Source: a virus. From it: a DNA stretch of 48,318 nucleotides. The translations under genes and the position numbers were made by a program. Location of the stretch: the IMG/VR virus record IMGVR_UViG_3300035688_000010, positions 1 to 48,318 of that record. One strand, written 5' to 3'. Under the pieces are notes generated by a model, which made no database searches, had not been told where the DNA came from, and saw only the letters and a list, made by a program, of their open reading frames with translations. Positions 1-48,318 of this stretch are shown here, piece by piece (positions within the stretch are counted from its first letter, which is position 1; every line of letters starts with the position of its first letter).

Positions 1-127
1 TGATGTTGGTTCCATTAAAAGAATTCCGAAGAAGTTGGGAAGAGCTGCCGCACAGACCCTATATAGAGCGATATTCGATATGATAGTGAATAACACTGTG
101 CAAATGTGGGATGGTAAAGTTCTATTC
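1..127. repeat. Terminal direct repeat, left copy
   Basis: These bases are identical to the last 127 bases of the window, and the capsid reading frame continues in phase across the join. The repeat therefore marks a circular or circularly permuted genome whose unit length is 48,191 bp. A length of exactly 127 is a common assembler k-mer size, so this is most likely an assembly overlap and not a biological terminal repeat. Confidence 0.95.
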
Positions 128-622
128 CATGTAGACCATGGCAACTTGGGTGACCAGGAACTCTCCGCTTCTTACCTCTCCGAAATCAAACAGTTGATGA
201 TGGATCAGGTTGCTTACGGAGATGCTTATGAAGTTCTTGGAATGACAAATATTCCAAAGTTCATTATGGCCCCTTCCGAGCTTGAAGAACTCTGTTTCAA
301 ACTTAAAACTTCAAAGACACTGATTGGTGCTACCAATGAAGCCGCAACCGAACCGAACATTCATGCGACACAGGGATTGGATTACATTATTCTTCCTTAC
401 TGGACAGATGCGAAAGATTTTGCGATAGTCGCCGACCCGAAAGCACAGCCGACAATTGAAGTTGGATTCCTTGATGGGAAAGAAGAACCAGAATTGTTCG
501 TTCAGGATATGCCGAATGTTGGCTCCGTGTTCACAGCTGACAAAATCACTTACAAGATAAGGCACATATTCGGAACAGCTCCTCTGGATTACAGGACGAT
601 GTTTAAATCAGTGGTTGCCTAG
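2..622 (+). CDS. Major capsid protein, C-terminal part (gene wraps from window end)
   Basis: This open frame has no start of its own. It continues in phase the reading frame that begins at 46375 and runs off the right end. Joined through the 127-bp overlap, the protein is 812 residues; this part supplies roughly the last 205. The style (FDMIVNNTVQMWDGKVLF, then a run of beta-strand sequence near APLDYRTMFKSVVA at the end) fits the C-terminal half of a Mu/HK97-like major capsid protein. The stop is TAG at 620-622. A 7-bp hairpin follows. The first genes of the exported-protein block start 66 bases downstream. Confidence 0.85.
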   Translation, partial: DVGSIKRIPKKLGRAAAQTLYRAIFDMIVNNTVQMWDGKVLFHVDHGNLGDQELSASYLSEIKQLMMDQVAYGDAYEVLGMTNIPKFIMAPSELEELCFKLKTSKTLIGATNEAATEPNIHATQGLDYIILPYWTDAKDFAIVADPKAQPTIEVGFLDGKEEPELFVQDMPNVGSVFTADKITYKIRHIFGTAPLDYRTMFKSVVA

Positions 623-629
623 CATAATT

Positions 630-664
630 GAAGGACTAATGAAAAGTTTGAAAATGTGTCCTTC
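630..664 (+). terminator. Hairpin after the capsid gene
   Basis: GAAGGAC (630-636) pairs with GTCCTTC (658-664) across a 21-base loop, followed by TTAAATTT. The loop is long and the T-run is interrupted, so it may be an mRNA 3' stabiliser or partial terminator that keeps capsid mRNA abundant relative to the downstream genes. Confidence 0.4.
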
Positions 665-687
665 TTAAATTTCTTGGAGGAAATAAA

Positions 688-1116
688 ATGAAAAAATTAT
701 TTAATTTAATTCTCATGTTGTTAGTATGTTTAATTTTCGTTGCTTCTATTTTGCAAGCGGCTCCCCTGAAGAACATGACTTCCTATGCCGTGACCGTGAC
801 AACCTTTACAATCGATGGTTACGCTTATCATGTGGCAAATTTCACTCCTCTTCTTGCCAAAACAAAAGATTGGAGTATTTATGGAATTCTTTTGTCCAAG
901 GATTCCACAGCCGCAGATGAGACAATAACTATCTATGATAACTGCACCGGAACAGCTACCGTAACAACCCGACTCACGGTAATTTTAGCAAGTGGATGCA
1001 CAGCTCCGGTTTTCGTTCCTTTCAGTGATGCAAATCCATTGACAGTTACGAATGGGCTGATAATCAGAAAAACAAATGGCGGATGTGTCGTTCGGGCAAC
1101 CGTCTTTGCAAAATAG
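688..1116 (+). CDS. Small exported beta-rich protein
   Basis: 142 residues. An SD (TTGGAGGAA) lies 7 bases before the ATG. Residues 1-25 form a classical Sec signal peptide: MKK, a hydrophobic stretch, then ILQA|APL as a plausible signal peptidase I site. The mature part is about 117 residues, rich in Thr, Val and Ile alternation typical of a beta-sandwich, with three Cys (two in the segment DNCTG...ASGCTAP, one near the C terminus) that could form disulfides after export. Position directly after the major capsid gene is where decoration or head-fibre proteins usually lie, but a cleavable signal peptide is unexpected for a decoration protein. Family not recognised. Confidence 0.8.
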   Translation: MKKLFNLILMLLVCLIFVASILQAAPLKNMTSYAVTVTTFTIDGYAYHVANFTPLLAKTKDWSIYGILLSKDSTAADETITIYDNCTGTATVTTRLTVILASGCTAPVFVPFSDANPLTVTNGLIIRKTNGGCVVRATVFAK

Positions 1117-1142
1117 TTCTTTAGCATATAAGAATCGGGTTT

Positions 1143-1185
1143 AAAGAATTAGAAGTCCGCCACCTAGTCGGACTTCTAATTCTTT
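1143..1185 (+). terminator. 17-bp perfect intergenic hairpin
   Basis: Bases 1143-1159 pair perfectly with 1169-1185 (17 bp) around the 9-base loop CCACCTAGT. There is no T-run after the stem except the TTT inside it, followed by GACC. It sits between two genes, 15 bases before an SD. It could act as a weak bidirectional terminator, an RNase-processing site or a 3'-end protector. Confidence 0.55.
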
Positions 1186-1205
1186 GACCATTTCAGGAGG
1201 GCAAA

Positions 1206-1565
1206 ATGGAATTTCATATTTGCCAGAGAAAGACTGTCCTGGCATCAGCCGCAAGAACGACAGGAGGTCAGTCAAATTGGTTTCGTGTCGATGATGTAAA
1301 AGAAGCACTTCTCTTCATTGTAGTTTCTGCAGTATCCGGGACAAACCCAACTCTCACTTTAACAATAGAAGCCGCCGCAGAGGATATAGATACCCCAACT
1401 GCCAGAGATGCATTCTCATTGGATTCTGTTCTACCAATTACTGCAATATCAAACAAAGTCCAAAGAGTAACTAATTTTGGTAAGTGGGTTCGAGTTAAAT
1501 ATGTAATCGGCGGAACTAATACGCCATCATTTACTTTTGAAATTAAATGGGTTGGCAAATCTTAA
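1206..1565 (+). CDS. Small beta-sandwich protein, possible head decoration protein
   Basis: 119 residues with an AGGAGG SD 6 bases before the ATG. Unlike its neighbours it has no signal peptide, so it is likely cytoplasmic and virion-associated. The sequence is almost entirely alternating beta-type (LLFIVVSAVSGTNPTLTLTI; WVRVKYVIGGTNTPSFTFEI), ending EIKWVGKS. Size, fold type and its place two genes after the capsid are compatible with a capsid decoration or stabilising protein. That is inference from context. No family is recognised. Confidence 0.75.
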   Translation: MEFHICQRKTVLASAARTTGGQSNWFRVDDVKEALLFIVVSAVSGTNPTLTLTIEAAAEDIDTPTARDAFSLDSVLPITAISNKVQRVTNFGKWVRVKYVIGGTNTPSFTFEIKWVGKS

Positions 1566-1576
1566 GGAGGAATACA

Positions 1577-2278
1577 ATGAAGAAAATATTATTAACAATC
1601 TTAATCTTAATAGGATTGAGCATTAATTTATTTGCTATCTGGCCTACGGATGAAGTAGTATCTGATATCTTTAGTCCCGATATTCATGCAGTATTTGTAA
1701 TCGCATTGCCTACTTGCACTTACGATGTTCACGGATCTACTATCTATATAACAGAATCTCAGTTGAATAATATACTTACAAGTATTGAAGCGAGTTCCAA
1801 GGCAATCACACAGGGATTAACAAATGTCAAATTTGAGATTCATGCTTCTTCGGAAGGAATAGTCATAGCCTTGACAAAAGTAAGCAGTGATATTATTGCA
1901 AGTTCAAATGCCGTTACTGAAAAATTAACAGGCATACAAGGTTCCCTTAATGCAGGTACAACCATATTTAATTCCAATCCACAGATGTTATATTCTGGGC
2001 AAACAATCTACAAGAGTTCCGGGACCGCAGGTTTACTTACCAGTGCAACTGGAGTCACAATTACTGTTGCAGATAAAGTGAAAGCATTTTATTTTTTATA
2101 TGAAAGTCCTTCGGGTGAGTATTGCAAAATAGAACCATCAACCTGGGGCGTTCCGATACGTCTTAGTGATGGTAAATATAGCAATATCCTAGTAGACTAT
2201 CCAGAAGCAATTACTTTCACTATATCTGATATGGTGGTAGGTTCCACTCTTACATGGGTGGTTCCTGTCGTAAAATAG
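1577..2278 (+). CDS. Exported protein with a coiled stalk and beta C-terminal domain
   Basis: 233 residues. The ATG at 1577 is chosen over one 30 bases upstream because an AAGGAGG SD lies 6 bases before it and translation then starts with a signal peptide (MKKILLTILILIGLSINLFA|IWP). Residues about 65-130 contain roughly 18-residue repeats of the type ASS-x-x-I-x-x-x-L-T-x-V, a trimeric coiled-stalk pattern as in fibres. The last 85 residues are beta-rich. Possible surface fibre or adhesin with a stalk and head domain. Not a recognised family. Confidence 0.75.
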   Translation: MKKILLTILILIGLSINLFAIWPTDEVVSDIFSPDIHAVFVIALPTCTYDVHGSTIYITESQLNNILTSIEASSKAITQGLTNVKFEIHASSEGIVIALTKVSSDIIASSNAVTEKLTGIQGSLNAGTTIFNSNPQMLYSGQTIYKSSGTAGLLTSATGVTITVADKVKAFYFLYESPSGEYCKIEPSTWGVPIRLSDGKYSNILVDYPEAITFTISDMVVGSTLTWVVPVVK

Positions 2279-2287
2279 GAGATAACC

Positions 2288-4141
2288 ATGAAAAAAATAT
2301 TATTTGGTTTGTCTATTGTATTACTTTATTCAAGTATGATTTATGCTCAATCTCAAGGCATTGGAACTTTAAGGGATAATACAAAAGTAACTACAACTGA
2401 ATTTAGGAATACAACTACTTATATACAGTCTCAGATTGATGATATAATTGACTCGACTTTGACTCCAAGAATACCCACAATACTTGTTTGCGGTAGCAAC
2501 AGCAACGCAGATATAAAAGCGGTAGCCCATTATGTTTGCGACGGAACAAATGACAGTTCGCAACTTCAATCGGCAATAAACAGCCTGACTTTCGGCAAGA
2601 TAAATATTGACGGAACATTGACCTTGAATTATCCTATTTACCTTACAAGCAAGAACGGAATAACTATTGAAGGATATGGCGAAAATTCTACCTTGAAAAT
2701 TAAAAATAGCGCATCCGGTTGGACTGCTTCAACAGATACGGTTACGGGATTATTTACTACAAACGGAAATTCAAATATCATAATAAGAAATTTAATACTT
2801 GACGGCAACAGTTCAAATCAGGGTGCAAGAACTTCAAAGGCAGTGTATAGTTCTGGTAGCGAAAGCGACTGGACAATAGATAACTGCATAATTCAGAATT
2901 TTAAAAATATGACACAAGCAGGCGGTATTTACATAGGGCAAAGCGACACGGCAGTAAACATAAAAATAATAAATAATAAATTTATTAATGTAGGAAACGC
3001 TGGTACAAACAGTTGTATTTCAATTATATATCAGGGAAGTAATAAAATTATTGTTAAGGATAATATGGCAACGACTTGCAAACTTTTTTGTGAATTGACA
3101 AAAACAAGTAATGTGGATATATCCCACAATATTTTAAGTGGTGGTGCAGGGTTTTCGGTATTAATAACAGTAAGCAGTTGTACCATAACAAATAATAATA
3201 TTAGCAACGAGTCAGGTATGACAGAAAGTCTTTACGTGTCTGGTAATGAAAACAGTATAGAAAATAATATTTTTAATAATAGTGCGTCTGGTAAGATAAT
3301 AAGAGTTGTAGGTTTACGCAATAGCATAATAGGAAATAAAATGTATAGTTTAACTGCTTGTGAATATGGAATATATGATAACGCAACTACTGGAGATATT
3401 ATTGCCCTCAATACTATTTATGATAATACTACCCCAAACGGCGACGGAATATATGTAAATTCGTCAAGCACAACAATAATGGGAAATAAATGCAATAACA
3501 ATAATAGATACGGCTTTAATATAACTGTTACAGCGGGGATAATTATAGGCAATGAAGCATTTAATAACGGGACTGCAAACGTAAGCATAACAAAATCGGG
3601 CAGGGTTGTAGATAACAATAACTCCTGGAACGCAGATAATTTATTTAACGACGGAAGTAATGCTATGACGGGTGCTTTGGATATGGGAAATAACTCAATA
3701 AACTACTGCCCTGAAATAATTAAGTCAACAACGCAGGCGGAAGTAGTTATCAGTTCAAGCCCGAAGTGGAGTAAGACAGCTCAAGACGTATCGGCGGTGG
3801 CATTATCTACCGCAGGAATTCAATTTGAAATCGGAATTGACAGCGTGCCTGCAGTAAATGATTTTTGCGGGATTTCAACTCTATTTAACTGGAATTTAAA
3901 AAGTCTTTATGGGTTTTTAGATACACCCGCAACTGGTTCTGCTTTTATTGTCGATTGCTATATTTCAAATTCCGCAAATGTTGTGGCGACAATAAATATC
4001 CCTGTTGGTTGTTCTTCAAGCACGGTAGTAAATATTTCCTCGCAAGTGCCTTCGGGATATTGGTTTAAGGCGAGAGTAAAACAGATAGGAAGTACTATTG
4101 CAGGTAGTGATTTTAGAATAAACGGGGAATATACAAAATGA
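2288..4141 (+). CDS. Exported right-handed beta-helix (pectate-lyase-like) protein
   Basis: 617 residues with SD AGGAGAT. The signal peptide is about 20 residues, ending MIYAQ. Residues about 70-130 (CDGTNDSSQLQSAI, then IEGYGENSTLKI) match the entry cap of pectate-lyase-like tailspikes. Residues about 155-440 are some a dozen coils of the N-x-I-x-x-N type (IKIINNKFINVGNAG, VDISHNILSGG, CTITNNNIS, NSIENNIF, IIIGNEAFNNG). The segment LFNDGSNAMTGALDMGNNSI resembles fibre proteins, and a beta-sandwich of about 130 residues closes the protein. It may bind or cleave surface polysaccharide. The signal peptide sets it apart from ordinary tailspikes, which fold in the cytoplasm. Confidence 0.85.
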   Translation: MKKILFGLSIVLLYSSMIYAQSQGIGTLRDNTKVTTTEFRNTTTYIQSQIDDIIDSTLTPRIPTILVCGSNSNADIKAVAHYVCDGTNDSSQLQSAINSLTFGKINIDGTLTLNYPIYLTSKNGITIEGYGENSTLKIKNSASGWTASTDTVTGLFTTNGNSNIIIRNLILDGNSSNQGARTSKAVYSSGSESDWTIDNCIIQNFKNMTQAGGIYIGQSDTAVNIKIINNKFINVGNAGTNSCISIIYQGSNKIIVKDNMATTCKLFCELTKTSNVDISHNILSGGAGFSVLITVSSCTITNNNISNESGMTESLYVSGNENSIENNIFNNSASGKIIRVVGLRNSIIGNKMYSLTACEYGIYDNATTGDIIALNTIYDNTTPNGDGIYVNSSSTTIMGNKCNNNNRYGFNITVTAGIIIGNEAFNNGTANVSITKSGRVVDNNNSWNADNLFNDGSNAMTGALDMGNNSINYCPEIIKSTTQAEVVISSSPKWSKTAQDVSAVALSTAGIQFEIGIDSVPAVNDFCGISTLFNWNLKSLYGFLDTPATGSAFIVDCYISNSANVVATINIPVGCSSSTVVNISSQVPSGYWFKARVKQIGSTIAGSDFRINGEYTK

Positions 4142-4677
4142 AAAAAATCCTCGGAATAAAAAACTGGTATCACTTTTTTTTGGGGGGAGTCCTGTTTTTA
4201 ACAGGCACTTTATATGGGCAGGAAATCATTAAATCTTCCACGGCTCTTGCGAATATGTATATCGTCTATTTTGGAAGTATGACCAGCACAGATAGAAATA
4301 CAATAGCAAATTCATTATTGAAAGTTTGTAACAACAATAGACAGCCTTCGGCGAGATACCATTGCTGGTATAATACGAATGACTGCACGGCAAAATTTAC
4401 TGATTATAGAGATACTACGGTTAAATTCGATACTTCAACGACCAGAATGACTATTATGTTTGACGCTGCATATTCTTCGGTAGTAACGCCTTTAATAACG
4501 TCAGGTAAGATTAAAAAAATAGGGACTCTTTATTCAACAAAATATGATGAAGTTAAAGGACGCAAGAATCTTGACGGAGTAACTTTCGTAAAGGATATTG
4601 ATTATCCGATAGAGTACAATAATAAGGACTGGTGCTTATGGAAATACATAGTTGATACAAGCACGCCAATAAAATGA
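4138..4677 (+). CDS. Exported or membrane-anchored protein of unknown function
   Basis: 179 residues, starting in an ATGA overlap with the beta-helix gene and so translationally coupled to it. The N terminus (MKKILGIKNWYHFFLGGVLF) ends in TLYGQE, a signal peptide or signal anchor, and shares MKK-x-x-x-IKNW-x-HF with the gene at 4787. The rest has four Cys, two of them in the segment VCNNNRQPSARYHCW, and a segment YPIEYNNKDWCLWKY at the C terminus. A T8-G6 homopolymer pair (4174-4187) falls inside the signal sequence and would break the frame if it slipped. Family not recognised. Confidence 0.7.
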   Translation: MKKILGIKNWYHFFLGGVLFLTGTLYGQEIIKSSTALANMYIVYFGSMTSTDRNTIANSLLKVCNNNRQPSARYHCWYNTNDCTAKFTDYRDTTVKFDTSTTRMTIMFDAAYSSVVTPLITSGKIKKIGTLYSTKYDEVKGRKNLDGVTFVKDIDYPIEYNNKDWCLWKYIVDTSTPIK

Positions 4678-4790
4678 AAATATTGATTAAAAAGTTTATT
4701 GAATGGTTTACTAATAGATACCCTTGTGAATATTGTAATTATAGAAAGGAATGTTTTAATGCTTTTGGAAACAAGAGGATATGTAAGTGA
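4674..4790 (+). CDS. Small Cys-rich protein (38 aa)
   Basis: The start is in an ATGA overlap with the preceding gene, and the TGA overlaps the GTG start of the next gene, so it is flush on both sides. The protein is basic at its N terminus (MKILIKKFIEWF) and then has CEYCNYRKEC and a final Cys near the end: four Cys in 22 residues, the pattern of a small zinc-binding knuckle. No signal peptide is evident. Tight coupling on both sides argues that it is translated. Function unknown. Confidence 0.55.
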   Translation: MKILIKKFIEWFTNRYPCEYCNYRKECFNAFGNKRICK

Positions 4791-7483
4791 AAAAAATGTT
4801 TAACATAAAAAACTGGTTTCATTTTTGGACAGGAGTAACTGTAGGACTGATAATATATTTAGTCCTGATTACTTCTGTATCTTTTGGTGCACTTGTCAGA
4901 GACTGGGAATTTGAAGAAGGGACAGGAGCAGTTGCTTTTGATACCATTCATTTTGACACAATAACATTATCAGGTACAACTTCGTGGGTATCAGGGAAAG
5001 TGGGAAGTTATGCCTTGAATATCGGTTCTGATGGCAGTGGCTTGGACACTATTGCAGTTTCCCCTGATACAGGCGGAACAGGTGGATTAAGCACAATGAC
5101 AATAAAATTCTGGGTAAAATTTGATGCCTGGGATGCGACCGTAAATACGCTTTACAGCGTTAGTAATGGAATACAAAATACGGTAATATATTTCAAACAA
5201 ACTGTTGGCTATTTTTTAATGAATGGTCATACCGACAATGTCGCTTGCTTGAATTTGACTGGACTACCAGCTATGTCAACAGGAGCATGGTATAGAGTAG
5301 TTTTTACTCTTGACTCGGCTGCAGACGCAACTTATTGGAGAAATGGCGTTGAAATGGGGCATATAGCTTGCGTAAATCTTCCCATTTATGATATTCCCAG
5401 CCAGACAATTTCAAGTTGGTTCAGATATGGCGGTGCCAATAATTTTACATTAAACGGAACAATAGATAATATGACAATAGAAGATGTCTGTTATTCTTCG
5501 GCAGAAGTAATGTCCGATTGGTCAGGCACTCCGCCACCAGATACTACGCCTCCAGTAATAAGCGGCGTATCTGCAACAAGTATTAGTTCGACAACCGCAA
5601 CTATATTATGGACAACAGACGAATCGGCAAACAGTCAAATTGATTACGGACTGACAACCAGCTATGGCAGTTCAACAGCGCTTGATACCGATTTTGTAAC
5701 CAGCCACAGTGAGACTATAAGACAATTAGCGGACAGCACGACATACCATTATAGAGTTAAAAGTATGGACGTTTCAAGCAACACGGCAACAGGAACGGAT
5801 AATACTTTTTCCACCTATTTAAGACCACCTGATACAACACCGCCTGTAATTTTTAATGTTACCGTTGACACAATAACCTGCCTGTCTGCCTCTATCAGAT
5901 GGATAACAGATAAGGCAACGACTGGCAGAATACACTATGGACTGGACGATAATTACGGAAGTACCAGCACAATCATATCATCTTATATTTCCACGCATAC
6001 AATAACTCTCGATGGATTGGCAAGAGGGACAACCTACCATTTTAGGACTGTATGCGTAGACACTTCCGCAAACACAGGATACGGAACAGACAGTTCTTTT
6101 GTTAGCGATTATCAGCCGATACCTGATAGTGTGGCAACAGTCAGGGATGGAACGGGAACAGACATTCTGTCAACAAAATACAGGTCTCTTTTAGAGGCGA
6201 ACTGGGACGCCTCGTCAGGTGCTATGTACTATAAGTATGCGCTAGGAACTGTTGATGGTGCAACAGACGTAAGAGATTGGACAAATTGTACAGGTAGTTC
6301 CTGGACAGCTTCAATATTGTATTTAACCGACGGCGCCACGTATTATTTTTCAGTCAAAGCTTCAAGCGGTGGCGGAGACAGTTCCTTAACCAGTTCAAAC
6401 GGGCAATATATTCAAAATTCAAGTATTGCGGGAGTCAACGGGCTGGTTGCACGCTGGAAATTTAACGAGGGTACAGGCAACTATTCAAAGGAAGAAGTAT
6501 CGCAGACAACAGGAACTTTTAATTCTGGGGGAAGCTGTGATACCGCAAAGTGGATTACTTCATTCAATGGAAGCAGTGGATTTGAATTTGACCCAACGCA
6601 TATATGTCCTTATTTTTTGCAAAATAATATATCTTATCCCGTTGGTAATTCTTCATATACCTTTACAGGCTGGTTCTATGATTATAGTGTCATTACCGAT
6701 ACTTGGGCGATAGGAATGATGGCAGCTTGGGGAGGATTTTCTGAACAAGGCGGAGATATGGTAGTATGCGGAATGTCTAACGGTATTTTTCCGCCTAGCG
6801 GCTATGATTATAACCCAAATTTTTTAAATACGTGGTACATTGACCATAATGGCGACCCTCGATATGTTAATCCTTATATGTCAAGAGATAACTGGCATTT
6901 TGTAGCTTTTGAGTATAACGGAAATGATTTAACGAATAAAATATATTTAGACGGTTCTACTACGCCTGTTGTAGATGAATACGCAGGCGAAGGCGGTTAT
7001 GCAGTTATGAAGTATGGAAGTGTCTATATAGGTTCTTGGGGTTGGTATATGTCGGATTATCTTGGTTTTAAGGGATTTAATTTTAAAGGAAAAATTGATG
7101 AGTGTAAAATGTTTGATACTGCTTTAAGCACGACGGAAATATCAAAGATATATAATTACGATAATGTAACCTCATCTGCCGTCTATTATGTTTTAATCCT
7201 GAAACGAAATGATTTACAGGCGGACAGTCTTTGGGAAACAGGAGATATAGTTTCACAGATAGCAGAACAGGATTTTCACGGCTGGGGAGATATGGAATTA
7301 AACACAGATTTGTTTGCAACTACAAAAATCATAGGAAGCACCTGCTGTTATAGAAATTGTTTAATGGCAGATACTACTATGGTTTACAAAAATAGGGAAT
7401 ATCAGGTATATCTTGACAGCGTAACACCTGAAATGACTTGTATGGATTTTTGTAACAGCATTAATAAAAAGAGTTTACCATAA
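4787..7483 (+). CDS. Exported multidomain LamG / fibronectin-III adhesin-like protein
   Basis: 898 residues, GTG start coupled to the small gene before it. A long signal peptide or anchor covers residues 1-36 and shares the IKNW-x-HF motif with the gene at 4138. Domains: LamG/concanavalin-like about 38-245 (opening DWEFEEGTG); two fibronectin-III domains about 248-345 and 346-440, each opening DTTPPVI with the typical ATILWTTDESA and SIRWITDKA strands; a third FN3-like segment about 450-545; a second LamG about 550-790 (VARWKFNEGTGNYS; GKIDECKMFDTALS); and a Cys-containing tail. The architecture is that of bacterial surface or secreted carbohydrate-binding adhesins. A virion fibre is the alternative, but the signal peptide argues for export. 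Confidence 0.85.
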   Translation: MKKMFNIKNWFHFWTGVTVGLIIYLVLITSVSFGALVRDWEFEEGTGAVAFDTIHFDTITLSGTTSWVSGKVGSYALNIGSDGSGLDTIAVSPDTGGTGGLSTMTIKFWVKFDAWDATVNTLYSVSNGIQNTVIYFKQTVGYFLMNGHTDNVACLNLTGLPAMSTGAWYRVVFTLDSAADATYWRNGVEMGHIACVNLPIYDIPSQTISSWFRYGGANNFTLNGTIDNMTIEDVCYSSAEVMSDWSGTPPPDTTPPVISGVSATSISSTTATILWTTDESANSQIDYGLTTSYGSSTALDTDFVTSHSETIRQLADSTTYHYRVKSMDVSSNTATGTDNTFSTYLRPPDTTPPVIFNVTVDTITCLSASIRWITDKATTGRIHYGLDDNYGSTSTIISSYISTHTITLDGLARGTTYHFRTVCVDTSANTGYGTDSSFVSDYQPIPDSVATVRDGTGTDILSTKYRSLLEANWDASSGAMYYKYALGTVDGATDVRDWTNCTGSSWTASILYLTDGATYYFSVKASSGGGDSSLTSSNGQYIQNSSIAGVNGLVARWKFNEGTGNYSKEEVSQTTGTFNSGGSCDTAKWITSFNGSSGFEFDPTHICPYFLQNNISYPVGNSSYTFTGWFYDYSVITDTWAIGMMAAWGGFSEQGGDMVVCGMSNGIFPPSGYDYNPNFLNTWYIDHNGDPRYVNPYMSRDNWHFVAFEYNGNDLTNKIYLDGSTTPVVDEYAGEGGYAVMKYGSVYIGSWGWYMSDYLGFKGFNFKGKIDECKMFDTALSTTEISKIYNYDNVTSSAVYYVLILKRNDLQADSLWETGDIVSQIAEQDFHGWGDMELNTDLFATTKIIGSTCCYRNCLMADTTMVYKNREYQVYLDSVTPEMTCMDFCNSINKKSLP

Positions 7484-8529
7484 TGAAAAAACTAATTTAT
7501 ATTTTATTGGCTATATTACTATTGATAGTATGTTATGTTTTAGATAGCGAAGCAGTATCAAGCGGAACATACACCGTCAGACAGGACGGAACGGGAAATT
7601 TTACGTCTGTCGCAAGCGCAGAAGCAGGGTTGCAGGGAATATTGACCTCTACGGTAAACATAGTTATTCAAAGCACCTGGACAACTGCGGAAGGCGGTAT
7701 GACTTGGACTGGTTGGACGACATTTTCAACAGCACCAGTTATTTGCACAGCACAGGGAGGGGCAAGACATAAAGGCATTTGGACTGATACTGCACACAGG
7801 TTTCAGGCTGATAAAAGCGGTACAGCTATGATATTTTTTGGGAGTTGTAAGAATATTTATCTTGACGGATTGCAAATTCATAATCTAAATACGGCAGGTT
7901 CAGGAACGGCACAGTCACTCCGCAATAATTCAACAACAGCAGGAAGAACGAGAATAATATCAAATTGCCTGATAAGAACAAATAAGACAGGGGAAGGGAC
8001 AAGCGGATTTTATGACGCTGACGCTGGAAGAAGCCTTTATGGTTTATATAACAATATATTTTATCTTTGCGATACCGCCACAAATATATATGCGACAGGA
8101 AACGGCACTACTTATTATTATTACAACAATACATTTTCGTCAAATGCAACTGGCTGTTATGGTGCAAGCACGGTAGTAAACTGTGTGCTTTACGCAAAAA
8201 ATAACCTATCGCAATTCAATGCAACAGATTTTGACTTTACTGGCTGGCAGGGGGTTACGGAAACCGCAACCAATGTTTCGCAGGATGCAACATCTCCCGA
8301 TACCAATTATAGAAATCAAACATCTTCTTTTACCAATAGGAACGGGTTTAACTTTCATCTACTTGCAACCGATACAACGGCACATTTAAGAGGAACGGAT
8401 TTAAGAACCGATCCGATACAACCAGTTACAACTGATATTGACGGAAATATAATATATACCCCGACAGATATTGGCGCTGACTATATACTTGCAACACGGA
8501 AAAAAAGATGTATAACTATAATTCAATAA
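7483..8529 (+). CDS. Exported beta-helix protein
   Basis: 348 residues. The ATG overlaps the previous TAA by one base. The signal peptide is MKKLIYILLAILLLIVCYVL with cleavage near DSEAVSS. Middle region: N-rich coils (RIISNCLIRTN, GLYNNIFYLC, YYYYNNTFSSN, VVNCVLYAKNNL) of a right-handed beta-helix. The end has DIDGNIIYTPTDIGADYI, the DIGA motif often closing parallel-beta-helix 'choice-of-anchor' surface proteins. Likely a surface or secreted glycan-binding protein. Confidence 0.8.
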   Translation: MKKLIYILLAILLLIVCYVLDSEAVSSGTYTVRQDGTGNFTSVASAEAGLQGILTSTVNIVIQSTWTTAEGGMTWTGWTTFSTAPVICTAQGGARHKGIWTDTAHRFQADKSGTAMIFFGSCKNIYLDGLQIHNLNTAGSGTAQSLRNNSTTAGRTRIISNCLIRTNKTGEGTSGFYDADAGRSLYGLYNNIFYLCDTATNIYATGNGTTYYYYNNTFSSNATGCYGASTVVNCVLYAKNNLSQFNATDFDFTGWQGVTETATNVSQDATSPDTNYRNQTSSFTNRNGFNFHLLATDTTAHLRGTDLRTDPIQPVTTDIDGNIIYTPTDIGADYILATRKKRCITIIQ

Positions 8530-8539
8530 GGAGTAATCT

Positions 8540-9052
8540 ATGAAAAAACTAATTGTATTTTTGTTTATTATTTCAATCTGTTCAATAGCATTTGCAGTCA
8601 ATAAAAATATTATCTATGACAAGGACACAAAGGAAATAATTGCTGTCAAGATAAGCGAAAGACCTGCGACTGAACAGGGTAAGGTTGATATAGTATGCAA
8701 AGGAAATACTGTAAAGTATGGCGTAAATCCTGCAAAAGTTTTGACTATCTCGGTAGACGAAAAAAGTATTCCAGACGACGTATCAATTAAATACTACAAG
8801 ATAGATGTTATAACAAAAGATATTTATGAACCTATAACTATTGAATATATAAGTGGTTACAAAATAAAAAATATTAAAGAAGAAATTATTGGAAGATTGA
8901 CTTATTCAAGTGGAACTACATATAATATATATGACATGAAAGGAACTAAACTTGGAACATATAAGGCTTCTGTTAAATTAACAACTATAAACATAAAGGG
9001 TAAAGAATATAAATTAATAAAAATCGGAACTTCATACACAATCAAGGAATGA
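8540..9052 (+). CDS. Exported protein of unknown function
   Basis: 170 residues with SD AAGGAG. Signal peptide MKKLIVFLFIISICSIAFA|VNK has a textbook AFA cleavage site. The mature part is lysine-rich and beta-rich (YDKDTKEIIAVKISERP, GTKLGTYKASVKLTTINIKG) with no Cys. Last of the signal-peptide genes in this block. No family recognised. Confidence 0.75.
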   Translation: MKKLIVFLFIISICSIAFAVNKNIIYDKDTKEIIAVKISERPATEQGKVDIVCKGNTVKYGVNPAKVLTISVDEKSIPDDVSIKYYKIDVITKDIYEPITIEYISGYKIKNIKEEIIGRLTYSSGTTYNIYDMKGTKLGTYKASVKLTTINIKGKEYKLIKIGTSYTIKE

Positions 9053-9055
9053 TGA

Positions 9056-9373
9056 ATGTTATACTATATAGAATTTATTATAAAATATGGTTCATATGGA
9101 CTAATAACAATCCTTTGTTTCGTAATATATCTGCTGGCAAAATGGATCTTAAACAATCACATTGAAGCCCTAAAAGAATCTATAAAAAAAATAGATTTAA
9201 AAATAACAGGAATAGGCAAGAGCCTTGACGATGAAAAAGTTAAACGGGAACTGAAAGACGAGGAACAGGGAAAAGAACTTGTTGCAATTGGCAAGGACAT
9301 AGAATATATGACAAAGGATATTAAGAGAATTGATGATAAGTATAGTAGATATTTCAATGGAAGAACAAGTTAA
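9056..9373 (+). CDS. Membrane-anchored coiled-coil protein
   Basis: 105 residues, starting 3 bases after the previous stop with AAGGA upstream. One transmembrane helix (about residues 10-32, YGSYGLITILCFVIYLLAKWI) is followed by about 60 charged heptad-like residues (ALKESIKKIDLKITGIGKSL). This layout occurs in spanins, in some holin-associated proteins and in haemolysin-XhlA-like proteins. Lying just before a possible holin, a lysis role is plausible but unproven. Confidence 0.65.
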   Translation: MLYYIEFIIKYGSYGLITILCFVIYLLAKWILNNHIEALKESIKKIDLKITGIGKSLDDEKVKRELKDEEQGKELVAIGKDIEYMTKDIKRIDDKYSRYFNGRTS

Positions 9374-9391
9374 AATAATAAGGAGGCAATT

Positions 9392-9733
9392 ATGGATTTA
9401 GCATTAATCAAGACTTTGATACCAGGTGCAGTAGGAACTATTCTTGCAGTGATAGGAGCAATAGTGGCTATAATTGAGAAATACAAAGCAGATATTGCCA
9501 TTATCACTCTTGCAATAGAAAAAGCAGATGAGGATGGAGTTGTAACGCCAGAAGAAAAAAAACAAATAGCAGATACTTTTTATTTTCAATGCGTGAAACC
9601 AAAGTTGACAGGAAAATGGATATTGTTAAGACTTATTCCTGATGCATGGATGAAGTCCATAATTGGAAAGTTAATAGATAAAGTCTGCGAGAAAGCAAAG
9701 GCTTTAAATCTTAAGGTGCCAGGAAATAAATGA
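9392..9733 (+). CDS. Small membrane protein, possible holin
   Basis: 113 residues with an AGGAGG SD. One hydrophobic segment covers about residues 5-30 (LIKTLIPGAVGTILAVIGAI), then an acidic stretch (EKADEDGVVTPEEKKQ) and an amphipathic C-terminal half rich in Lys. Similar small proteins with one N-terminal helix occur as phage holins. The gene is separated from the endolysin by about 8.5 kb of tail genes, which weakens the assignment. It overlaps the first connector gene by ATGA. Confidence 0.55.
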   Translation: MDLALIKTLIPGAVGTILAVIGAIVAIIEKYKADIAIITLAIEKADEDGVVTPEEKKQIADTFYFQCVKPKLTGKWILLRLIPDAWMKSIIGKLIDKVCEKAKALNLKVPGNK

Positions 9734-10428
9734 CAATTACAATTGCTGATTTCAGAACTAAGGTTGGAATAATAATCAAGGACACCGCCGTGATATTGTC
9801 CTTGACTGCTACTTCAGGGGATGTGGATCAACTCATCCTGTCAGCAGTGGAATTCTATTCAAAAAGAAAACCAAGAATGTTATACCAGAAATATACGGGA
9901 AATGATGGATATTCTTATGCCATGCCCACATCTTGGATTGATGGATTTTCTGATATTCGTTCTATCGAGTATCCTTCGGGGGAACAGGTTCCAGTTTATT
10001 TGCAAACAGAGGATTGGGAAATACATACAGATGACACGGGAAGCAAAATAAGATTCCTGGATGACTCTCCTGGAGCATCTGAAAGTTTTATAGTTGGATA
10101 TACAGTTCCTCATATCTTAACTGCGGCCGCTTCTACAATCTATGCTAATGATTTTGAAGCACTCTGTTATCTGGCCGCTTCTTATTGCTGTAAAGCAATT
10201 TCAAAAAATTATGCTCAATCTTCCGAACCAATTATTAATGCCGATGCAGTAGATTACAAATCAAAGAGTTCTGAATATGCAAAGAGAGCAGAAGAATTAT
10301 ATAAAGATTATGAAAGATTGATGATAGAATCCGAAGAGACGGTGGACCCGGGTTCTGTAGTGAAAGATTTTGATACAGGTTTTATATGGGGTGGAAGACA
10401 TCTTACACATCCCAAGGAATACAGATGA
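9730..10428 (+). CDS. Head-tail connector/adaptor protein
   Basis: 232 residues in an ATGA overlap. It begins with a helical segment then YSKRKPRMLYQKY and MPTSWIDGFSDIRSIEYPSG, the pattern of phage head-tail adaptors that bind beneath the portal. A long helical C-terminal half (SKSSEYAKRAEELYKDYERL) follows. It starts the tail-joining operon; the next genes are HK97 gp10-like and a tail-terminator candidate, the usual order. Confidence 0.7.
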   Translation: MTITIADFRTKVGIIIKDTAVILSLTATSGDVDQLILSAVEFYSKRKPRMLYQKYTGNDGYSYAMPTSWIDGFSDIRSIEYPSGEQVPVYLQTEDWEIHTDDTGSKIRFLDDSPGASESFIVGYTVPHILTAAASTIYANDFEALCYLAASYCCKAISKNYAQSSEPIINADAVDYKSKSSEYAKRAEELYKDYERLMIESEETVDPGSVVKDFDTGFIWGGRHLTHPKEYR

Positions 10429-10925
10429 GCATGGAAATTGTAATTCCAACTTTTCAACTCCAAAATCTTCTGAAGCAATTTGAAGGAGCAGAAGATACTT
10501 TAGATACTCTGGCAAGAAAAACTATGATTGAATCTGTTTCTATTCTTGAGAGAATTATTAAAGAGACTGCTCCGGTGGATGCTGGAACTTATAGAAATTC
10601 TGTATCTTCAAAAGTTATTGGTAAGGCCCTGGATATGATAGGAACTGTATTCTCGCCTTTGTTATATGCTATAATTGTAGAAAGCGGAAGGAGTCCGGGA
10701 ACATGGCCTAATATTGCGGCCATCACAAAATGGGTTGAAAGGAAAAGATTAGCAACTTCCGCTGAGATGGTTTTGAAAGTTGGATTTTTAGTTTCAAGAG
10801 CAATTAAAAATAGAGGCATAGAAGCAAAAAATATATTTGAAAATGCACTGGATGCCTCAGAAACTTATATAGTTAAGAAATTTGAATGGATGTGTGATGA
10901 ATTTATCAGGAGTTTTGAGAAATGA
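10425..10925 (+). CDS. HK97 gp10-like tail-joining protein
   Basis: 166 residues. The start at 10425 (ATGA overlap) is chosen over an in-frame ATG 39 bases upstream that would lie deep inside the previous gene. The segment TAPVDAGTYRNSV is the signature of HK97 gp10-like/minor tail proteins, followed by PLLYAIIVESGRSPGTWPN and the helical FLVSRAIKNRG end. It probably acts in head-tail joining or neck formation. Confidence 0.75.
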   Translation: MSMEIVIPTFQLQNLLKQFEGAEDTLDTLARKTMIESVSILERIIKETAPVDAGTYRNSVSSKVIGKALDMIGTVFSPLLYAIIVESGRSPGTWPNIAAITKWVERKRLATSAEMVLKVGFLVSRAIKNRGIEAKNIFENALDASETYIVKKFEWMCDEFIRSFEK

Positions 10926-11389
10926 GTGAAGCCTTAATAAGAGCAGAAATAAAATCAGTAATGACCGGAATTGCAGGAACCATTGGTTCCAAGATATATG
11001 ATTATATGCGGCTTCCAAATGATAAGGGAATTGTATCATGGAAATCTTATCTTGATGCTTTTAAAGATGGTTCTAAAATTCTTGGTTGGCAAATATATAG
11101 AACTTCTTGTTTGGAAATACATTCTACAACTTCTATTAATTTAAGAACTCATACATATATGATAGAAGGATTTATGTCTTTGGATGATTCAGCAGAAACA
11201 GAAAAAACATTCCAAACTTATATTGAAAAAATATGTGAGACTTTCAGGGCAAATATAAAATTAAATAGTAAAGCATTTGAGACAAATCCTATTCAAGTCT
11301 TGGTTATAGAAGCAAGAATGTTTGGAGAAGTTTTATGTCATAGAGTTGCCATGTCTTACGATGTCCAGGAGGAGCTGCAGTGGCGATGA
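10922..11389 (+). CDS. Tail terminator/completion protein candidate
   Basis: 155 residues, ATGA overlap with the gp10-like gene. Mixed alpha/beta sequence with TIGSKIYDYMRLPND near the N terminus and a C-terminal strand (VLCHRVAMSYDVQEEL). Size and place between the gp10-like protein and the tail tube match gpU/gp11-type tail terminators. The assignment rests on gene order. Confidence 0.6.
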   Translation: MSEALIRAEIKSVMTGIAGTIGSKIYDYMRLPNDKGIVSWKSYLDAFKDGSKILGWQIYRTSCLEIHSTTSINLRTHTYMIEGFMSLDDSAETEKTFQTYIEKICETFRANIKLNSKAFETNPIQVLVIEARMFGEVLCHRVAMSYDVQEELQWR

Positions 11390-11399
11390 TGGAGGTATT

Positions 11400-11561
11400 A
11401 TGAAAGTTAAAATATTAGTTTGGAGATATACACCTGAAGGCGAAATAGTAAAAGGCAAAGAAGTAGAAATGGACAAAGAGTTTGCTCTTCAATTGGAAAG
11501 ACAGGGCATTGTTGAAATCATAGATAAGAAAAAGAAAGAAGAAATTAAGAAAGTAAAATGA
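11400..11561 (+). CDS. Small tail-operon protein (53 aa)
   Basis: The ATG at 11400 has GGAGG 5 bases upstream, so it is preferred over an in-frame ATG 78 bases earlier inside the previous gene. N-terminal beta hairpin (MKVKILVWRYTPEGEIVKGK), then a helix and a Lys-rich tail (KKKKEEIKKVK). Small proteins of this kind commonly precede the tail tube gene. Function unknown. Confidence 0.65.
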   Translation: MKVKILVWRYTPEGEIVKGKEVEMDKEFALQLERQGIVEIIDKKKKEEIKKVK

Positions 11562-11574
11562 GGAGGATAACACT

Positions 11575-12768
11575 ATGGGCTCAGGATTATTAACTCACGT
11601 TGGAGTTGCGAAAGAAGTGGCATGGGGAACACCTATTGCGGCCACTGATTATTTGAAATTCAATTCTGAAAATATGGCTCTGGTTATTGAAGAGAATTTA
11701 TCCGCTCAACTTCATGCCAGAAGAGATGAACCCGAGTCTTATGAAGGACTTGGAAGGGTTGCAGGAGATACGGTTCATGAAGTCCATCCAAATGGTCTCG
11801 GTTATATTCTCCGTTCTTGGTTCGGACAACCAGTGACAACCAAACCTGGAACTCTTGCTTATCAGCACGTGTTTACACCTTATTCTCATTTTATACCTGC
11901 CGCCCAGAAGGGAACTGCCACGGGCGGAAGCACAACCACTTTGGCAGATACCGGGAAGACTTGGGTTCCAGATGTCTACATTGGCATGTGGGTTCATATT
12001 CTTTCTGGAACGGGAGCAGGACAGGTAGGTTATATAACGGATAACGATGCCACCACCCTAACCGTGGCAACATGGACTCAGCCAAGCACCGACTCAGTCT
12101 ATGAGATACGAGTGGGCCCCGGAAATTGCATTCTACCGCCATATACACTCGAAATTAACAGGGATATGGGGTCTCCTAATGGTTTTCAGTATTCAGGCTG
12201 CGTAGCGAACGTTCTGGCGTTCTCTTATGGCGTTGCAGCGAAGATTCTGAGCCTCACAACCTCTTGGATAGGTAAGGATGAGGCAAAACTGGCAATAACC
12301 ACTCCTACCCTCGAAACTACAAAACCTTTCACTTGGGATGAAGCAGTTATTTCAATTGGATCCGCATATAACTATCTTGAAACTTTGTCTTTTAATCTGA
12401 ATAATGGTTTAGTTGGGATTCCTCTTTTGAATGCCGCTCCCAAAAGGATTGGAATGATACAGGGAGATACTTATAGAACAGGAACTATTGCTCCGACTTT
12501 TAGAACTCAAGACAGGACAGAATATGATAAATATAAGGGATGGACAACAGCCGCTTGGACAATAGTATTTACAAGTGGACTAATAGAAGCGGGAAAGAAT
12601 TATACTTTAACAATTTCATTTCCTAAAGTTCTATACATGACTTATCCAATAGGCATTGCGGGCCCGGGACAGATAATTGTTGGTGCAACTGGTAAGATAA
12701 AATATGATTCTGCTGTAGGTTATCTTTGCATGATAACATTGCAAAATTCTATTGTGAAATATTCATAA
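11575..12768 (+). CDS. Major tail tube protein
   Basis: 397 residues with an AGGAGG SD. The opening (THVGVAKEVAWGTPIAATDYLKF) is the hallmark of phage tail tube proteins, with E-to-beta patterns (LGRVAGDTVHEVHPNGLGYIL) through the first 100 residues. An insertion at about 100-180 (GSTTTLADTGKTW, GTGAGQVGYITD) resembles a small surface domain carried on some tail tubes. Two terminator-like hairpins follow, as expected for a highly expressed structural gene. Confidence 0.85.
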   Translation: MGSGLLTHVGVAKEVAWGTPIAATDYLKFNSENMALVIEENLSAQLHARRDEPESYEGLGRVAGDTVHEVHPNGLGYILRSWFGQPVTTKPGTLAYQHVFTPYSHFIPAAQKGTATGGSTTTLADTGKTWVPDVYIGMWVHILSGTGAGQVGYITDNDATTLTVATWTQPSTDSVYEIRVGPGNCILPPYTLEINRDMGSPNGFQYSGCVANVLAFSYGVAAKILSLTTSWIGKDEAKLAITTPTLETTKPFTWDEAVISIGSAYNYLETLSFNLNNGLVGIPLLNAAPKRIGMIQGDTYRTGTIAPTFRTQDRTEYDKYKGWTTAAWTIVFTSGLIEAGKNYTLTISFPKVLYMTYPIGIAGPGQIIVGATGKIKYDSAVGYLCMITLQNSIVKYS

Positions 12769-12796
12769 CCTGAGATTTACTCCCTCAGGCAACTTT
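12769..12796 (+). terminator. Terminator after tail tube gene
   Basis: CCTGAG (12769-12774, directly after the stop) pairs with CTCAGG (12784-12789), loop of 9 bases, followed by CAACTTTTTCTTT. The stem is short (6 bp), so termination is probably partial. Confidence 0.55.
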
Positions 12797-12806
12797 TTCT
12801 TTCTTG

Positions 12807-12864
12807 AAGAAGGATGGCGATTTTGAAGAAGCCTTTCAAGTTGTTATCCTTCTTTAATTTTGAG
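12807..12864 (+). terminator. Second hairpin before the tape measure gene
   Basis: AAGAAGGAT (12807-12815) pairs with ATCCTTCTT (12846-12854), with an inner GGC/GCC pairing, followed by TAATTTT. A competing CTTGAA/TTCAAG pairing exists (12803-12808 with 12835-12840). It would reduce read-through into the tape measure gene and lower its dose relative to tail tube. No gene lies in the 101-base gap. Confidence 0.5.
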
Positions 12865-12869
12865 GTAAT

Positions 12870-14552
12870 ATGGCAATACAACCTTTAGACATAATTATCC
12901 GGTTAAAAGATGAAGTCACTAATAAAATAAAAGGTGTCAGGGAAGGTATAAAGAGTTTTACTACTGACCTTACTTCCTTATCAAGTATAATTACAGGAAC
13001 TGTGGTTGGAATAGGTTTTAAATCTTTATTCGATGCTTATGAAGAAGCCGAAGTCGCTCAAACTAAATTATCTGGTGCTCTCCGGTCTCAAGGGAAATAT
13101 TCAAAAGAACTCACCGATGCATTCATTAAGAATGCCAGCGCCCTTCAAGACTTAACAATCTGTAATGATGAAGCCATTCTCTCTGGACAAGCCTTTGCAA
13201 TGAATATGGGTGTGTCTGCTGATACAGTAAGCAAAATTACCCCCACAATCCTTGATTTTGCTTCTGCAATGAATGTTGATTTGCAAACTGCTTTTCAAGT
13301 AGTTGGTCAAGCAGCTATGGGAAATACAAGTCAACTCCGACGATATGGAATAATTGTTGATGAATCCAAACTAAAGAACGAAGGCTTCAATGCAGTTTTG
13401 GAAACCATGCAGAAAAATTTTGCAGGTTCTTCTGAATCTATTGCTAAAACTACATCAGGAAGTATGTCCCAATTCCGAAATACCCTTGATGATTTATTTG
13501 AAGAAATGGGACAGGGTTTGGCTTTTTATGTCAAACCTCTTTCCGAAGGAATAAATATACTTCTTAAGTCCGTCATGGGTACAAATACTAAGACTGCTGA
13601 ATTCGCAAGTATACAGAAACGATTGAAAAGTGCTTTGGATGAAGGAAATTTATCTGTTCGGGATAGGAATTTTTTATTAGATGCTAATAAACAAGGACAA
13701 GAAGAACTCATTAAGAAATTTTTAGACAGCCATGAAAAAGAAAAAGCAGCCTTTAAAGAAAAAATAGAACTGAGCGAAGAATGGGCGAGAAAAATAAAGG
13801 AAACTCGGGAAAAAGAAGCAGAGGAAGAAAATAAAAAAGTAAAAGCAGAAGCTAAGGAAATTGAAGAACGATATGATTTTAGAAGAGAATTAAGAGAACT
13901 TGATTTGCAGGAAGTTATAGATTCTTTAGAAAAAGAATATGAATCTACCGAGACCAGTGCAGAAGATAAAAAAGCCATTTTAATGGCTCTTGAGGATTAT
14001 AAAAAAGAAGCGCAAATTCAATCAGCAGTGGAAACGGAAAAATGGAATGATAAAATTTCAGATTTATTTGTTGGTGGAATAAAGGATTGGGAATCGGCTT
14101 GGAAAGGATTTCAAGATTATATTGTTAATTTCATTCTCAAAACTATTGCTGATGAAATAGTTAAATCCTTAATGTTGGGTGAGGCACTTAAAAAAGTTTT
14201 GGGTGGATTTGCTGGTGGCGGAGGAATTTTAGGATTTGTTGGTTCTCTTTTTCATTTTCAATCCGGCGGAACCCTTAATGAACCCGTGGTCGGAGTTGGA
14301 CGTTCCGGTCAAATGTATTCTTTTGCGGAACATGGTGCTGAAACATTTGCTCCTCTTGGAAGTTCAGGCGGCGGAATGGGTGGTGGCGTGAATATCGGAA
14401 GTATAAATATTCAGTTTCCTAATGTAACTACATTTTCAGACTGGATGGCAGCTCCACCGTCTTTGGTAAAAGAAGTAACAGAAAAAAAAATATTTGAAGC
14501 ATTCAGGAGTCTTGCAAGGGAAGGCAAGATGACAGAGGTGACAAAGGTATGA
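12870..14552 (+). CDS. Tail tape measure protein
   Basis: 560 residues with TGAGGT upstream of the ATG. N terminus IIIRLKDEVTNKIKGVREGI, then the conserved tape-measure segment (KTTSGSMSQFRNTLDDLFEEMGQ at about 200-220, AAMGNTSQLRRYGI before it), a long charged coiled region (about 290-390), and a Gly-rich end (GGGGILGFVGSLFHFQSGG, EHGAETFAPLG) as in lambda-like tape measures. At about 0.15 nm per residue it predicts a tail of roughly 80 nm, hence a siphovirus. Confidence 0.9.
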   Translation: MAIQPLDIIIRLKDEVTNKIKGVREGIKSFTTDLTSLSSIITGTVVGIGFKSLFDAYEEAEVAQTKLSGALRSQGKYSKELTDAFIKNASALQDLTICNDEAILSGQAFAMNMGVSADTVSKITPTILDFASAMNVDLQTAFQVVGQAAMGNTSQLRRYGIIVDESKLKNEGFNAVLETMQKNFAGSSESIAKTTSGSMSQFRNTLDDLFEEMGQGLAFYVKPLSEGINILLKSVMGTNTKTAEFASIQKRLKSALDEGNLSVRDRNFLLDANKQGQEELIKKFLDSHEKEKAAFKEKIELSEEWARKIKETREKEAEEENKKVKAEAKEIEERYDFRRELRELDLQEVIDSLEKEYESTETSAEDKKAILMALEDYKKEAQIQSAVETEKWNDKISDLFVGGIKDWESAWKGFQDYIVNFILKTIADEIVKSLMLGEALKKVLGGFAGGGGILGFVGSLFHFQSGGTLNEPVVGVGRSGQMYSFAEHGAETFAPLGSSGGGMGGGVNIGSINIQFPNVTTFSDWMAAPPSLVKEVTEKKIFEAFRSLAREGKMTEVTKV

Positions 14553-14914
14553 GTAATATGAGATTGACAGATGGTTCGACTCCAATAGATTTTGATTCAA
14601 CTCCCGGATATAGAAAACCTGGAATTCAAAATAAATTAAGTATGAGGGCTCTTCTTGGAACTCTTTATACCTATTTAGTTTTTAATAAAAAATATTATTC
14701 TGTTCCCATGGATTTTGTTAATCTGACTGATAAGAATACAATAGTAGGTTGGTTTGAAAATGTAACAACTTTAACTTTCTATCCTGATTATACCAGTAAT
14801 CCAGGAACATATTATTCAGTAAAGATTATGAATAGAGCAAATCCTCTCGATTCTTTCGCAGGGCCTAACTGGGAAACATTTTTCAGAGGAACTTTGGAGC
14901 TGGAAGAGATATGA
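14549..14914 (+). CDS. Distal tail protein candidate
   Basis: 121 residues, ATGA overlap with the tape measure gene. Beta-rich with LTDGSTPIDFDSTPGY at the N terminus and TTLTFYPDYTSNPGTYYSVKI. Position right after the tape measure is where distal tail (Dit) or tail-tip assembly proteins are found. Small for a Dit, and no signature is certain. Confidence 0.55.
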   Translation: MSNMRLTDGSTPIDFDSTPGYRKPGIQNKLSMRALLGTLYTYLVFNKKYYSVPMDFVNLTDKNTIVGWFENVTTLTFYPDYTSNPGTYYSVKIMNRANPLDSFAGPNWETFFRGTLELEEI

Positions 14915-16506
14915 GCACTCCTGAAGATTTCTTAAGTCAAAAAACTATTGAACATTTGGAATTCTATTTCAAAATAGGCGGAGTGGATTATTCCCAATAT
15001 GTCACAAGAATATCTTCTCTTTCAAGAAATGTTAGAAGTATTACACTTGGAAATATTTCTGTCACTCTTTCAAATCTCACCCAGATTTTCAATGCTATTC
15101 AAACCAATAAAGGTGCATGGTTAAAGAAAGAATGTAAGATTGGATTTATAGTTCCATTTTATTTATGGGATAGTTTTTTATGGGATAGTTGGGAATGGGC
15201 AAGTGGTTATGAATTATTTACTGGAGTTTTAGATGATGCTGACTTTAGAGAGGGAGAAGTTGATTTAACTTTAAGAGATGATACTTCTATTGTATTGGCA
15301 AAGGAAGTTGGATATGATGATGATTCTTTTGTAGTCAATGATGATAATAAATATCTTGATTTCGCAAGGACGGGATGGGGACAAGTTAATGTAATTATAG
15401 CCGAAGGAACTTACAAAATAGCTGGATTAAGTCAAGATGATGTTGGTTCTTTATGCGAGGCAATTTACAATGCTATGCATACAGCCGATCCAACAAGCAC
15501 ATATACAGTGACTTCAAGTAATTCTACCAGAAAGTTTACAATCACCCGTTCGACCGGAGAACTAAAATTATTATGGAAGAGTGGCAAATATGGTTCATTG
15601 GCACCTATTGAAGCAAATAGAAATAAAAATATAGGAACTCTTCTTGGTTACAATACTGCTATTGATAATATTGGTTCTGCTTCTTACACTGCTTCTTCCG
15701 CAGTAATCCAATCTCTAAATTACTTTCATAGTTCGTATAATCCTGCTGACTTGGCTTGGACAATTCTTACAACCTACGGCGGATTGGATACCACTGCAAG
15801 TTCTGCAAATACTGATATCGATTATGATTTATGGGTGGCATGGAAATCCTACTGCACAACTTTTCAATATTCTATTCAGGGACATTTCACTGGAGACACT
15901 ATTGAAGAGTTATTAATAAAAATAGCAAGAATAACCGATAGTATGATTTATGTTACCGGTTCAGGAAAGATTGGATTTAGAATATTCATTGAAGATACTT
16001 CTTCTCCGATGGATATAACAAGAGATGACTTATTAGTATTCCCACGAGTATTTATTGATAGTTCGGAGTTAATGAATTATCTTACTGTTTACTACGGATA
16101 TAATCCTGCTAGCCAAATTTGGACATCTTCTCATATTGCTCAGAATTCACAATCTCAAACTGACTTCGGATTATTTACTTTGCAAGAAAAAGATGTGGTA
16201 GTATGGCATTCAGGATATTATTCCGCAGAGGCTTATGCTGTAAAGAAATTAGATAGAGAAAAAGAACCAATAGGAAAGGGAGAATGCTTAATGCCTTTGA
16301 AAGGTTTCACAACCGGAGTCGGAAGAGGTCTTGATATTACAGAAGCATTTAGAGGATTTACAAATAAAGGGTTGAGAATAGAAGTTGAAAGAGGAGAAGT
16401 AGAAAAAGGCAACATGAATCTTGAGGGAGTTATTGTTGACTTAAAAGAATGGTTAATTCTTAGTGACCCTGTATTTGGAGAACTTGGAACCAAACGATTA
16501 ATTTAG
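14911..16506 (+). CDS. Tail hub / tail-tip protein
   Basis: 531 residues, ATGA overlap. N-terminal half beta-rich with repeated DSFLWDSWEW and a D-rich segment (VGYDDDSFVVNDDNK); the middle resembles phage hub proteins (TGDTIEELLIKIARITDSMIY, SGKIGFRIF), and the C terminus (NKGLRIEVERGEVEKGNMNL, LILSDPVFGELG) fits a tail hub or baseplate-like protein. It probably closes the tail tube end and connects to the fibres encoded downstream. Confidence 0.65.
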   Translation: MSTPEDFLSQKTIEHLEFYFKIGGVDYSQYVTRISSLSRNVRSITLGNISVTLSNLTQIFNAIQTNKGAWLKKECKIGFIVPFYLWDSFLWDSWEWASGYELFTGVLDDADFREGEVDLTLRDDTSIVLAKEVGYDDDSFVVNDDNKYLDFARTGWGQVNVIIAEGTYKIAGLSQDDVGSLCEAIYNAMHTADPTSTYTVTSSNSTRKFTITRSTGELKLLWKSGKYGSLAPIEANRNKNIGTLLGYNTAIDNIGSASYTASSAVIQSLNYFHSSYNPADLAWTILTTYGGLDTTASSANTDIDYDLWVAWKSYCTTFQYSIQGHFTGDTIEELLIKIARITDSMIYVTGSGKIGFRIFIEDTSSPMDITRDDLLVFPRVFIDSSELMNYLTVYYGYNPASQIWTSSHIAQNSQSQTDFGLFTLQEKDVVVWHSGYYSAEAYAVKKLDREKEPIGKGECLMPLKGFTTGVGRGLDITEAFRGFTNKGLRIEVERGEVEKGNMNLEGVIVDLKEWLILSDPVFGELGTKRLI

Positions 16507-16512
16507 TATAAT
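16484..16512 (+). promoter_or_regulatory. Sigma70-like promoter at the end of the hub gene
   Basis: TTGGAA (16484-16489), a 17-base spacer and a perfect TATAAT (16507-16512). The predicted transcript start, about 7 bases downstream, falls on the ATG at 16519, so this promoter would make a leaderless or near-leaderless mRNA. Confidence 0.5.
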
Positions 16513-16518
16513 AAAAAC

Positions 16519-16722
16519 ATGGAAGAAAGAAAACCAAGAACTATAACTTGTAAGAAATGCGGAAAGACAGAAACAGAAAAAGTATTCGGAACTGGCTTTT
16601 CTGGATGGATTCAAATATGCGAACTAACATATACCGATGACATAACTAAAAAAATAAGAAGTCCTGAACTTTGTCCAGAGTGTGTAAATCTTTTAAAAAA
16701 ATATTTGGATAATGAAATTTAG
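16519..16722 (+). CDS. Zinc-ribbon protein (67 aa)
   Basis: Two Cys pairs, CKKCGK near residue 11 and CPEC near residue 55, form a treble-clef/zinc-ribbon. No SD is visible before the ATG (AATAAAAAC), unlike all neighbours, and a TATAAT box ends 6 bases upstream. Location between hub and fibre genes is unusual for a zinc protein. It may bind nucleic acid or act as an assembly factor. Unknown function. Confidence 0.65.
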   Translation: MEERKPRTITCKKCGKTETEKVFGTGFSGWIQICELTYTDDITKKIRSPELCPECVNLLKKYLDNEI

Positions 16723-16730
16723 GAGGTAGT

Positions 16731-16946
16731 ATGAGTGTTTGGACAAATTTGACCTTCAATTATTTAGAAATATTATCTCATACCAAAATGAATCAGTTAG
16801 ATGCTAATCTTGACGCTTTAACAGAGGGTGCGGCGGGTGCTCCAAAGATTCAGACAGCGGCTATTACCGATGGCAATGTAACTTTTGTAAAATTAGGTTC
16901 TGGAGTCGTAGGAAAACTCTTGGCTTATATAATAGTTTTTTCTTAG
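16731..16946 (+). CDS. Small tail-fibre-type protein
   Basis: 71 residues with an AGGAGG SD. The N terminus (TNLTFNYLEILSHTKMNQLDANLDAL) has the trimeric fibre-start pattern seen in many phage fibres (start of fibre, then 'mNqld.N...l'), followed by a Gly/Ala-rich stretch and an ITDGNVTFVKLGSG segment. Probably a short fibre or a fibre-attachment protein. Confidence 0.65.
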   Translation: MSVWTNLTFNYLEILSHTKMNQLDANLDALTEGAAGAPKIQTAAITDGNVTFVKLGSGVVGKLLAYIIVFS

Positions 16947-16955
16947 GAGGATACC

Positions 16956-17342
16956 ATGTCTGATTTAACTAATGTTTGTAATTTAAAAACATATACTATT
17001 CCTGCATTAACTACCAGAACTTTTCAGATTAAAGCCGCCGCAGGTGAAGCGGGAAAAATAAAATGGTTGAAACTACCCGGGACCGCCAGTGTAACGGTGG
17101 AAGTAAAATATATTACCAATACCTCTGGGGATGTTGTTTATTATATTGCTGGAAATCCCCCCATAACCATAACTTATGAATTTGGATTTGCCCCTTGGCA
17201 AGATGCCGCAGAGAGCACCCTCAAAGGCATAATGGTAGATGAAGATGATTATGTGGAATTTGCGCTTGCCAACGGAACCGTTGGAGATGTTAATTTTGAT
17301 ATTTCTTTCTTTTTTGTAAATGCATCTTTAACAGAAGTATGA
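16956..17342 (+). CDS. Virion-type beta-sandwich protein
   Basis: 128 residues with SD AGGAGGATACC. Beta-rich, opening NLKTYTIPALTTRTFQIKAA and ending VNFDISFFFVNASL. Similar in style to the small beta proteins of the fibre region. Possibly part of the tail tip or a head-fibre. No family recognised. Confidence 0.65.
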   Translation: MSDLTNVCNLKTYTIPALTTRTFQIKAAAGEAGKIKWLKLPGTASVTVEVKYITNTSGDVVYYIAGNPPITITYEFGFAPWQDAAESTLKGIMVDEDDYVEFALANGTVGDVNFDISFFFVNASLTEV

Positions 17343-17404
17343 TATATATTCTACTAACTATATGTTTGATAATAATTTTAATAGTTTTGAAACAAGGGGG
17401 ATTT

Positions 17405-18289
17405 ATGACTTGGCCGATAGCAGTGAATGGAAGTGTTGCAAAGACAGATTTTAATGCTTTAAAAACAATTCTTGAAAATGGGAATATTTTTGAGAATCTA
17501 ATAGCCAATGGTGGTTTTGAAATTTGGCAAAGAGGAAGTTCATTTTCTGGTGTAACCAATATGTTCACTGCAGATATGTGGAAGTTTGCAGGAAGTAATG
17601 CAGGTTATACTGTAACCAGAGAATCATCAACCCTGCACTCTGGCACCTATTCTTTTAAGATAGTTATAACAAACACTACAAAAACTATCAGACAAAGTTT
17701 AGAAAATTGGAAAGAATTAGAAGGGAAAACTGTATCGTTCTCTGCATGGGTGAAAAGTAGTGCGGCAAGCACGGTTAGATTGTATCTATATGATGGAACT
17801 GGAGGCGCTAATTCTTCATTTAATACCGGAACAGGATGGGAAAGATTAACAGTATCTAGGAGCTTATCTGGAATAAGCGAACTCACATTTTACATCGAAT
17901 TTGTGGGAACCTCTGGCCTCACTGCTTATGTGGACGATGCAATGGCGGTCCAAGGTTCCGAAGCCGCAGACTTTACTCCCAGAAATCCGGGATTAGAACA
18001 AATGTTATGCGAGAGATGGTATGAAAAAGGAACATATAGAAGTGGAATTCCAACAACCAACAAGGAACTCCGTCTCGCTTGCAGGTTCAGAGAATTAAAA
18101 GCAGGTTCGACATTCACGGTTAGTTTCGTTCCTGCAATTTACGATGACTCAGATACTGATGATACTTCACATTGGACTGTAAATTCATATTATACAAATG
18201 ACATACTTTTCATTATACTAACAAGGGATGTTGCTCAGGCAGGAAATTACTATATCAATGCAGATTGGAATGTCCAAGTTGATTCGTAG
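17405..18289 (+). CDS. Receptor-binding tail fibre with CBM-like domain
   Basis: 294 residues. The ATG at 17405 has an AAGGGGG SD and gives the fibre-type start MTWPIAVNGSVAKTDFNAL. An upstream in-frame ATG (17339) would add a hydrophobic segment that fibres lack. Residues about 33-190 look like a CBM_4_9-type carbohydrate-binding jelly roll (IANGGFEIWQRGSS; SFSAWVKSSAASTVRLYLYD; GWERLTVSR; AYVDDAMAVQGSEAADFTPR). The C-terminal part begins LEQMLCERWYEK, a motif common in tail fibre ends. It likely recognises host surface glycans. Confidence 0.75.
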   Translation: MTWPIAVNGSVAKTDFNALKTILENGNIFENLIANGGFEIWQRGSSFSGVTNMFTADMWKFAGSNAGYTVTRESSTLHSGTYSFKIVITNTTKTIRQSLENWKELEGKTVSFSAWVKSSAASTVRLYLYDGTGGANSSFNTGTGWERLTVSRSLSGISELTFYIEFVGTSGLTAYVDDAMAVQGSEAADFTPRNPGLEQMLCERWYEKGTYRSGIPTTNKELRLACRFRELKAGSTFTVSFVPAIYDDSDTDDTSHWTVNSYYTNDILFIILTRDVAQAGNYYINADWNVQVDS

Positions 18290-18298
18290 GAGTCCAAT

Positions 18299-18865
18299 AT
18301 GACTTTAGACCTCAGAGTTTGGAAAAATGAATTTAATATATCCGATGCAGACTATGAATTTCTTATCTTGCTAAATCCCACTTTTGCTTTGATGGTTGTT
18401 AGTTTATTAGTTGAATCCAAAGGCAAGGATTTGAAGTTCGGAATTTTTTCTGGTTTAAGAACTTGGGAAGAACAGGCAAAAGAATATGCAAAAGGCAGAA
18501 AGTTATTGGCAGATGGAACTTGGGAAATAGTAAATGAAAAAGAGATAGTTACTAAAGCAAGACCTGGATACTCATGGCATTGCTATGGGCTCGCTTGTGA
18601 TTTGGTTTTAGATGGAAGTGATAAACCGGGACTTCAACCTTCCTGGAATGAATTCGCAGATGCAAATAAAGACAAAGTAAATGATTGGGATACTTTAGGC
18701 CAGATAGGAGAATCAATAGGTTTGGAATGGGGCGGACATTGTGTTCCTGGAATAGTAGATGTTCCGCATTTTCAATATCATAAAGGTCTTACCATAAATC
18801 AAGCAATTTCACTCAGAACTTCTGGAATCCAGGCAGTATGGAATAAATTAATAATTCCAGATTAG
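18299..18865 (+). CDS. Endolysin, M15 L-alanyl-D-glutamate/D-Ala-type peptidase
   Basis: 188 residues. Motifs of the VanY/CwlK peptidase M15 family: SGLRTWEEQ (51-59), S-x-HCYG-x-ACD with His94 and Asp101 as zinc ligands, and DVPHFQ with His157. It would cleave peptide bonds in peptidoglycan stems at the end of infection. No signal peptide, so a holin is needed. It closes the tail operon, a usual endolysin position. Confidence 0.9.
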   Translation: MTLDLRVWKNEFNISDADYEFLILLNPTFALMVVSLLVESKGKDLKFGIFSGLRTWEEQAKEYAKGRKLLADGTWEIVNEKEIVTKARPGYSWHCYGLACDLVLDGSDKPGLQPSWNEFADANKDKVNDWDTLGQIGESIGLEWGGHCVPGIVDVPHFQYHKGLTINQAISLRTSGIQAVWNKLIIPD

Positions 18866-18949
18866 TCTCGTCGATAAATCTTGATAGTTATCCGTGCTAA
18901 CCTAATCCGAAATCATGTATTTCCAAAACCAGAATCTTTTAAATTAGCC

Positions 18950-18978
18950 TTGACTTCTTGCCTTTTAAAGTGTATCAT
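18950..18978 (+). promoter_or_regulatory. Sigma70-like promoter for the recombination module
   Basis: TTGACT (18950-18955), 17-base spacer, TATCAT (18973-18978). It lies in the 152-base gap after the endolysin and about 33 bases before the SD of the next gene. Direction and location fit the start of the early/recombination operon. The rest of the gap shows no clear terminator or RNA gene. Confidence 0.65.
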
Positions 18979-19017
18979 TATGGTAGATGTCAAATTCAAA
19001 TAAAGGAGGAAATTCAG

Positions 19018-19476
19018 ATGAAAGTAGAAGAAGGCCAAGTCGGACAAAAGTATCTCACCTTACAAGGCATCCCAATTACCATTCTCAAAGTTCTACCATC
19101 CAAAGTTCTGCTGAAATCAGAAGCAACCAAAAATGAAATGGAAGTCAAGTATGGCTATCCAATTCGGGAATATCAGGAAAACCAAGTTGATAGGGAATCC
19201 CGGGCCCTGATGGAATCTTCCAGAGCCCTTCCAGGACGTTCAAAAACGCATGGAAATGGCGGTTTGCGGCGTCTAAGTGAAATTATTGATGTCTACCTAA
19301 TAGAAGGCCGTTATACTCCAAAATCCATATTGGATAAGATTACCGGAATTCCAGAAGCAGAAGGGTATGGAAACCTTCTGGCTAATGTTCATGCGAGATG
19401 CACTGTTCATAAAAGGCAGGGAGACAAGATCCTTAAGACTAAGGAAGGAATAGTTACCTTAATACTTAAGAAATAA
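19018..19476 (+). CDS. Early-operon protein, possible DNA-binding protein
   Basis: 152 residues. The ATG at 19018 has AAAGGAGG 9 bases upstream, so it is preferred to a start 60 bases earlier, which would also lie in the promoter. N-terminal half is beta-rich; the centre is basic (RALPGRSKTHGNGGLRRL); the C-terminal half (IIDVYLIEGRYTPKSILDKI ... ARCTVHKRQGDKI) resembles a winged-helix fold. As the first gene of an operon it may be a regulator. Unrecognised family. Confidence 0.7.
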   Translation: MKVEEGQVGQKYLTLQGIPITILKVLPSKVLLKSEATKNEMEVKYGYPIREYQENQVDRESRALMESSRALPGRSKTHGNGGLRRLSEIIDVYLIEGRYTPKSILDKITGIPEAEGYGNLLANVHARCTVHKRQGDKILKTKEGIVTLILKK

Positions 19477-19488
19477 AACGACTTTTTA

Positions 19489-19522
19489 CCTTGCTCCTGT
19501 TTCAGCAACTTCAGGAGCAAGG
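19489..19522 (+). terminator. 11-bp intergenic hairpin
   Basis: CCTTGCTCCTG (19489-19499) pairs perfectly with CAGGAGCAAGG (19512-19522), 12-base loop, but there is no following T-run (ATAAGGAG). Probably an mRNA processing or stability structure. It ends 3 bases before the next SD and could affect its access. Confidence 0.5.
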
Positions 19523-19536
19523 ATAAGGAGTTGAAA

Positions 19537-19752
19537 ATGAAGAGATTCTGCTGTTACCATAAAAAATATTTTGGTTATAGAAAGTTTCTTGGTTTTAAAG
19601 AACCTTTGGAGAATACTTCCGAGACTGATACTATCTGTTGGTTATGTAAGATTATAGAAAGAATAGAGGAGGTGGTGCAGTCAGTAATTCAAAAATTCAA
19701 ATTCATATTGAGAGGTATAAATAATGAAAGACAAAACAGAAGCAAAAGATAA
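19537..19752 (+). CDS. Small Cys-containing protein
   Basis: 71 residues. The ATG at 19537 lies 6 bases after AAGGAG. A TTG two codons upstream touches the SD and is rejected. N terminus MKRFCCYHKKYFGYRKFLGF, then CWLC, giving a likely zinc site (CC...CWLC), followed by a basic end. It overlaps the next gene by 29 bases. Function unknown. Confidence 0.6.
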   Translation: MKRFCCYHKKYFGYRKFLGFKEPLENTSETDTICWLCKIIERIEEVVQSVIQKFKFILRGINNERQNRSKR

Positions 19753-19915
19753 GTATGATAAATATTTTAATAATCCCAAGTTTTATAACTTAGTTTCTAT
19801 GTTGGTAAATTTAATTGAAAGTAGAGAATTTGACCTACAGGATATAATAGAAGTCATGGAGATAGTAAAAGAAAAATATCCAACGCTTATATTAAACAAG
19901 AGGAGGTTCTATTAA
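19724..19915 (+). CDS. Small helical protein (63 aa)
   Basis: Charged helical protein (FDLQDIIEVMEIVKEKYPTLIL) preceded by AGAGGT. Its stop shares one base with the start of the ATPase gene (TAATGG), so it is coupled to it. No motif seen. Confidence 0.6.
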   Translation: MKDKTEAKDKYDKYFNNPKFYNLVSMLVNLIESREFDLQDIIEVMEIVKEKYPTLILNKRRFY

Positions 19916-20937
19916 TGGCAGAAAAAAATCTATTCAAGGAAGCTAAAAACGAGATGGCGTTCGCAAAAATTGGGATGCAGGGGTTTAATGGTTCGGGCAA
20001 AACGTTTACTGCTTCCAAGATTGCAATCGGTTTGCATAAATATGCTAATCTAAAAAAGCCAGTTGCATTTCTGGATACAGAGACAGGTTCTGATTTTGTC
20101 ATTCCTGAATTCAAAGCAGCCAAGGTTGAACTGGTTGTATTCAAATCACGAGCCTTTGTCGATTTGGTAGCCGCAATTAAAGAAGCTGAGAAGAACTACT
20201 CAATTCTTTTAATTGACTCTATAACGCACTTCTGGACTGAATTACAGGATAGTTTTATGGCAAAGAGAAACGTAAAGAGAATTGCATTACATCACTGGAT
20301 AGAACTCAAAAGAGACTGGAGACAATTCTCTGATGCATTTATCAATTCCAAAGTTCATATAATTTTCTGCGGCAGGGCCGGTTGGGATTTTGACCATGTA
20401 GAAGATGATGAAGGGGCCAAGGAATTACAGAGAACCGGAACCAAAATGAAGGTAGAAGCAGAGACCGGATTCGAGCCTTCCTTGCTTCTTGAAATGGAAA
20501 GAGTAAGAACCGATAATCAAAAAGTGGGCGCCGGAATTATCAATAGGTGTTGGGTTCTTAAAGACCGCGCTAATAAAATTCAATCCATGTATTTTGATAC
20601 TCCTGTCTTTGAGAATTTCTTACCTCATATAAAAGCATTGAATATTGGTGGAACTCATAAAGCAATGGATACTTCCCGGACTTCCGAAGCCATGCATAAA
20701 CAAGACTGGTCAAATGCAGACAATCAAAAGAAGAGACTCATATCACTTGAATTATTGAAAGATGAATTGGACTTAAGATATCCAGGAAGAACAGATGAAG
20801 AAAAGATTATGAGAATTAAAACTCTTAAGTCTATTTACGGAACTTCTTCAAAAACCGAGATTGAAAATCTTCCTTTGGATAAGTTGGAAGATGGCATGGA
20901 TAAGTTGAGAAAATTAAAGAAAGGAGGTAAGGAATAA
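19915..20937 (+). CDS. RecA-like ATP-binding protein, Sak4-like recombinase candidate
   Basis: 340 residues. Walker A GFNGSGKT (23-30), a LDTETGSDF segment after strand 2 and Walker B YSILLIDSITHFW with Asp101. Phage RecA-like ATPases of this kind (Sak4-type single-strand annealing/recombination proteins or generic phage AAA ATPases) usually stand next to SSB, as here. The C-terminal 100 residues are helical and basic (KLEDGMDKLRKLKKGGKE). Annealing or strand exchange is inferred from context; ATP binding is well supported. Confidence 0.75.
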   Translation: MAEKNLFKEAKNEMAFAKIGMQGFNGSGKTFTASKIAIGLHKYANLKKPVAFLDTETGSDFVIPEFKAAKVELVVFKSRAFVDLVAAIKEAEKNYSILLIDSITHFWTELQDSFMAKRNVKRIALHHWIELKRDWRQFSDAFINSKVHIIFCGRAGWDFDHVEDDEGAKELQRTGTKMKVEAETGFEPSLLLEMERVRTDNQKVGAGIINRCWVLKDRANKIQSMYFDTPVFENFLPHIKALNIGGTHKAMDTSRTSEAMHKQDWSNADNQKKRLISLELLKDELDLRYPGRTDEEKIMRIKTLKSIYGTSSKTEIENLPLDKLEDGMDKLRKLKKGGKE

Positions 20938-21188
20938 TGGCAGAAGAATTTAGAACAAGAGAACTGCACGAGGCTTCTGCATTGGCACTATTCACAAAAC
21001 CAATTCGTTTGGAATATGATGACAGATTAAAAGAAATTATTTTCATATTCCCTTCGGAAGCCAAGGAAAATTCCAATAAATATTGGAATAACGAATTGAA
21101 GGTGGATGCAAGAGAATATGCGAATTCGTTCAAGGAATTGAAAATCAGATTATTCGCATTCAAAAACAACAAGGAGGAAAACCAGTGA
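20937..21188 (+). CDS. Small conserved phage-type protein, possible DUF5659
   Basis: 83 residues, one-base overlap with the ATPase stop. Sequence FRTRELHEASALALF followed by FIFPSEAKENSNKYWNNEL has the pattern of DUF5659 proteins, often found near phage recombination genes. Function unknown. Family assignment is from memory. Confidence 0.65.
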   Translation: MAEEFRTRELHEASALALFTKPIRLEYDDRLKEIIFIFPSEAKENSNKYWNNELKVDAREYANSFKELKIRLFAFKNNKEENQ

Positions 21189-21520
21189 AATGCAAAGGGA
21201 TAGAAACGAAAGAAAATTGTTATTCCTGTAAGCATAGAGGCACGGTGCTTGGTAGTTGTCATAGTAGTTGTCATCATCCTGCCTCAACTAAAGTTTCATC
21301 GGATAATCCTATGTTAGAACTAATGTCAATATTTGCTTCAGTAGGAAGATCGGAACCAGTTTGCGTAAACCCCAAGGAACTAAATATAAAAGCTAATGAA
21401 CATGGGATTAAAAGTGGATGGTTTAACTTCCCTTTTAATTTCGACCCTGTTTGGCTTGAAAATTGTGATGGACATGAAAAGATTTCAAATAATAAAGAGG
21501 AGGAGGAAAATCATGGTTGA
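21185..21520 (+). CDS. Cys-rich conserved hypothetical protein
   Basis: 111 residues in an ATGA-type overlap. N terminus KENCYSCKHRG-x-x-x-GSCHSSCHHP places five Cys and three His in about 25 residues, a metal-binding knuckle, and a second half ends GWFNFPFNFDPVWLENCDG. Lies between the recombinase candidate and SSB. Function unknown. Confidence 0.65.
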   Translation: MKCKGIETKENCYSCKHRGTVLGSCHSSCHHPASTKVSSDNPMLELMSIFASVGRSEPVCVNPKELNIKANEHGIKSGWFNFPFNFDPVWLENCDGHEKISNNKEEEENHG

Positions 21521-21941
21521 AGAAAGAACGAACACATCGGGTGGTGGTGGAGATGTAGAGGATGGAGTTTATGAGTTAACAGTTATGGGTAAACCCGGGA
21601 AGTTTGCAACTGCTAAATCTCATTATCGTCTTTGGAAGTTTGGATTAGTTTACGAAGGAAAACCAAAGACAATTACAATTCTTTTATTCCCTTGGGAATC
21701 AGAAGAATTGCTTATGGCCCTTGGCGGCAGGAAGGAAGGAAAGGATACTGTCTGGGACCCGGACAAGGTTGATAAGAAAAGAATCAAGGCAGAGATTGTC
21801 CATGAAGCAGATAACAATAATAAAATGCGGATGAAGATAAAGCGGGCCAAGGCTTTGAAGTCATCTTCAAAAGAACAGGAAGAAGAACCAGAAGAAAGTT
21901 TTAAAGAAAAAACAGAAGATGATATCGACGTTCCCTTTTGA
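21513..21941 (+). CDS. Single-stranded DNA-binding protein
   Basis: 142 residues. The ATG at 21513 follows AGAGGAGGAGGAA and overlaps the previous stop by 8 bases; upstream ATGs have no SD. A central OB-like beta region (YELTVMGKPGKFATAKSHYR; PKTITILLFPW) is followed by a low-complexity acidic linker and the C-terminal tail DDIDVPF, the partner-binding tip typical of SSB proteins. Neighbours (RecA-like ATPase, RuvC-like resolvase) agree. Confidence 0.75.
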   Translation: MVEERTNTSGGGGDVEDGVYELTVMGKPGKFATAKSHYRLWKFGLVYEGKPKTITILLFPWESEELLMALGGRKEGKDTVWDPDKVDKKRIKAEIVHEADNNNKMRMKIKRAKALKSSSKEQEEEPEESFKEKTEDDIDVPF

Positions 21942-21956
21942 TAGGAGAATATAATA

Positions 21957-22475
21957 ATGGAAAAAAAGTTCCTTGGAATAGATCCAGGTTTACGGGGTGG
22001 AATCGCCTTGATTGGTGGCAAAGAGCCATTCGTTCAAAATACTCCCGTCTTCTCAATTAAGAATAAGGGAAGTAAGAAATTCAAGACTTACTATGATGTT
22101 AACCTAATAAAAAAAATGCTTGATGATTTACAACCAGACTTTATATGTCTTGAAAAATCTCAAGCATATCCAGACCAGGGTTCTGTTTCAAATTGGAGCA
22201 CGGGATTTGGATATGGGCTATGGTCTGGATTATTGGTTGGCATGGGATTAAAATATATGATAGTGCATCCACGCTCATGGCAACGAGAATTTTTCTTTGG
22301 AATGTCCGGGGATTCAAAGGCACTATCATATACAGTTGCTTGTCAGTTATTCCCAGAGTATGCAAAGTTTCTTACGGGCCCGAGAGGTGGAAGATTAGAC
22401 GGATGTAGTGATAGCCTTCTGATTTGCGAATTTGGAAAACGCAAATATACTGGAAAAATTGCAGATAAAAAATAA
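21957..22475 (+). CDS. RuvC-like Holliday junction resolvase
   Basis: 172 residues. RNase H-fold motifs: GIDPG with Asp9, CLEKS with Glu66, and RLDGCSDSLLI with Asp148 and Asp152, giving the DEDD acidic set of RuvC. It would cut four-way junctions or branched DNA before packaging. SD GGAGAAT. Lies in the recombination cluster. Confidence 0.85.
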   Translation: MEKKFLGIDPGLRGGIALIGGKEPFVQNTPVFSIKNKGSKKFKTYYDVNLIKKMLDDLQPDFICLEKSQAYPDQGSVSNWSTGFGYGLWSGLLVGMGLKYMIVHPRSWQREFFFGMSGDSKALSYTVACQLFPEYAKFLTGPRGGRLDGCSDSLLICEFGKRKYTGKIADKK

Positions 22476-22489
22476 GAGAGGAAATTCAA

Positions 22490-22666
22490 ATGAAATTCAA
22501 ATTACCAAAGAAAGTTGATTGGATTCTTGTTGCGATATTCTGTTGGTTGATTCTTCTTACCATTGTTCAAGTCTATAAACATATTCAATTAAAAAATTCC
22601 ATAATCAGAAATGAACCTATTAAGGTAGATACTGAAAAAATAAATAGATTAAATAAAGAATATTAA
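22490..22666 (+). CDS. Small single-pass membrane protein (58 aa)
   Basis: SD AGAGGA 8 bases before the ATG. The sequence MKFKLPKKVDW is followed by a hydrophobic helix (about residues 11-29, ILVAIFCWLILLTIVQV) and a short charged tail. Starts 15 bases after the resolvase stop and is consistent with a real gene. Function unknown, possibly superinfection exclusion or lysis-related. Confidence 0.6.
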   Translation: MKFKLPKKVDWILVAIFCWLILLTIVQVYKHIQLKNSIIRNEPIKVDTEKINRLNKEY

Positions 22667-22717
22667 ACTATTTTATCGGGAGGAAATCCCGCCCTGTAAT
22701 TATTGAAAAAGGTGTTT

Positions 22718-23221
22718 ATGAATTATCAAGACATTAAATTAATAGCCGAAAATGTTGTATCTGAATTAAATCCTTATTGTGAAAGGTGTGAGATTGCCGG
22801 TTCTATAAGACGCAATAAGCCTGAATGTAAGGATATAGAGATAGTTATTATCCCGAAATCAAATGGGTTAATGGACTTGAATAATATTGTTAGTAAATGG
22901 GCAAAAGTCAAAGGCGAGATAACGGGTAAATATACTCAACGGGTATTGCCAGAAGGTATCAAGCTGGATTTATTTATTGCAACTAAGGATAACTGGGGAT
23001 TGATATACTCAATCCGCACCGGTTCGGCAGATTTTAGTCATAAGGTTTTGGCTTGTGGCTGGAAGAAAAAGGGATATACTTCAGAGAATGGTATTTTGTA
23101 TAAAACTATTAATCCCTGCGAAAGCGATTTAGATTATGACAATCCTACATATATTCGTGAAGAAAAAGATTTGTTTGACTTAATTGGGATTAAATACATA
23201 GAACCAGAATTTAGAAATTAA
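22718..23221 (+). CDS. PolX/DNA polymerase beta-like nucleotidyltransferase
   Basis: 167 residues. The ATG at 22718 has AAAAGGTG upstream; a TTG five codons earlier is rejected. Palm motifs: AGSIRRNKPECKDIEIVI (GS at 28-29, Asp39, then Glu41 where Asp is usual) and KLDLFIA with Asp84. The end (SENGILYK, FDLIGIKYIEPEFRN) matches the PolX C terminus. It lacks the 8-kDa and PHP parts of full PolX, so it is a minimal palm-thumb enzyme for gap filling or nucleotide transfer. Asp-to-Glu at the second metal ligand could lower activity. Confidence 0.75.
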   Translation: MNYQDIKLIAENVVSELNPYCERCEIAGSIRRNKPECKDIEIVIIPKSNGLMDLNNIVSKWAKVKGEITGKYTQRVLPEGIKLDLFIATKDNWGLIYSIRTGSADFSHKVLACGWKKKGYTSENGILYKTINPCESDLDYDNPTYIREEKDLFDLIGIKYIEPEFRN

Positions 23222-23234
23222 TAGCGAGGTCAAA

Positions 23235-23426
23235 ATGCCTGAGAAAATGAAAGGGAAGTTGTGTCTAAATAGTTCCACTCAAACATGCGAGTATTTAGTT
23301 TCTCCTGTTTATGCTGTAGATTGGTATTGTTTAATACATAGAAAATATCTTGAACATAAAAGATATGAAGAAAAGAATAAAATCTATCGCTGTCCTGAAT
23401 GTCTAAAAAAGGAGAAAAGCCAATGA
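23235..23426 (+). CDS. Cys-rich small protein
   Basis: 63 residues, start after TAGCGAGGTCAAA. Cys residues at about 10, 18 and 32, then CPEC near the end: a likely zinc-binding protein. Its end (KKEKSQ) overlaps the next start and is nearly the same, in DNA and protein, as the junction at 24123-24150, pointing to cassette duplication. Function unknown. Confidence 0.6.
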   Translation: MPEKMKGKLCLNSSTQTCEYLVSPVYAVDWYCLIHRKYLEHKRYEEKNKIYRCPECLKKEKSQ

Positions 23427-23430
23427 ACGC
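23411..23430 (+). repeat. Junction repeat, copy 1
   Basis: GGAGAAAAGCCA-R-TGAACGC occurs here (R = A) and at 24127-24146 (R = G), each time forming the end of one Cys-rich gene, the SD, and the start of the next. Two copies of a working gene junction indicate duplication of cassettes. Confidence 0.6.
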
Positions 23431-23857
23431 AGAACAGAAGAAAGAGGTTGATGAAAGGTTTTGTCAGAATTGTGGTAATATAATATGTAAGCATATTCCC
23501 GACTTTTGTCCTGAATATAACGAGTGGCAACCACGCAATACCGTAAATATTGAATCGTTAAATAAACAATTACACGAAAGATTAGGGTTAGAGATGTTAC
23601 TTCATCGGGATATAGAAATATTAAAGAATGAAAATTTAAAGTTGAAATCCGAAATTGAGCGAGCCGAGATAAGGGGTAGTCAATCCAAGTTTTATTTTGA
23701 TATAAGACATGCTGAATTAACGGGAGCAAGGGAGTTGGCTGAAAGGATATTAAGCGGGGTTGAAGATGAAAGTTTATTAAGATATTCTGTTGAAGGAAAA
23801 CTTGCCGAAATGGAAGGAGAAAAACCAATAGTTGAGAGAGGGAAGAATGGAAGTTAA
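23423..23857 (+). CDS. Zinc-knuckle and coiled-coil protein
   Basis: 144 residues. The start at 23423 follows GGAGAAAAGCC; an in-frame start 24 bases upstream is rejected. N terminus CQNCGNIICKHI with a further Cys (PDFCPEY) forms a zinc site; residues 50-90 are a coiled coil (LEMLLHRDIEILKNENLKLK), and the tail is charged. Function unknown; possibly a small regulator. Confidence 0.65.
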   Translation: MNAEQKKEVDERFCQNCGNIICKHIPDFCPEYNEWQPRNTVNIESLNKQLHERLGLEMLLHRDIEILKNENLKLKSEIERAEIRGSQSKFYFDIRHAELTGARELAERILSGVEDESLLRYSVEGKLAEMEGEKPIVERGKNGS

Positions 23858-23990
23858 GATTAACCAATTTATTACAAGAATATGGGCTTATTATACTGTT
23901 ATACGAATATTTGGTTGGACAGCAATGAGGGTTATATTTTGGAAAGTAGTAAATGGTTTTCTAAAAGTTATTTTAGGGCGGAGCGAATGA
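23847..23990 (+). CDS. Small basic, hydrophobic protein (47 aa)
   Basis: ATG at 23847 after GAGAGGGAAG and overlapping the previous gene end. The protein is Trp/Ile/Val-rich with basic residues (RIWAYYTVIRIFGWTAMRVI ...), either one amphipathic membrane segment or a reentrant helix. Its stop overlaps the ATG at 23987. Tight coupling suggests expression. Function unknown. Confidence 0.45.
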   Translation: MEVKINQFITRIWAYYTVIRIFGWTAMRVIFWKVVNGFLKVILGRSE

Positions 23991-24142
23991 AAACGTTTTT
24001 GGTTAATGGTTATCCCGCAAAGATATGCAATATTAAATTTTGTATGTTCAATGCAGGTTGTGTTTGTTTTAATACTGAATTTAAATATAAAATTTGTGGT
24101 ATAAGAAAAAACATAATTGATAGGAAGGAGAAAAGCCAGTGA
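23987..24142 (+). CDS. Cys-rich small protein (51 aa)
   Basis: ATG at 23987 in an ATGA overlap after GGCGGAGCG; a longer frame upstream would run through the whole previous gene and is rejected. Cys spacing C-x5-C-x5-C-x-C-x9-C, ending RKEKSQ, the same last residues as the gene at 23235. Probably binds metal. Unknown function. Confidence 0.5.
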   Translation: MKTFLVNGYPAKICNIKFCMFNAGCVCFNTEFKYKICGIRKNIIDRKEKSQ

Positions 24143-24146
24143 ACGC
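24127..24146 (+). repeat. Junction repeat, copy 2
   Basis: Second copy of the junction sequence seen at 23411-23430; here the start codon is GTG. See that entry. Confidence 0.6.
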
Positions 24147-24546
24147 AAAAAGAAAAGTAGTAAAATATGATTATTGTCAATTCTGTAAAAGCAAAATAGG
24201 ATGCTGGGAAGATGATAGAACATATACTGAAATTCCGCATAAATGTAAAAAGCCCGAAGCCGAGAAATCTTGTCAAACTTGTGTCTATGAAAAATATTTA
24301 TCTGGGTATGAACAATATGAAAAAAAAGATTGTCCTTGTGAAACTTGCGGAGATGAATATAAGAACTGGAAACAAAAGCAGGAAGAAATTGAATGTTTTA
24401 TAGAAATAGAGCATCGTTATTATACAAATATAGGTTCAAGATTAAATATAAACCTTACCGATATACAATCTTATGAGCAATTAAAAAAGTTAATCCCGCA
24501 AGGTTCAACCCGTAAATTTAAAATTATACCGATTGAGGGGGAGTAA
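24139..24546 (+). CDS. Cys-rich protein, paralogue of the next gene
   Basis: 135 residues, GTG start within GGAGAAAAGCCA. Opens NAKRKVVKYDYCQFCKSKIGC; contains PEAEKSCQTCVYEKY and DCPCETCGDEYKNWKQKQEE. These motifs are repeated in the gene at 24547 (TAKRKVAK; PEAEKSC; KNWKPKQE), so the two are tandem paralogues. The DNA is close enough (17 bases identical near both starts) to suggest a recent event. Possibly multi-zinc proteins. Function unknown. Confidence 0.65.
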   Translation: MNAKRKVVKYDYCQFCKSKIGCWEDDRTYTEIPHKCKKPEAEKSCQTCVYEKYLSGYEQYEKKDCPCETCGDEYKNWKQKQEEIECFIEIEHRYYTNIGSRLNINLTDIQSYEQLKKLIPQGSTRKFKIIPIEGE

Positions 24547-24963
24547 ATGACCGCAAAAAGAAAAGTAGCAAAGAGTTGTTATGGTATCTGTAAGAATTAC
24601 GATAAAAAAGGTTGTAAAAAATGTTTTAATTTAAGTGATTATGAGCCTATTGCTGGGATTTGTCAAATTCCAGACGTAAAGACACCCCAGCCCGAAGCCG
24701 AGAAGTCTTGCGAGAATTGTGGATTTGATGAAAATGATTGCTGTATTAAACTTAATGTAGATATTCTTGAAAGAAAAAGTCATTGTAAAAACTGGAAACC
24801 AAAGCAGGAAGTAAAGATTGTTTATTATTGTCCTTATTTTGACCAATATGACCCGAAAGAATGTGAAAATTTAGAAACCTGTAATGCAAGAAATTTTGGT
24901 AAAACTAACCCTAAAGAATGTAATCAGCCATACCAGTTGACAAAACTAAGCAAGGGGGAGTGA
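24547..24963 (+). CDS. Cys-rich protein, paralogue of the previous gene
   Basis: 138 residues, SD GGGGGAG overlapping the end of the previous gene. About 15 Cys, in CYGIC, CKKC, CENCGFDENDCC and later CPYFDQYDPKEC; shares the N terminus, PEAEKSC and the NWKPKQE block with its neighbour. This density of Cys is very high for a phage cytoplasmic protein. Function unknown. Confidence 0.65.
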   Translation: MTAKRKVAKSCYGICKNYDKKGCKKCFNLSDYEPIAGICQIPDVKTPQPEAEKSCENCGFDENDCCIKLNVDILERKSHCKNWKPKQEVKIVYYCPYFDQYDPKECENLETCNARNFGKTNPKECNQPYQLTKLSKGE

Positions 24964-25211
24964 TGAAAGAAAAACTAACAGTTGAAAAATTAAAAGAGAT
25001 GAAACCGCATACTATATTTGCTTCTGGAGAATTATTGAAGAGTAAGTGGGTGGCGGCCAGGGGTGGCATCTGTGATTGGGCAATTTACTATGGGGATATA
25101 AATGATAGTCTTACTTCAATTGCCCTGCAAGGCGACAAGATATACGATAGAGAATTGATAGAATTTCTGGTCCCAGTAGACAAGGAAGCATTACTTCTAT
25201 ACAGAAATTAA
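24963..25211 (+). CDS. Conserved hypothetical small protein
   Basis: 82 residues. ATG at 24963 follows AAGGGGGAG and overlaps the preceding TGA; a GTG one codon earlier is less likely. Mixed alpha/beta (KPHTIFASGELL; DWAIYYGDINDSLTSIALQG). Similar short proteins accompany phage replication genes. Function unknown. Confidence 0.6.
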   Translation: MKEKLTVEKLKEMKPHTIFASGELLKSKWVAARGGICDWAIYYGDINDSLTSIALQGDKIYDRELIEFLVPVDKEALLLYRN

Positions 25212-25224
25212 AGGAGGTGAGATA

Positions 25225-25509
25225 ATGTCAGAAAAGAAAAAGGTTACAAAACCGAAACAACTCCCTCTTCCTGGGACTCCGAAACCCGGGAAGGTGGCAG
25301 TTGCCATTGAAGAGTTTTTTGATTTGAAGGATGATGCGAAATCTGTATCAGAGAACATAAAGACTAAGAAACTTGAAATCATCCGGGAGATGAAGCAGGA
25401 TAACGTGAAACATATTCAGCATCAGGGATATTCTTTCACTATCAATGCTTCAGAAACTCTGGTGGTAAAGAAAGAAGGCGGCCAGAAGAAAGGGAAGAAG
25501 ACTTTCTGA
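25225..25509 (+). CDS. Hypothetical basic protein
   Basis: 94 residues with SD GGAGGTG. Starts with a flexible basic/Pro segment (KPKQLPLPGTPKPG), then helix (LKDDAKSVSENIKTKKLEIIREM), then beta and a Lys/Gly-rich end (KKEGGQKKGKKTF). Possibly DNA-binding. Last gene before the promoter at 25514. Confidence 0.6.
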   Translation: MSEKKKVTKPKQLPLPGTPKPGKVAVAIEEFFDLKDDAKSVSENIKTKKLEIIREMKQDNVKHIQHQGYSFTINASETLVVKKEGGQKKGKKTF

Positions 25510-25513
25510 GGAC

Positions 25514-25542
25514 TTGACAAGATGGTCTTTAAGATGTAAAGT
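25514..25542 (+). promoter_or_regulatory. Sigma70-like promoter for the replication module
   Basis: TTGACA (25514-25519, perfect -35), 17-base spacer, TAAAGT (25537-25542). It starts 5 bases after the stop of the preceding gene and is followed by a leader containing a small open frame and a terminator-like hairpin ahead of the replication gene. Confidence 0.6.
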
Positions 25543-25563
25543 GTGGATAAGGACGGAAGTAAT

Positions 25564-25677
25564 ATGTATGATTTAATTAACCAAACTTTAAAAAATTACA
25601 AACCCCACGGGAGTCCCGCCTTATGGTCATACATAAGCCGTCCTTCTTCCGTGGGGCTTTTATTTTTGGAGTTATAA
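25564..25677 (+). CDS. Putative 37-aa leader peptide
   Basis: ATG at 25564 follows GGACGGAAGT. The frame (MYDLINQTLKNYKPHGSPAL... ending FLEL) runs through the terminator hairpin and ends with a TAA overlapping by one base the ATG of the replication gene (TAATG). Translation through the hairpin would hinder it and deliver ribosomes to the next start, as in attenuation and translational coupling. It is short and could be fortuitous. Confidence 0.4.
   Translation: MYDLINQTLKNYKPHGSPALWSYISRPSSVGLLFLEL
25603..25667 (+). terminator. Terminator or attenuator before the replication gene
   Basis: CCCCACGG (25603-25610) pairs with CCGTGGGG (25649-25656), followed by CTTTTATTTTT. Inside, CTTATG (25620-25625) pairs with CATAAG (25632-25637). 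The position between a promoter and its gene suggests attenuation; it could also only stop upstream transcription. Confidence 0.6.
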
Positions 25678-26513
25678 TGTTATTTTTCAAAACATATATA
25701 GACGCTACATTGGCTGATGATAAACTGAAATTACTTGGACTCGAGGCATTAGGTGCCAGACACATATTAATGTGTTATATAGCAAAGAGTCCTGTGGTTA
25801 ATTTCCTGTATAGAACAGATACGGATCCTTATACTGATGATGAGATAGCAGACCTTCTTGGAATTAACCTGGATTCATGGATGGATATAAAAACTAAACT
25901 TTTGAAATATGGTGGTTTCATTGAAGAGTTAAATCAAGGATTAGGAATACCAAAATGGGCAGGTCATCAATCAAGATACTATGCACAAAATTTAGATAAA
26001 AAACGGGAATATATGCGTGAGTATATGGAACAGACCCGGGAAAGGCAAGAAGTTAACAAAAGTTTAACAAATCAATCTGTTAGAGCATTGTTAGTATCAG
26101 GGCTCCCATCGACAGTAAAATCGCTTGTTAGTATCAATGTTAGTAACGATGTTAAGACACCAGAAGTTAGAAGTAAGAAGTTAGAAGTAAGAATAAATAC
26201 TAAACACCTACTCGTTCTGTTTGAATTTTTATGGTCAAAATATCCAAACCGAGATGGCAAGAAAATGGCCCTTAAACATTTCATGAAATCTGTAATATAT
26301 ATATTTGACTGTTTTGATATTATTAATGCGTTGGATAACTATTTGAAATCAGAAAGGGTAAGAAGAGGTTTCGTAAAAAACGGAGATACCTGGTTTAATA
26401 ATTGGAGAGACTGGATTAACTATACAGAACCAATCAATGAAGAAAAAATGAAAGCAGAATTGGAAAAACAAAAGGATATAGAACAACTTAAAAAACATAG
26501 AGAAATTAAATAA
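25677..26513 (+). CDS. Replication initiator/replisome-organiser-like protein
   Basis: 278 residues. ATG at 25677 (GGAG 6 bases upstream) chosen over a start 54 bases earlier that lies inside the hairpin. N-terminal half is winged-helix-like (DDKLKLLGLEALGARHILM; DDEIADLLGINLDSWMDIK), the C-terminal half has the FLWSKYPNRDGKKMALKHF and WFNNWRDWINY signatures of phage DnaD/O-type replication proteins. Probably loads the helicase encoded at 27233 on the origin, which may lie within or close to this gene. Confidence 0.7.
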   Translation: MLFFKTYIDATLADDKLKLLGLEALGARHILMCYIAKSPVVNFLYRTDTDPYTDDEIADLLGINLDSWMDIKTKLLKYGGFIEELNQGLGIPKWAGHQSRYYAQNLDKKREYMREYMEQTRERQEVNKSLTNQSVRALLVSGLPSTVKSLVSINVSNDVKTPEVRSKKLEVRINTKHLLVLFEFLWSKYPNRDGKKMALKHFMKSVIYIFDCFDIINALDNYLKSERVRRGFVKNGDTWFNNWRDWINYTEPINEEKMKAELEKQKDIEQLKKHREIK

Positions 26514-26523
26514 GGAGGGATTT

Positions 26524-26817
26524 ATGCCAATTTGTATTTGTCAGAAGTGTTTCAAAAGATGGTTGATTGAACCCGTGAGTGATAAGACAGAGTTTAGTAC
26601 TTATTGCGATTCGTGTAGAACAAAGATTCACGAATCCAAAGGTTCATCGGAATTGATTGTGAATTTTATTATTAAAGCATTCGTTGGACTCTTGTTTATT
26701 CTTGGTTTTGGTTTGATACTTTATGGCCTATGGTTATATTTCCGGGAAGGGATTATATTCTATATTGGAATATTTTTAATGCTCTGGGCTAATCGAATGG
26801 GCAGGAGGATTAAATGA
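26524..26817 (+). CDS. Zinc-ribbon membrane protein
   Basis: 97 residues, SD AAGGAGGG. CQKC near residue 6 and CDSC near residue 28 form a zinc ribbon, then two hydrophobic helices (about 48-70 and 74-88) and a basic end (NRMGRRIK). Small membrane proteins with cytosolic zinc ribbons occur in phages, role unknown. Overlaps the next gene by ATGA. Confidence 0.6.
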   Translation: MPICICQKCFKRWLIEPVSDKTEFSTYCDSCRTKIHESKGSSELIVNFIIKAFVGLLFILGFGLILYGLWLYFREGIIFYIGIFLMLWANRMGRRIK

Positions 26818-27002
26818 ATTATCCAACTATGGTTGAAGTTGTAAGGGCAGACAGACCTTCTATCTGCAGATGGTGGAGATTTCTACCATCTCCCACCACT
26901 CCGCAAATGGTAAAGATTATGAATGCTATTGCAAAAAGATTTCATAAATTCGGAGGATTCACTCCAGAAATAAGCAAGGCATTAGGATGGAAAGAAATAT
27001 GA
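26814..27002 (+). CDS. Small hypothetical protein (62 aa)
   Basis: ATGA overlap with the previous gene. Contains RPSICRWWRFLPSPTTPQMV and a helix (KIMNAIAKRFHKFG). Its stop overlaps the start of the next gene. No motif. Confidence 0.55.
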   Translation: MNYPTMVEVVRADRPSICRWWRFLPSPTTPQMVKIMNAIAKRFHKFGGFTPEISKALGWKEI

Positions 27003-27232
27003 AAGCACTCGTGACTGGCATCCAGGTTAAGGCTTCCAGGTATGGTGGAACTTTCAAGTATATATTTTTCAAATCTTTGGAAACCGGAAAGAGTTATAAA
27101 ACCTGCATTTCATCCAGTTTTGGAAATGCTATCCGATGGCAAAATATCCGGACCGGAATGGTGCTCACAGATTTACTAACCAAGGGAGAAATTATAGATG
27201 CAGATTCTGTATTTACAATAGAGAGGACATAA
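26999..27232 (+). CDS. Small OB-like protein (77 aa)
   Basis: ATG at 26999 (overlapping the previous TGA) chosen over one four codons upstream, because an A/G-rich SD-like GGATGG precedes it. Strand-rich sequence (KALVTGIQVKASRYGGTFKY, TGMVLTDLLTKGEIIDADSV) looks like a small OB or SH3 barrel. Adjacent to the helicase. Function unknown. Confidence 0.55.
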   Translation: MKALVTGIQVKASRYGGTFKYIFFKSLETGKSYKTCISSSFGNAIRWQNIRTGMVLTDLLTKGEIIDADSVFTIERT

Positions 27233-28453
27233 ATGGGAACTTATTTAGATGGAGAAGTGGGAATTGAAGAAGCGGTTATAGCCTGTATCTTTCTGGATCC
27301 TGAACATTGTGACAGGAATATTGTGAAACCATCTTGGTTCATAGATGACTTCAATAGAAGAACATTTGAAAAAACCAAGAAGGTCTTGGATAAATTAGGA
27401 AAGATAGATTTATTATTAGCAAAAGAAGAGGGATTCTTACCTGAAGAATTAGTTAGTATTGCTTGTTCATTCAATGGAGTTTCTTCAACTTCCAATTTCT
27501 TATATTATCTCAGGGCCATGAAGCTTCGTAATTTGAGATTACAGCTTCTTACTTTATCGAAATCTCATAAACAAATAGATACCGAGGAATTAAGACTTTT
27601 GATAGAAGAAGCAGAACATAAAAGCCTGAAACCAGTATTTGATATTTCCAAAGATTTATCTCAATATGTAGAATATATGGATAATCTAATATCAGGGAAA
27701 ATAAAGACTTATTCATGTGGATTAGAGATTATAGATAAATTTATTGGAAGGTTAAAAGAAGGAAATTTAATAACCATTGGGGGAAGACCTGGAACCGGGA
27801 AGACTTCTCTTATGCTAAATATGGCTTACAGAATTGCTTCTCTTGGATTTAAATGTTTATATCTAACTGCAGAGATGACTGTTTTTGAACTTATAGATAG
27901 ATTGGTATCCTTTCGCTCCGGGGTTAATTCGTTCAAACTTACTAATGGGAACTTAGAAGATGATGAAATAAGAAATTCAATGGAAGGAGCAAATGAAATT
28001 TCAAAGTTAAACCTTTGCATACTTGAAACATCTAAGTTCAATAAATCTGAAATACAAGAGTTGATAGATAGGCATGGATTTCAGTTCATATTTTTAGATC
28101 ACTTGCAGAGATTTCAACTTCCGCAAGAATTTGAAACTCGGGCTTCCGCATTTTCCGAAATGGTTTCCAGGATAAAAGACTTAGCACTGGAGAGTAGAAA
28201 GATAGTATTCTTGGGTTCGCAAATTAATAGGGCAGTGGATTACAGACCAACTAAGGAACCTTTTATGGGAGATTTGAAAGAAAGTGGCGGAATTGAAGCC
28301 GAGTCCGATAAGGTTCTGCTTCTCTGGCCCCGGGATATAGAAGTTGACGATGCCTTGAAGGTTACTGTTAAAGTAGATAAAAATAGACAAGGGCCTACTG
28401 GTCAGATAGACCTTGCTTTTGTCAGGAGGCTTTGCGAATTTAGACCACTATGA
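27233..28453 (+). CDS. DnaB-like replicative DNA helicase
   Basis: 406 residues. N-terminal helical domain (about 1-145) then a RecA-like core: Walker A GGRPGTGKTS (183-192), LTAEMTVFELIDRLVS (helicase motif H1a region), Walker B FIFLDHLQRF, SQINRAVDYRP (motif H3) and KNRQGPTGQID (H4 arginine finger). Unwinds the replication fork as a hexamer. No separate primase was recognised, so host DnaG may be used. Starts directly after the previous stop. Confidence 0.9.
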   Translation: MGTYLDGEVGIEEAVIACIFLDPEHCDRNIVKPSWFIDDFNRRTFEKTKKVLDKLGKIDLLLAKEEGFLPEELVSIACSFNGVSSTSNFLYYLRAMKLRNLRLQLLTLSKSHKQIDTEELRLLIEEAEHKSLKPVFDISKDLSQYVEYMDNLISGKIKTYSCGLEIIDKFIGRLKEGNLITIGGRPGTGKTSLMLNMAYRIASLGFKCLYLTAEMTVFELIDRLVSFRSGVNSFKLTNGNLEDDEIRNSMEGANEISKLNLCILETSKFNKSEIQELIDRHGFQFIFLDHLQRFQLPQEFETRASAFSEMVSRIKDLALESRKIVFLGSQINRAVDYRPTKEPFMGDLKESGGIEAESDKVLLLWPRDIEVDDALKVTVKVDKNRQGPTGQIDLAFVRRLCEFRPL

Positions 28454-28656
28454 AAAAAACATATCGAATAAGAAATACGGGAAATAGTGTGGCTAACTAC
28501 AATGAAGAAGTCAGGACTTGCAGAAAATGTCACGGAACAGGAAGAGTAGATTGTGAGGTCTGTGCAGGCTCGGGCTCCGATGCTTGCTCAGAATGCATGG
28601 GATTTATAGATTGTCCAGAATGTAATGGCAAGGGATATTTTACAAGGAGATATTGA
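28450..28656 (+). CDS. DnaJ-type zinc finger protein (68 aa)
   Basis: ATGA overlap with the helicase gene. Four C-x2-C units (CRKCHGTG, CEVCAGSG, CSECMGF, CPECNGKGY) reproduce the CxxCxGxG repeats of the DnaJ cysteine-rich domain without the J domain. Perhaps a small chaperone or nucleic-acid-binding protein. Very similar modules occur at 34463. Confidence 0.75.
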   Translation: MKKTYRIRNTGNSVANYNEEVRTCRKCHGTGRVDCEVCAGSGSDACSECMGFIDCPECNGKGYFTRRY

Positions 28657-28923
28657 ATGAAAGAAACCAGTCTTATTATTATTGAAACAGAAGCCACTAA
28701 TTCCAAGATTGCAATCGCCTTAAATAAACAGGGCATTTTGCTTTCAACTATAAAATATCCAAGGTTGCCGATTTGGTTTGAATCTGAGATTTCTTTATTG
28801 CATAAACATTATGATACAGTTTCTTTCAAAACTCTTTCAGTAATCAATAATGTAAAAAAAATATTTGATGGTTCAAAAGTCATACTGTATGAATATACAG
28901 GAGAAAAACAGGAGACATTCTAA
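28657..28923 (+). CDS. Hypothetical protein (88 aa)
   Basis: Starts directly after the zinc finger gene stop (TGAATGA). Alpha/beta (LIIIETEATNSKIAIALNKQ; VSFKTLSVINNVKKIFDGSK). No motif. Confidence 0.55.
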   Translation: MKETSLIIIETEATNSKIAIALNKQGILLSTIKYPRLPIWFESEISLLHKHYDTVSFKTLSVINNVKKIFDGSKVILYEYTGEKQETF

Positions 28924-29300
28924 TGGTTCTTATTTCAGAAGAAGATAAGAAAAAATGGATAGATGGAAGAATCAAACTTGCAGAACAGCAACATAATATT
29001 CAATGCAGGTATTGTGGAGTCTATTCTGGCGTGTTCAATGTTACCTTAAGAAAATTCTATCTTAAGAAAGCCAAGAAGAAGATTTATCTATGTCAAGGAC
29101 ATTATGATAAGGCTGAAGAATTAGATGAGCTAATATGGTTTCTCGAACATCCTAAAGAATCTGGTTATGATGATTTGAAAACAAAGATGGAAAAACAAAA
29201 GAAAGAAGATGAATTGAAAGCATTGAAGAAGAAAATTATTATAATAGGAAGTATATCTATATTGGTAGTAATTCTATTTTTATTCATACTCTGGAGGTAA
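28923..29300 (+). CDS. Zinc-binding, tail-anchored membrane protein
   Basis: 125 residues, one-base overlap with the preceding stop. CRYCGVY near residue 28 and CQGH near residue 57 make a zinc site; residues 100-124 form a C-terminal transmembrane helix (IIIIGSISILVVILFLFIL). A cytosolic domain tail-anchored in the membrane. Function unknown. Confidence 0.6.
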   Translation: MVLISEEDKKKWIDGRIKLAEQQHNIQCRYCGVYSGVFNVTLRKFYLKKAKKKIYLCQGHYDKAEELDELIWFLEHPKESGYDDLKTKMEKQKKEDELKALKKKIIIIGSISILVVILFLFILWR

Positions 29301-29305
29301 AAATT

Positions 29306-29509
29306 ATGGATAACAAGGATATATGTTGTGGATGCGGTCACCCAACCACGGATTCCGTTCATTGTGAAGATTGCTGGAATGCCCTGACAGATGAAAGGGA
29401 TGGTTTTGTATATGCCCTTGATAATCTTCAACAGACAATTGACAAATTAGAAGAGGAGAACCAAAGACTCCGGGAGGAACTCAATGCAGAGCGTAGAAAT
29501 TCACGGTAA
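29306..29509 (+). CDS. Zinc-finger coiled-coil protein (67 aa)
   Basis: SD TGGAGG just upstream. CCGCGHP, then HCEDCW at about residue 18-23 form a zinc knuckle, then a leucine-heptad coiled coil (NLQQTIDKLEEENQRLREEL). Dimeric small regulator is possible. Overlaps the next gene by 26 bases. Confidence 0.6.
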   Translation: MDNKDICCGCGHPTTDSVHCEDCWNALTDERDGFVYALDNLQQTIDKLEEENQRLREELNAERRNSR

Positions 29510-29738
29510 GAAGTATTTTAAGATTCACGAATTGACTCGTGCAATAAAGGAGACCATCGAAAAAGATGTGGTTGATTTGGATTTATCGGCAGAATTAATA
29601 AAAGATTATCTGATGGGAATCAATCATCTTGCGGTAGAATTGGAGAATGAATTTCTTTACAGGGGAGATTTATTAAGACGTGTGGCAGTCATACTTGATA
29701 CAAGAAAGTTATGGTCACTGGAACCTTCGGAGAACTAA
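29484..29738 (+). CDS. Hypothetical protein (84 aa)
   Basis: Starts inside the end of the zinc-finger gene after GGGAGGAA. Charged and helical (YFKIHELTRAIKETIEKDVVD; LAVELENEFLYRGDLLRRVA). No motif. Confidence 0.55.
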   Translation: MQSVEIHGKKYFKIHELTRAIKETIEKDVVDLDLSAELIKDYLMGINHLAVELENEFLYRGDLLRRVAVILDTRKLWSLEPSEN

Positions 29739-29941
29739 TGATAGATTTTAAAACAATAGTTTATCTTACTGGAGCAAGAGGAGAAACTAACTTTGCATAT
29801 ATGTTAGATTTATATATTGCTAAGTTGAAAGCAGATGGTTGGAATATCTTACTTGAATATGATAGATATTTAGAAGAGAGAAGCGAAGAAGATAAAACTC
29901 CAACTTTTGAAAATTATATGATGCTAATGAAGATAACATGA
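29738..29941 (+). CDS. Hypothetical protein (67 aa)
   Basis: ATG overlaps the previous TAA (TAATG); GGAG lies 5 bases upstream, so it is preferred to an ATG 27 bases earlier. Helical, acidic (LEYDRYLEERSEEDKTP). No motif. Confidence 0.5.
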   Translation: MIDFKTIVYLTGARGETNFAYMLDLYIAKLKADGWNILLEYDRYLEERSEEDKTPTFENYMMLMKIT

Positions 29942-29964
29942 AAACAAAATAACAGGAGGGAGAG

Positions 29965-30174
29965 ATGAAAATAGAAATTGACGGAGACACGGTTAGGATA
30001 GAAGGAACTCATAAAAAAGGAATAATAATTTACCACAACGAGGATAATGATAGTTTTTCAATGAGTGTTTTTCAAAATGGTTTTGAACACGGTTGTTTGC
30101 CAACTATAACTTTTTGCAAAGACCATACCGTATGTTTAAATAACAGAGAAAAAGGTAAAAGTTTTATAGATTAG
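29965..30174 (+). CDS. Hypothetical protein (69 aa)
   Basis: SD AGGAGGGAG. Beta-rich (MKIEIDGDTVRIEGTHKKGI; CLPTITFCKDHTVCLNNREK). The 30 bases after its stop resemble the end of the YopX gene (see repeat at 30171), a sign of shuffled cassettes. No family. Confidence 0.55.
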   Translation: MKIEIDGDTVRIEGTHKKGIIIYHNEDNDSFSMSVFQNGFEHGCLPTITFCKDHTVCLNNREKGKSFID

Positions 30175-30200
30175 CCGCCACCCCAATAATTTAAGCGAGG
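30171..30200 (+). repeat. Imperfect repeat of the YopX gene 3' end
   Basis: TTAGCCGCCA...ATAATTTAAGCGAGG occurs here and at 30940-30966. In the second place it encodes the final residues and stop of the YopX-like protein; here it follows another gene's stop, with a 3-base insertion. A likely relic of cassette recombination. Confidence 0.5.
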
Positions 30201-30206
30201 CTGAAA

Positions 30207-30344
30207 ATGAATTATGATTATTTATATAGAAGATTAGATGACGCAATAGAGAGAGACGAAATATCCGAACAAGAGGCAAGGGAACAATTGAGAGAAGCGG
30301 AACTTGAAGAAGCGGAACGGGAACGTGAAGAAAATGAATGGTAA
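30207..30344 (+). CDS. Small acidic helical protein (45 aa)
   Basis: ATG after AAGCGAGGCTG. Entirely helical and charged (DDAIERDEISEQEAREQLRE, then repeated E/R). Short highly charged proteins of this type are common in phage accessory regions. Function unknown. Confidence 0.5.
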   Translation: MNYDYLYRRLDDAIERDEISEQEAREQLREAELEEAEREREENEW

Positions 30345-30380
30345 TTTTAAATAGTAAGGTCAAAATAACAGGAGGGGGAA

Positions 30381-30530
30381 GTGAAAGAAAGGTTATACAG
30401 GCTAATTTGCAATTTTTTATATAAATTTCATAATATTTGTTTATTATGGTTTATTCAGTTTGTAAGAAAATATGGGAAAACTCAAATCTATAGAACTAAA
30501 CAGGAGGAATTAAATGCAAAGAGAGATTAA
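30381..30530 (+). CDS. Small basic aromatic protein (49 aa)
   Basis: GTG at 30381 preceded by a strong SD (CAGGAGGGGG). MKERLYRLICNFLYKFHNIC, then an aromatic basic helix (LLWFIQFVRKYGK). It overlaps the YopX start by 17 bases and contains that gene's SD. Function unknown. Confidence 0.5.
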   Translation: MKERLYRLICNFLYKFHNICLLWFIQFVRKYGKTQIYRTKQEELNAKRD

Positions 30531-30960
30531 ATTTAGGGCTTGGGATAAGGAAGAAAAAAAGATGTGGTTTGCAAATACTGAAAATAAAAATAACGAAAAA
30601 CTCAATCTATCTTACAAGATGAATTTAATGCTAACCATGAACGGGGAAATAAGAATATGCCATTGGTATAATAATTTTGATAATAACTTATCAATGTTTG
30701 GAGATTCTCGTTACGAACTCATGCAGTTTATCGGATTCAAAGACAATAACTTTAAAGAAATATATGAAGGCGATATAATTCATCACAAAGATTCAGACAC
30801 AAGAGAAATCGATGGAGTGATAACCTTTATTAAGGGTGCTTATGGGATTGAAACCAAAGAAGGTTTTTGGACGTTTAATGCCCTGATTGGACAAGATACC
30901 GAAATGTATATTGTTGGGAATATATTTGAAAATCCAGAATTAGCCGCCAAAATAATTTAA
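30514..30960 (+). CDS. YopX family protein
   Basis: 148 residues with AGGAGG upstream. Opens REIKFRAWDKEEKKM and has ELMQFIGFKDNNFKEIYEGDI and VGNIFENPEL, the signatures of YopX proteins, beta-barrel proteins widespread in phages of unknown role. It belongs to the small accessory gene set. Confidence 0.85.
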   Translation: MQREIKFRAWDKEEKKMWFANTENKNNEKLNLSYKMNLMLTMNGEIRICHWYNNFDNNLSMFGDSRYELMQFIGFKDNNFKEIYEGDIIHHKDSDTREIDGVITFIKGAYGIETKEGFWTFNALIGQDTEMYIVGNIFENPELAAKII

Positions 30961-30971
30961 GCGAGGGAAGG

Positions 30972-31196
30972 ATGTTAAATCATCATTATTTTTGTCCAAA
31001 TAAGCACCCTGTTGATGATTGTAAAATTAATATCCATACTAATTCTTTTAACTGTCCATATTGCCAGGTAGAGGTCAAGAACATAAACATAATACATATA
31101 CCAGAAGAAAAGATAAAACCTTATCCACGCTTTACGTGGGTTGATTTAGACGCAAGACCATTTTTAGACGCAGTATTACGTTTTTGTAAAAAATAA
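30972..31196 (+). CDS. Zinc-binding small protein (74 aa)
   Basis: SD AGGGAAGG. CPNKHPVDDCKIN then CPYCQVEV form a zinc ribbon; the C-terminal half is aromatic and acidic. The leader (AAGCGAGGGAAGGATG) is nearly identical to that of the next gene at 31229. Function unknown. Confidence 0.6.
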   Translation: MLNHHYFCPNKHPVDDCKINIHTNSFNCPYCQVEVKNINIIHIPEEKIKPYPRFTWVDLDARPFLDAVLRFCKK

Positions 31197-31228
31197 ACTC
31201 TCCCTATGAAACGGGAAGCGAGGGAAGG

Positions 31229-31408
31229 ATGAAATACGATTATTCAATAGATTTATTATGGAAAGCCAGAAATGACTTGGCTTGTGATTTAGAGATGGCA
31301 AGACCACGTCGGGTTAAATTAACCAACAAAAATGAATATATTAAAAGTTTGAAAGATAGAATCAGAGAACTTAATCAGACAATGAATATATTGAGGAAAG
31401 AAGGGTAA
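31229..31408 (+). CDS. Small helical protein (59 aa)
   Basis: SD GAGGGAAGG immediately before the ATG. Sequence MKYDYSIDLLWKARNDLACD, then basic stretch and a heptad-like C-terminal helix. Function unknown. Confidence 0.55.
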   Translation: MKYDYSIDLLWKARNDLACDLEMARPRRVKLTNKNEYIKSLKDRIRELNQTMNILRKEG

Positions 31409-31428
31409 ACTCTCCTTTTGAAAATAAC

Positions 31429-31575
31429 ATGAAATATATTCATATACTTCCCATCATATTAATCGTAATAGATATATTAGCAAGTATAGTATATCTAATT
31501 AATAAAGACTATGCAAGAACAGGATATTGGTTAATGGCGGCTGGTTTAACTTTTTTTACTTTGCTTATTAAATAG
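31429..31575 (+). CDS. Small two-helix membrane protein (48 aa)
   Basis: Two hydrophobic segments (about residues 4-23, HILPIILIVIDILASIVYLI, and 33-47) joined by a charged turn. No strong SD (TTTTGAAAATAAC), which lowers confidence. Possible small lysis or accessory membrane protein. Confidence 0.45.
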   Translation: MKYIHILPIILIVIDILASIVYLINKDYARTGYWLMAAGLTFFTLLIK

Positions 31576-31577
31576 AC

Positions 31578-31606
31578 TTGCTAAATGAATAAAAATTATA
31601 TACAAT
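31578..31606 (+). promoter_or_regulatory. Promoter for the HNH endonuclease gene
   Basis: TTGCTA (31578-31583), 17-base spacer and TACAAT (31601-31606). It would give a transcript with a leader of about 95 bases ahead of the HNH gene, containing the structured region at 31629-31708. Confidence 0.5.
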
Positions 31607-31628
31607 TAGATAGGAAGTTAAATTTAAG

Positions 31629-31708
31629 ACCAGGAATGAGCTGGATTTTTTATTTGGAGAATAGACCCTCCGAATGACTGCTCATTCCAGTCAAACGGAG
31701 GGTATTTT
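31629..31708 (+). promoter_or_regulatory. Structured leader with mutually exclusive RNA folds
   Basis: Fold 1: ACCCTCCG (31665-31672) pairs with CGGAGGGT (31696-31703), which is the SD of the HNH gene, with an inner stem GACTG/CAGTC (31676-31680 with 31688-31692). Fold 2: GGAATGAGC (31633-31641) pairs perfectly with GCTCATTCC (31680-31688), destroying the inner stem and excluding fold 1 except as a pseudoknot, so the SD is freed. A third small hairpin CCAG/CTGG followed by ATTTTTT overlaps fold 2. It has the layout of a translational switch. Confidence 0.55.
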
Positions 31709-32455
31709 ATGAGTTTTTCAAAAGGGCATAAGGGATATTGGTTAGGAATAAAAGGTGAAAAACATCCATGTTGGAAAGATGGGAAGCCAAAATGTATGGA
31801 TTGCGGAAAAGTAATTTCAAATTATGATGCAAAAAGATGTAAAAAATGCAGGGTAATATATAAAACAAAAAATGCCCATGGACGAATAATAGGACGGTAT
31901 TGTGTAGTATGTAAAAAAGAATTATCTTGTAAAAAGAATGTAACCGGTAAATGTTTCAATTGTTTTTTAAAAACAAATATTCCTTGGAATAAAGGAAAAA
32001 AGGGTTCGCAGGTGGCATGGAATAAGGGTAAGGGTATATTTAAAACAAAAAAAGATTATAGAATACATTTTAATAAAAGAAGGAAACTTCTTAGAAAAAG
32101 CAAAATAAATACTTACGAGATAATATCCGATAGAGTAAGAACTTTAATAAGAAATAGTATAAAGAACTTTGTGAAACATAACCCAAGAACCCAGAAGAGA
32201 AGCAAGACTACTATCTTGTTAGGTTGTAGTTTGAAATATTTCAAGGGTTATTTGGAGAATAAATTTTCAGATAACATGGACTGGAGTAACTACGGGAATG
32301 GTTATGGAAAATGGAATATTGACCATATTATTCCAGTGAGTAAATTTAATTTATTCTCTTTGCAAGAACAAAAGAATGCTTTCAATTACAGGAACTGCAG
32401 ACCAATGTGGTCAATAGATAATATCAAAAAAGGAAATAGAATGGGAGGATACTAA
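31709..32455 (+). CDS. HNH homing endonuclease
   Basis: 248 residues. NUMOD3-like DNA-binding motifs (HKGYWLGIKGEKHPCW near the start; IPWNKGKKG and AWNKGKG near residue 90), a zinc-binding segment (CMDCGK, CKKC; CVVCKKELSC), and a C-terminal HNH domain (KYFKGYLENKF; WNIDHIIPVSKFN; NYRNCRPMW). Free-standing between genes, not inside an evident intron. It would nick or cut DNA to spread itself. Its SD is held in a hairpin (31696-31703), a control known for phage homing endonucleases. Confidence 0.9.
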   Translation: MSFSKGHKGYWLGIKGEKHPCWKDGKPKCMDCGKVISNYDAKRCKKCRVIYKTKNAHGRIIGRYCVVCKKELSCKKNVTGKCFNCFLKTNIPWNKGKKGSQVAWNKGKGIFKTKKDYRIHFNKRRKLLRKSKINTYEIISDRVRTLIRNSIKNFVKHNPRTQKRSKTTILLGCSLKYFKGYLENKFSDNMDWSNYGNGYGKWNIDHIIPVSKFNLFSLQEQKNAFNYRNCRPMWSIDNIKKGNRMGGY

Positions 32456-32456
32456 A

Positions 32457-33191
32457 ATGTATAAATTTTCACCCACCGGATTAGCATTATTCAATAACTG
32501 TCCAAGATGTTTCTGGTTAAACTGGCATGGCATTAAAATGCCCAGAGGCATATTCCCTTCTCTTCCCAGAGGCATGGACCTTGTTATCAAGAAGTATTTT
32601 GACACTTATAGAGAACAGGATAAACTTCCACCAGAAATAGAAGGACAATTAGAAGGCAAACTATTTAAAGAAACAAAATTACTCGAGTCCTGGCGTTCCT
32701 GGAAGCATACTAATCTAATTTACTTTGATAAAGAAAACCAAGTCCAGATATCCGGGGCCCTTGATGATTGTATTCAAGATGGAGAATTCTTGATACCATT
32801 GGATTATAAGACAAGAGGATCCGCTCTTAAATCTGATAATGTATCTTACTATACATTTCAATTATCTACTTATGAATTATTATTAAGTAGTGCTAACTAC
32901 CCAACTACTAATTATGGATATCTATTATTCTTCTGGCCTAAGAAAGTAGAACCTAATTGTATAGTGACATTTGAAACAAGGCTTCTAACAATTCCTACCA
33001 AGATGCAGGTAGTCAAGGATACCATTGTTCATGCTAAAGAATGTGTGGAAGGAGATATTCCTGATTCTTCTCCTGAATGTGAGATGTGTAAATATATACA
33101 AGATGCATCTACTGAAATTAGGCGTATTGATAGAATTAAACGAAATGATATGTTCAAGAATAGCGTTACAGAAGAGGCAGATAATTTTTGA
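32457..33191 (+). CDS. PD-(D/E)XK exonuclease, Cas4/RecB-like
   Basis: 244 residues. Start follows GGGAGGATACTAAA in the end of the HNH gene. N terminus KFSPTGLALFNNCPRCFWL, catalytic core GALDDCIQDGEFLIPLDYKT (Asp103 and Asp116-x-Lys118) and a C-terminal ECEMCKY. Cys15/Cys18 and the CEMC pair form the iron-sulfur cluster set of Cas4/AddB-type nucleases. Probably a 5'-3' exonuclease for recombination or DNA ends. No CRISPR array is in the genome. Confidence 0.8.
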   Translation: MYKFSPTGLALFNNCPRCFWLNWHGIKMPRGIFPSLPRGMDLVIKKYFDTYREQDKLPPEIEGQLEGKLFKETKLLESWRSWKHTNLIYFDKENQVQISGALDDCIQDGEFLIPLDYKTRGSALKSDNVSYYTFQLSTYELLLSSANYPTTNYGYLLFFWPKKVEPNCIVTFETRLLTIPTKMQVVKDTIVHAKECVEGDIPDSSPECEMCKYIQDASTEIRRIDRIKRNDMFKNSVTEEADNF

Positions 33192-33199
33192 GGAATACC

Positions 33200-33403
33200 A
33201 TGAAACATTTAAAATTTATTGTATCAGCAGAAAGTAAACATAATTTCTATTCTGTTCATTCCACTCATACTAATGATTTACTTGGAAGCATTTACTATTA
33301 TCCAAAATGGAAGGAATATGTATTTTATCCTAATGATGATACCATCTGGAGTTCTGGTTGTATGCAAGAGATAATTGATTTCATAAAAACTATCAAGGAG
33401 TGA
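33200..33403 (+). CDS. Hypothetical protein (67 aa)
   Basis: ATG at 33200 with GAGGA upstream, preferred to an in-frame ATG 12 bases earlier. Aromatic-rich alpha/beta (SKHNFYSVHSTHTNDLLGSI; KWKEYVFYPND). No family. Confidence 0.55.
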   Translation: MKHLKFIVSAESKHNFYSVHSTHTNDLLGSIYYYPKWKEYVFYPNDDTIWSSGCMQEIIDFIKTIKE

Positions 33404-33407
33404 AACT

Positions 33408-33599
33408 ATGAAAATATATTATCAACTCATTATGTTTTCTATCATGTCTATCAATGCTTATATTGTCCTGGGATTGATTTCTAAATACTCTATCCCCTGG
33501 ATTAGTAGATTCCTGGAAACAATCTCTTTTGGACTAAGTTTATTCTCGATAATTCTATGTCTGATATTCTTAATAAGAAATAACATACTTGACAATTAA
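33408..33599 (+). CDS. Small two-helix membrane protein (63 aa)
   Basis: AAGGAG upstream. Two hydrophobic helices (about residues 5-25 and 38-57) separated by KYSIPWISRFLET. Might be holin-like or a superinfection protein. Function unknown. Confidence 0.6.
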   Translation: MKIYYQLIMFSIMSINAYIVLGLISKYSIPWISRFLETISFGLSLFSIILCLIFLIRNNILDN

Positions 33600-33655
33600 T
33601 ATATTATCATGTATATATATAGCATAAGTAGTCATAACATGAGTAATGACAAGTA

Positions 33656-33949
33656 ATGAAAATGACAGAAAAACAAACCACAAAATTAGTTGACCTCACA
33701 TTAATCTCTACCCTAGCCTCTCTCATCTTCTTATGCATTGGAATATTCTTTAACTCCACTCTCTTGATTATTTCCTCAGTTATTCTTTTTACTATCTGCC
33801 TATCCATTCTCATCTGGTTCCTCTTCCGTGGTAAACTCTCCCTTCTTATATTATTATTATCTATTATCTTATATACTAGTATATCTATCCTATATATACC
33901 TCCATGTCAAATATATTCTTCCCATAATTATATCTATCATATTTACTGA
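33656..33949 (+). CDS. Multi-helix membrane protein (97 aa)
   Basis: Two to three hydrophobic segments (about 14-33, 36-55, 61-80) with few charges; the coding strand is unusually pyrimidine-rich here. The start could also be ATG at 33662. SD weak. Together with the gene at 33408 it forms a small membrane block before terminase. Function unknown. Confidence 0.5.
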   Translation: MKMTEKQTTKLVDLTLISTLASLIFLCIGIFFNSTLLIISSVILFTICLSILIWFLFRGKLSLLILLLSIILYTSISILYIPPCQIYSSHNYIYHIY

Positions 33950-33959
33950 CGAGGATTTT

Positions 33960-34094
33960 ATGAAAAGTATTATTAAGAGAACATATATAAACCGCAACCT
34001 AAAGAAAATCAAAAGGAATGCATTATCCTTTAACCCCTCCAAAATGTTCAAAAGGTTCAAGAATATTGCAATGGAACCATTTAAGTTAACATAA
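33960..34094 (+). CDS. Small very basic protein (44 aa)
   Basis: GAGGATTTT upstream of ATG 33960; a longer frame through the previous gene is rejected. Rich in Lys, Arg and Asn (RTYINRNLKKIKRNALSF). Likely binds nucleic acid or is fortuitous. Confidence 0.45.
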   Translation: MKSIIKRTYINRNLKKIKRNALSFNPSKMFKRFKNIAMEPFKLT

Positions 34095-34201
34095 TAACAC
34101 TTATAGGAACCACGAGAAATGCAATATAATTCAAAAAAGTTAGGAAAAAAATATATAGAAAATCCAAGTAGAGTAAAATCGAGTAATTGTCAAATCTTCA
34201 T

Positions 34202-34230
34202 TTGCGGATATGTAAAATAATATATATATA
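34202..34230 (+). promoter_or_regulatory. Weak promoter before the packaging module
   Basis: In the 154-base gap after 34094: TTGCGG (34202-34207), 17-base spacer, TATATA (34225-34230). The surrounding gap is strongly A/T-rich and otherwise shows no gene or RNA structure. Low-complexity TATA makes a chance match likely. Confidence 0.3.
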
Positions 34231-34248
34231 AATATAGTGGAGGACAGT

Positions 34249-34470
34249 ATGAATTACAAAGATGAATATTCCGAACTGAAGAAGAACAAAGTATCAGTCT
34301 ACCTGCAACAGAGAAAAATAAAGAATATAGAATTCAGGAAAGATGATATAGAGATAACATTAGATGATGGTTCGATAATTGAAGGCGATATAGATATTGA
34401 TTTCATAATATCAGAGATAGAAGATGAAGCAGAAAGTAAAAGAGAAGAAGAGAACGCTAATTATGAATGA
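34249..34470 (+). CDS. Small acidic protein before terminase (73 aa)
   Basis: ATG at 34249 follows GTGGAGGA. Basic N-terminal half, then beta-rich acidic end (DDIEITLDDGSIIEGDIDID). A small terminase subunit could be expected in this place, but no HTH is apparent. Overlaps the next gene by 8 bases. Confidence 0.6.
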   Translation: MNYKDEYSELKKNKVSVYLQQRKIKNIEFRKDDIEITLDDGSIIEGDIDIDFIISEIEDEAESKREEENANYE

Positions 34471-34648
34471 GTATAAAGAACCAATATTAGATTCGGAAGG
34501 AAGAGTGCTTCCTGGGGTATGTCCTGATTGCCTTGGAAAGAAAAAGATAATCCAAAGATTCAAAACATTTGCGAATCTGAAATACAAAAATGTTCCTTGC
34601 AGGAGATGCGGTGGGAGTGGAACTGTAAAAATTATAGGTAAGAAATAA
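34463..34648 (+). CDS. DnaJ-type zinc finger protein (61 aa)
   Basis: ATG at 34463, since upstream in-frame ATGs lie within the previous gene. CPDCLGKKK and CRRCGGSGTV form two CxxC(x)G units as in DnaJ zinc domains. Its stop overlaps the terminase ATG (TAATG), so the pair is coupled. May be a packaging cofactor. Confidence 0.65.
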   Translation: MNEYKEPILDSEGRVLPGVCPDCLGKKKIIQRFKTFANLKYKNVPCRRCGGSGTVKIIGKK

Positions 34649-36450
34649 TGTTAGTAAAAACAAAATCATTCAGACAACCTAAAGTAGAATATGCCAGAAC
34701 TCATGACATGGATAAACTTGCTTTTGTCTTGAAGATAAAGAAAGCGGTTGAGAATGGTGGGCGTGGTATAGTATCCGAACTGGCCCGGGAACATGGAATA
34801 ACAAGGCAGACAATTTACAACATGGTGCGTTCTCCGGTTGATGTTAATTCTATCCAAGAGAAAGTAAAGAAGATAGTTAAAGCGACAGGAGATAATTACA
34901 AACAGGCATTATATAATATAAGAGCCATCCGCAGAACCGAGAATCCAATTGACTTCATAGAATCAGAAGACCTCTTGAATTTTAAATTATTCCCAATGCA
35001 GAGATTGATAATAAAATGTTTCTATGGGATGCCTTTGGATGGCGGCGAGATGCAGATGATTAAGAAGTTAGAAAAAGAAGGACGGACTACTTACAAGGGG
35101 CCAAAGAAATATAGAGAGCTGGTTGTGAATGCAGGAATGAAATCCGGGAAGACACCTACTGCAGGAGTGATATCCTGTCTTGAAGAATATAATTGTTATT
35201 TGAAAGGCGACCTTGCCAAGCATTATGGATTCCCACCCGGGAAAGAAGTATATATCCTGAATGTTGCCGTGAATGGCGACCAGGCAAAGGAAACTATATT
35301 TGCAGAGATAAAGGCAAGAGTGAAGAACTCTCCGTATTATGCTTTGAGAAAACCTACAAATGAGACAGATACAAAATTCGTATTTGATAACAATGTTATC
35401 ATTCGTTCTGGACATTCAAATTCATCTTCTCTTGTAGGGCCAATCAATAAATTAGTTTGCTTTGATGAGTTGGCGAGGTTCACGGATCAGGGCGGCAAGT
35501 ATTCTGCGGATAGAGTCTATTATGCTCTTATTCGTTCTGTTGAACCATTCCAGGAAGATGGCAGAATAATAGATATCTCATCTCCATTATTCGATGGGGA
35601 TATTATATGTGACTTATATCACAAGTCAAAAGACATAGATAATATGTTGGGATTTCATATTCCAACTTGGGACTTCAATCCTAATCTTCCGTTCAAATCA
35701 GAACGTATGCAGAATGAGTTAAAGAAAAATCCAGAGGCATTCTGGAGAGACTTTGGTGCTCAACCTTCCATGTCTCAAGAATCATATTACAGAGACCCGG
35801 AGAGATTAGAGAAACTATTCGCTTCTTCTAAAAGAGAAAATCCAATTGATTCATCTGGTAAACTAAAATCTTGGTTCAAAGGAAAACCTGGAATGGCTTA
35901 CTATCTCCATGCCGACCCTTCAGTTAAGAACGATGCCTATGGCTTGTCCCTTGGACATCTTGATGGCAAGAGGACTATAATTGATTTAGCACATAGATTC
36001 ATTCCGGTGAAAGGCGGGGAGATAGATATCCGTGAAATAGAATTTTTTATCATGGACTTAATTCAGAGGGGATTTTCTATCAAACTATTTTCTTATGATA
36101 CATGGCAGGCAACTGGAATTGCTCAGTGTTTGAATCGGGCAGGTATAAAATCAGAGAATAGATTTATATTAAAAGATGAACACGATTATTTGAAAGAGTT
36201 GATTTATACTGAGAATATTGATATATATATGAGCGAGGTATTACTGAAAGAGTTAAAGGGGCTTGATTTGTTAGCAGGTAAAAGAGTTGACCATAAGAGA
36301 GGCGGTTCAAAAGATATAGCCGATGCAGTGGCAGGAGTGGCAATCTCCTGCAGGAGCAATCCGAGTGTGGAAGTAGGCATGGCCTCGTATGACCCTAAGG
36401 CATCCGACTTTACACCGGAACATAGAAATTCATTCTGGAGAGGACTATGA
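34648..36450 (+). CDS. terL: Terminase large subunit with N-terminal HTH
   Basis: 600 residues. Residues about 40-62 (GIVSELAREHGITRQTIYNM) are a helix-turn-helix usually found in small terminase subunits. ATPase: Walker A AGMKSGKT (162-169) and Walker B LVCFDELARF (Asp273, Glu274). Nuclease: YLHADPSVKNDAYGLSLGH (Asp423), SYDTWQATGI and DIADAVAG near 571. It cuts and packages DNA through the portal encoded next. The HTH may give sequence recognition. It overlaps the portal gene by ATGA. Confidence 0.9.
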   Translation: MLVKTKSFRQPKVEYARTHDMDKLAFVLKIKKAVENGGRGIVSELAREHGITRQTIYNMVRSPVDVNSIQEKVKKIVKATGDNYKQALYNIRAIRRTENPIDFIESEDLLNFKLFPMQRLIIKCFYGMPLDGGEMQMIKKLEKEGRTTYKGPKKYRELVVNAGMKSGKTPTAGVISCLEEYNCYLKGDLAKHYGFPPGKEVYILNVAVNGDQAKETIFAEIKARVKNSPYYALRKPTNETDTKFVFDNNVIIRSGHSNSSSLVGPINKLVCFDELARFTDQGGKYSADRVYYALIRSVEPFQEDGRIIDISSPLFDGDIICDLYHKSKDIDNMLGFHIPTWDFNPNLPFKSERMQNELKKNPEAFWRDFGAQPSMSQESYYRDPERLEKLFASSKRENPIDSSGKLKSWFKGKPGMAYYLHADPSVKNDAYGLSLGHLDGKRTIIDLAHRFIPVKGGEIDIREIEFFIMDLIQRGFSIKLFSYDTWQATGIAQCLNRAGIKSENRFILKDEHDYLKELIYTENIDIYMSEVLLKELKGLDLLAGKRVDHKRGGSKDIADAVAGVAISCRSNPSVEVGMASYDPKASDFTPEHRNSFWRGL

Positions 36451-38933
36451 AAATAACAGAAAGATTATTAGAAGGAATTGCAGGTGGTTTGATTGACAGG
36501 AAAGTTGGAGAGAAAGTAGATAAATTAAAAGAGGCACTTATTATTCCGCAGGATGGGATTGATAAAGATGAACATCTCTGGAGATTACTTACCAAAAATA
36601 AAAACAGAAATTTAGACCCGCTCACCCAAGACAGAATGATTGAGATTGCAGTCTGGTTGAATACGATGAATGGTTTCGCTCATCGTATACTTGAGATGAA
36701 CAAGGATTTTGTTATTGGCGATGGAATTCGTTATGAAGCCAAGGATTCTACAGTTAGAGAAATTCTTGATGAGCATTGGTATGATTCAGTTAATAACTGG
36801 TCTTTAAAACAATTCAATCGTGTAATGGAACTTGGATTATACGGAGAACAATTATATCCAGTGTTTGTGAATGAATATAATGGATTCGTAAGACTTGGAG
36901 TTATAGACCCTTCGCAGATTTCAAAGATAACAGTTAATCCAGAAAATGCAGAAGAGATGAAAACGATTGAACTTAAAACAAGTGCCGAGAATTCTGACAA
37001 ACCAAAAACATACAAAGTTATTGCTTTAGACATGGACCCGAAGTCAGAACAGTATGGATATAGAACAGGAGAAGCATTCTTCTTTGCAGTAAATAAATTA
37101 TCAACTGCTACCCGAGGAATTTCTGATTTACTTTCTATTGCAGATTGGATAGATGGTTATGAAAGATTTTTATTCAATCGACTTGACCGTTCACATTTAT
37201 TAAATCAGTTTATATGGGATATACTTCTTGAAGGTTATAACCCTGAACAGATAAAAGAATGGATGAAAGAATTTCAGATGCCTAAGCCAGGTTCTGTCCG
37301 TGCCCATAATGAAAAAGTAAAATGGGATGTTGTATCTCCCAAGTTAGAATCAGCAGATGCCTCGGAAGAAGCCAAGATGTTTAAATCCCATATTCTTGGA
37401 CAAGCAGGATTTCCACCGCATTACTTCGCGGAAGGAGAAGGTATTACTCGGGCTTGTTATTCAGAGGACACACAAACTCTAACCGAAAATGGCTGGAAGT
37501 TTCATTGGGAAATTGAAGAGAGAGAAAAAATAGCAACATACAATCCCAGAAAGGATTCTTTAGAATATCATATTCCAGTGAAAAAATATGTTTATGATTA
37601 CGAAGGAGAAATGTATCACTTTAAGAATCTTAGAACAGATATTCTAGTTTCCCCTGAACATAAGATGTATTTAAGAGAATCGCATAAAAAAGATTTTTGG
37701 ATTAAAGTTATGGCTAAAGATATATTTTATCATTCTTTTTATTTCAAAGAATCCCCATTATACTTCAATGGAAAGAATCAAGAATATTTTGAACTTCCAT
37801 TTAAACCCTATGATATACAATCCAGAAAAAAAGATTTCAAAAGAATTATACCAATGATTAATTGGTTGCCGTTCCTTGGTATTTTTATTTCCGAAGGATA
37901 TTTAAGAAAATCAAAAAATAGATACATCGTAAGAATAGCACAGAAAAAATATGTAGATGAATTTAGAAAATTAATTGCTTGTTTGGGTTTCGAATTCAGA
38001 GAAGATAATAACGGGAGGGGAGTAACAGTTTTTGAAATTGCCAATAAATCTCTTTATTTATATCTTTCAGAATTTATTGGTGAGAATAGTCATGAAAAGA
38101 GAATTCCAAAAGAATTTATGAATCTTAGTCAGGATTATCTTAATATTTTATTTCATAGTATGATAATGGGAGATGGAACTTTTCATGTTGGAAAAGGTGA
38201 AAACTATCTTACATATTATACTTCTTCAGAAAAACTTAGTGGTCAAATGCAAGAACTTTGTTTAAAACTTGGATACTCTTCAAGATGTTCTGAATCAAAG
38301 AAAGGAAAGTTTTCTTGGAAAACAATTTCTATAACTCCGATTAGAGAAAGAAACTTGAGAAAAAATAAAGATGTCTTCAAGGAAAAGTATAATGGAAAAA
38401 TTTATTGTTTTGATGTTCCAAATCATTTATTCATTACAAGAAGAAATGGAAAAATAGGAATACATTCTAACACCGCCATGGAAATGGGAACTCCGGTATT
38501 CAAGAGATTGAAAGCAAGACAGACTTATGTGAAATATATGGTTACGGAAATATTTGCTTTTGTAATTGACCAGGCAATTATTCATGGCAGACTGAAACCT
38601 GATGTAGATAGAAGTTTCAGTTTATTCTTTCCTAAACTCGCAGAAAAAGACTTCTCGGGTCTATCCACTGCAATATCGAATCTATCTAATGCATTAGTGG
38701 TTGGAGAAGACCAACAGTGGATTACAAAGGATTGGGCTAAGAAAGCATATCTATTTATTCTATCTCAATTTGGATTTGATATGCAAATAGAAGAAGGGCC
38801 TGTTAAAAATGATATGTCCGAATCCACTTATGAGTTCAAAGAATATCTCCAAGCGAAAGTTAAAGAGGCAAGAATGAAACTTAAAAAGTCTTGTAAACAA
38901 AATTCAGAAGAGATTGAAAAAAAGGAAGAATAA
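36447..38933 (+). CDS. Portal protein interrupted by an in-frame intein
   Basis: 828 residues as translated; 489 after removal of the intein (residues 337-675). N-terminal part 1-336 has portal features: WLNTMNGFAHRILEMNKDFVIGD, VIDPSQISKI, and the conserved ...HYFAEGEGITRA just before the intein; the C-extein resumes TAMEMGTPVFKRLKARQ with the helical crown region after it. Forms the dodecameric DNA gate of the head. The insertion site is a conserved portal segment, as is usual for inteins. Confidence 0.85.
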   Translation: MKITERLLEGIAGGLIDRKVGEKVDKLKEALIIPQDGIDKDEHLWRLLTKNKNRNLDPLTQDRMIEIAVWLNTMNGFAHRILEMNKDFVIGDGIRYEAKDSTVREILDEHWYDSVNNWSLKQFNRVMELGLYGEQLYPVFVNEYNGFVRLGVIDPSQISKITVNPENAEEMKTIELKTSAENSDKPKTYKVIALDMDPKSEQYGYRTGEAFFFAVNKLSTATRGISDLLSIADWIDGYERFLFNRLDRSHLLNQFIWDILLEGYNPEQIKEWMKEFQMPKPGSVRAHNEKVKWDVVSPKLESADASEEAKMFKSHILGQAGFPPHYFAEGEGITRACYSEDTQTLTENGWKFHWEIEEREKIATYNPRKDSLEYHIPVKKYVYDYEGEMYHFKNLRTDILVSPEHKMYLRESHKKDFWIKVMAKDIFYHSFYFKESPLYFNGKNQEYFELPFKPYDIQSRKKDFKRIIPMINWLPFLGIFISEGYLRKSKNRYIVRIAQKKYVDEFRKLIACLGFEFREDNNGRGVTVFEIANKSLYLYLSEFIGENSHEKRIPKEFMNLSQDYLNILFHSMIMGDGTFHVGKGENYLTYYTSSEKLSGQMQELCLKLGYSSRCSESKKGKFSWKTISITPIRERNLRKNKDVFKEKYNGKIYCFDVPNHLFITRRNGKIGIHSNTAMEMGTPVFKRLKARQTYVKYMVTEIFAFVIDQAIIHGRLKPDVDRSFSLFFPKLAEKDFSGLSTAISNLSNALVVGEDQQWITKDWAKKAYLFILSQFGFDMQIEEGPVKNDMSESTYEFKEYLQAKVKEARMKLKKSCKQNSEEIEKKEE
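37455..38471 (+). mobile_element. LAGLIDADG intein in portal (339 aa)
   Basis: Begins at Cys337 (CYSEDTQTLTENGWK, splicing block A) and ends GKIGIHSN followed by Thr676. Block B: LVSPEHKMYL. Two LAGLIDADG motifs: LGIFISEGYL and LFHSMIMGDGTF. Block F: YCFDVPNHLFI. The penultimate residue is Ser (HSN instead of the usual HN), with His one place earlier, so C-terminal cleavage may differ from canonical. Both endonuclease motifs keep their acidic residue (Glu, Asp), suggesting an active homing enzyme. Confidence 0.88.
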
Positions 38934-38943
38934 TAAAATTCAA

Positions 38944-39771
38944 ATGTTAAATGAGATTAGGTTTTTATCTTTATTTGCAGGAATTGGCGGTTTTGATTTA
39001 GGACTTGAAAGAGCAGGAATGAAATGTGTTGGGCAGGTTGAGAATAATAAATTTTGTTTAAAAATATTAGAAAAGCACTGGCAAAAAGTAAAACGAATTA
39101 AGGAGATTAAAAATGTCAATGGCAATGAGTTCGGAACAGTTGACCTTATTTGTGGCGGATTCCCTTGCCAACCTTTCAGTGTTACCGGGAAGCAAGAAGG
39201 CAAAACGGATGACCGCTATCTCTGGCCAGAAATGTTTAGGGTTATTAAAGCAGTCAAACCCACTTGGGTTGTTGGCGAAAATGTTTTTGGAATCATTGGA
39301 CTGGCACTCGACGATGTGTTATCTGATTTGGAAGGCGAAGGCTACGAAGTTAAGACATTTATTATTCCAGCTTGTGCCGTCGGTGCGTGGCATAGAAGGG
39401 ACAGAGTATGGATTATTGCCTACTCCACAGACAATGGACGCAATCGGTATGACCAGGGAAGTATTCAGGCGCGGGAAATCTTACAGAATAAAATCCAATC
39501 AGGGAGTAGAAGGGCAGGCAGGATTGAGGGATGTGGCAATGATGTATCCGTCGCCCTCGGCGACGGATTACAAAGGTTCGGGGAGACACGGGAAACCGAG
39601 AGACCGGCTGGATTACGCAGTGGAAAGGGGTGTGACGAAAAGCAGACTGTATCCAACACCAAGACTGAGAGATTCAGAAGGCGGAATATGTCAAGGAATT
39701 GCGGGAACGAGTCAGAGAATAAGCAAGGCAGGAATGAAACTTTCAAATATGGTGGGGTTCTGGGAATCTGA
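38944..39771 (+). CDS. dcm-like: DNA cytosine-5 methyltransferase (motifs I-VIII)
   Basis: 275 residues. Motif I FAGIGGFDLGLERAG, motif IV FPCQPFS with catalytic Cys, VVGENVFGI (motif VI, ENV), motif VIII GAWHRRDRVWIIAY. The TRD region follows (VALGDGLQRFGETRE; VSNTKTERFRRRN), then the frame stops at GGVLGI without motifs IX/X. Those motifs (KALGNAVVPQ) lie in the +1 frame, in the gene at 39113. A TTG start 10 codons earlier is possible. Complete activity would need a frameshift or the partner protein. Confidence 0.8.
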   Translation: MLNEIRFLSLFAGIGGFDLGLERAGMKCVGQVENNKFCLKILEKHWQKVKRIKEIKNVNGNEFGTVDLICGGFPCQPFSVTGKQEGKTDDRYLWPEMFRVIKAVKPTWVVGENVFGIIGLALDDVLSDLEGEGYEVKTFIIPACAVGAWHRRDRVWIIAYSTDNGRNRYDQGSIQAREILQNKIQSGSRRAGRIEGCGNDVSVALGDGLQRFGETRETERPAGLRSGKGCDEKQTVSNTKTERFRRRNMSRNCGNESENKQGRNETFKYGGVLGI

Positions 39772-39919
39772 ACCCGGAGTGGGTATGTTGGATCATGGGG
39801 TTCCCGAAAGGGTGGCTAAGTTGAAAGCTCTCGGAAACGCAGTAGTTCCGCAAGTCGTTGAAATAATTGGAAGGTATATAATGCAATTTGAAAAGGAAAA
39901 AAATGCCGATAACAAATGA
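39113..39919 (+). CDS. Overlapping +1-frame protein with MTase C-terminal motif
   Basis: 268 residues in the +1 frame, overlapping the methyltransferase by 659 bases, with its own SD (AAGGAG, 7 bases from the ATG). N-terminal SVLPGSKKAKRMTAISGQK and YLIWKAKATKLRHLLFQLVP, then GLLPTPQTMDA and YPSPSATDYKGSGRHGKPR belong, from memory, to a family widespread in phages beside cytosine methyltransferases. The C terminus FWESEPGVG...GVPERVAKLKALGNAVVPQ is methyltransferase motif IX/X. It may be a partner subunit or the C-terminal half. Both frames look protein-coding. Confidence 0.75.
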   Translation: MSMAMSSEQLTLFVADSLANLSVLPGSKKAKRMTAISGQKCLGLLKQSNPLGLLAKMFLESLDWHSTMCYLIWKAKATKLRHLLFQLVPSVRGIEGTEYGLLPTPQTMDAIGMTREVFRRGKSYRIKSNQGVEGQAGLRDVAMMYPSPSATDYKGSGRHGKPRDRLDYAVERGVTKSRLYPTPRLRDSEGGICQGIAGTSQRISKAGMKLSNMVGFWESEPGVGMLDHGVPERVAKLKALGNAVVPQVVEIIGRYIMQFEKEKNADNK

Positions 39920-39921
39920 AG
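39903..39921 (+). repeat. Direct repeat of the head-gene start, copy 1
   Basis: ATGCCGATAAC-R-AATGAAG, present here (R = A) and at 40209-40227 (R = G), 306 bases apart, with one mismatch. The second copy is the true start of the head morphogenesis gene. The first copy, inside the end of the overlapping gene, reads MPITNEGRR and stops. The gene at 39956 lies between them. Confidence 0.65.
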
Positions 39922-39955
39922 GAAGAAGATAAATTATTTAATGGAGGTAATCAAA

Positions 39956-40183
39956 ATGGTAAGAGCAAAATTTAGATGTGATAGTGTAAGAAAATATCGG
40001 CATTGGGATTGTAAAAAGGGTTTTTTATTTGAGGCAGAATTTAGTGCAGTAATGGACAATAGTGAGGATAACAAAAAATTCTGGGAAGCCACGCCTTCTG
40101 GCTCTATAAAAATTTCAACCTACAAGGAAGACATGTTTGAAGTTGGAAAGGAATATTGCCTTGATTTTATACCAGTAGATTAA
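39956..40183 (+). CDS. Conserved small phage protein (75 aa)
   Basis: ATG at 39956 lies 7 bases after GGAGGT; an ATG five codons upstream overlaps that SD and is rejected. Sequence VRAKFRCDSVRKYRHWDCKK, then SEDNKKFWEATPSGSIKI and VGKEYCLDFIPVD is the pattern of a very common phage protein of unknown role (recalled from memory), often near portal or head genes. Flanked by the direct repeat above. Confidence 0.75.
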   Translation: MVRAKFRCDSVRKYRHWDCKKGFLFEAEFSAVMDNSEDNKKFWEATPSGSIKISTYKEDMFEVGKEYCLDFIPVD

Positions 40184-40208
40184 TCAATCAATTTTTGGGA
40201 GTTCAAGA

Positions 40209-40227
40209 ATGCCGATAACGAATGAAG
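40209..40227 (+). repeat. Direct repeat of the head-gene start, copy 2
   Basis: Matches 39903-39921 with one mismatch and forms the start of the head morphogenesis gene. See copy 1. Confidence 0.65.
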
Positions 40228-41045
40228 TAAGAAAAAAAATCGCTGATAAAATTAAAGAGATAACCAAACAAGGATTTGATTTGAATGATGAAGCCGCAAA
40301 ATCCTTTGTAGATTATATCGGCAAGATTCGAGATGACATAACCAAGAGAATAACTTCCGCAGAAGGTATAGATGCTATTCATCTCAAAGGCATAAAAAAA
40401 GATATAGAAGATATCCTGAATGAATTCAAAACCAAAGGCACTGAATCCCTGCAGAAGTTCCAGGACACCGGATACCAATTGGGTTCGGACTTGGTTACTG
40501 ACCCTCTCAAGTCTGCAGGCGTGAAGGTCGCTATTCCTGGCATATCCAAAGAACAATTAATCATTATGCAGAATATGTCCACAGACCTAATTTCAGGGGC
40601 TTCTGAAGAGGCTAAGGTTAAGATTAAGTCCGCTTTAAACCAAGCATTGCTCGGGGAGTTGACTCCCACCGAGGCCGCCCTGAAGGTGGATTCCGCCTTG
40701 GCAGGTCTTCAAGACAGAGGAGAGGCCATAGTGAGGACAGAGGTGGGCCGGGCATTCTCCATTGCCACCCAGATGCGGCAGGAACAGTATCAGAAAGCTC
40801 TTCCAAGTCTTAAAAAACAATGGTTGACCAGTATTGATGGCCGAGAAAGACCTTCTCATGCGGCCATTAATGGACAGATTAAAAATATAGATGAACCATT
40901 TGAAGTTCCTAACTACCGGACTGGAGGAACAGAAGAAGCAATGTATCCGCATGATCCAAATCTAAGTCCTGAAAATTCTGTAAATTGTCGTTGTGTAATT
41001 TTACCCATAACAGATGAATGGGCTTCTCAGGAGGAAACAGTATGA
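40209..41045 (+). CDS. Mu F-like head morphogenesis protein
   Basis: 278 residues. Helical N-terminal two thirds, then the Mu F/SPP1 gp7 signature: VRTEVGRAFSIATQMRQEQY, WLTSIDGRERPSHAAINGQ and SPENSVNCRCVILPI at the C terminus. Such minor head proteins act next to the portal in procapsid assembly or are injected. SD weak (TTTTGGGAGTTCAAGA). Confidence 0.85.
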   Translation: MPITNEVRKKIADKIKEITKQGFDLNDEAAKSFVDYIGKIRDDITKRITSAEGIDAIHLKGIKKDIEDILNEFKTKGTESLQKFQDTGYQLGSDLVTDPLKSAGVKVAIPGISKEQLIIMQNMSTDLISGASEEAKVKIKSALNQALLGELTPTEAALKVDSALAGLQDRGEAIVRTEVGRAFSIATQMRQEQYQKALPSLKKQWLTSIDGRERPSHAAINGQIKNIDEPFEVPNYRTGGTEEAMYPHDPNLSPENSVNCRCVILPITDEWASQEETV

Positions 41046-41455
41046 AAAAGAAAATCAAGAAAGCAAGCAAAAAAAAACAGAAGGGAGGAAAGAAAATGTT
41101 TGGATTAGGAAAAGAAAAAGAAAAGAAACCAGAAGTGAAACCCGAGGTCATTGGCAGTTCAAATGATTCTCCAAATAAGGTATCTCCCGAAGAACCAAAA
41201 GAAACCATTCCAGAAACCGATGCAACTATTCCAGAAACTGGCGATATACCAGAGCCAGAAAAAACACAGGAGGCAGAAGACATGACACTTACAAGCAAGA
41301 AAGAACCGGAAAAGAAGAAAGAAGTATTGAAGATTGATGGCAAAGAAGTCCGTTCCGTTTACGAGTTCAAAACCTACATTGTTTATGATTTTGTAGGTGG
41401 CGGCAGAAAGAAAGTCATGAAGAAAGATATCAAAAAAGATGAAGAAGGAAAATGA
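41042..41455 (+). CDS. Charged, disordered head-module protein
   Basis: 137 residues. ATG at 41042 follows CAGGAGGAAACAG. A second in-frame start at 41096 also has a strong SD (AAGGGAGG, 7 bases upstream) and would skip the Lys-rich first 18 residues, so two forms are possible. Contains a long acidic Pro/Glu region (SPEEPKETIPETDATIPETG), then a short folded-looking part (VLKIDGKEVRSVYEFKTYIV) and a basic end. Could be a scaffold or a linker. ATGA overlap with the large gene that follows. Confidence 0.65.
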   Translation: MKKKIKKASKKKQKGGKKMFGLGKEKEKKPEVKPEVIGSSNDSPNKVSPEEPKETIPETDATIPETGDIPEPEKTQEAEDMTLTSKKEPEKKKEVLKIDGKEVRSVYEFKTYIVYDFVGGGRKKVMKKDIKKDEEGK

Positions 41456-44400
41456 ATTCTGAATTTTTGATTGATTTATTTTGTCAAGACTTAACAGAGG
41501 GTTTAAGACCAGCCTTCGGTTCTCCGGGTGGTAAGAGATTATTGGCTTCAACAATAGTATCTTACTTCCCGGAGCATAAGGTTTATGTAGAACCATTTGT
41601 AGGTGCAGATGCTGTATTCTTTAAAAAGAAACCTTCGCAAGAAGAAATTTTGAATGATAAAGATTCCGAAATTGCTTTTGCTTATAAATTCATAAAACAG
41701 ATGACAGAATCGGATGTCAAAAATTTACAAAAATTTAAATGTAAATTTGATAGAGATTATTTTTACAAACTTGTAGATTCAAAACCAGATAATGAAATAG
41801 GAAGATTTCATCGTTTTATTTATCTCAATGCTTTTTCCTTTGGTAAATCAATGAACAGCACAGTCAAGAATGCTGGAGGTATTGGCATAAAAGATATATC
41901 TCCCAGATGGCCAAGATTTTTAGAACTCAAAGATAGATTTAAAAATGTTAAAATATACAATAAAGATTGGAAAGATATTGCAAAAGAATATGATGACAAA
42001 AATACTCTATTCTATTTTGACCCGCCATATTTTACTCAGCAAGGACATCTTAAGACAGATATAACACCCGAGGTAATTAATGATTTTCTAAAAAAACTCA
42101 AGGGCAAGTTTCTATTAAGTTTTGCAGGCGAACAAAACGAGAGAAAATATTTTCCTACTTTTAGTTGTAAAAATTTAAAAGTCAAAAGATTTTTAAATCA
42201 GAAGACTTCTAAGATACATGAGGATAACGAGATACTGCTTTCTAATTTTGGATGGTCAAAAAATAAAGAATGGTTGGCGGAAGAAGTATTTCAGGAATTT
42301 CATAAAGAGAATTATAATCCCGTCAAAGATACCGATGCACAGTTGCGGGATAATTGGCGTTTGATATTAGCAAAGTATCATGATGAATTTACTGAAGAAA
42401 GAAAAACAGAATTCAAAGATATTGATGAAGTCATAAAATATGCAAGAATGATTTTAGATGAATTATTAAAACGAGGTTCTTCCGTTGCTACCTTCCACCC
42501 AGATAATATGACAGAATATTCTTTGAGTTTATTAACATCTCTTTTGAAAGAAAAAATAAAACAAAGATTATTTATTGCTAATCCAGAAGCAATTAAGAGA
42601 GGAAGTTCTGAATATATTATGCCTAAACAATATATTCTTGGACAATTTCAAATATTGAATGATGGCAAACAATCTTATGGATTTATTAGACTTGGAATTC
42701 CTCTTGAAGATAATAATAAAATGTATGTGTATCCAATTACTGATTTCATTCCATTTGAAAAACCAATAAATGATGTTGCACCTAAGGGCACTCAAACTTT
42801 CTGGTCTGGGACAATCCTCCATGAAAATACTCAGGAATTCATGCCAGAGCGTTATCAACCTCAAGAACTCCAAAAATTAAATGACTTGGAGCTTATCCAG
42901 AGACACGCCGAGATTGTCAGGATTTGGAAAGAACGAGGTGCCCGGGCCAATGATGAAATGGCGATTAACTCCCATGCCTTTGTAGCCGATGAATTGAAAA
43001 GGCGAGGTTTGGAACATCGCTATAATGAAGATATAGATAAACTTTCAACTGCGGACTTCCCTGTAAAATCAGTGGATGGGAAGTATACTCTTGAAGATGC
43101 ATTAAAATTCTTCAATACGGATTTTTATCTCAAGGATCCATTCCTGGCTCTAACAGGTGGAACAGTGGTTTCTGGCGAAGGTCATGATTGGGATATCTGG
43201 GTTAACTGGAATAATCCTCGGGTAAATCATAGTTGTCCTTATTGTGAGAGATTCCTTCAGCAATTAAGATTCAGATTGCAGTCTCAACTTCCCGAGGAAC
43301 TGCAATCACTCATTCATCTGGTTCCAGAAACGGAAGGCAAGTTTACAAACTACACTCCACTGGCCCGAATGAAAGTTGAATTTATGAAACCAGAAGAGAG
43401 AACATTAATGAGAATGTCTTTGAAAGAACAGGCAAGAGCCGCTTCTAAAGAAGTAAATGCAGAAGCAGAATTATCTTTGAAAGAAGATAAGTTAAAACTA
43501 TTCAGATTTTTCTATGGAATGAAACCCACTCGTTCCGCAGTTCCAAACGAAAGAATGACAAAGGAATTCTTTTTGAGTTTATTTGATGTTGCAGACTTTC
43601 CAGTTTTTTCCAGTAAAAAATTTGATGGAATGCGATGTATAATTTTTGTGGATAATGAAAAAAATAAAATAGAAATATGGAGTGAGGATGGAGAAAATAT
43701 AACTGATAGAATTCCAAATATCGTTAATGCCTTAAGTAAAGCAAAATTAAGTAATGCTATATTTGATGCTGAATTAGAAAAATGGAAAGATGGAAAACAC
43801 TATCCACGAGAAGCAGTTGCAGGTTATATTCACTCCATCGGAGAGCCAGATGATTCAGATATAGTTATGAATATATTCACGGTTCCATTCTATAATGGTA
43901 TTGACTTTCACAATAAAACTGAAAGTGATAGGCAAGAAGTATTATCTGAGACTAACTTTCCTGATTCCCAATCTACCTGGGAAGTTCCTGATACAAAAAT
44001 AAAAATCAATATAGTTCCGAATACAATATCAAATAATATTCAGGAACTTTCAAAGGCATTAGATTTTGTTTCTGACAAACCTGCTTCAGAAGGAATAGTT
44101 GCTAAGAAAGCAAACTCCAAATATTATCTGGATGTTAATTCAAAAGAGGGATGGATTAAGTATCATAAGAATGTTTTATTCTATCCTATAATAATTGAAA
44201 GAGTAAAAACTAAAGTTCCAACTATTTTCAATTATAGATATGGAGTTGATATTGGAGATATGGGGACAGGGAATGAACCTCTGATAGAAATAGATGGCAG
44301 AAAGATAATTGAAGTTGGTTTGACTTTCAATACTGCAGAGAAATTAGAACGAGGAGATATGATTGCAGTTGAAGCCGAGACTATAAATTTAACTGATGAT

Positions 44401-46266
44401 AATGAGAATAATAAAATATTAATTTCTGCTTGGGTTCCAAGATTTATTCCTCTGGATAAAACTTTAGAAAAAGTTCCGAGTGAACCTGATACTTTAAAAT
44501 CTCTTATTCAGAAAGCGGCATTCTCTGAAGTATTGCAACGAAAGACAATTAACAAAGATGGCATAACATTATATGAATCTGAATTCTCCCTGGAAGATAT
44601 GCAACCAAATGAGAGTTTTCATATAGATTATTCTTTCCTTTCAGATGATGATTTCTTTGAAATAAAAGAAACAGAAATTCCAATTCTTAAAGAAGCAAAA
44701 ATGCCACTTGAATCTTATCCCAAGAATTATGGGGTATTTGTTAATCATTTCAGAGGAAAATCCGTTCATCTGGATTTCAGAAGAAGACAGAACGGATTCT
44801 TGCAAGGCGAGACTCTGATGAACGAACCCGCAGGATTGATTACGGAACCAGTAGATACAATCGAGGAAGGCAAGAAGTGGAATGAGGTTCTTCTTAAGAA
44901 AGGTAAATTCAGACCGGACATGGACCCGAATCAGAAGGTAGTTATGGTAGATAAGGCTCAACAGCCTCTCGAATGGTTGAATGCCAGAGAGGTAATATTT
45001 GAACCCGGGCAGGTTGGGGCCACTAAAGAGAATTATGGGGTTCTAATTACCTTCGATGAAGGCATGGTCTATCCGGGAGTCCAGAAAGCATACTTCCGGG
45101 AGTTCTTCTTGGATATGAAAAATTTCAAAGGACGGATGGTTGAACGGGCCATCGGGGTTGGTAAGGAGTGGGAGAAGCCACCTGCAGGACAGACTGTTCA
45201 ATGGCAAGCATGGACTAATATGGTTGAGCAGACTCCTTATCTTTTAACTTCCCGAGGTAGAGAAAAACACGAGGATGTTCCACCCGAAGGAGTCTCCTGG
45301 TTGCCTCCCGAATGGGAAGCGAAGGTTCCACCTGATATGCGTTGGTGGAAGCCAGGACTATCTAATGAACAAAAATTAGCACTTATGGATAAAGCATATA
45401 ACTCTTTAATTGCGAGTGGAGAACTCAAAGATAAACCAATAAAAGAAGAAGAAGTTATTATCCAAGAGAAAAAAGCAAAATTTATCTTAAGATGGCATTG
45501 GTGGAAGGGCCAAGAAGTTATTCGTAATATGCCCGCAGTTGCCTCTCATTGGGATTTGGTAATAGATACCGGGAAGGATTATCTTGATGAATGGAATATC
45601 TGGCAGGATCCATTGATAACTGAAAAGGCAACTGCAGACAGAAAGGTTTGTAATCTTAAATCCCCGATGGGAGATTCAATTCATGGTTGGCTAACTTTCG
45701 AGGGGAGTATACCTGCTATTGATTCTAAAGTTGAAGAAGTAGAAGTGATTAAAAAAATCGAAGAAGTAGAAGTGATTAGAGAAATACAAAATGGAATATA
45801 TTCTGTAAAGAAAAAGAATGGAGATATAATTGAAACCAAAGAAACTTATGCAAAGTTCAAACCTGAACAGATTGCATATTTAGACCAATATAAAAATTTA
45901 TTTACCGGAAAATTAGGTGGTGCCGCTTACGGAAATCCAAATCAAAGAATTCCTGCATATATGCAAATATTGGATTCTGGTAATGTTGAATGGTTAGAAG
46001 ACAATGCTAACTTTGCTTCTTTCAAATTCAATGGTAAAATACTTGATGGATATTGTATTATGAAAAGAGAATCTCCGCAATCTACTATTTGGACATTCTC
46101 AAAAAGTGAATTACCAGTAAAAGAAGAGATATCTGTAGAACAAGAAAACAGAACCATAAAAGTATCCAACCTAACTAAACCAGTAGATGTCAATTTCAAT
46201 GGCAGGGAATATGTCCTGATACCCACCTCGTCGGGAAAATTAAGGCTTGATATTAAGAATAAATAA
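41452..46266 (+). CDS. Multidomain DNA methyltransferase-nucleotidyltransferase-ligase protein
   Basis: 1604 residues in one frame. About 20-270: D12-class adenine methyltransferase (GSPGGKRLLA; YVEPFVGADAVFF; FYFDPPYF with DPPY at 190-193). About 545-640: nucleotidyltransferase-like (GGTVVSGEGHDWDIWV, Asp579/Asp581), with a CPYC pair. About 690-1000: ATP-dependent DNA ligase, KFDG with Lys723 nucleophile, IFDAELE (770-776), SEGIVAKK (879-886) and WIKYHK (901-906). About 1090-1240 and 1340-1420: segments like LigD 3'-phosphoesterase (SVHLDFRRRQNGFLQGETL; ASHWDLVID). A further 150 residues follow. Lies between a head protein and capsid protease, which suggests a virion or capsid-linked role. 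Cleavage into pieces is possible. Confidence 0.85.
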   Translation: MNSEFLIDLFCQDLTEGLRPAFGSPGGKRLLASTIVSYFPEHKVYVEPFVGADAVFFKKKPSQEEILNDKDSEIAFAYKFIKQMTESDVKNLQKFKCKFDRDYFYKLVDSKPDNEIGRFHRFIYLNAFSFGKSMNSTVKNAGGIGIKDISPRWPRFLELKDRFKNVKIYNKDWKDIAKEYDDKNTLFYFDPPYFTQQGHLKTDITPEVINDFLKKLKGKFLLSFAGEQNERKYFPTFSCKNLKVKRFLNQKTSKIHEDNEILLSNFGWSKNKEWLAEEVFQEFHKENYNPVKDTDAQLRDNWRLILAKYHDEFTEERKTEFKDIDEVIKYARMILDELLKRGSSVATFHPDNMTEYSLSLLTSLLKEKIKQRLFIANPEAIKRGSSEYIMPKQYILGQFQILNDGKQSYGFIRLGIPLEDNNKMYVYPITDFIPFEKPINDVAPKGTQTFWSGTILHENTQEFMPERYQPQELQKLNDLELIQRHAEIVRIWKERGARANDEMAINSHAFVADELKRRGLEHRYNEDIDKLSTADFPVKSVDGKYTLEDALKFFNTDFYLKDPFLALTGGTVVSGEGHDWDIWVNWNNPRVNHSCPYCERFLQQLRFRLQSQLPEELQSLIHLVPETEGKFTNYTPLARMKVEFMKPEERTLMRMSLKEQARAASKEVNAEAELSLKEDKLKLFRFFYGMKPTRSAVPNERMTKEFFLSLFDVADFPVFSSKKFDGMRCIIFVDNEKNKIEIWSEDGENITDRIPNIVNALSKAKLSNAIFDAELEKWKDGKHYPREAVAGYIHSIGEPDDSDIVMNIFTVPFYNGIDFHNKTESDRQEVLSETNFPDSQSTWEVPDTKIKINIVPNTISNNIQELSKALDFVSDKPASEGIVAKKANSKYYLDVNSKEGWIKYHKNVLFYPIIIERVKTKVPTIFNYRYGVDIGDMGTGNEPLIEIDGRKIIEVGLTFNTAEKLERGDMIAVEAETINLTDDNENNKILISAWVPRFIPLDKTLEKVPSEPDTLKSLIQKAAFSEVLQRKTINKDGITLYESEFSLEDMQPNESFHIDYSFLSDDDFFEIKETEIPILKEAKMPLESYPKNYGVFVNHFRGKSVHLDFRRRQNGFLQGETLMNEPAGLITEPVDTIEEGKKWNEVLLKKGKFRPDMDPNQKVVMVDKAQQPLEWLNAREVIFEPGQVGATKENYGVLITFDEGMVYPGVQKAYFREFFLDMKNFKGRMVERAIGVGKEWEKPPAGQTVQWQAWTNMVEQTPYLLTSRGREKHEDVPPEGVSWLPPEWEAKVPPDMRWWKPGLSNEQKLALMDKAYNSLIASGELKDKPIKEEEVIIQEKKAKFILRWHWWKGQEVIRNMPAVASHWDLVIDTGKDYLDEWNIWQDPLITEKATADRKVCNLKSPMGDSIHGWLTFEGSIPAIDSKVEEVEVIKKIEEVEVIREIQNGIYSVKKKNGDIIETKETYAKFKPEQIAYLDQYKNLFTGKLGGAAYGNPNQRIPAYMQILDSGNVEWLEDNANFASFKFNGKILDGYCIMKRESPQSTIWTFSKSELPVKEEISVEQENRTIKVSNLTKPVDVNFNGREYVLIPTSSGKLRLDIKNK

Positions 46267-46282
46267 ATTTTAACCTACCCCC

Positions 46283-46312
46283 TTGACAAACAATTAAATC
46301 TCTGGTATAAAT
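46283..46312 (+). promoter_or_regulatory. Strong sigma70 promoter before protease-capsid gene
   Basis: TTGACA (46283-46288, perfect), 17-base spacer and TATAAAT (46306-46312), with TGG before the -10 (TG-n extended -10, 46303-46305). The best promoter in the window; it would drive late capsid expression. Confidence 0.75.
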
Positions 46313-46318
46313 ATACCA
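46303..46318. promoter_or_regulatory. Palindrome over the -10 box, possible operator
   Basis: TGGTATA-AA-TATACCA is a perfect inverted repeat (7 + 2 + 7) covering the whole -10 element and start region of the promoter. A dimeric repressor or activator could bind and block transcription. No repressor gene was identified. Confidence 0.45.
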
Positions 46319-46336
46319 TAAAGTTGAGTGAAATGT

Positions 46337-46363
46337 AACCGACTTCAAGGAGTCGGTTTTTTT
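46337..46363 (+). terminator. Rho-independent terminator/attenuator in the capsid leader
   Basis: AACCGACT (46337-46344) pairs with AGTCGGTT (46351-46358), loop TCAAGG, followed by seven T. It stops transcripts of the large gene and also lies about 20 bases downstream of the predicted start of the promoter at 46283, so that promoter's transcripts must pass it. The loop exposes AAGGAG, 22 bases from the next ATG. Confidence 0.75.
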
Positions 46364-46374
46364 ATTCACAAATT

Positions 46375-48318
46375 ATGGAACCAGAAATACTCAAAGAAGA
46401 AATCCAAATTCTCGAATCGAAAGACACGGAAGGAAAAGAATGGGATGTATGTCTTATCGAAGCGGGCTTATCTAAGAACGGGAAACTCTATCCTAAAGAA
46501 GTTCTACAAAATTCAGTTAATCTATTTGACGGAGTCAAAGCATTCTGTTTTGAATTAGGGCGGAATATGTTCAATCATCTTCCAATCAAAGTTCAAGAGA
46601 TGATTCCTCAAGGATTAGTTAAGAACATTGTCGGGTGGTATGAGAAACCAAGATTCGACTCATTCAGGGATTCGGAAGGAAATCTGAAATGGGGAGTCCT
46701 GGCAAAACTTCATATATCCGAGAATGCGAAATGGCTCTCTCAGTTATTGAAAGATGCATGGGAGCATGGAAAGAAATCTTTACTCGGGTTATCCATTGAT
46801 GGAGCAGGGATAACCGTGAAAGAAGATTATCAAGGCAGGATGATAGATAGAGTCACGGATTTACTCAAGATTAATTCTGTGGACATTGTTACTCAGCCAT
46901 CAGCAGGAGGACAATTAATAAGGCTTCTTGCGAGTATGAATCCACCGGAGGAAGTAAAAATGAACTGGAAAGATTTATTAGATTTTGTTTCAAAGCATGA
47001 TGCAAAGTTGATTGAAGGGATTGACCCGGAGAACATCATGCAGGAACAGGCAATAACTCTTCTGAATAAAGTTGTAGAAATTCAGGAAGATGAAAAACAA
47101 TTCGAGGAAGCACTTGGTTTCTATTCTGCAATGATAGACCAGGTCATTGACTTGATTGACAATGACAAGAATGCAGAAGCCATGAAAGTCCTGGAATTAT
47201 TGAAGGCAAAATTGGATAAATATGGTTACGCATATCCAGTTGCTGGTCAGGCCGTTGGTAAGTATGAATATCCGGTTGCTCAAAAGTATGGATATCCCTA
47301 TGCAGAAGAAAGTTACAATCCGCCAGCGGGATATGGTAAATATGGATATATGCAGAAGAAGAAAGTCAAAAAAGCAAAGGAAGAAGTAATAACTCAGGAG
47401 GAAACTAAGATGACACCAGAAGAATTAAAAAGACTCGAGGAAGCAGAAGGCAAGTTGAAGAAGTTGGATGAGATTGACAATTCCTTGAAGATTAAGGAAT
47501 CCGAAGTCTCACTGAAAGAATCACTCATTGACAGCAAACTGCCCGTTCCCGTGAGAGACCACATGATGAAAGAATATAAGGGTCGCATCATGAGCAAAGA
47601 GGAAATTGACGGAGCAATTAAAAGCCAGAAAGACCTGTTGGCCGCAGTTCTTCAGGAAACAAGTAAGGTGCAGGGATGTGGTAAGGTTGAAATAACCTTA
47701 GACGAGAAAGACAAACTTCAGAAAGCGATGGATGGATTCTTCTTTGACAAAGACATCGACAATGTTCCTCGTTTCAAATCCTTCAGAGAAGCGTTCCGTA
47801 AAGTCACCGGACTTCACGAAGCATCTGCAGTTGAGATGTTATCTGAATCCGTTGGTTTCGTTCCTAAGGAATATCAGCACATGAAGATTACAGAATCACT
47901 GCAGACTTCCAGTTGGGGCCAGATACTTGGCGATTCCGTAACACGCAGAATGGTGGCGGAATTTACTCTTCCTGAATTGCAGTCATGGAGGAAAATAGTT
48001 TCTGAAATTATTCCAGTTTCGGATTTCAGAACCCAACGCAGAATGTTATTGGGCGGATATGGTGTGTTACCTACAGTTTCAGAAACAGGAAGTTACCAGG
48101 CCCTTTCATCTCCGACTGATGATGAGATGACTTATGCAGTGGGAAAGAAAGGTGGAACGGAAGACTTGACAATGGAAATGATTAAAAATGATGATGTTGG
48201 TTCCATTAAAAGAATTCCGAAGAAGTTGGGAAGAGCTGCCGCACAGACCCTATATAGAGCGATATTCGATATGATAGTGAATAACACTGTGCAAATGTGG
48301 GATGGTAAAGTTCTATTC
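46375..48318 (+). CDS. Prohead protease-scaffold-major capsid fusion (5' part)
   Basis: 648 residues here, continuing at position 128 to give 812. Residues 1-190: prohead protease (FNHLP with His68, LLGLSIDG with Ser140, INSVDIVTQPSAGG). 196-345: charged helical scaffold/delta-like part with a Tyr-Gly-Pro-rich stretch (DKYGYAYPVAGQAVGKYEYP). 346-812: capsid domain (KRIPKKLGRAAAQTLYRAIF). The gene lacks a good SD at Met1 but has strong internal SDs before Met196 (GGAGG, ATG 46960) and Met346 (AGGAGG, ATG 47410), so shorter scaffold-capsid and capsid products may be made. No stop interrupts the frame in this window. Confidence 0.85.
   Translation, partial: MEPEILKEEIQILESKDTEGKEWDVCLIEAGLSKNGKLYPKEVLQNSVNLFDGVKAFCFELGRNMFNHLPIKVQEMIPQGLVKNIVGWYEKPRFDSFRDSEGNLKWGVLAKLHISENAKWLSQLLKDAWEHGKKSLLGLSIDGAGITVKEDYQGRMIDRVTDLLKINSVDIVTQPSAGGQLIRLLASMNPPEEVKMNWKDLLDFVSKHDAKLIEGIDPENIMQEQAITLLNKVVEIQEDEKQFEEALGFYSAMIDQVIDLIDNDKNAEAMKVLELLKAKLDKYGYAYPVAGQAVGKYEYPVAQKYGYPYAEESYNPPAGYGKYGYMQKKKVKKAKEEVITQEETKMTPEELKRLEEAEGKLKKLDEIDNSLKIKESEVSLKESLIDSKLPVPVRDHMMKEYKGRIMSKEEIDGAIKSQKDLLAAVLQETSKVQGCGKVEITLDEKDKLQKAMDGFFFDKDIDNVPRFKSFREAFRKVTGLHEASAVEMLSESVGFVPKEYQHMKITESLQTSSWGQILGDSVTRRMVAEFTLPELQSWRKIVSEIIPVSDFRTQRRMLLGGYGVLPTVSETGSYQALSSPTDDEMTYAVGKKGGTEDLTMEMIKNDDVGSIKRIPKKLGRAAAQTLYRAIFDMIVNNTVQMWDGKVLF
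48192..48318. repeat. Terminal direct repeat, right copy
   Basis: Identical to bases 1-127. The capsid frame runs through it in phase, confirming that the ends join. Confidence 0.95.

Follow-up and report, generated by a model that had tools for sequence, protein, structure and literature searches.

Two overlapping genes on the same strand of a viral DNA very probably encode the two polypeptides of a single C5-cytosine methyltransferase, in which the small protein (B) is nested within the gene for the large one (A), and the copy described here is shifted by one base relative to its family. The DNA is a stretch of 48,318 nucleotides, comprising the whole of positions 1 to 48,318 of IMG/VR record IMGVR_UViG_3300035688_000010, and is referred to as the window. 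The two frames and their overlap are laid out as follows:

38944..39771, + strand: frame A, the large subunit of a C5-cytosine methyltransferase, motifs I–VIII (open reading frame, PF00145 and phrog_363)
39100..39105, + strand: Shine-Dalgarno sequence AAGGAG, inside frame A (sequence, and the Shine-Dalgarno signal at the B starts of relatives)
39113..39919, + strand: frame B, in the +1 frame, a nested small-subunit-like protein of phrog_1008 (open reading frame, profile match and shuffles)
39113..39771, + strand: two-frame overlap of 659 bases (open reading frames, shuffles and two-frame selection in relatives)

Frame A is open from its ATG at 38944 to the stop at 39771 and matches both PF00145 (2e-46) and phrog_363 (5.6e-67). 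It contains motif I, the PC motif (IV), ENV (VI) and RxR (VIII), in keeping with the original prediction, which had placed motifs I to VIII in the first frame. Motif X lies beyond the stop of frame A as read, and motifs IX and X do not occur together in the A polypeptide, either as read or in the relatives. Frame B is open from the ATG at 39113 to the stop at 39919, and the AAGGAG is positioned 7 nt upstream of this ATG. Its product matches the phage family phrog_1008, which bears the label 'DNA methyltransferase', at 1.3e-31 over residues 4–191 of 268, and the B protein of an intact relative matches the same family over nearly its full length (6e-72). As read, frame B continues into the motif X tail of A. 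The 659-base overlap, the independent Shine-Dalgarno sequence and the conserved phage-type protein in the second frame had all been proposed and are all present. Pfam and NCBIfam contain no match to B, a sequence search of the PDB with B returned no relative, and an Rfam search of the window returned no match.

The same arrangement is found in relatives, where A comprises motifs I–VIII and X without motif IX, while B lies entirely within A and has motif IX at its end, with the consensus LNPxWVEWLMGFPxGWT. A count of the motif frames gave 190 loci in which A contains motif X and the +1 frame contains motif IX, the layout of a large subunit with I–VIII and X and a small one with IX; a single locus had motif IX in the frame of A. 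The relatives come from phages, or from genomes whose titles name Firmicutes, Bacteroidota, Pseudomonadota, Acidobacteria, Chlorobiota, Dehalococcoidales and others. A small-subunit gene nested in another frame, with a start of its own, is indicated by the open reading frames, by the shuffles and the sampling through A described below, and by the ribosome-binding signal. In relatives, a Shine-Dalgarno signal is present at 102 of 122 B starts compared with 28 of 122 in the control, and six-base matches number 39 and 0, respectively.

Several individual loci deserve mention. L185 (2450-3661) and L209 (2312-3825) belong to a second subfamily of C5 methyltransferases encoded in two frames, in which the +1 frame has a textbook motif IX. 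In L185 the +1 frame ends in VRRLTPAECERLQGFPDGWT, which by eye has 10 of 19 residues in common with the B consensus, and L245 has motif IX at this place in frame; the B frame of L209 is joined to motif I. The relative L002 (1744-3324) has a stop in A directly upstream of the PC motif, and its open reading frame in frame B has an HNH-like stretch upstream. In a prophage of E. coli strain E21 (L410:1420-2322), RefSeq annotates the large subunit only; the nested +1 frame is open and unannotated, with LNPAHSRWLMGFPPEW near its end.

The open state of frame B was compared with synonymous-codon shuffles of A, in which the protein and the codon use are kept. In 1000 shuffles of the window copy the B frame acquired a mean of 7.5 stops and was open in none, and the third frame actually contains 17 stops. 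The B profile score in the window is 212 bits, compared with at most 102 bits in 300 synonymous shuffles. Shuffling of 100 nonredundant relatives gave a mean of 6.3 stops and a mean open-frame chance of 0.0014. As these relatives were found through B, loci were also sampled with the first 50 residues of A, a stretch without B overlap, which removes the selection bias. In the complete loci of this second sample, the +1 frame runs on for 130 codons or more beyond the PC motif without a stop in 116 of 126 (median 198.5 codons), the third frame is open for a median of 15 codons and the stop of B lies a median of 21 codons upstream of the end of A. In 158 of 162 A-sampled loci, window included, the real +1 frame scored higher on the B profile than every synonymous shuffle; in two of the four that failed (L193 and L245), motif IX is in frame with A and B is absent.

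Further support for the coding function of both frames came from the pattern of silent change in the relatives. When these are aligned by A, conservation of the wobble base is close to the shuffle expectation before B and after the stop of B, and is clearly raised between the two. At the LNPxWVEWLMGFP of B, wobble identity is 0.85–0.96 at most of the conserved columns, compared with approximately 0.27–0.5 expected; it is 0.53–0.62 at the W and F codons of the motif, and the x positions are variable. At most motif IX columns B is more conserved than A. At the fourfold-degenerate sites of A, differences in four of five groups amount to 0.17–0.34 in the overlap, compared with 0.63–0.73 before and 0.65–0.69 after it. 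In the Lacticaseibacillus group the values are 0.111 in the overlap, 0.169 before and 0.347 after, so that the contrast is weak relative to the stretch before the overlap and clear relative to the stretch after it. The amino acids of A are more variable within the overlap than before it, and the low silent divergence does not, therefore, result from stronger constraint on A.

That B is an accidental open frame is ruled out by the shuffles, the wobble constraint and the conservation of motif IX. It could instead be argued that B is not translated at all, that it is conserved as a side effect of A or of constraint at the nucleotide level, and that A alone is the enzyme. Synonymous shuffles of A do still give the B profile some score, with a median of means of 40 bits, but the real frames have a median of 144 bits and exceed all shuffles in nearly every A-sampled locus. 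In addition, the wobble constraint starts and stops with B, A has no motif IX in frame, and the B starts carry a Shine-Dalgarno signal, making an untranslated B highly improbable. From sequence comparison, it is strongly supported that the overlap is truly dual-coding, with both frames kept in hundreds of independent loci. This is what the original prediction had suggested for the window, and the comparison of synonymous sites across homologues that it had proposed as a check showed raised conservation in the overlap, clearly so in four of five groups. The result that it had named as a refutation, homologues in which stops close the second frame, was not obtained.

The window copy differs from its relatives at the ends of both proteins, where three further features are found:

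39738..39768, + strand: interval of the one-base shift relative to the family (stop-codon frame logic and profile scores)
39771..39815, + strand: motif IX (NPEWVCWIMGFPKGW), in the third frame here and normally at the end of B
39827..39853, + strand: motif X (ALGNAVVPQ), in frame B here and normally in frame A

Within the shift interval, the GGGG at 39754-39757 is the likeliest place of the extra base. Reading one base fewer around 39753-39759 raises the A profile score from 308 to 373 bits and that of B from 208 to 246 bits; since both scores are lifted, a single change accounts for both tails. With one base fewer, A reaches motif X, B reaches motif IX and two products stay, giving the motif layout of the relatives, which the window does not have as read. 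Originally, motifs IX and X had both been placed at the end of the second frame, and the loss of one G was expected to fuse the two frames. Motif X is indeed there but motif IX is in the third frame, and instead of fusing, each frame regains its own tail. The region had also been described as not simply a recent frameshift and as encoding a split or frameshifted methyltransferase. The dual-coding pair is old, and a split into two polypeptides is supported; however, the window copy does carry a one-base shift that exchanges the tails, and a fused enzyme is not the form of the relatives, which have two nested proteins.

Eight other loci are shifted, four of them in the same direction as the window (L138, L225, L255 and L391) and four in the opposite one (L150, L163, L367 and L399), with shift intervals that lie approximately 140 to 620 nt downstream of the PC motif. 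A conserved shift site was not found among the relatives, which are in frame apart from these few, scattered loci. The scatter and the two directions fit sporadic indels or assembly errors and not a programmed site. No IMG/VR record was found to share the sequence around the G-run, whether the extra base is included or left out.

These observations bear on a functional role for the window's frame order, in which a programmed +1 slip on GGGG would take some of the ribosomes translating A to motif X and yield two or three products. On the four Gs, a glycine tRNA paired with GGG could move forward by one base and pair again, both tails lie directly downstream, and further shifted loci do exist. 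On the other hand, 190 relatives do without a shift, the shifted loci are scattered in site and direction, a search of IMG/VR gave no close relative that shares the G-run, and slipping in A leaves motif IX of B unrestored. Programmed slipping is thus considered very unlikely, and the sequence data make an indel or an assembly error the likelier origin of the extra base. There is about an even chance that the base is nothing but an error of sequencing or assembly in an ordinary intact nested pair, an explanation that concerns the window copy only and is compatible with the nested two-polypeptide enzyme. Removal of one base restores both family tails together and IMG/VR yielded no close relative with the same shift, but for a homopolymer error in the usual short-read data a run of four Gs would be short, and other records contain similar shifts. 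If the extra base is not an artefact of assembly, the window enzyme is probably impaired as read, as neither product is standard.

Structure models suggest how the labor could be divided between the two proteins. The model of A from a Lacticaseibacillus relative has a mean pLDDT of 73.5, with values of approximately 95 in motif X and through most of the catalytic core. Residues 185-262 (approximately 78 residues) are below 50 and are predicted to be a disordered spacer between the catalytic domain and the motif X helix. The predicted structure contains no target-recognition domain. It matches only the catalytic domain of M.HhaI and, similarly, the catalytic half of other C5 enzymes, and the profile of the relatives' A proteins matches residues 12-179 of M.HhaI at 3.7e-34. 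The AlphaFold model of B, with a mean pLDDT of 59.6, is too weak to support a recognition role on structural grounds.

As A lacks motif IX and a predicted recognition domain, it probably needs a partner, for which B is the obvious candidate. In the proposed mechanism, the ribosome would make A from its own start, giving a catalytic domain with motifs I–VIII, a long disordered spacer and motif X. B would be made independently, from the internal Shine-Dalgarno sequence and start codon, and carries a conserved N-terminal part and motif IX. The two proteins would then associate, with B completing the small domain that is absent from A. By analogy with known split enzymes and from the models, B most likely supplies motif IX in trans, and perhaps target recognition as well. 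The assembled enzyme would methylate cytosines, and its probable role is to shield the phage DNA from restriction by the host. In the window, the extra base near 39754-39757 puts motif X in the frame of B and motif IX in frame three.

The surroundings of the pair have features of their own. Upstream, an 828-residue, portal-like open reading frame (36447-38933) has an intein-like insert, matching LAGLIDADG_3 at 2e-9 and Intein_splicing at 7.5e-4, the latter under its cut-off. Downstream, a 1604-residue open reading frame (41452-46266) joins a D12 N6-adenine methyltransferase (3.6e-19) to an ATP-dependent DNA ligase domain (4.8e-16). The sequence ATGCCGATAAC(A/G)AATGAAG is present twice, where frame B ends (39903-39925) and at the start of a Mu F-like gene (40209-40232). 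It is as if the 5' end of this gene had been duplicated upon insertion of the methyltransferase and a small open reading frame (39941-40183). The GC content is 0.42–0.45 over the methyltransferase (39000-39999), compared with 0.27–0.39 in the 500-base segments from 36000 to 38999; the raised value may be due to an origin outside this genome or to the requirements of coding in two frames.

Taken more widely, it is rather probable that the nested alpha/beta form is the standard one for a large class of phage methyltransferases in many bacterial phyla, with the nested frame supplying target recognition or a scaffold. If so, these genes would be among the longest and most widespread same-strand overlaps in bacteria and phages, often missed by annotation. 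The retention of two proteins from the same 500–800 bases, in phages and prophages from widely different bacteria, is an unusually clear natural example of long-lived dual coding, which silent mutations could test. Since annotation can retain one frame only, some phage and prophage records lack half of what is likely a two-part enzyme. In practice, cloning a lone phage 'C5 methyltransferase' that lacks motif IX may give an inactive protein if the nested start is left out. In the open-access literature, no description was found of the spread of the nested form or of the strength of its dual coding, and nothing specific was found on nested or overlapping phage methyltransferases.

The architecture is already known from M.EcoHK31I, and both protein families are already in PHROGs. 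In M.EcoHK31I the beta gene is inside the alpha gene in another frame, and the products, of approximately 309 and 176 amino acids, are close in size to those here. The enzyme (YGGCCR) has motifs I–VIII and X in its large subunit and motif IX in the small one (PMC3404938). The family described here is alike in its two polypeptides and motif split, the likeness being drawn from descriptions of the enzyme. The predicted recognition domain of M.EcoHK31I is in alpha (PMC3404938), whereas A has a predicted disordered spacer instead. M.EcoHK31I also belongs to a restriction-modification system, whereas the present pair are phage genes, with no nuclease among the neighbouring open reading frames examined. 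In the window copy, unlike M.EcoHK31I, the tails are frame-swapped.

M.AquI is likewise a C5 methyltransferase split into two polypeptides with later motifs in the small subunit. Its large subunit carries motifs I–VIII and its small subunit IX and X, the split falling between VIII and IX, and fragments of M.SssI divided between motif VIII and the recognition domain assemble into an active enzyme (PMC3404938). The relatives described here differ in keeping X in A and only IX in B, with B nested through most of A. As read, the window copy resembles M.AquI without motif IX, and might conceivably work in this form, with motifs I–VIII in A, motif X in B and separate starts. Both open reading frames and the Shine-Dalgarno sequence of B are intact as read, and M.AquI is split between VIII and IX. 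Nevertheless, B of the window has X only, so that IX would be in neither protein, and both proteins score below their versions with one base fewer; this M.AquI-like function is unlikely.

Close counterparts of the nested pair are in phages in which both genes are already annotated. In P. larvae phages the same phrog_363/phrog_1008 pair is nested at +1, both members being annotated 'DNA cytosine methyltransferase'. Escherichia phage K1G has the same +1 pair, annotated as 'C-specific methylase' and 'Mte8-like protein', and Lacticaseibacillus phage R9.1 has an intact pair too. The pairs in the P. larvae phages and K1G are intact, whereas in the window copy a shift of one base precedes the tails.

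Follow-up and report, generated by a model that had tools for sequence, protein, structure and literature searches.

Bacterial LigD carries phosphoesterase, ligase and polymerase domains in the order PE-LIG-POL, the polymerase being of the AEP type, and acts in non-homologous end joining with Ku as its partner. Mycobacteriophages Omega and Corndog, in the account of Pitcher et al. 2006 as cited in PMC7719229, express Ku and use the LigD of the host. A different precedent is set by the polyvalent proteins of phages and conjugative elements, exemplified by DarB and DdrB of phage P1: these are multidomain proteins packaged in the head, encoded with portal and terminase genes, and processed mainly by zincin metallopeptidases (Iyer et al. 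2017, PMC5512222). The text of that paper mentions neither DNA ligase nor LigD-type phosphoesterase. Phages also encode an RNA-repair set consisting of RNA ligase, the nucleotidyltransferase RlaP and a 2H phosphoesterase (PMC7824862). No paper joining DNA ligase, phosphoesterase, nucleotidyltransferase, portal and head protease was found in the openly licensed literature, a restriction that makes this a weak absence.

A long gene within a head module

The window analyzed here is a whole virus record, 48,318 nucleotides in length. An exact repeat of 127 bp is found at both of its ends (1-127 and 48192-48318); the record is therefore a circular or terminally redundant map, giving a circle of 48,191 bp in which the capsid gene spans the ends. 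This gene, a fusion of protease and major capsid protein (46375-48318; PF25209, phrog_15531), resumes at window positions 1-622 because the contig is circular. The terminase, portal, Mu F-like, 145-residue, large and capsid genes described here all lie on the plus strand. The terminase large subunit (34648-36450; phrog_17415 and phrog_9) is followed by the portal protein (36447-38933; phrog_10963), whose gene holds an in-frame intein that carries a LAGLIDADG endonuclease domain (Pfam LAGLIDADG_3 and Intein_splicing). A separate second DNA methyltransferase gene (39113-39919; phrog_1008) sits inside the head module, in the interval between the portal gene and that for a Mu F-like (MuF) head protein (40209-41045; PF04233, E 1.6e-14). 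Neither tRNAs nor Rfam families were detected in the window.

The gene of interest (41452-46266) is open from its ATG at 41452 to a stop at 46266 and encodes 1604 residues, the single uninterrupted frame that the preliminary description had reported. A 145-residue gene (41018-41455), with a homologue only in the relative L002, joins it to the MuF gene through consecutive overlapping frames: the small gene starts within the end of the MuF gene, and its stop overlaps the ATG of the large gene (ATGA), with AAGGA just 5' of that start. The large gene had been described as lying between the Mu F-like protein and the protease-capsid fusion, which names both neighbors correctly but omits the 145-residue gene. 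A frameshift, the doubt raised beforehand, and an assembly artifact are both rejected as sources of the frame, as the same single-frame fusion is kept in several relatives recovered from other metagenomes; the same parts form two adjacent genes in a few relatives. In the gap that separates the large gene from the capsid gene (window 46283-46358) lies an exact promoter-like sequence, TTGACA-N17-TATAAA, and about 25 bp past it a hairpin resembling a terminator, with a run of T (46337-46358), which immediately precedes the capsid ATG. The arrangement could possibly constitute an attenuator or produce a short leader RNA, and it gives a hint of a bacterial host.

Domains of the 1604-residue protein

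Residues 1-275 (41452-42276, plus strand, as for all domains below) form a D12-class adenine-N6 DNA methyltransferase domain (PF02086, E 3.6e-19). The Pfam MethyltransfD12 match covers residues 25-202 with 69.9 bits against a cut-off of 22, and the translation contains the D12 motifs VEPFVGADAVFF and FDPPYF, the DPPY falling within FYFDPPYF. D12 domains are present in three relatives: that of L002 keeps the same position, whereas those of L005 and L006 have moved to a place flanked by other domains, which makes two different positions for D12 in all. In L019 (2-3445), the ligase is preceded in its own frame by the C-terminal part of a C5-cytosine methylase; cytosine and adenine methylases have thus both been joined to the ligase family. 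The methylases are optional additions in this family.

The next region, residues 285-545 (42304-43086), comprises the N-terminal region of the core and a helical segment; close relatives conserve it, distant ones do so in part, and its structure model is of low confidence. Residues 546-690 (43087-43521) show the GG/GS..DxD pattern of Pol-beta type nucleotidyltransferases, seen here as GGT..DWDI at residues 569-582, with the two aspartates of the DxD, D579 and D581, kept in 29-30 of 31 family members. Pfam returned weak matches to NTP_transf_2 and DNA_pol_B_palm (E about 0.003, each in one relative), the fold was modelled with low confidence, and a PDB profile search with the domain gave only an irrelevant match (E 1.2). 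We regard this region as a putative nucleotidyltransferase-like domain for which the motifs are strong and the fold is unproven.

Residues 691-1030 (43522-44541) contain the nucleotidyltransferase core of an ATP-dependent DNA ligase together with an OB domain (PF01068, E 4.8e-16). The Pfam match to DNA_ligase_A_M, at residues 717-904, scores 59.5 bits against a cut-off of 26.2; a family profile matches an archaeal DNA ligase at E 2.2e-23; and Foldseek, given a model with pLDDT mostly above 90, finds DNA ligases at E 1.7e-17 in alignments of about 380-410 columns that include the OB domain. The only match to RNA_ligase came from one relative, at E 0.0035. Ligase motifs are found as KFDG (723-726), SEGIVAKK (879-886) and WIKYHK (901-906). 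K723, the lysine that is adenylated, and D725 and G726 of motif I (KxDG) occur in 32 of 32 family members, and conservation is similarly high in motifs III, IV and V (E774, 32/32; E880, 31/31; K885, 29/31; K903, 33/33). At the second lysine position of motif V, the window and roughly half of the family have histidine, the alternative being lysine; the motif I arginine (KxDGxR), R728 in the window, is arginine in only 16 of 32 members. Profile matches, fold matches and invariant residues lead us to reject chance occurrence of the motifs, and by both sequence and modelled fold the protein is judged to contain an ATP-dependent DNA ligase.

Beyond the ligase, residues 1086-1250 (44707-45201) match the 3'-phosphoesterase of LigD in the model, in Foldseek, and by profile to PDB entries 3p43 (E 7.7e-7) and 3p4h. 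The residues of the metal and phosphate site, H1099, H1106, D1108 and R1110, the last three within H-L-D-F-R, are kept in 29-30 of 31-32 family members. A conserved segment, TPY.LS.R (MID; 45199-45471), present in most family members, separates this domain from a second phosphoesterase-like barrel at residues 1340-1551, approximately (45469-46104), where profile positions 411-458 match 3p43 and the model shows a second beta-barrel whose N-terminal half is degenerate. Foldseek searches with the phosphoesterase barrels gave seven matches below E 0.001, all of them LigD phosphoesterases (including 3n9b, 3p43, 3p4h and 5dmp, from Pseudomonas and archaea). For the phosphoesterase region of the relative L032, phmmer against PDB returned nothing relevant, and the Pfam LigD_N match falls under its cut-off (E 3.9e-4). 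Sequence and predicted fold agree in assigning the first domain to the LigD type. A further residue of LigD 3'-phosphoesterases is His84 of PaeLigD; the position aligned to it by eye is mostly Gln or Glu in the family. Given this substitution and the variable arginine of motif I, activity or substrate may differ.

These results bear out the domains first proposed from the translation, with one qualification. The D12 methyltransferase, the complete ATP-dependent ligase with its KxDG, EGIVAK and WIKYHK motifs, and the two LigD phosphoesterase-like segments were all recovered, the ligase and phosphoesterase segments with significant structural matches; for the nucleotidyltransferase-like domain the motifs proved to be conserved, while its fold found weak matches only.

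Co-occurrence with head genes

Scans by protein similarity identified 33 related loci, 28 in viral records (counting the archaeal virus ANMV-1) and five in bacterial or archaeal genome assemblies from Omnitrophota, Elusimicrobia, Methanosarcinales and Methanophagales. L030, an ordinary ligase of 425 residues with 79 matched residues, was excluded. Genomic context played no part in the search, and neighboring genes were classified afterwards, so that linkage to head genes counts as independent evidence. Each of the 34 loci, counting the window, has the gene no more than about four genes from one for capsid, terminase, portal, MuF or head protease, or fused to a head protease. The location in a capsid module noted for the window therefore extends to the whole set, and single-frame fusions beside head genes were found in relatives. 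Terminase, portal and capsid genes next to family members belong to several different PHROG families, from which it follows that the linkage has been maintained across distinct virus groups; assemblies of Omnitrophota, Elusimicrobia and methanotrophic archaea are among the records. For seven of the 29 virus records, an XkdF head-maturation protease forms the C-terminus of the same frame.

Other parts of the architecture vary. A 2H phosphoesterase is present in L011, L016 and L018. The gene of L009 is split in two between the OB and phosphoesterase domains, the halves overlapping as ATGA, while L016 (5013-7493 and 8993-12898), L024, L027 and L034 distribute the nucleotidyltransferase or 2H, ligase and phosphoesterase parts over two genes, a layout that we read from the sequences as repeated gene fission or fusion. 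A tree of the ligase and OB region places XkdF fusions and D12 fusions in separate parts and members from archaeal viruses on another branch. Comparison with L002 gives dN/dS of 0.03-0.39, and every module is under purifying selection; the methylase and the ligase core are more divergent from L002 than adjoining modules are, which suggests module exchange. A search for Ku (PF02735), made in the records of 29 relatives, found none.

Possible roles and comparison with known systems

An active-looking ligase accompanied by end-healing domains, production together with portal and MuF proteins, and union with a head protease in some lineages lead us to propose a polyvalent head protein centered on a ligase. 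Such a protein would travel inside the particle and reach the new cell together with the DNA, which it would heal, seal and in some cases methylate. We rate this proposal at slightly better than even. Conserved active sites, linkage to the head module, fusion to the protease, recurring 2H and methylase partners and the precedent of proteins like P1 DarB all support it. Participation in head assembly is itself supported by gene position in 34 of 34 loci and by the seven XkdF fusions; packaging, injection and cutting by the prohead protease are steps that we infer, as are the targets of the reactions and the order in which they would run. The conserved core, NT-ligase-OB-phosphoesterase with active sites apparently intact, plus an optional methylase, would be produced alongside portal and MuF as heads assemble and enclosed in the prohead, where the head protease, in some relatives the protein's own C-terminal protease, would probably trim it. 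The protein would exit the particle together with the DNA. Once in a new cell, the phosphoesterase would clear 3' ends that are blocked, and where a nucleotide is missing the nucleotidyltransferase may supply it; the ligase would seal breaks or nicks and help circularize the genome, and the D12 methylase would mark the DNA against restriction. The site of action is most likely the viral DNA at entry, possibly during packaging.

A place in the operon of terminase and portal, with overlapping frames, would also suit a late enzyme, one that repairs nicks, gaps and blocked ends of concatemers at the portal or terminase before or during packaging and has no need of injection, and the set of repair domains is appropriate to nick and gap repair. 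We consider this rather unlikely, since the head-maturation protease fused in seven records acts inside proheads and since methylases recur, both of which suggest a role in the particle or at entry. The protein is the sole PF01068 ligase in the window, and so it could also serve replication here; that it is an ordinary replication enzyme, near head genes by chance in this genome, is nevertheless very improbable given the position kept in 34 of 34 loci, the fused head protease, and the virus of L024, which has a separate ligase, a 659-residue frame about 41 kb away, so that its head-module ligase is not simply a replication ligase.

Two further readings concern what the domains do. Nucleotidyltransferase, ligase and 2H phosphoesterase make up a known phage RNA-repair set (PMC7824862), and the 2H domains of three relatives would fit a counter-defense that mends RNA, tRNA included, after cleavage by host toxins early in infection. 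This is improbable in view of a ligase core and OB domain whose matches, in profile as in fold, are to DNA ligases (the RNA_ligase match being confined to one relative), a phosphoesterase of LigD type, and methylases that act on DNA. That the protein is structural, reusing dead enzyme folds in the head, draws on the degenerate second phosphoesterase, but we give it the least credence of all, as the active-site residues of the ligase, the nucleotidyltransferase-like domain and the first phosphoesterase are conserved and purifying selection is evident.

Returning to the ligase-centered polyvalent protein, the occurrence of its relatives at the same place in many unrelated bacterial and archaeal viruses suggests that particles may carry a kit for mending and sealing DNA. 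A more specific proposal, of a virus-encoded end-joining machine carried in the particle of bacterial and archaeal tailed viruses, put together independently of LigD and without Ku, entering with the genome, and healing, sealing and marking the DNA before viral gene expression, is one we advance tentatively and hold to be less than even. Should particles carry a ligase with end-cleaning enzymes, some tailed viruses would repair and circularize their genomes with their own enzymes rather than those of the host, which would explain in a new way how linear viral DNA withstands entry. The set of enzymes likely to be injected would then gain a DNA ligase and a LigD-type phosphoesterase, and the family, widespread and testable, would connect processing by head proteases with DNA repair.

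With polyvalent proteins the 1604-residue protein shares a long single polypeptide, disparate enzymatic domains including a DNA adenine methylase (methylase, ligase and phosphoesterase here, protease and 2H in relatives), and genes encoded alongside portal and terminase; proteolytic processing would be expected as well. It differs in that processing would be performed by a fused XkdF serine protease or a neighboring head protease, and in that archaeal viruses are included. It resembles phage RNA-repair sets in combining a ligase with a putative nucleotidyltransferase of Pol-beta type, to which some of its relatives add a 2H partner, and differs from them in its DNA-ligase type of core, its LigD phosphoesterase and its head-module location.

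A described homologue is ANMV-1 AJP62006 (KP703175), annotated only as "ATP-dependent DNA ligase", which aligns over residues 546-1308 with 27% identity (E 5e-44). Like the window gene it lies in a head setting, with a portal gene on one side and a gene for a MuF-ended protein on the other; unlike it, the protein has 866 residues, no methylase, and Met in place of the phosphoesterase arginine. The ANMV-1 gene at 1913-3193, annotated "MutT-like phage hydrolase", encodes a portal protein (PF06381, E 3.2e-22).

Genome end joining through a LigD-type pathway, as proposed for the window protein, would parallel what is cited for Omega and Corndog, except that those phages pair a host ligase with viral Ku, whereas here the ligase is virus-encoded and the relatives' records show no Ku. 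Shared with bacterial LigD are an ATP-dependent ligase without a large N-terminal DNA-binding domain, a 3'-phosphoesterase and a domain that probably adds nucleotides; the differences are the order NT-LIG-OB-PE-PE, a domain with Pol-beta-like motifs in place of an AEP polymerase, the lack of Ku in the records of the relatives, and a place in a viral head module. Membership in LigD was rejected: Pfam searches to E 1 gave no AEP-type polymerase domain, and the Ku search of the 29 records was negative. The protein would work like LigD, yet it is not a LigD.
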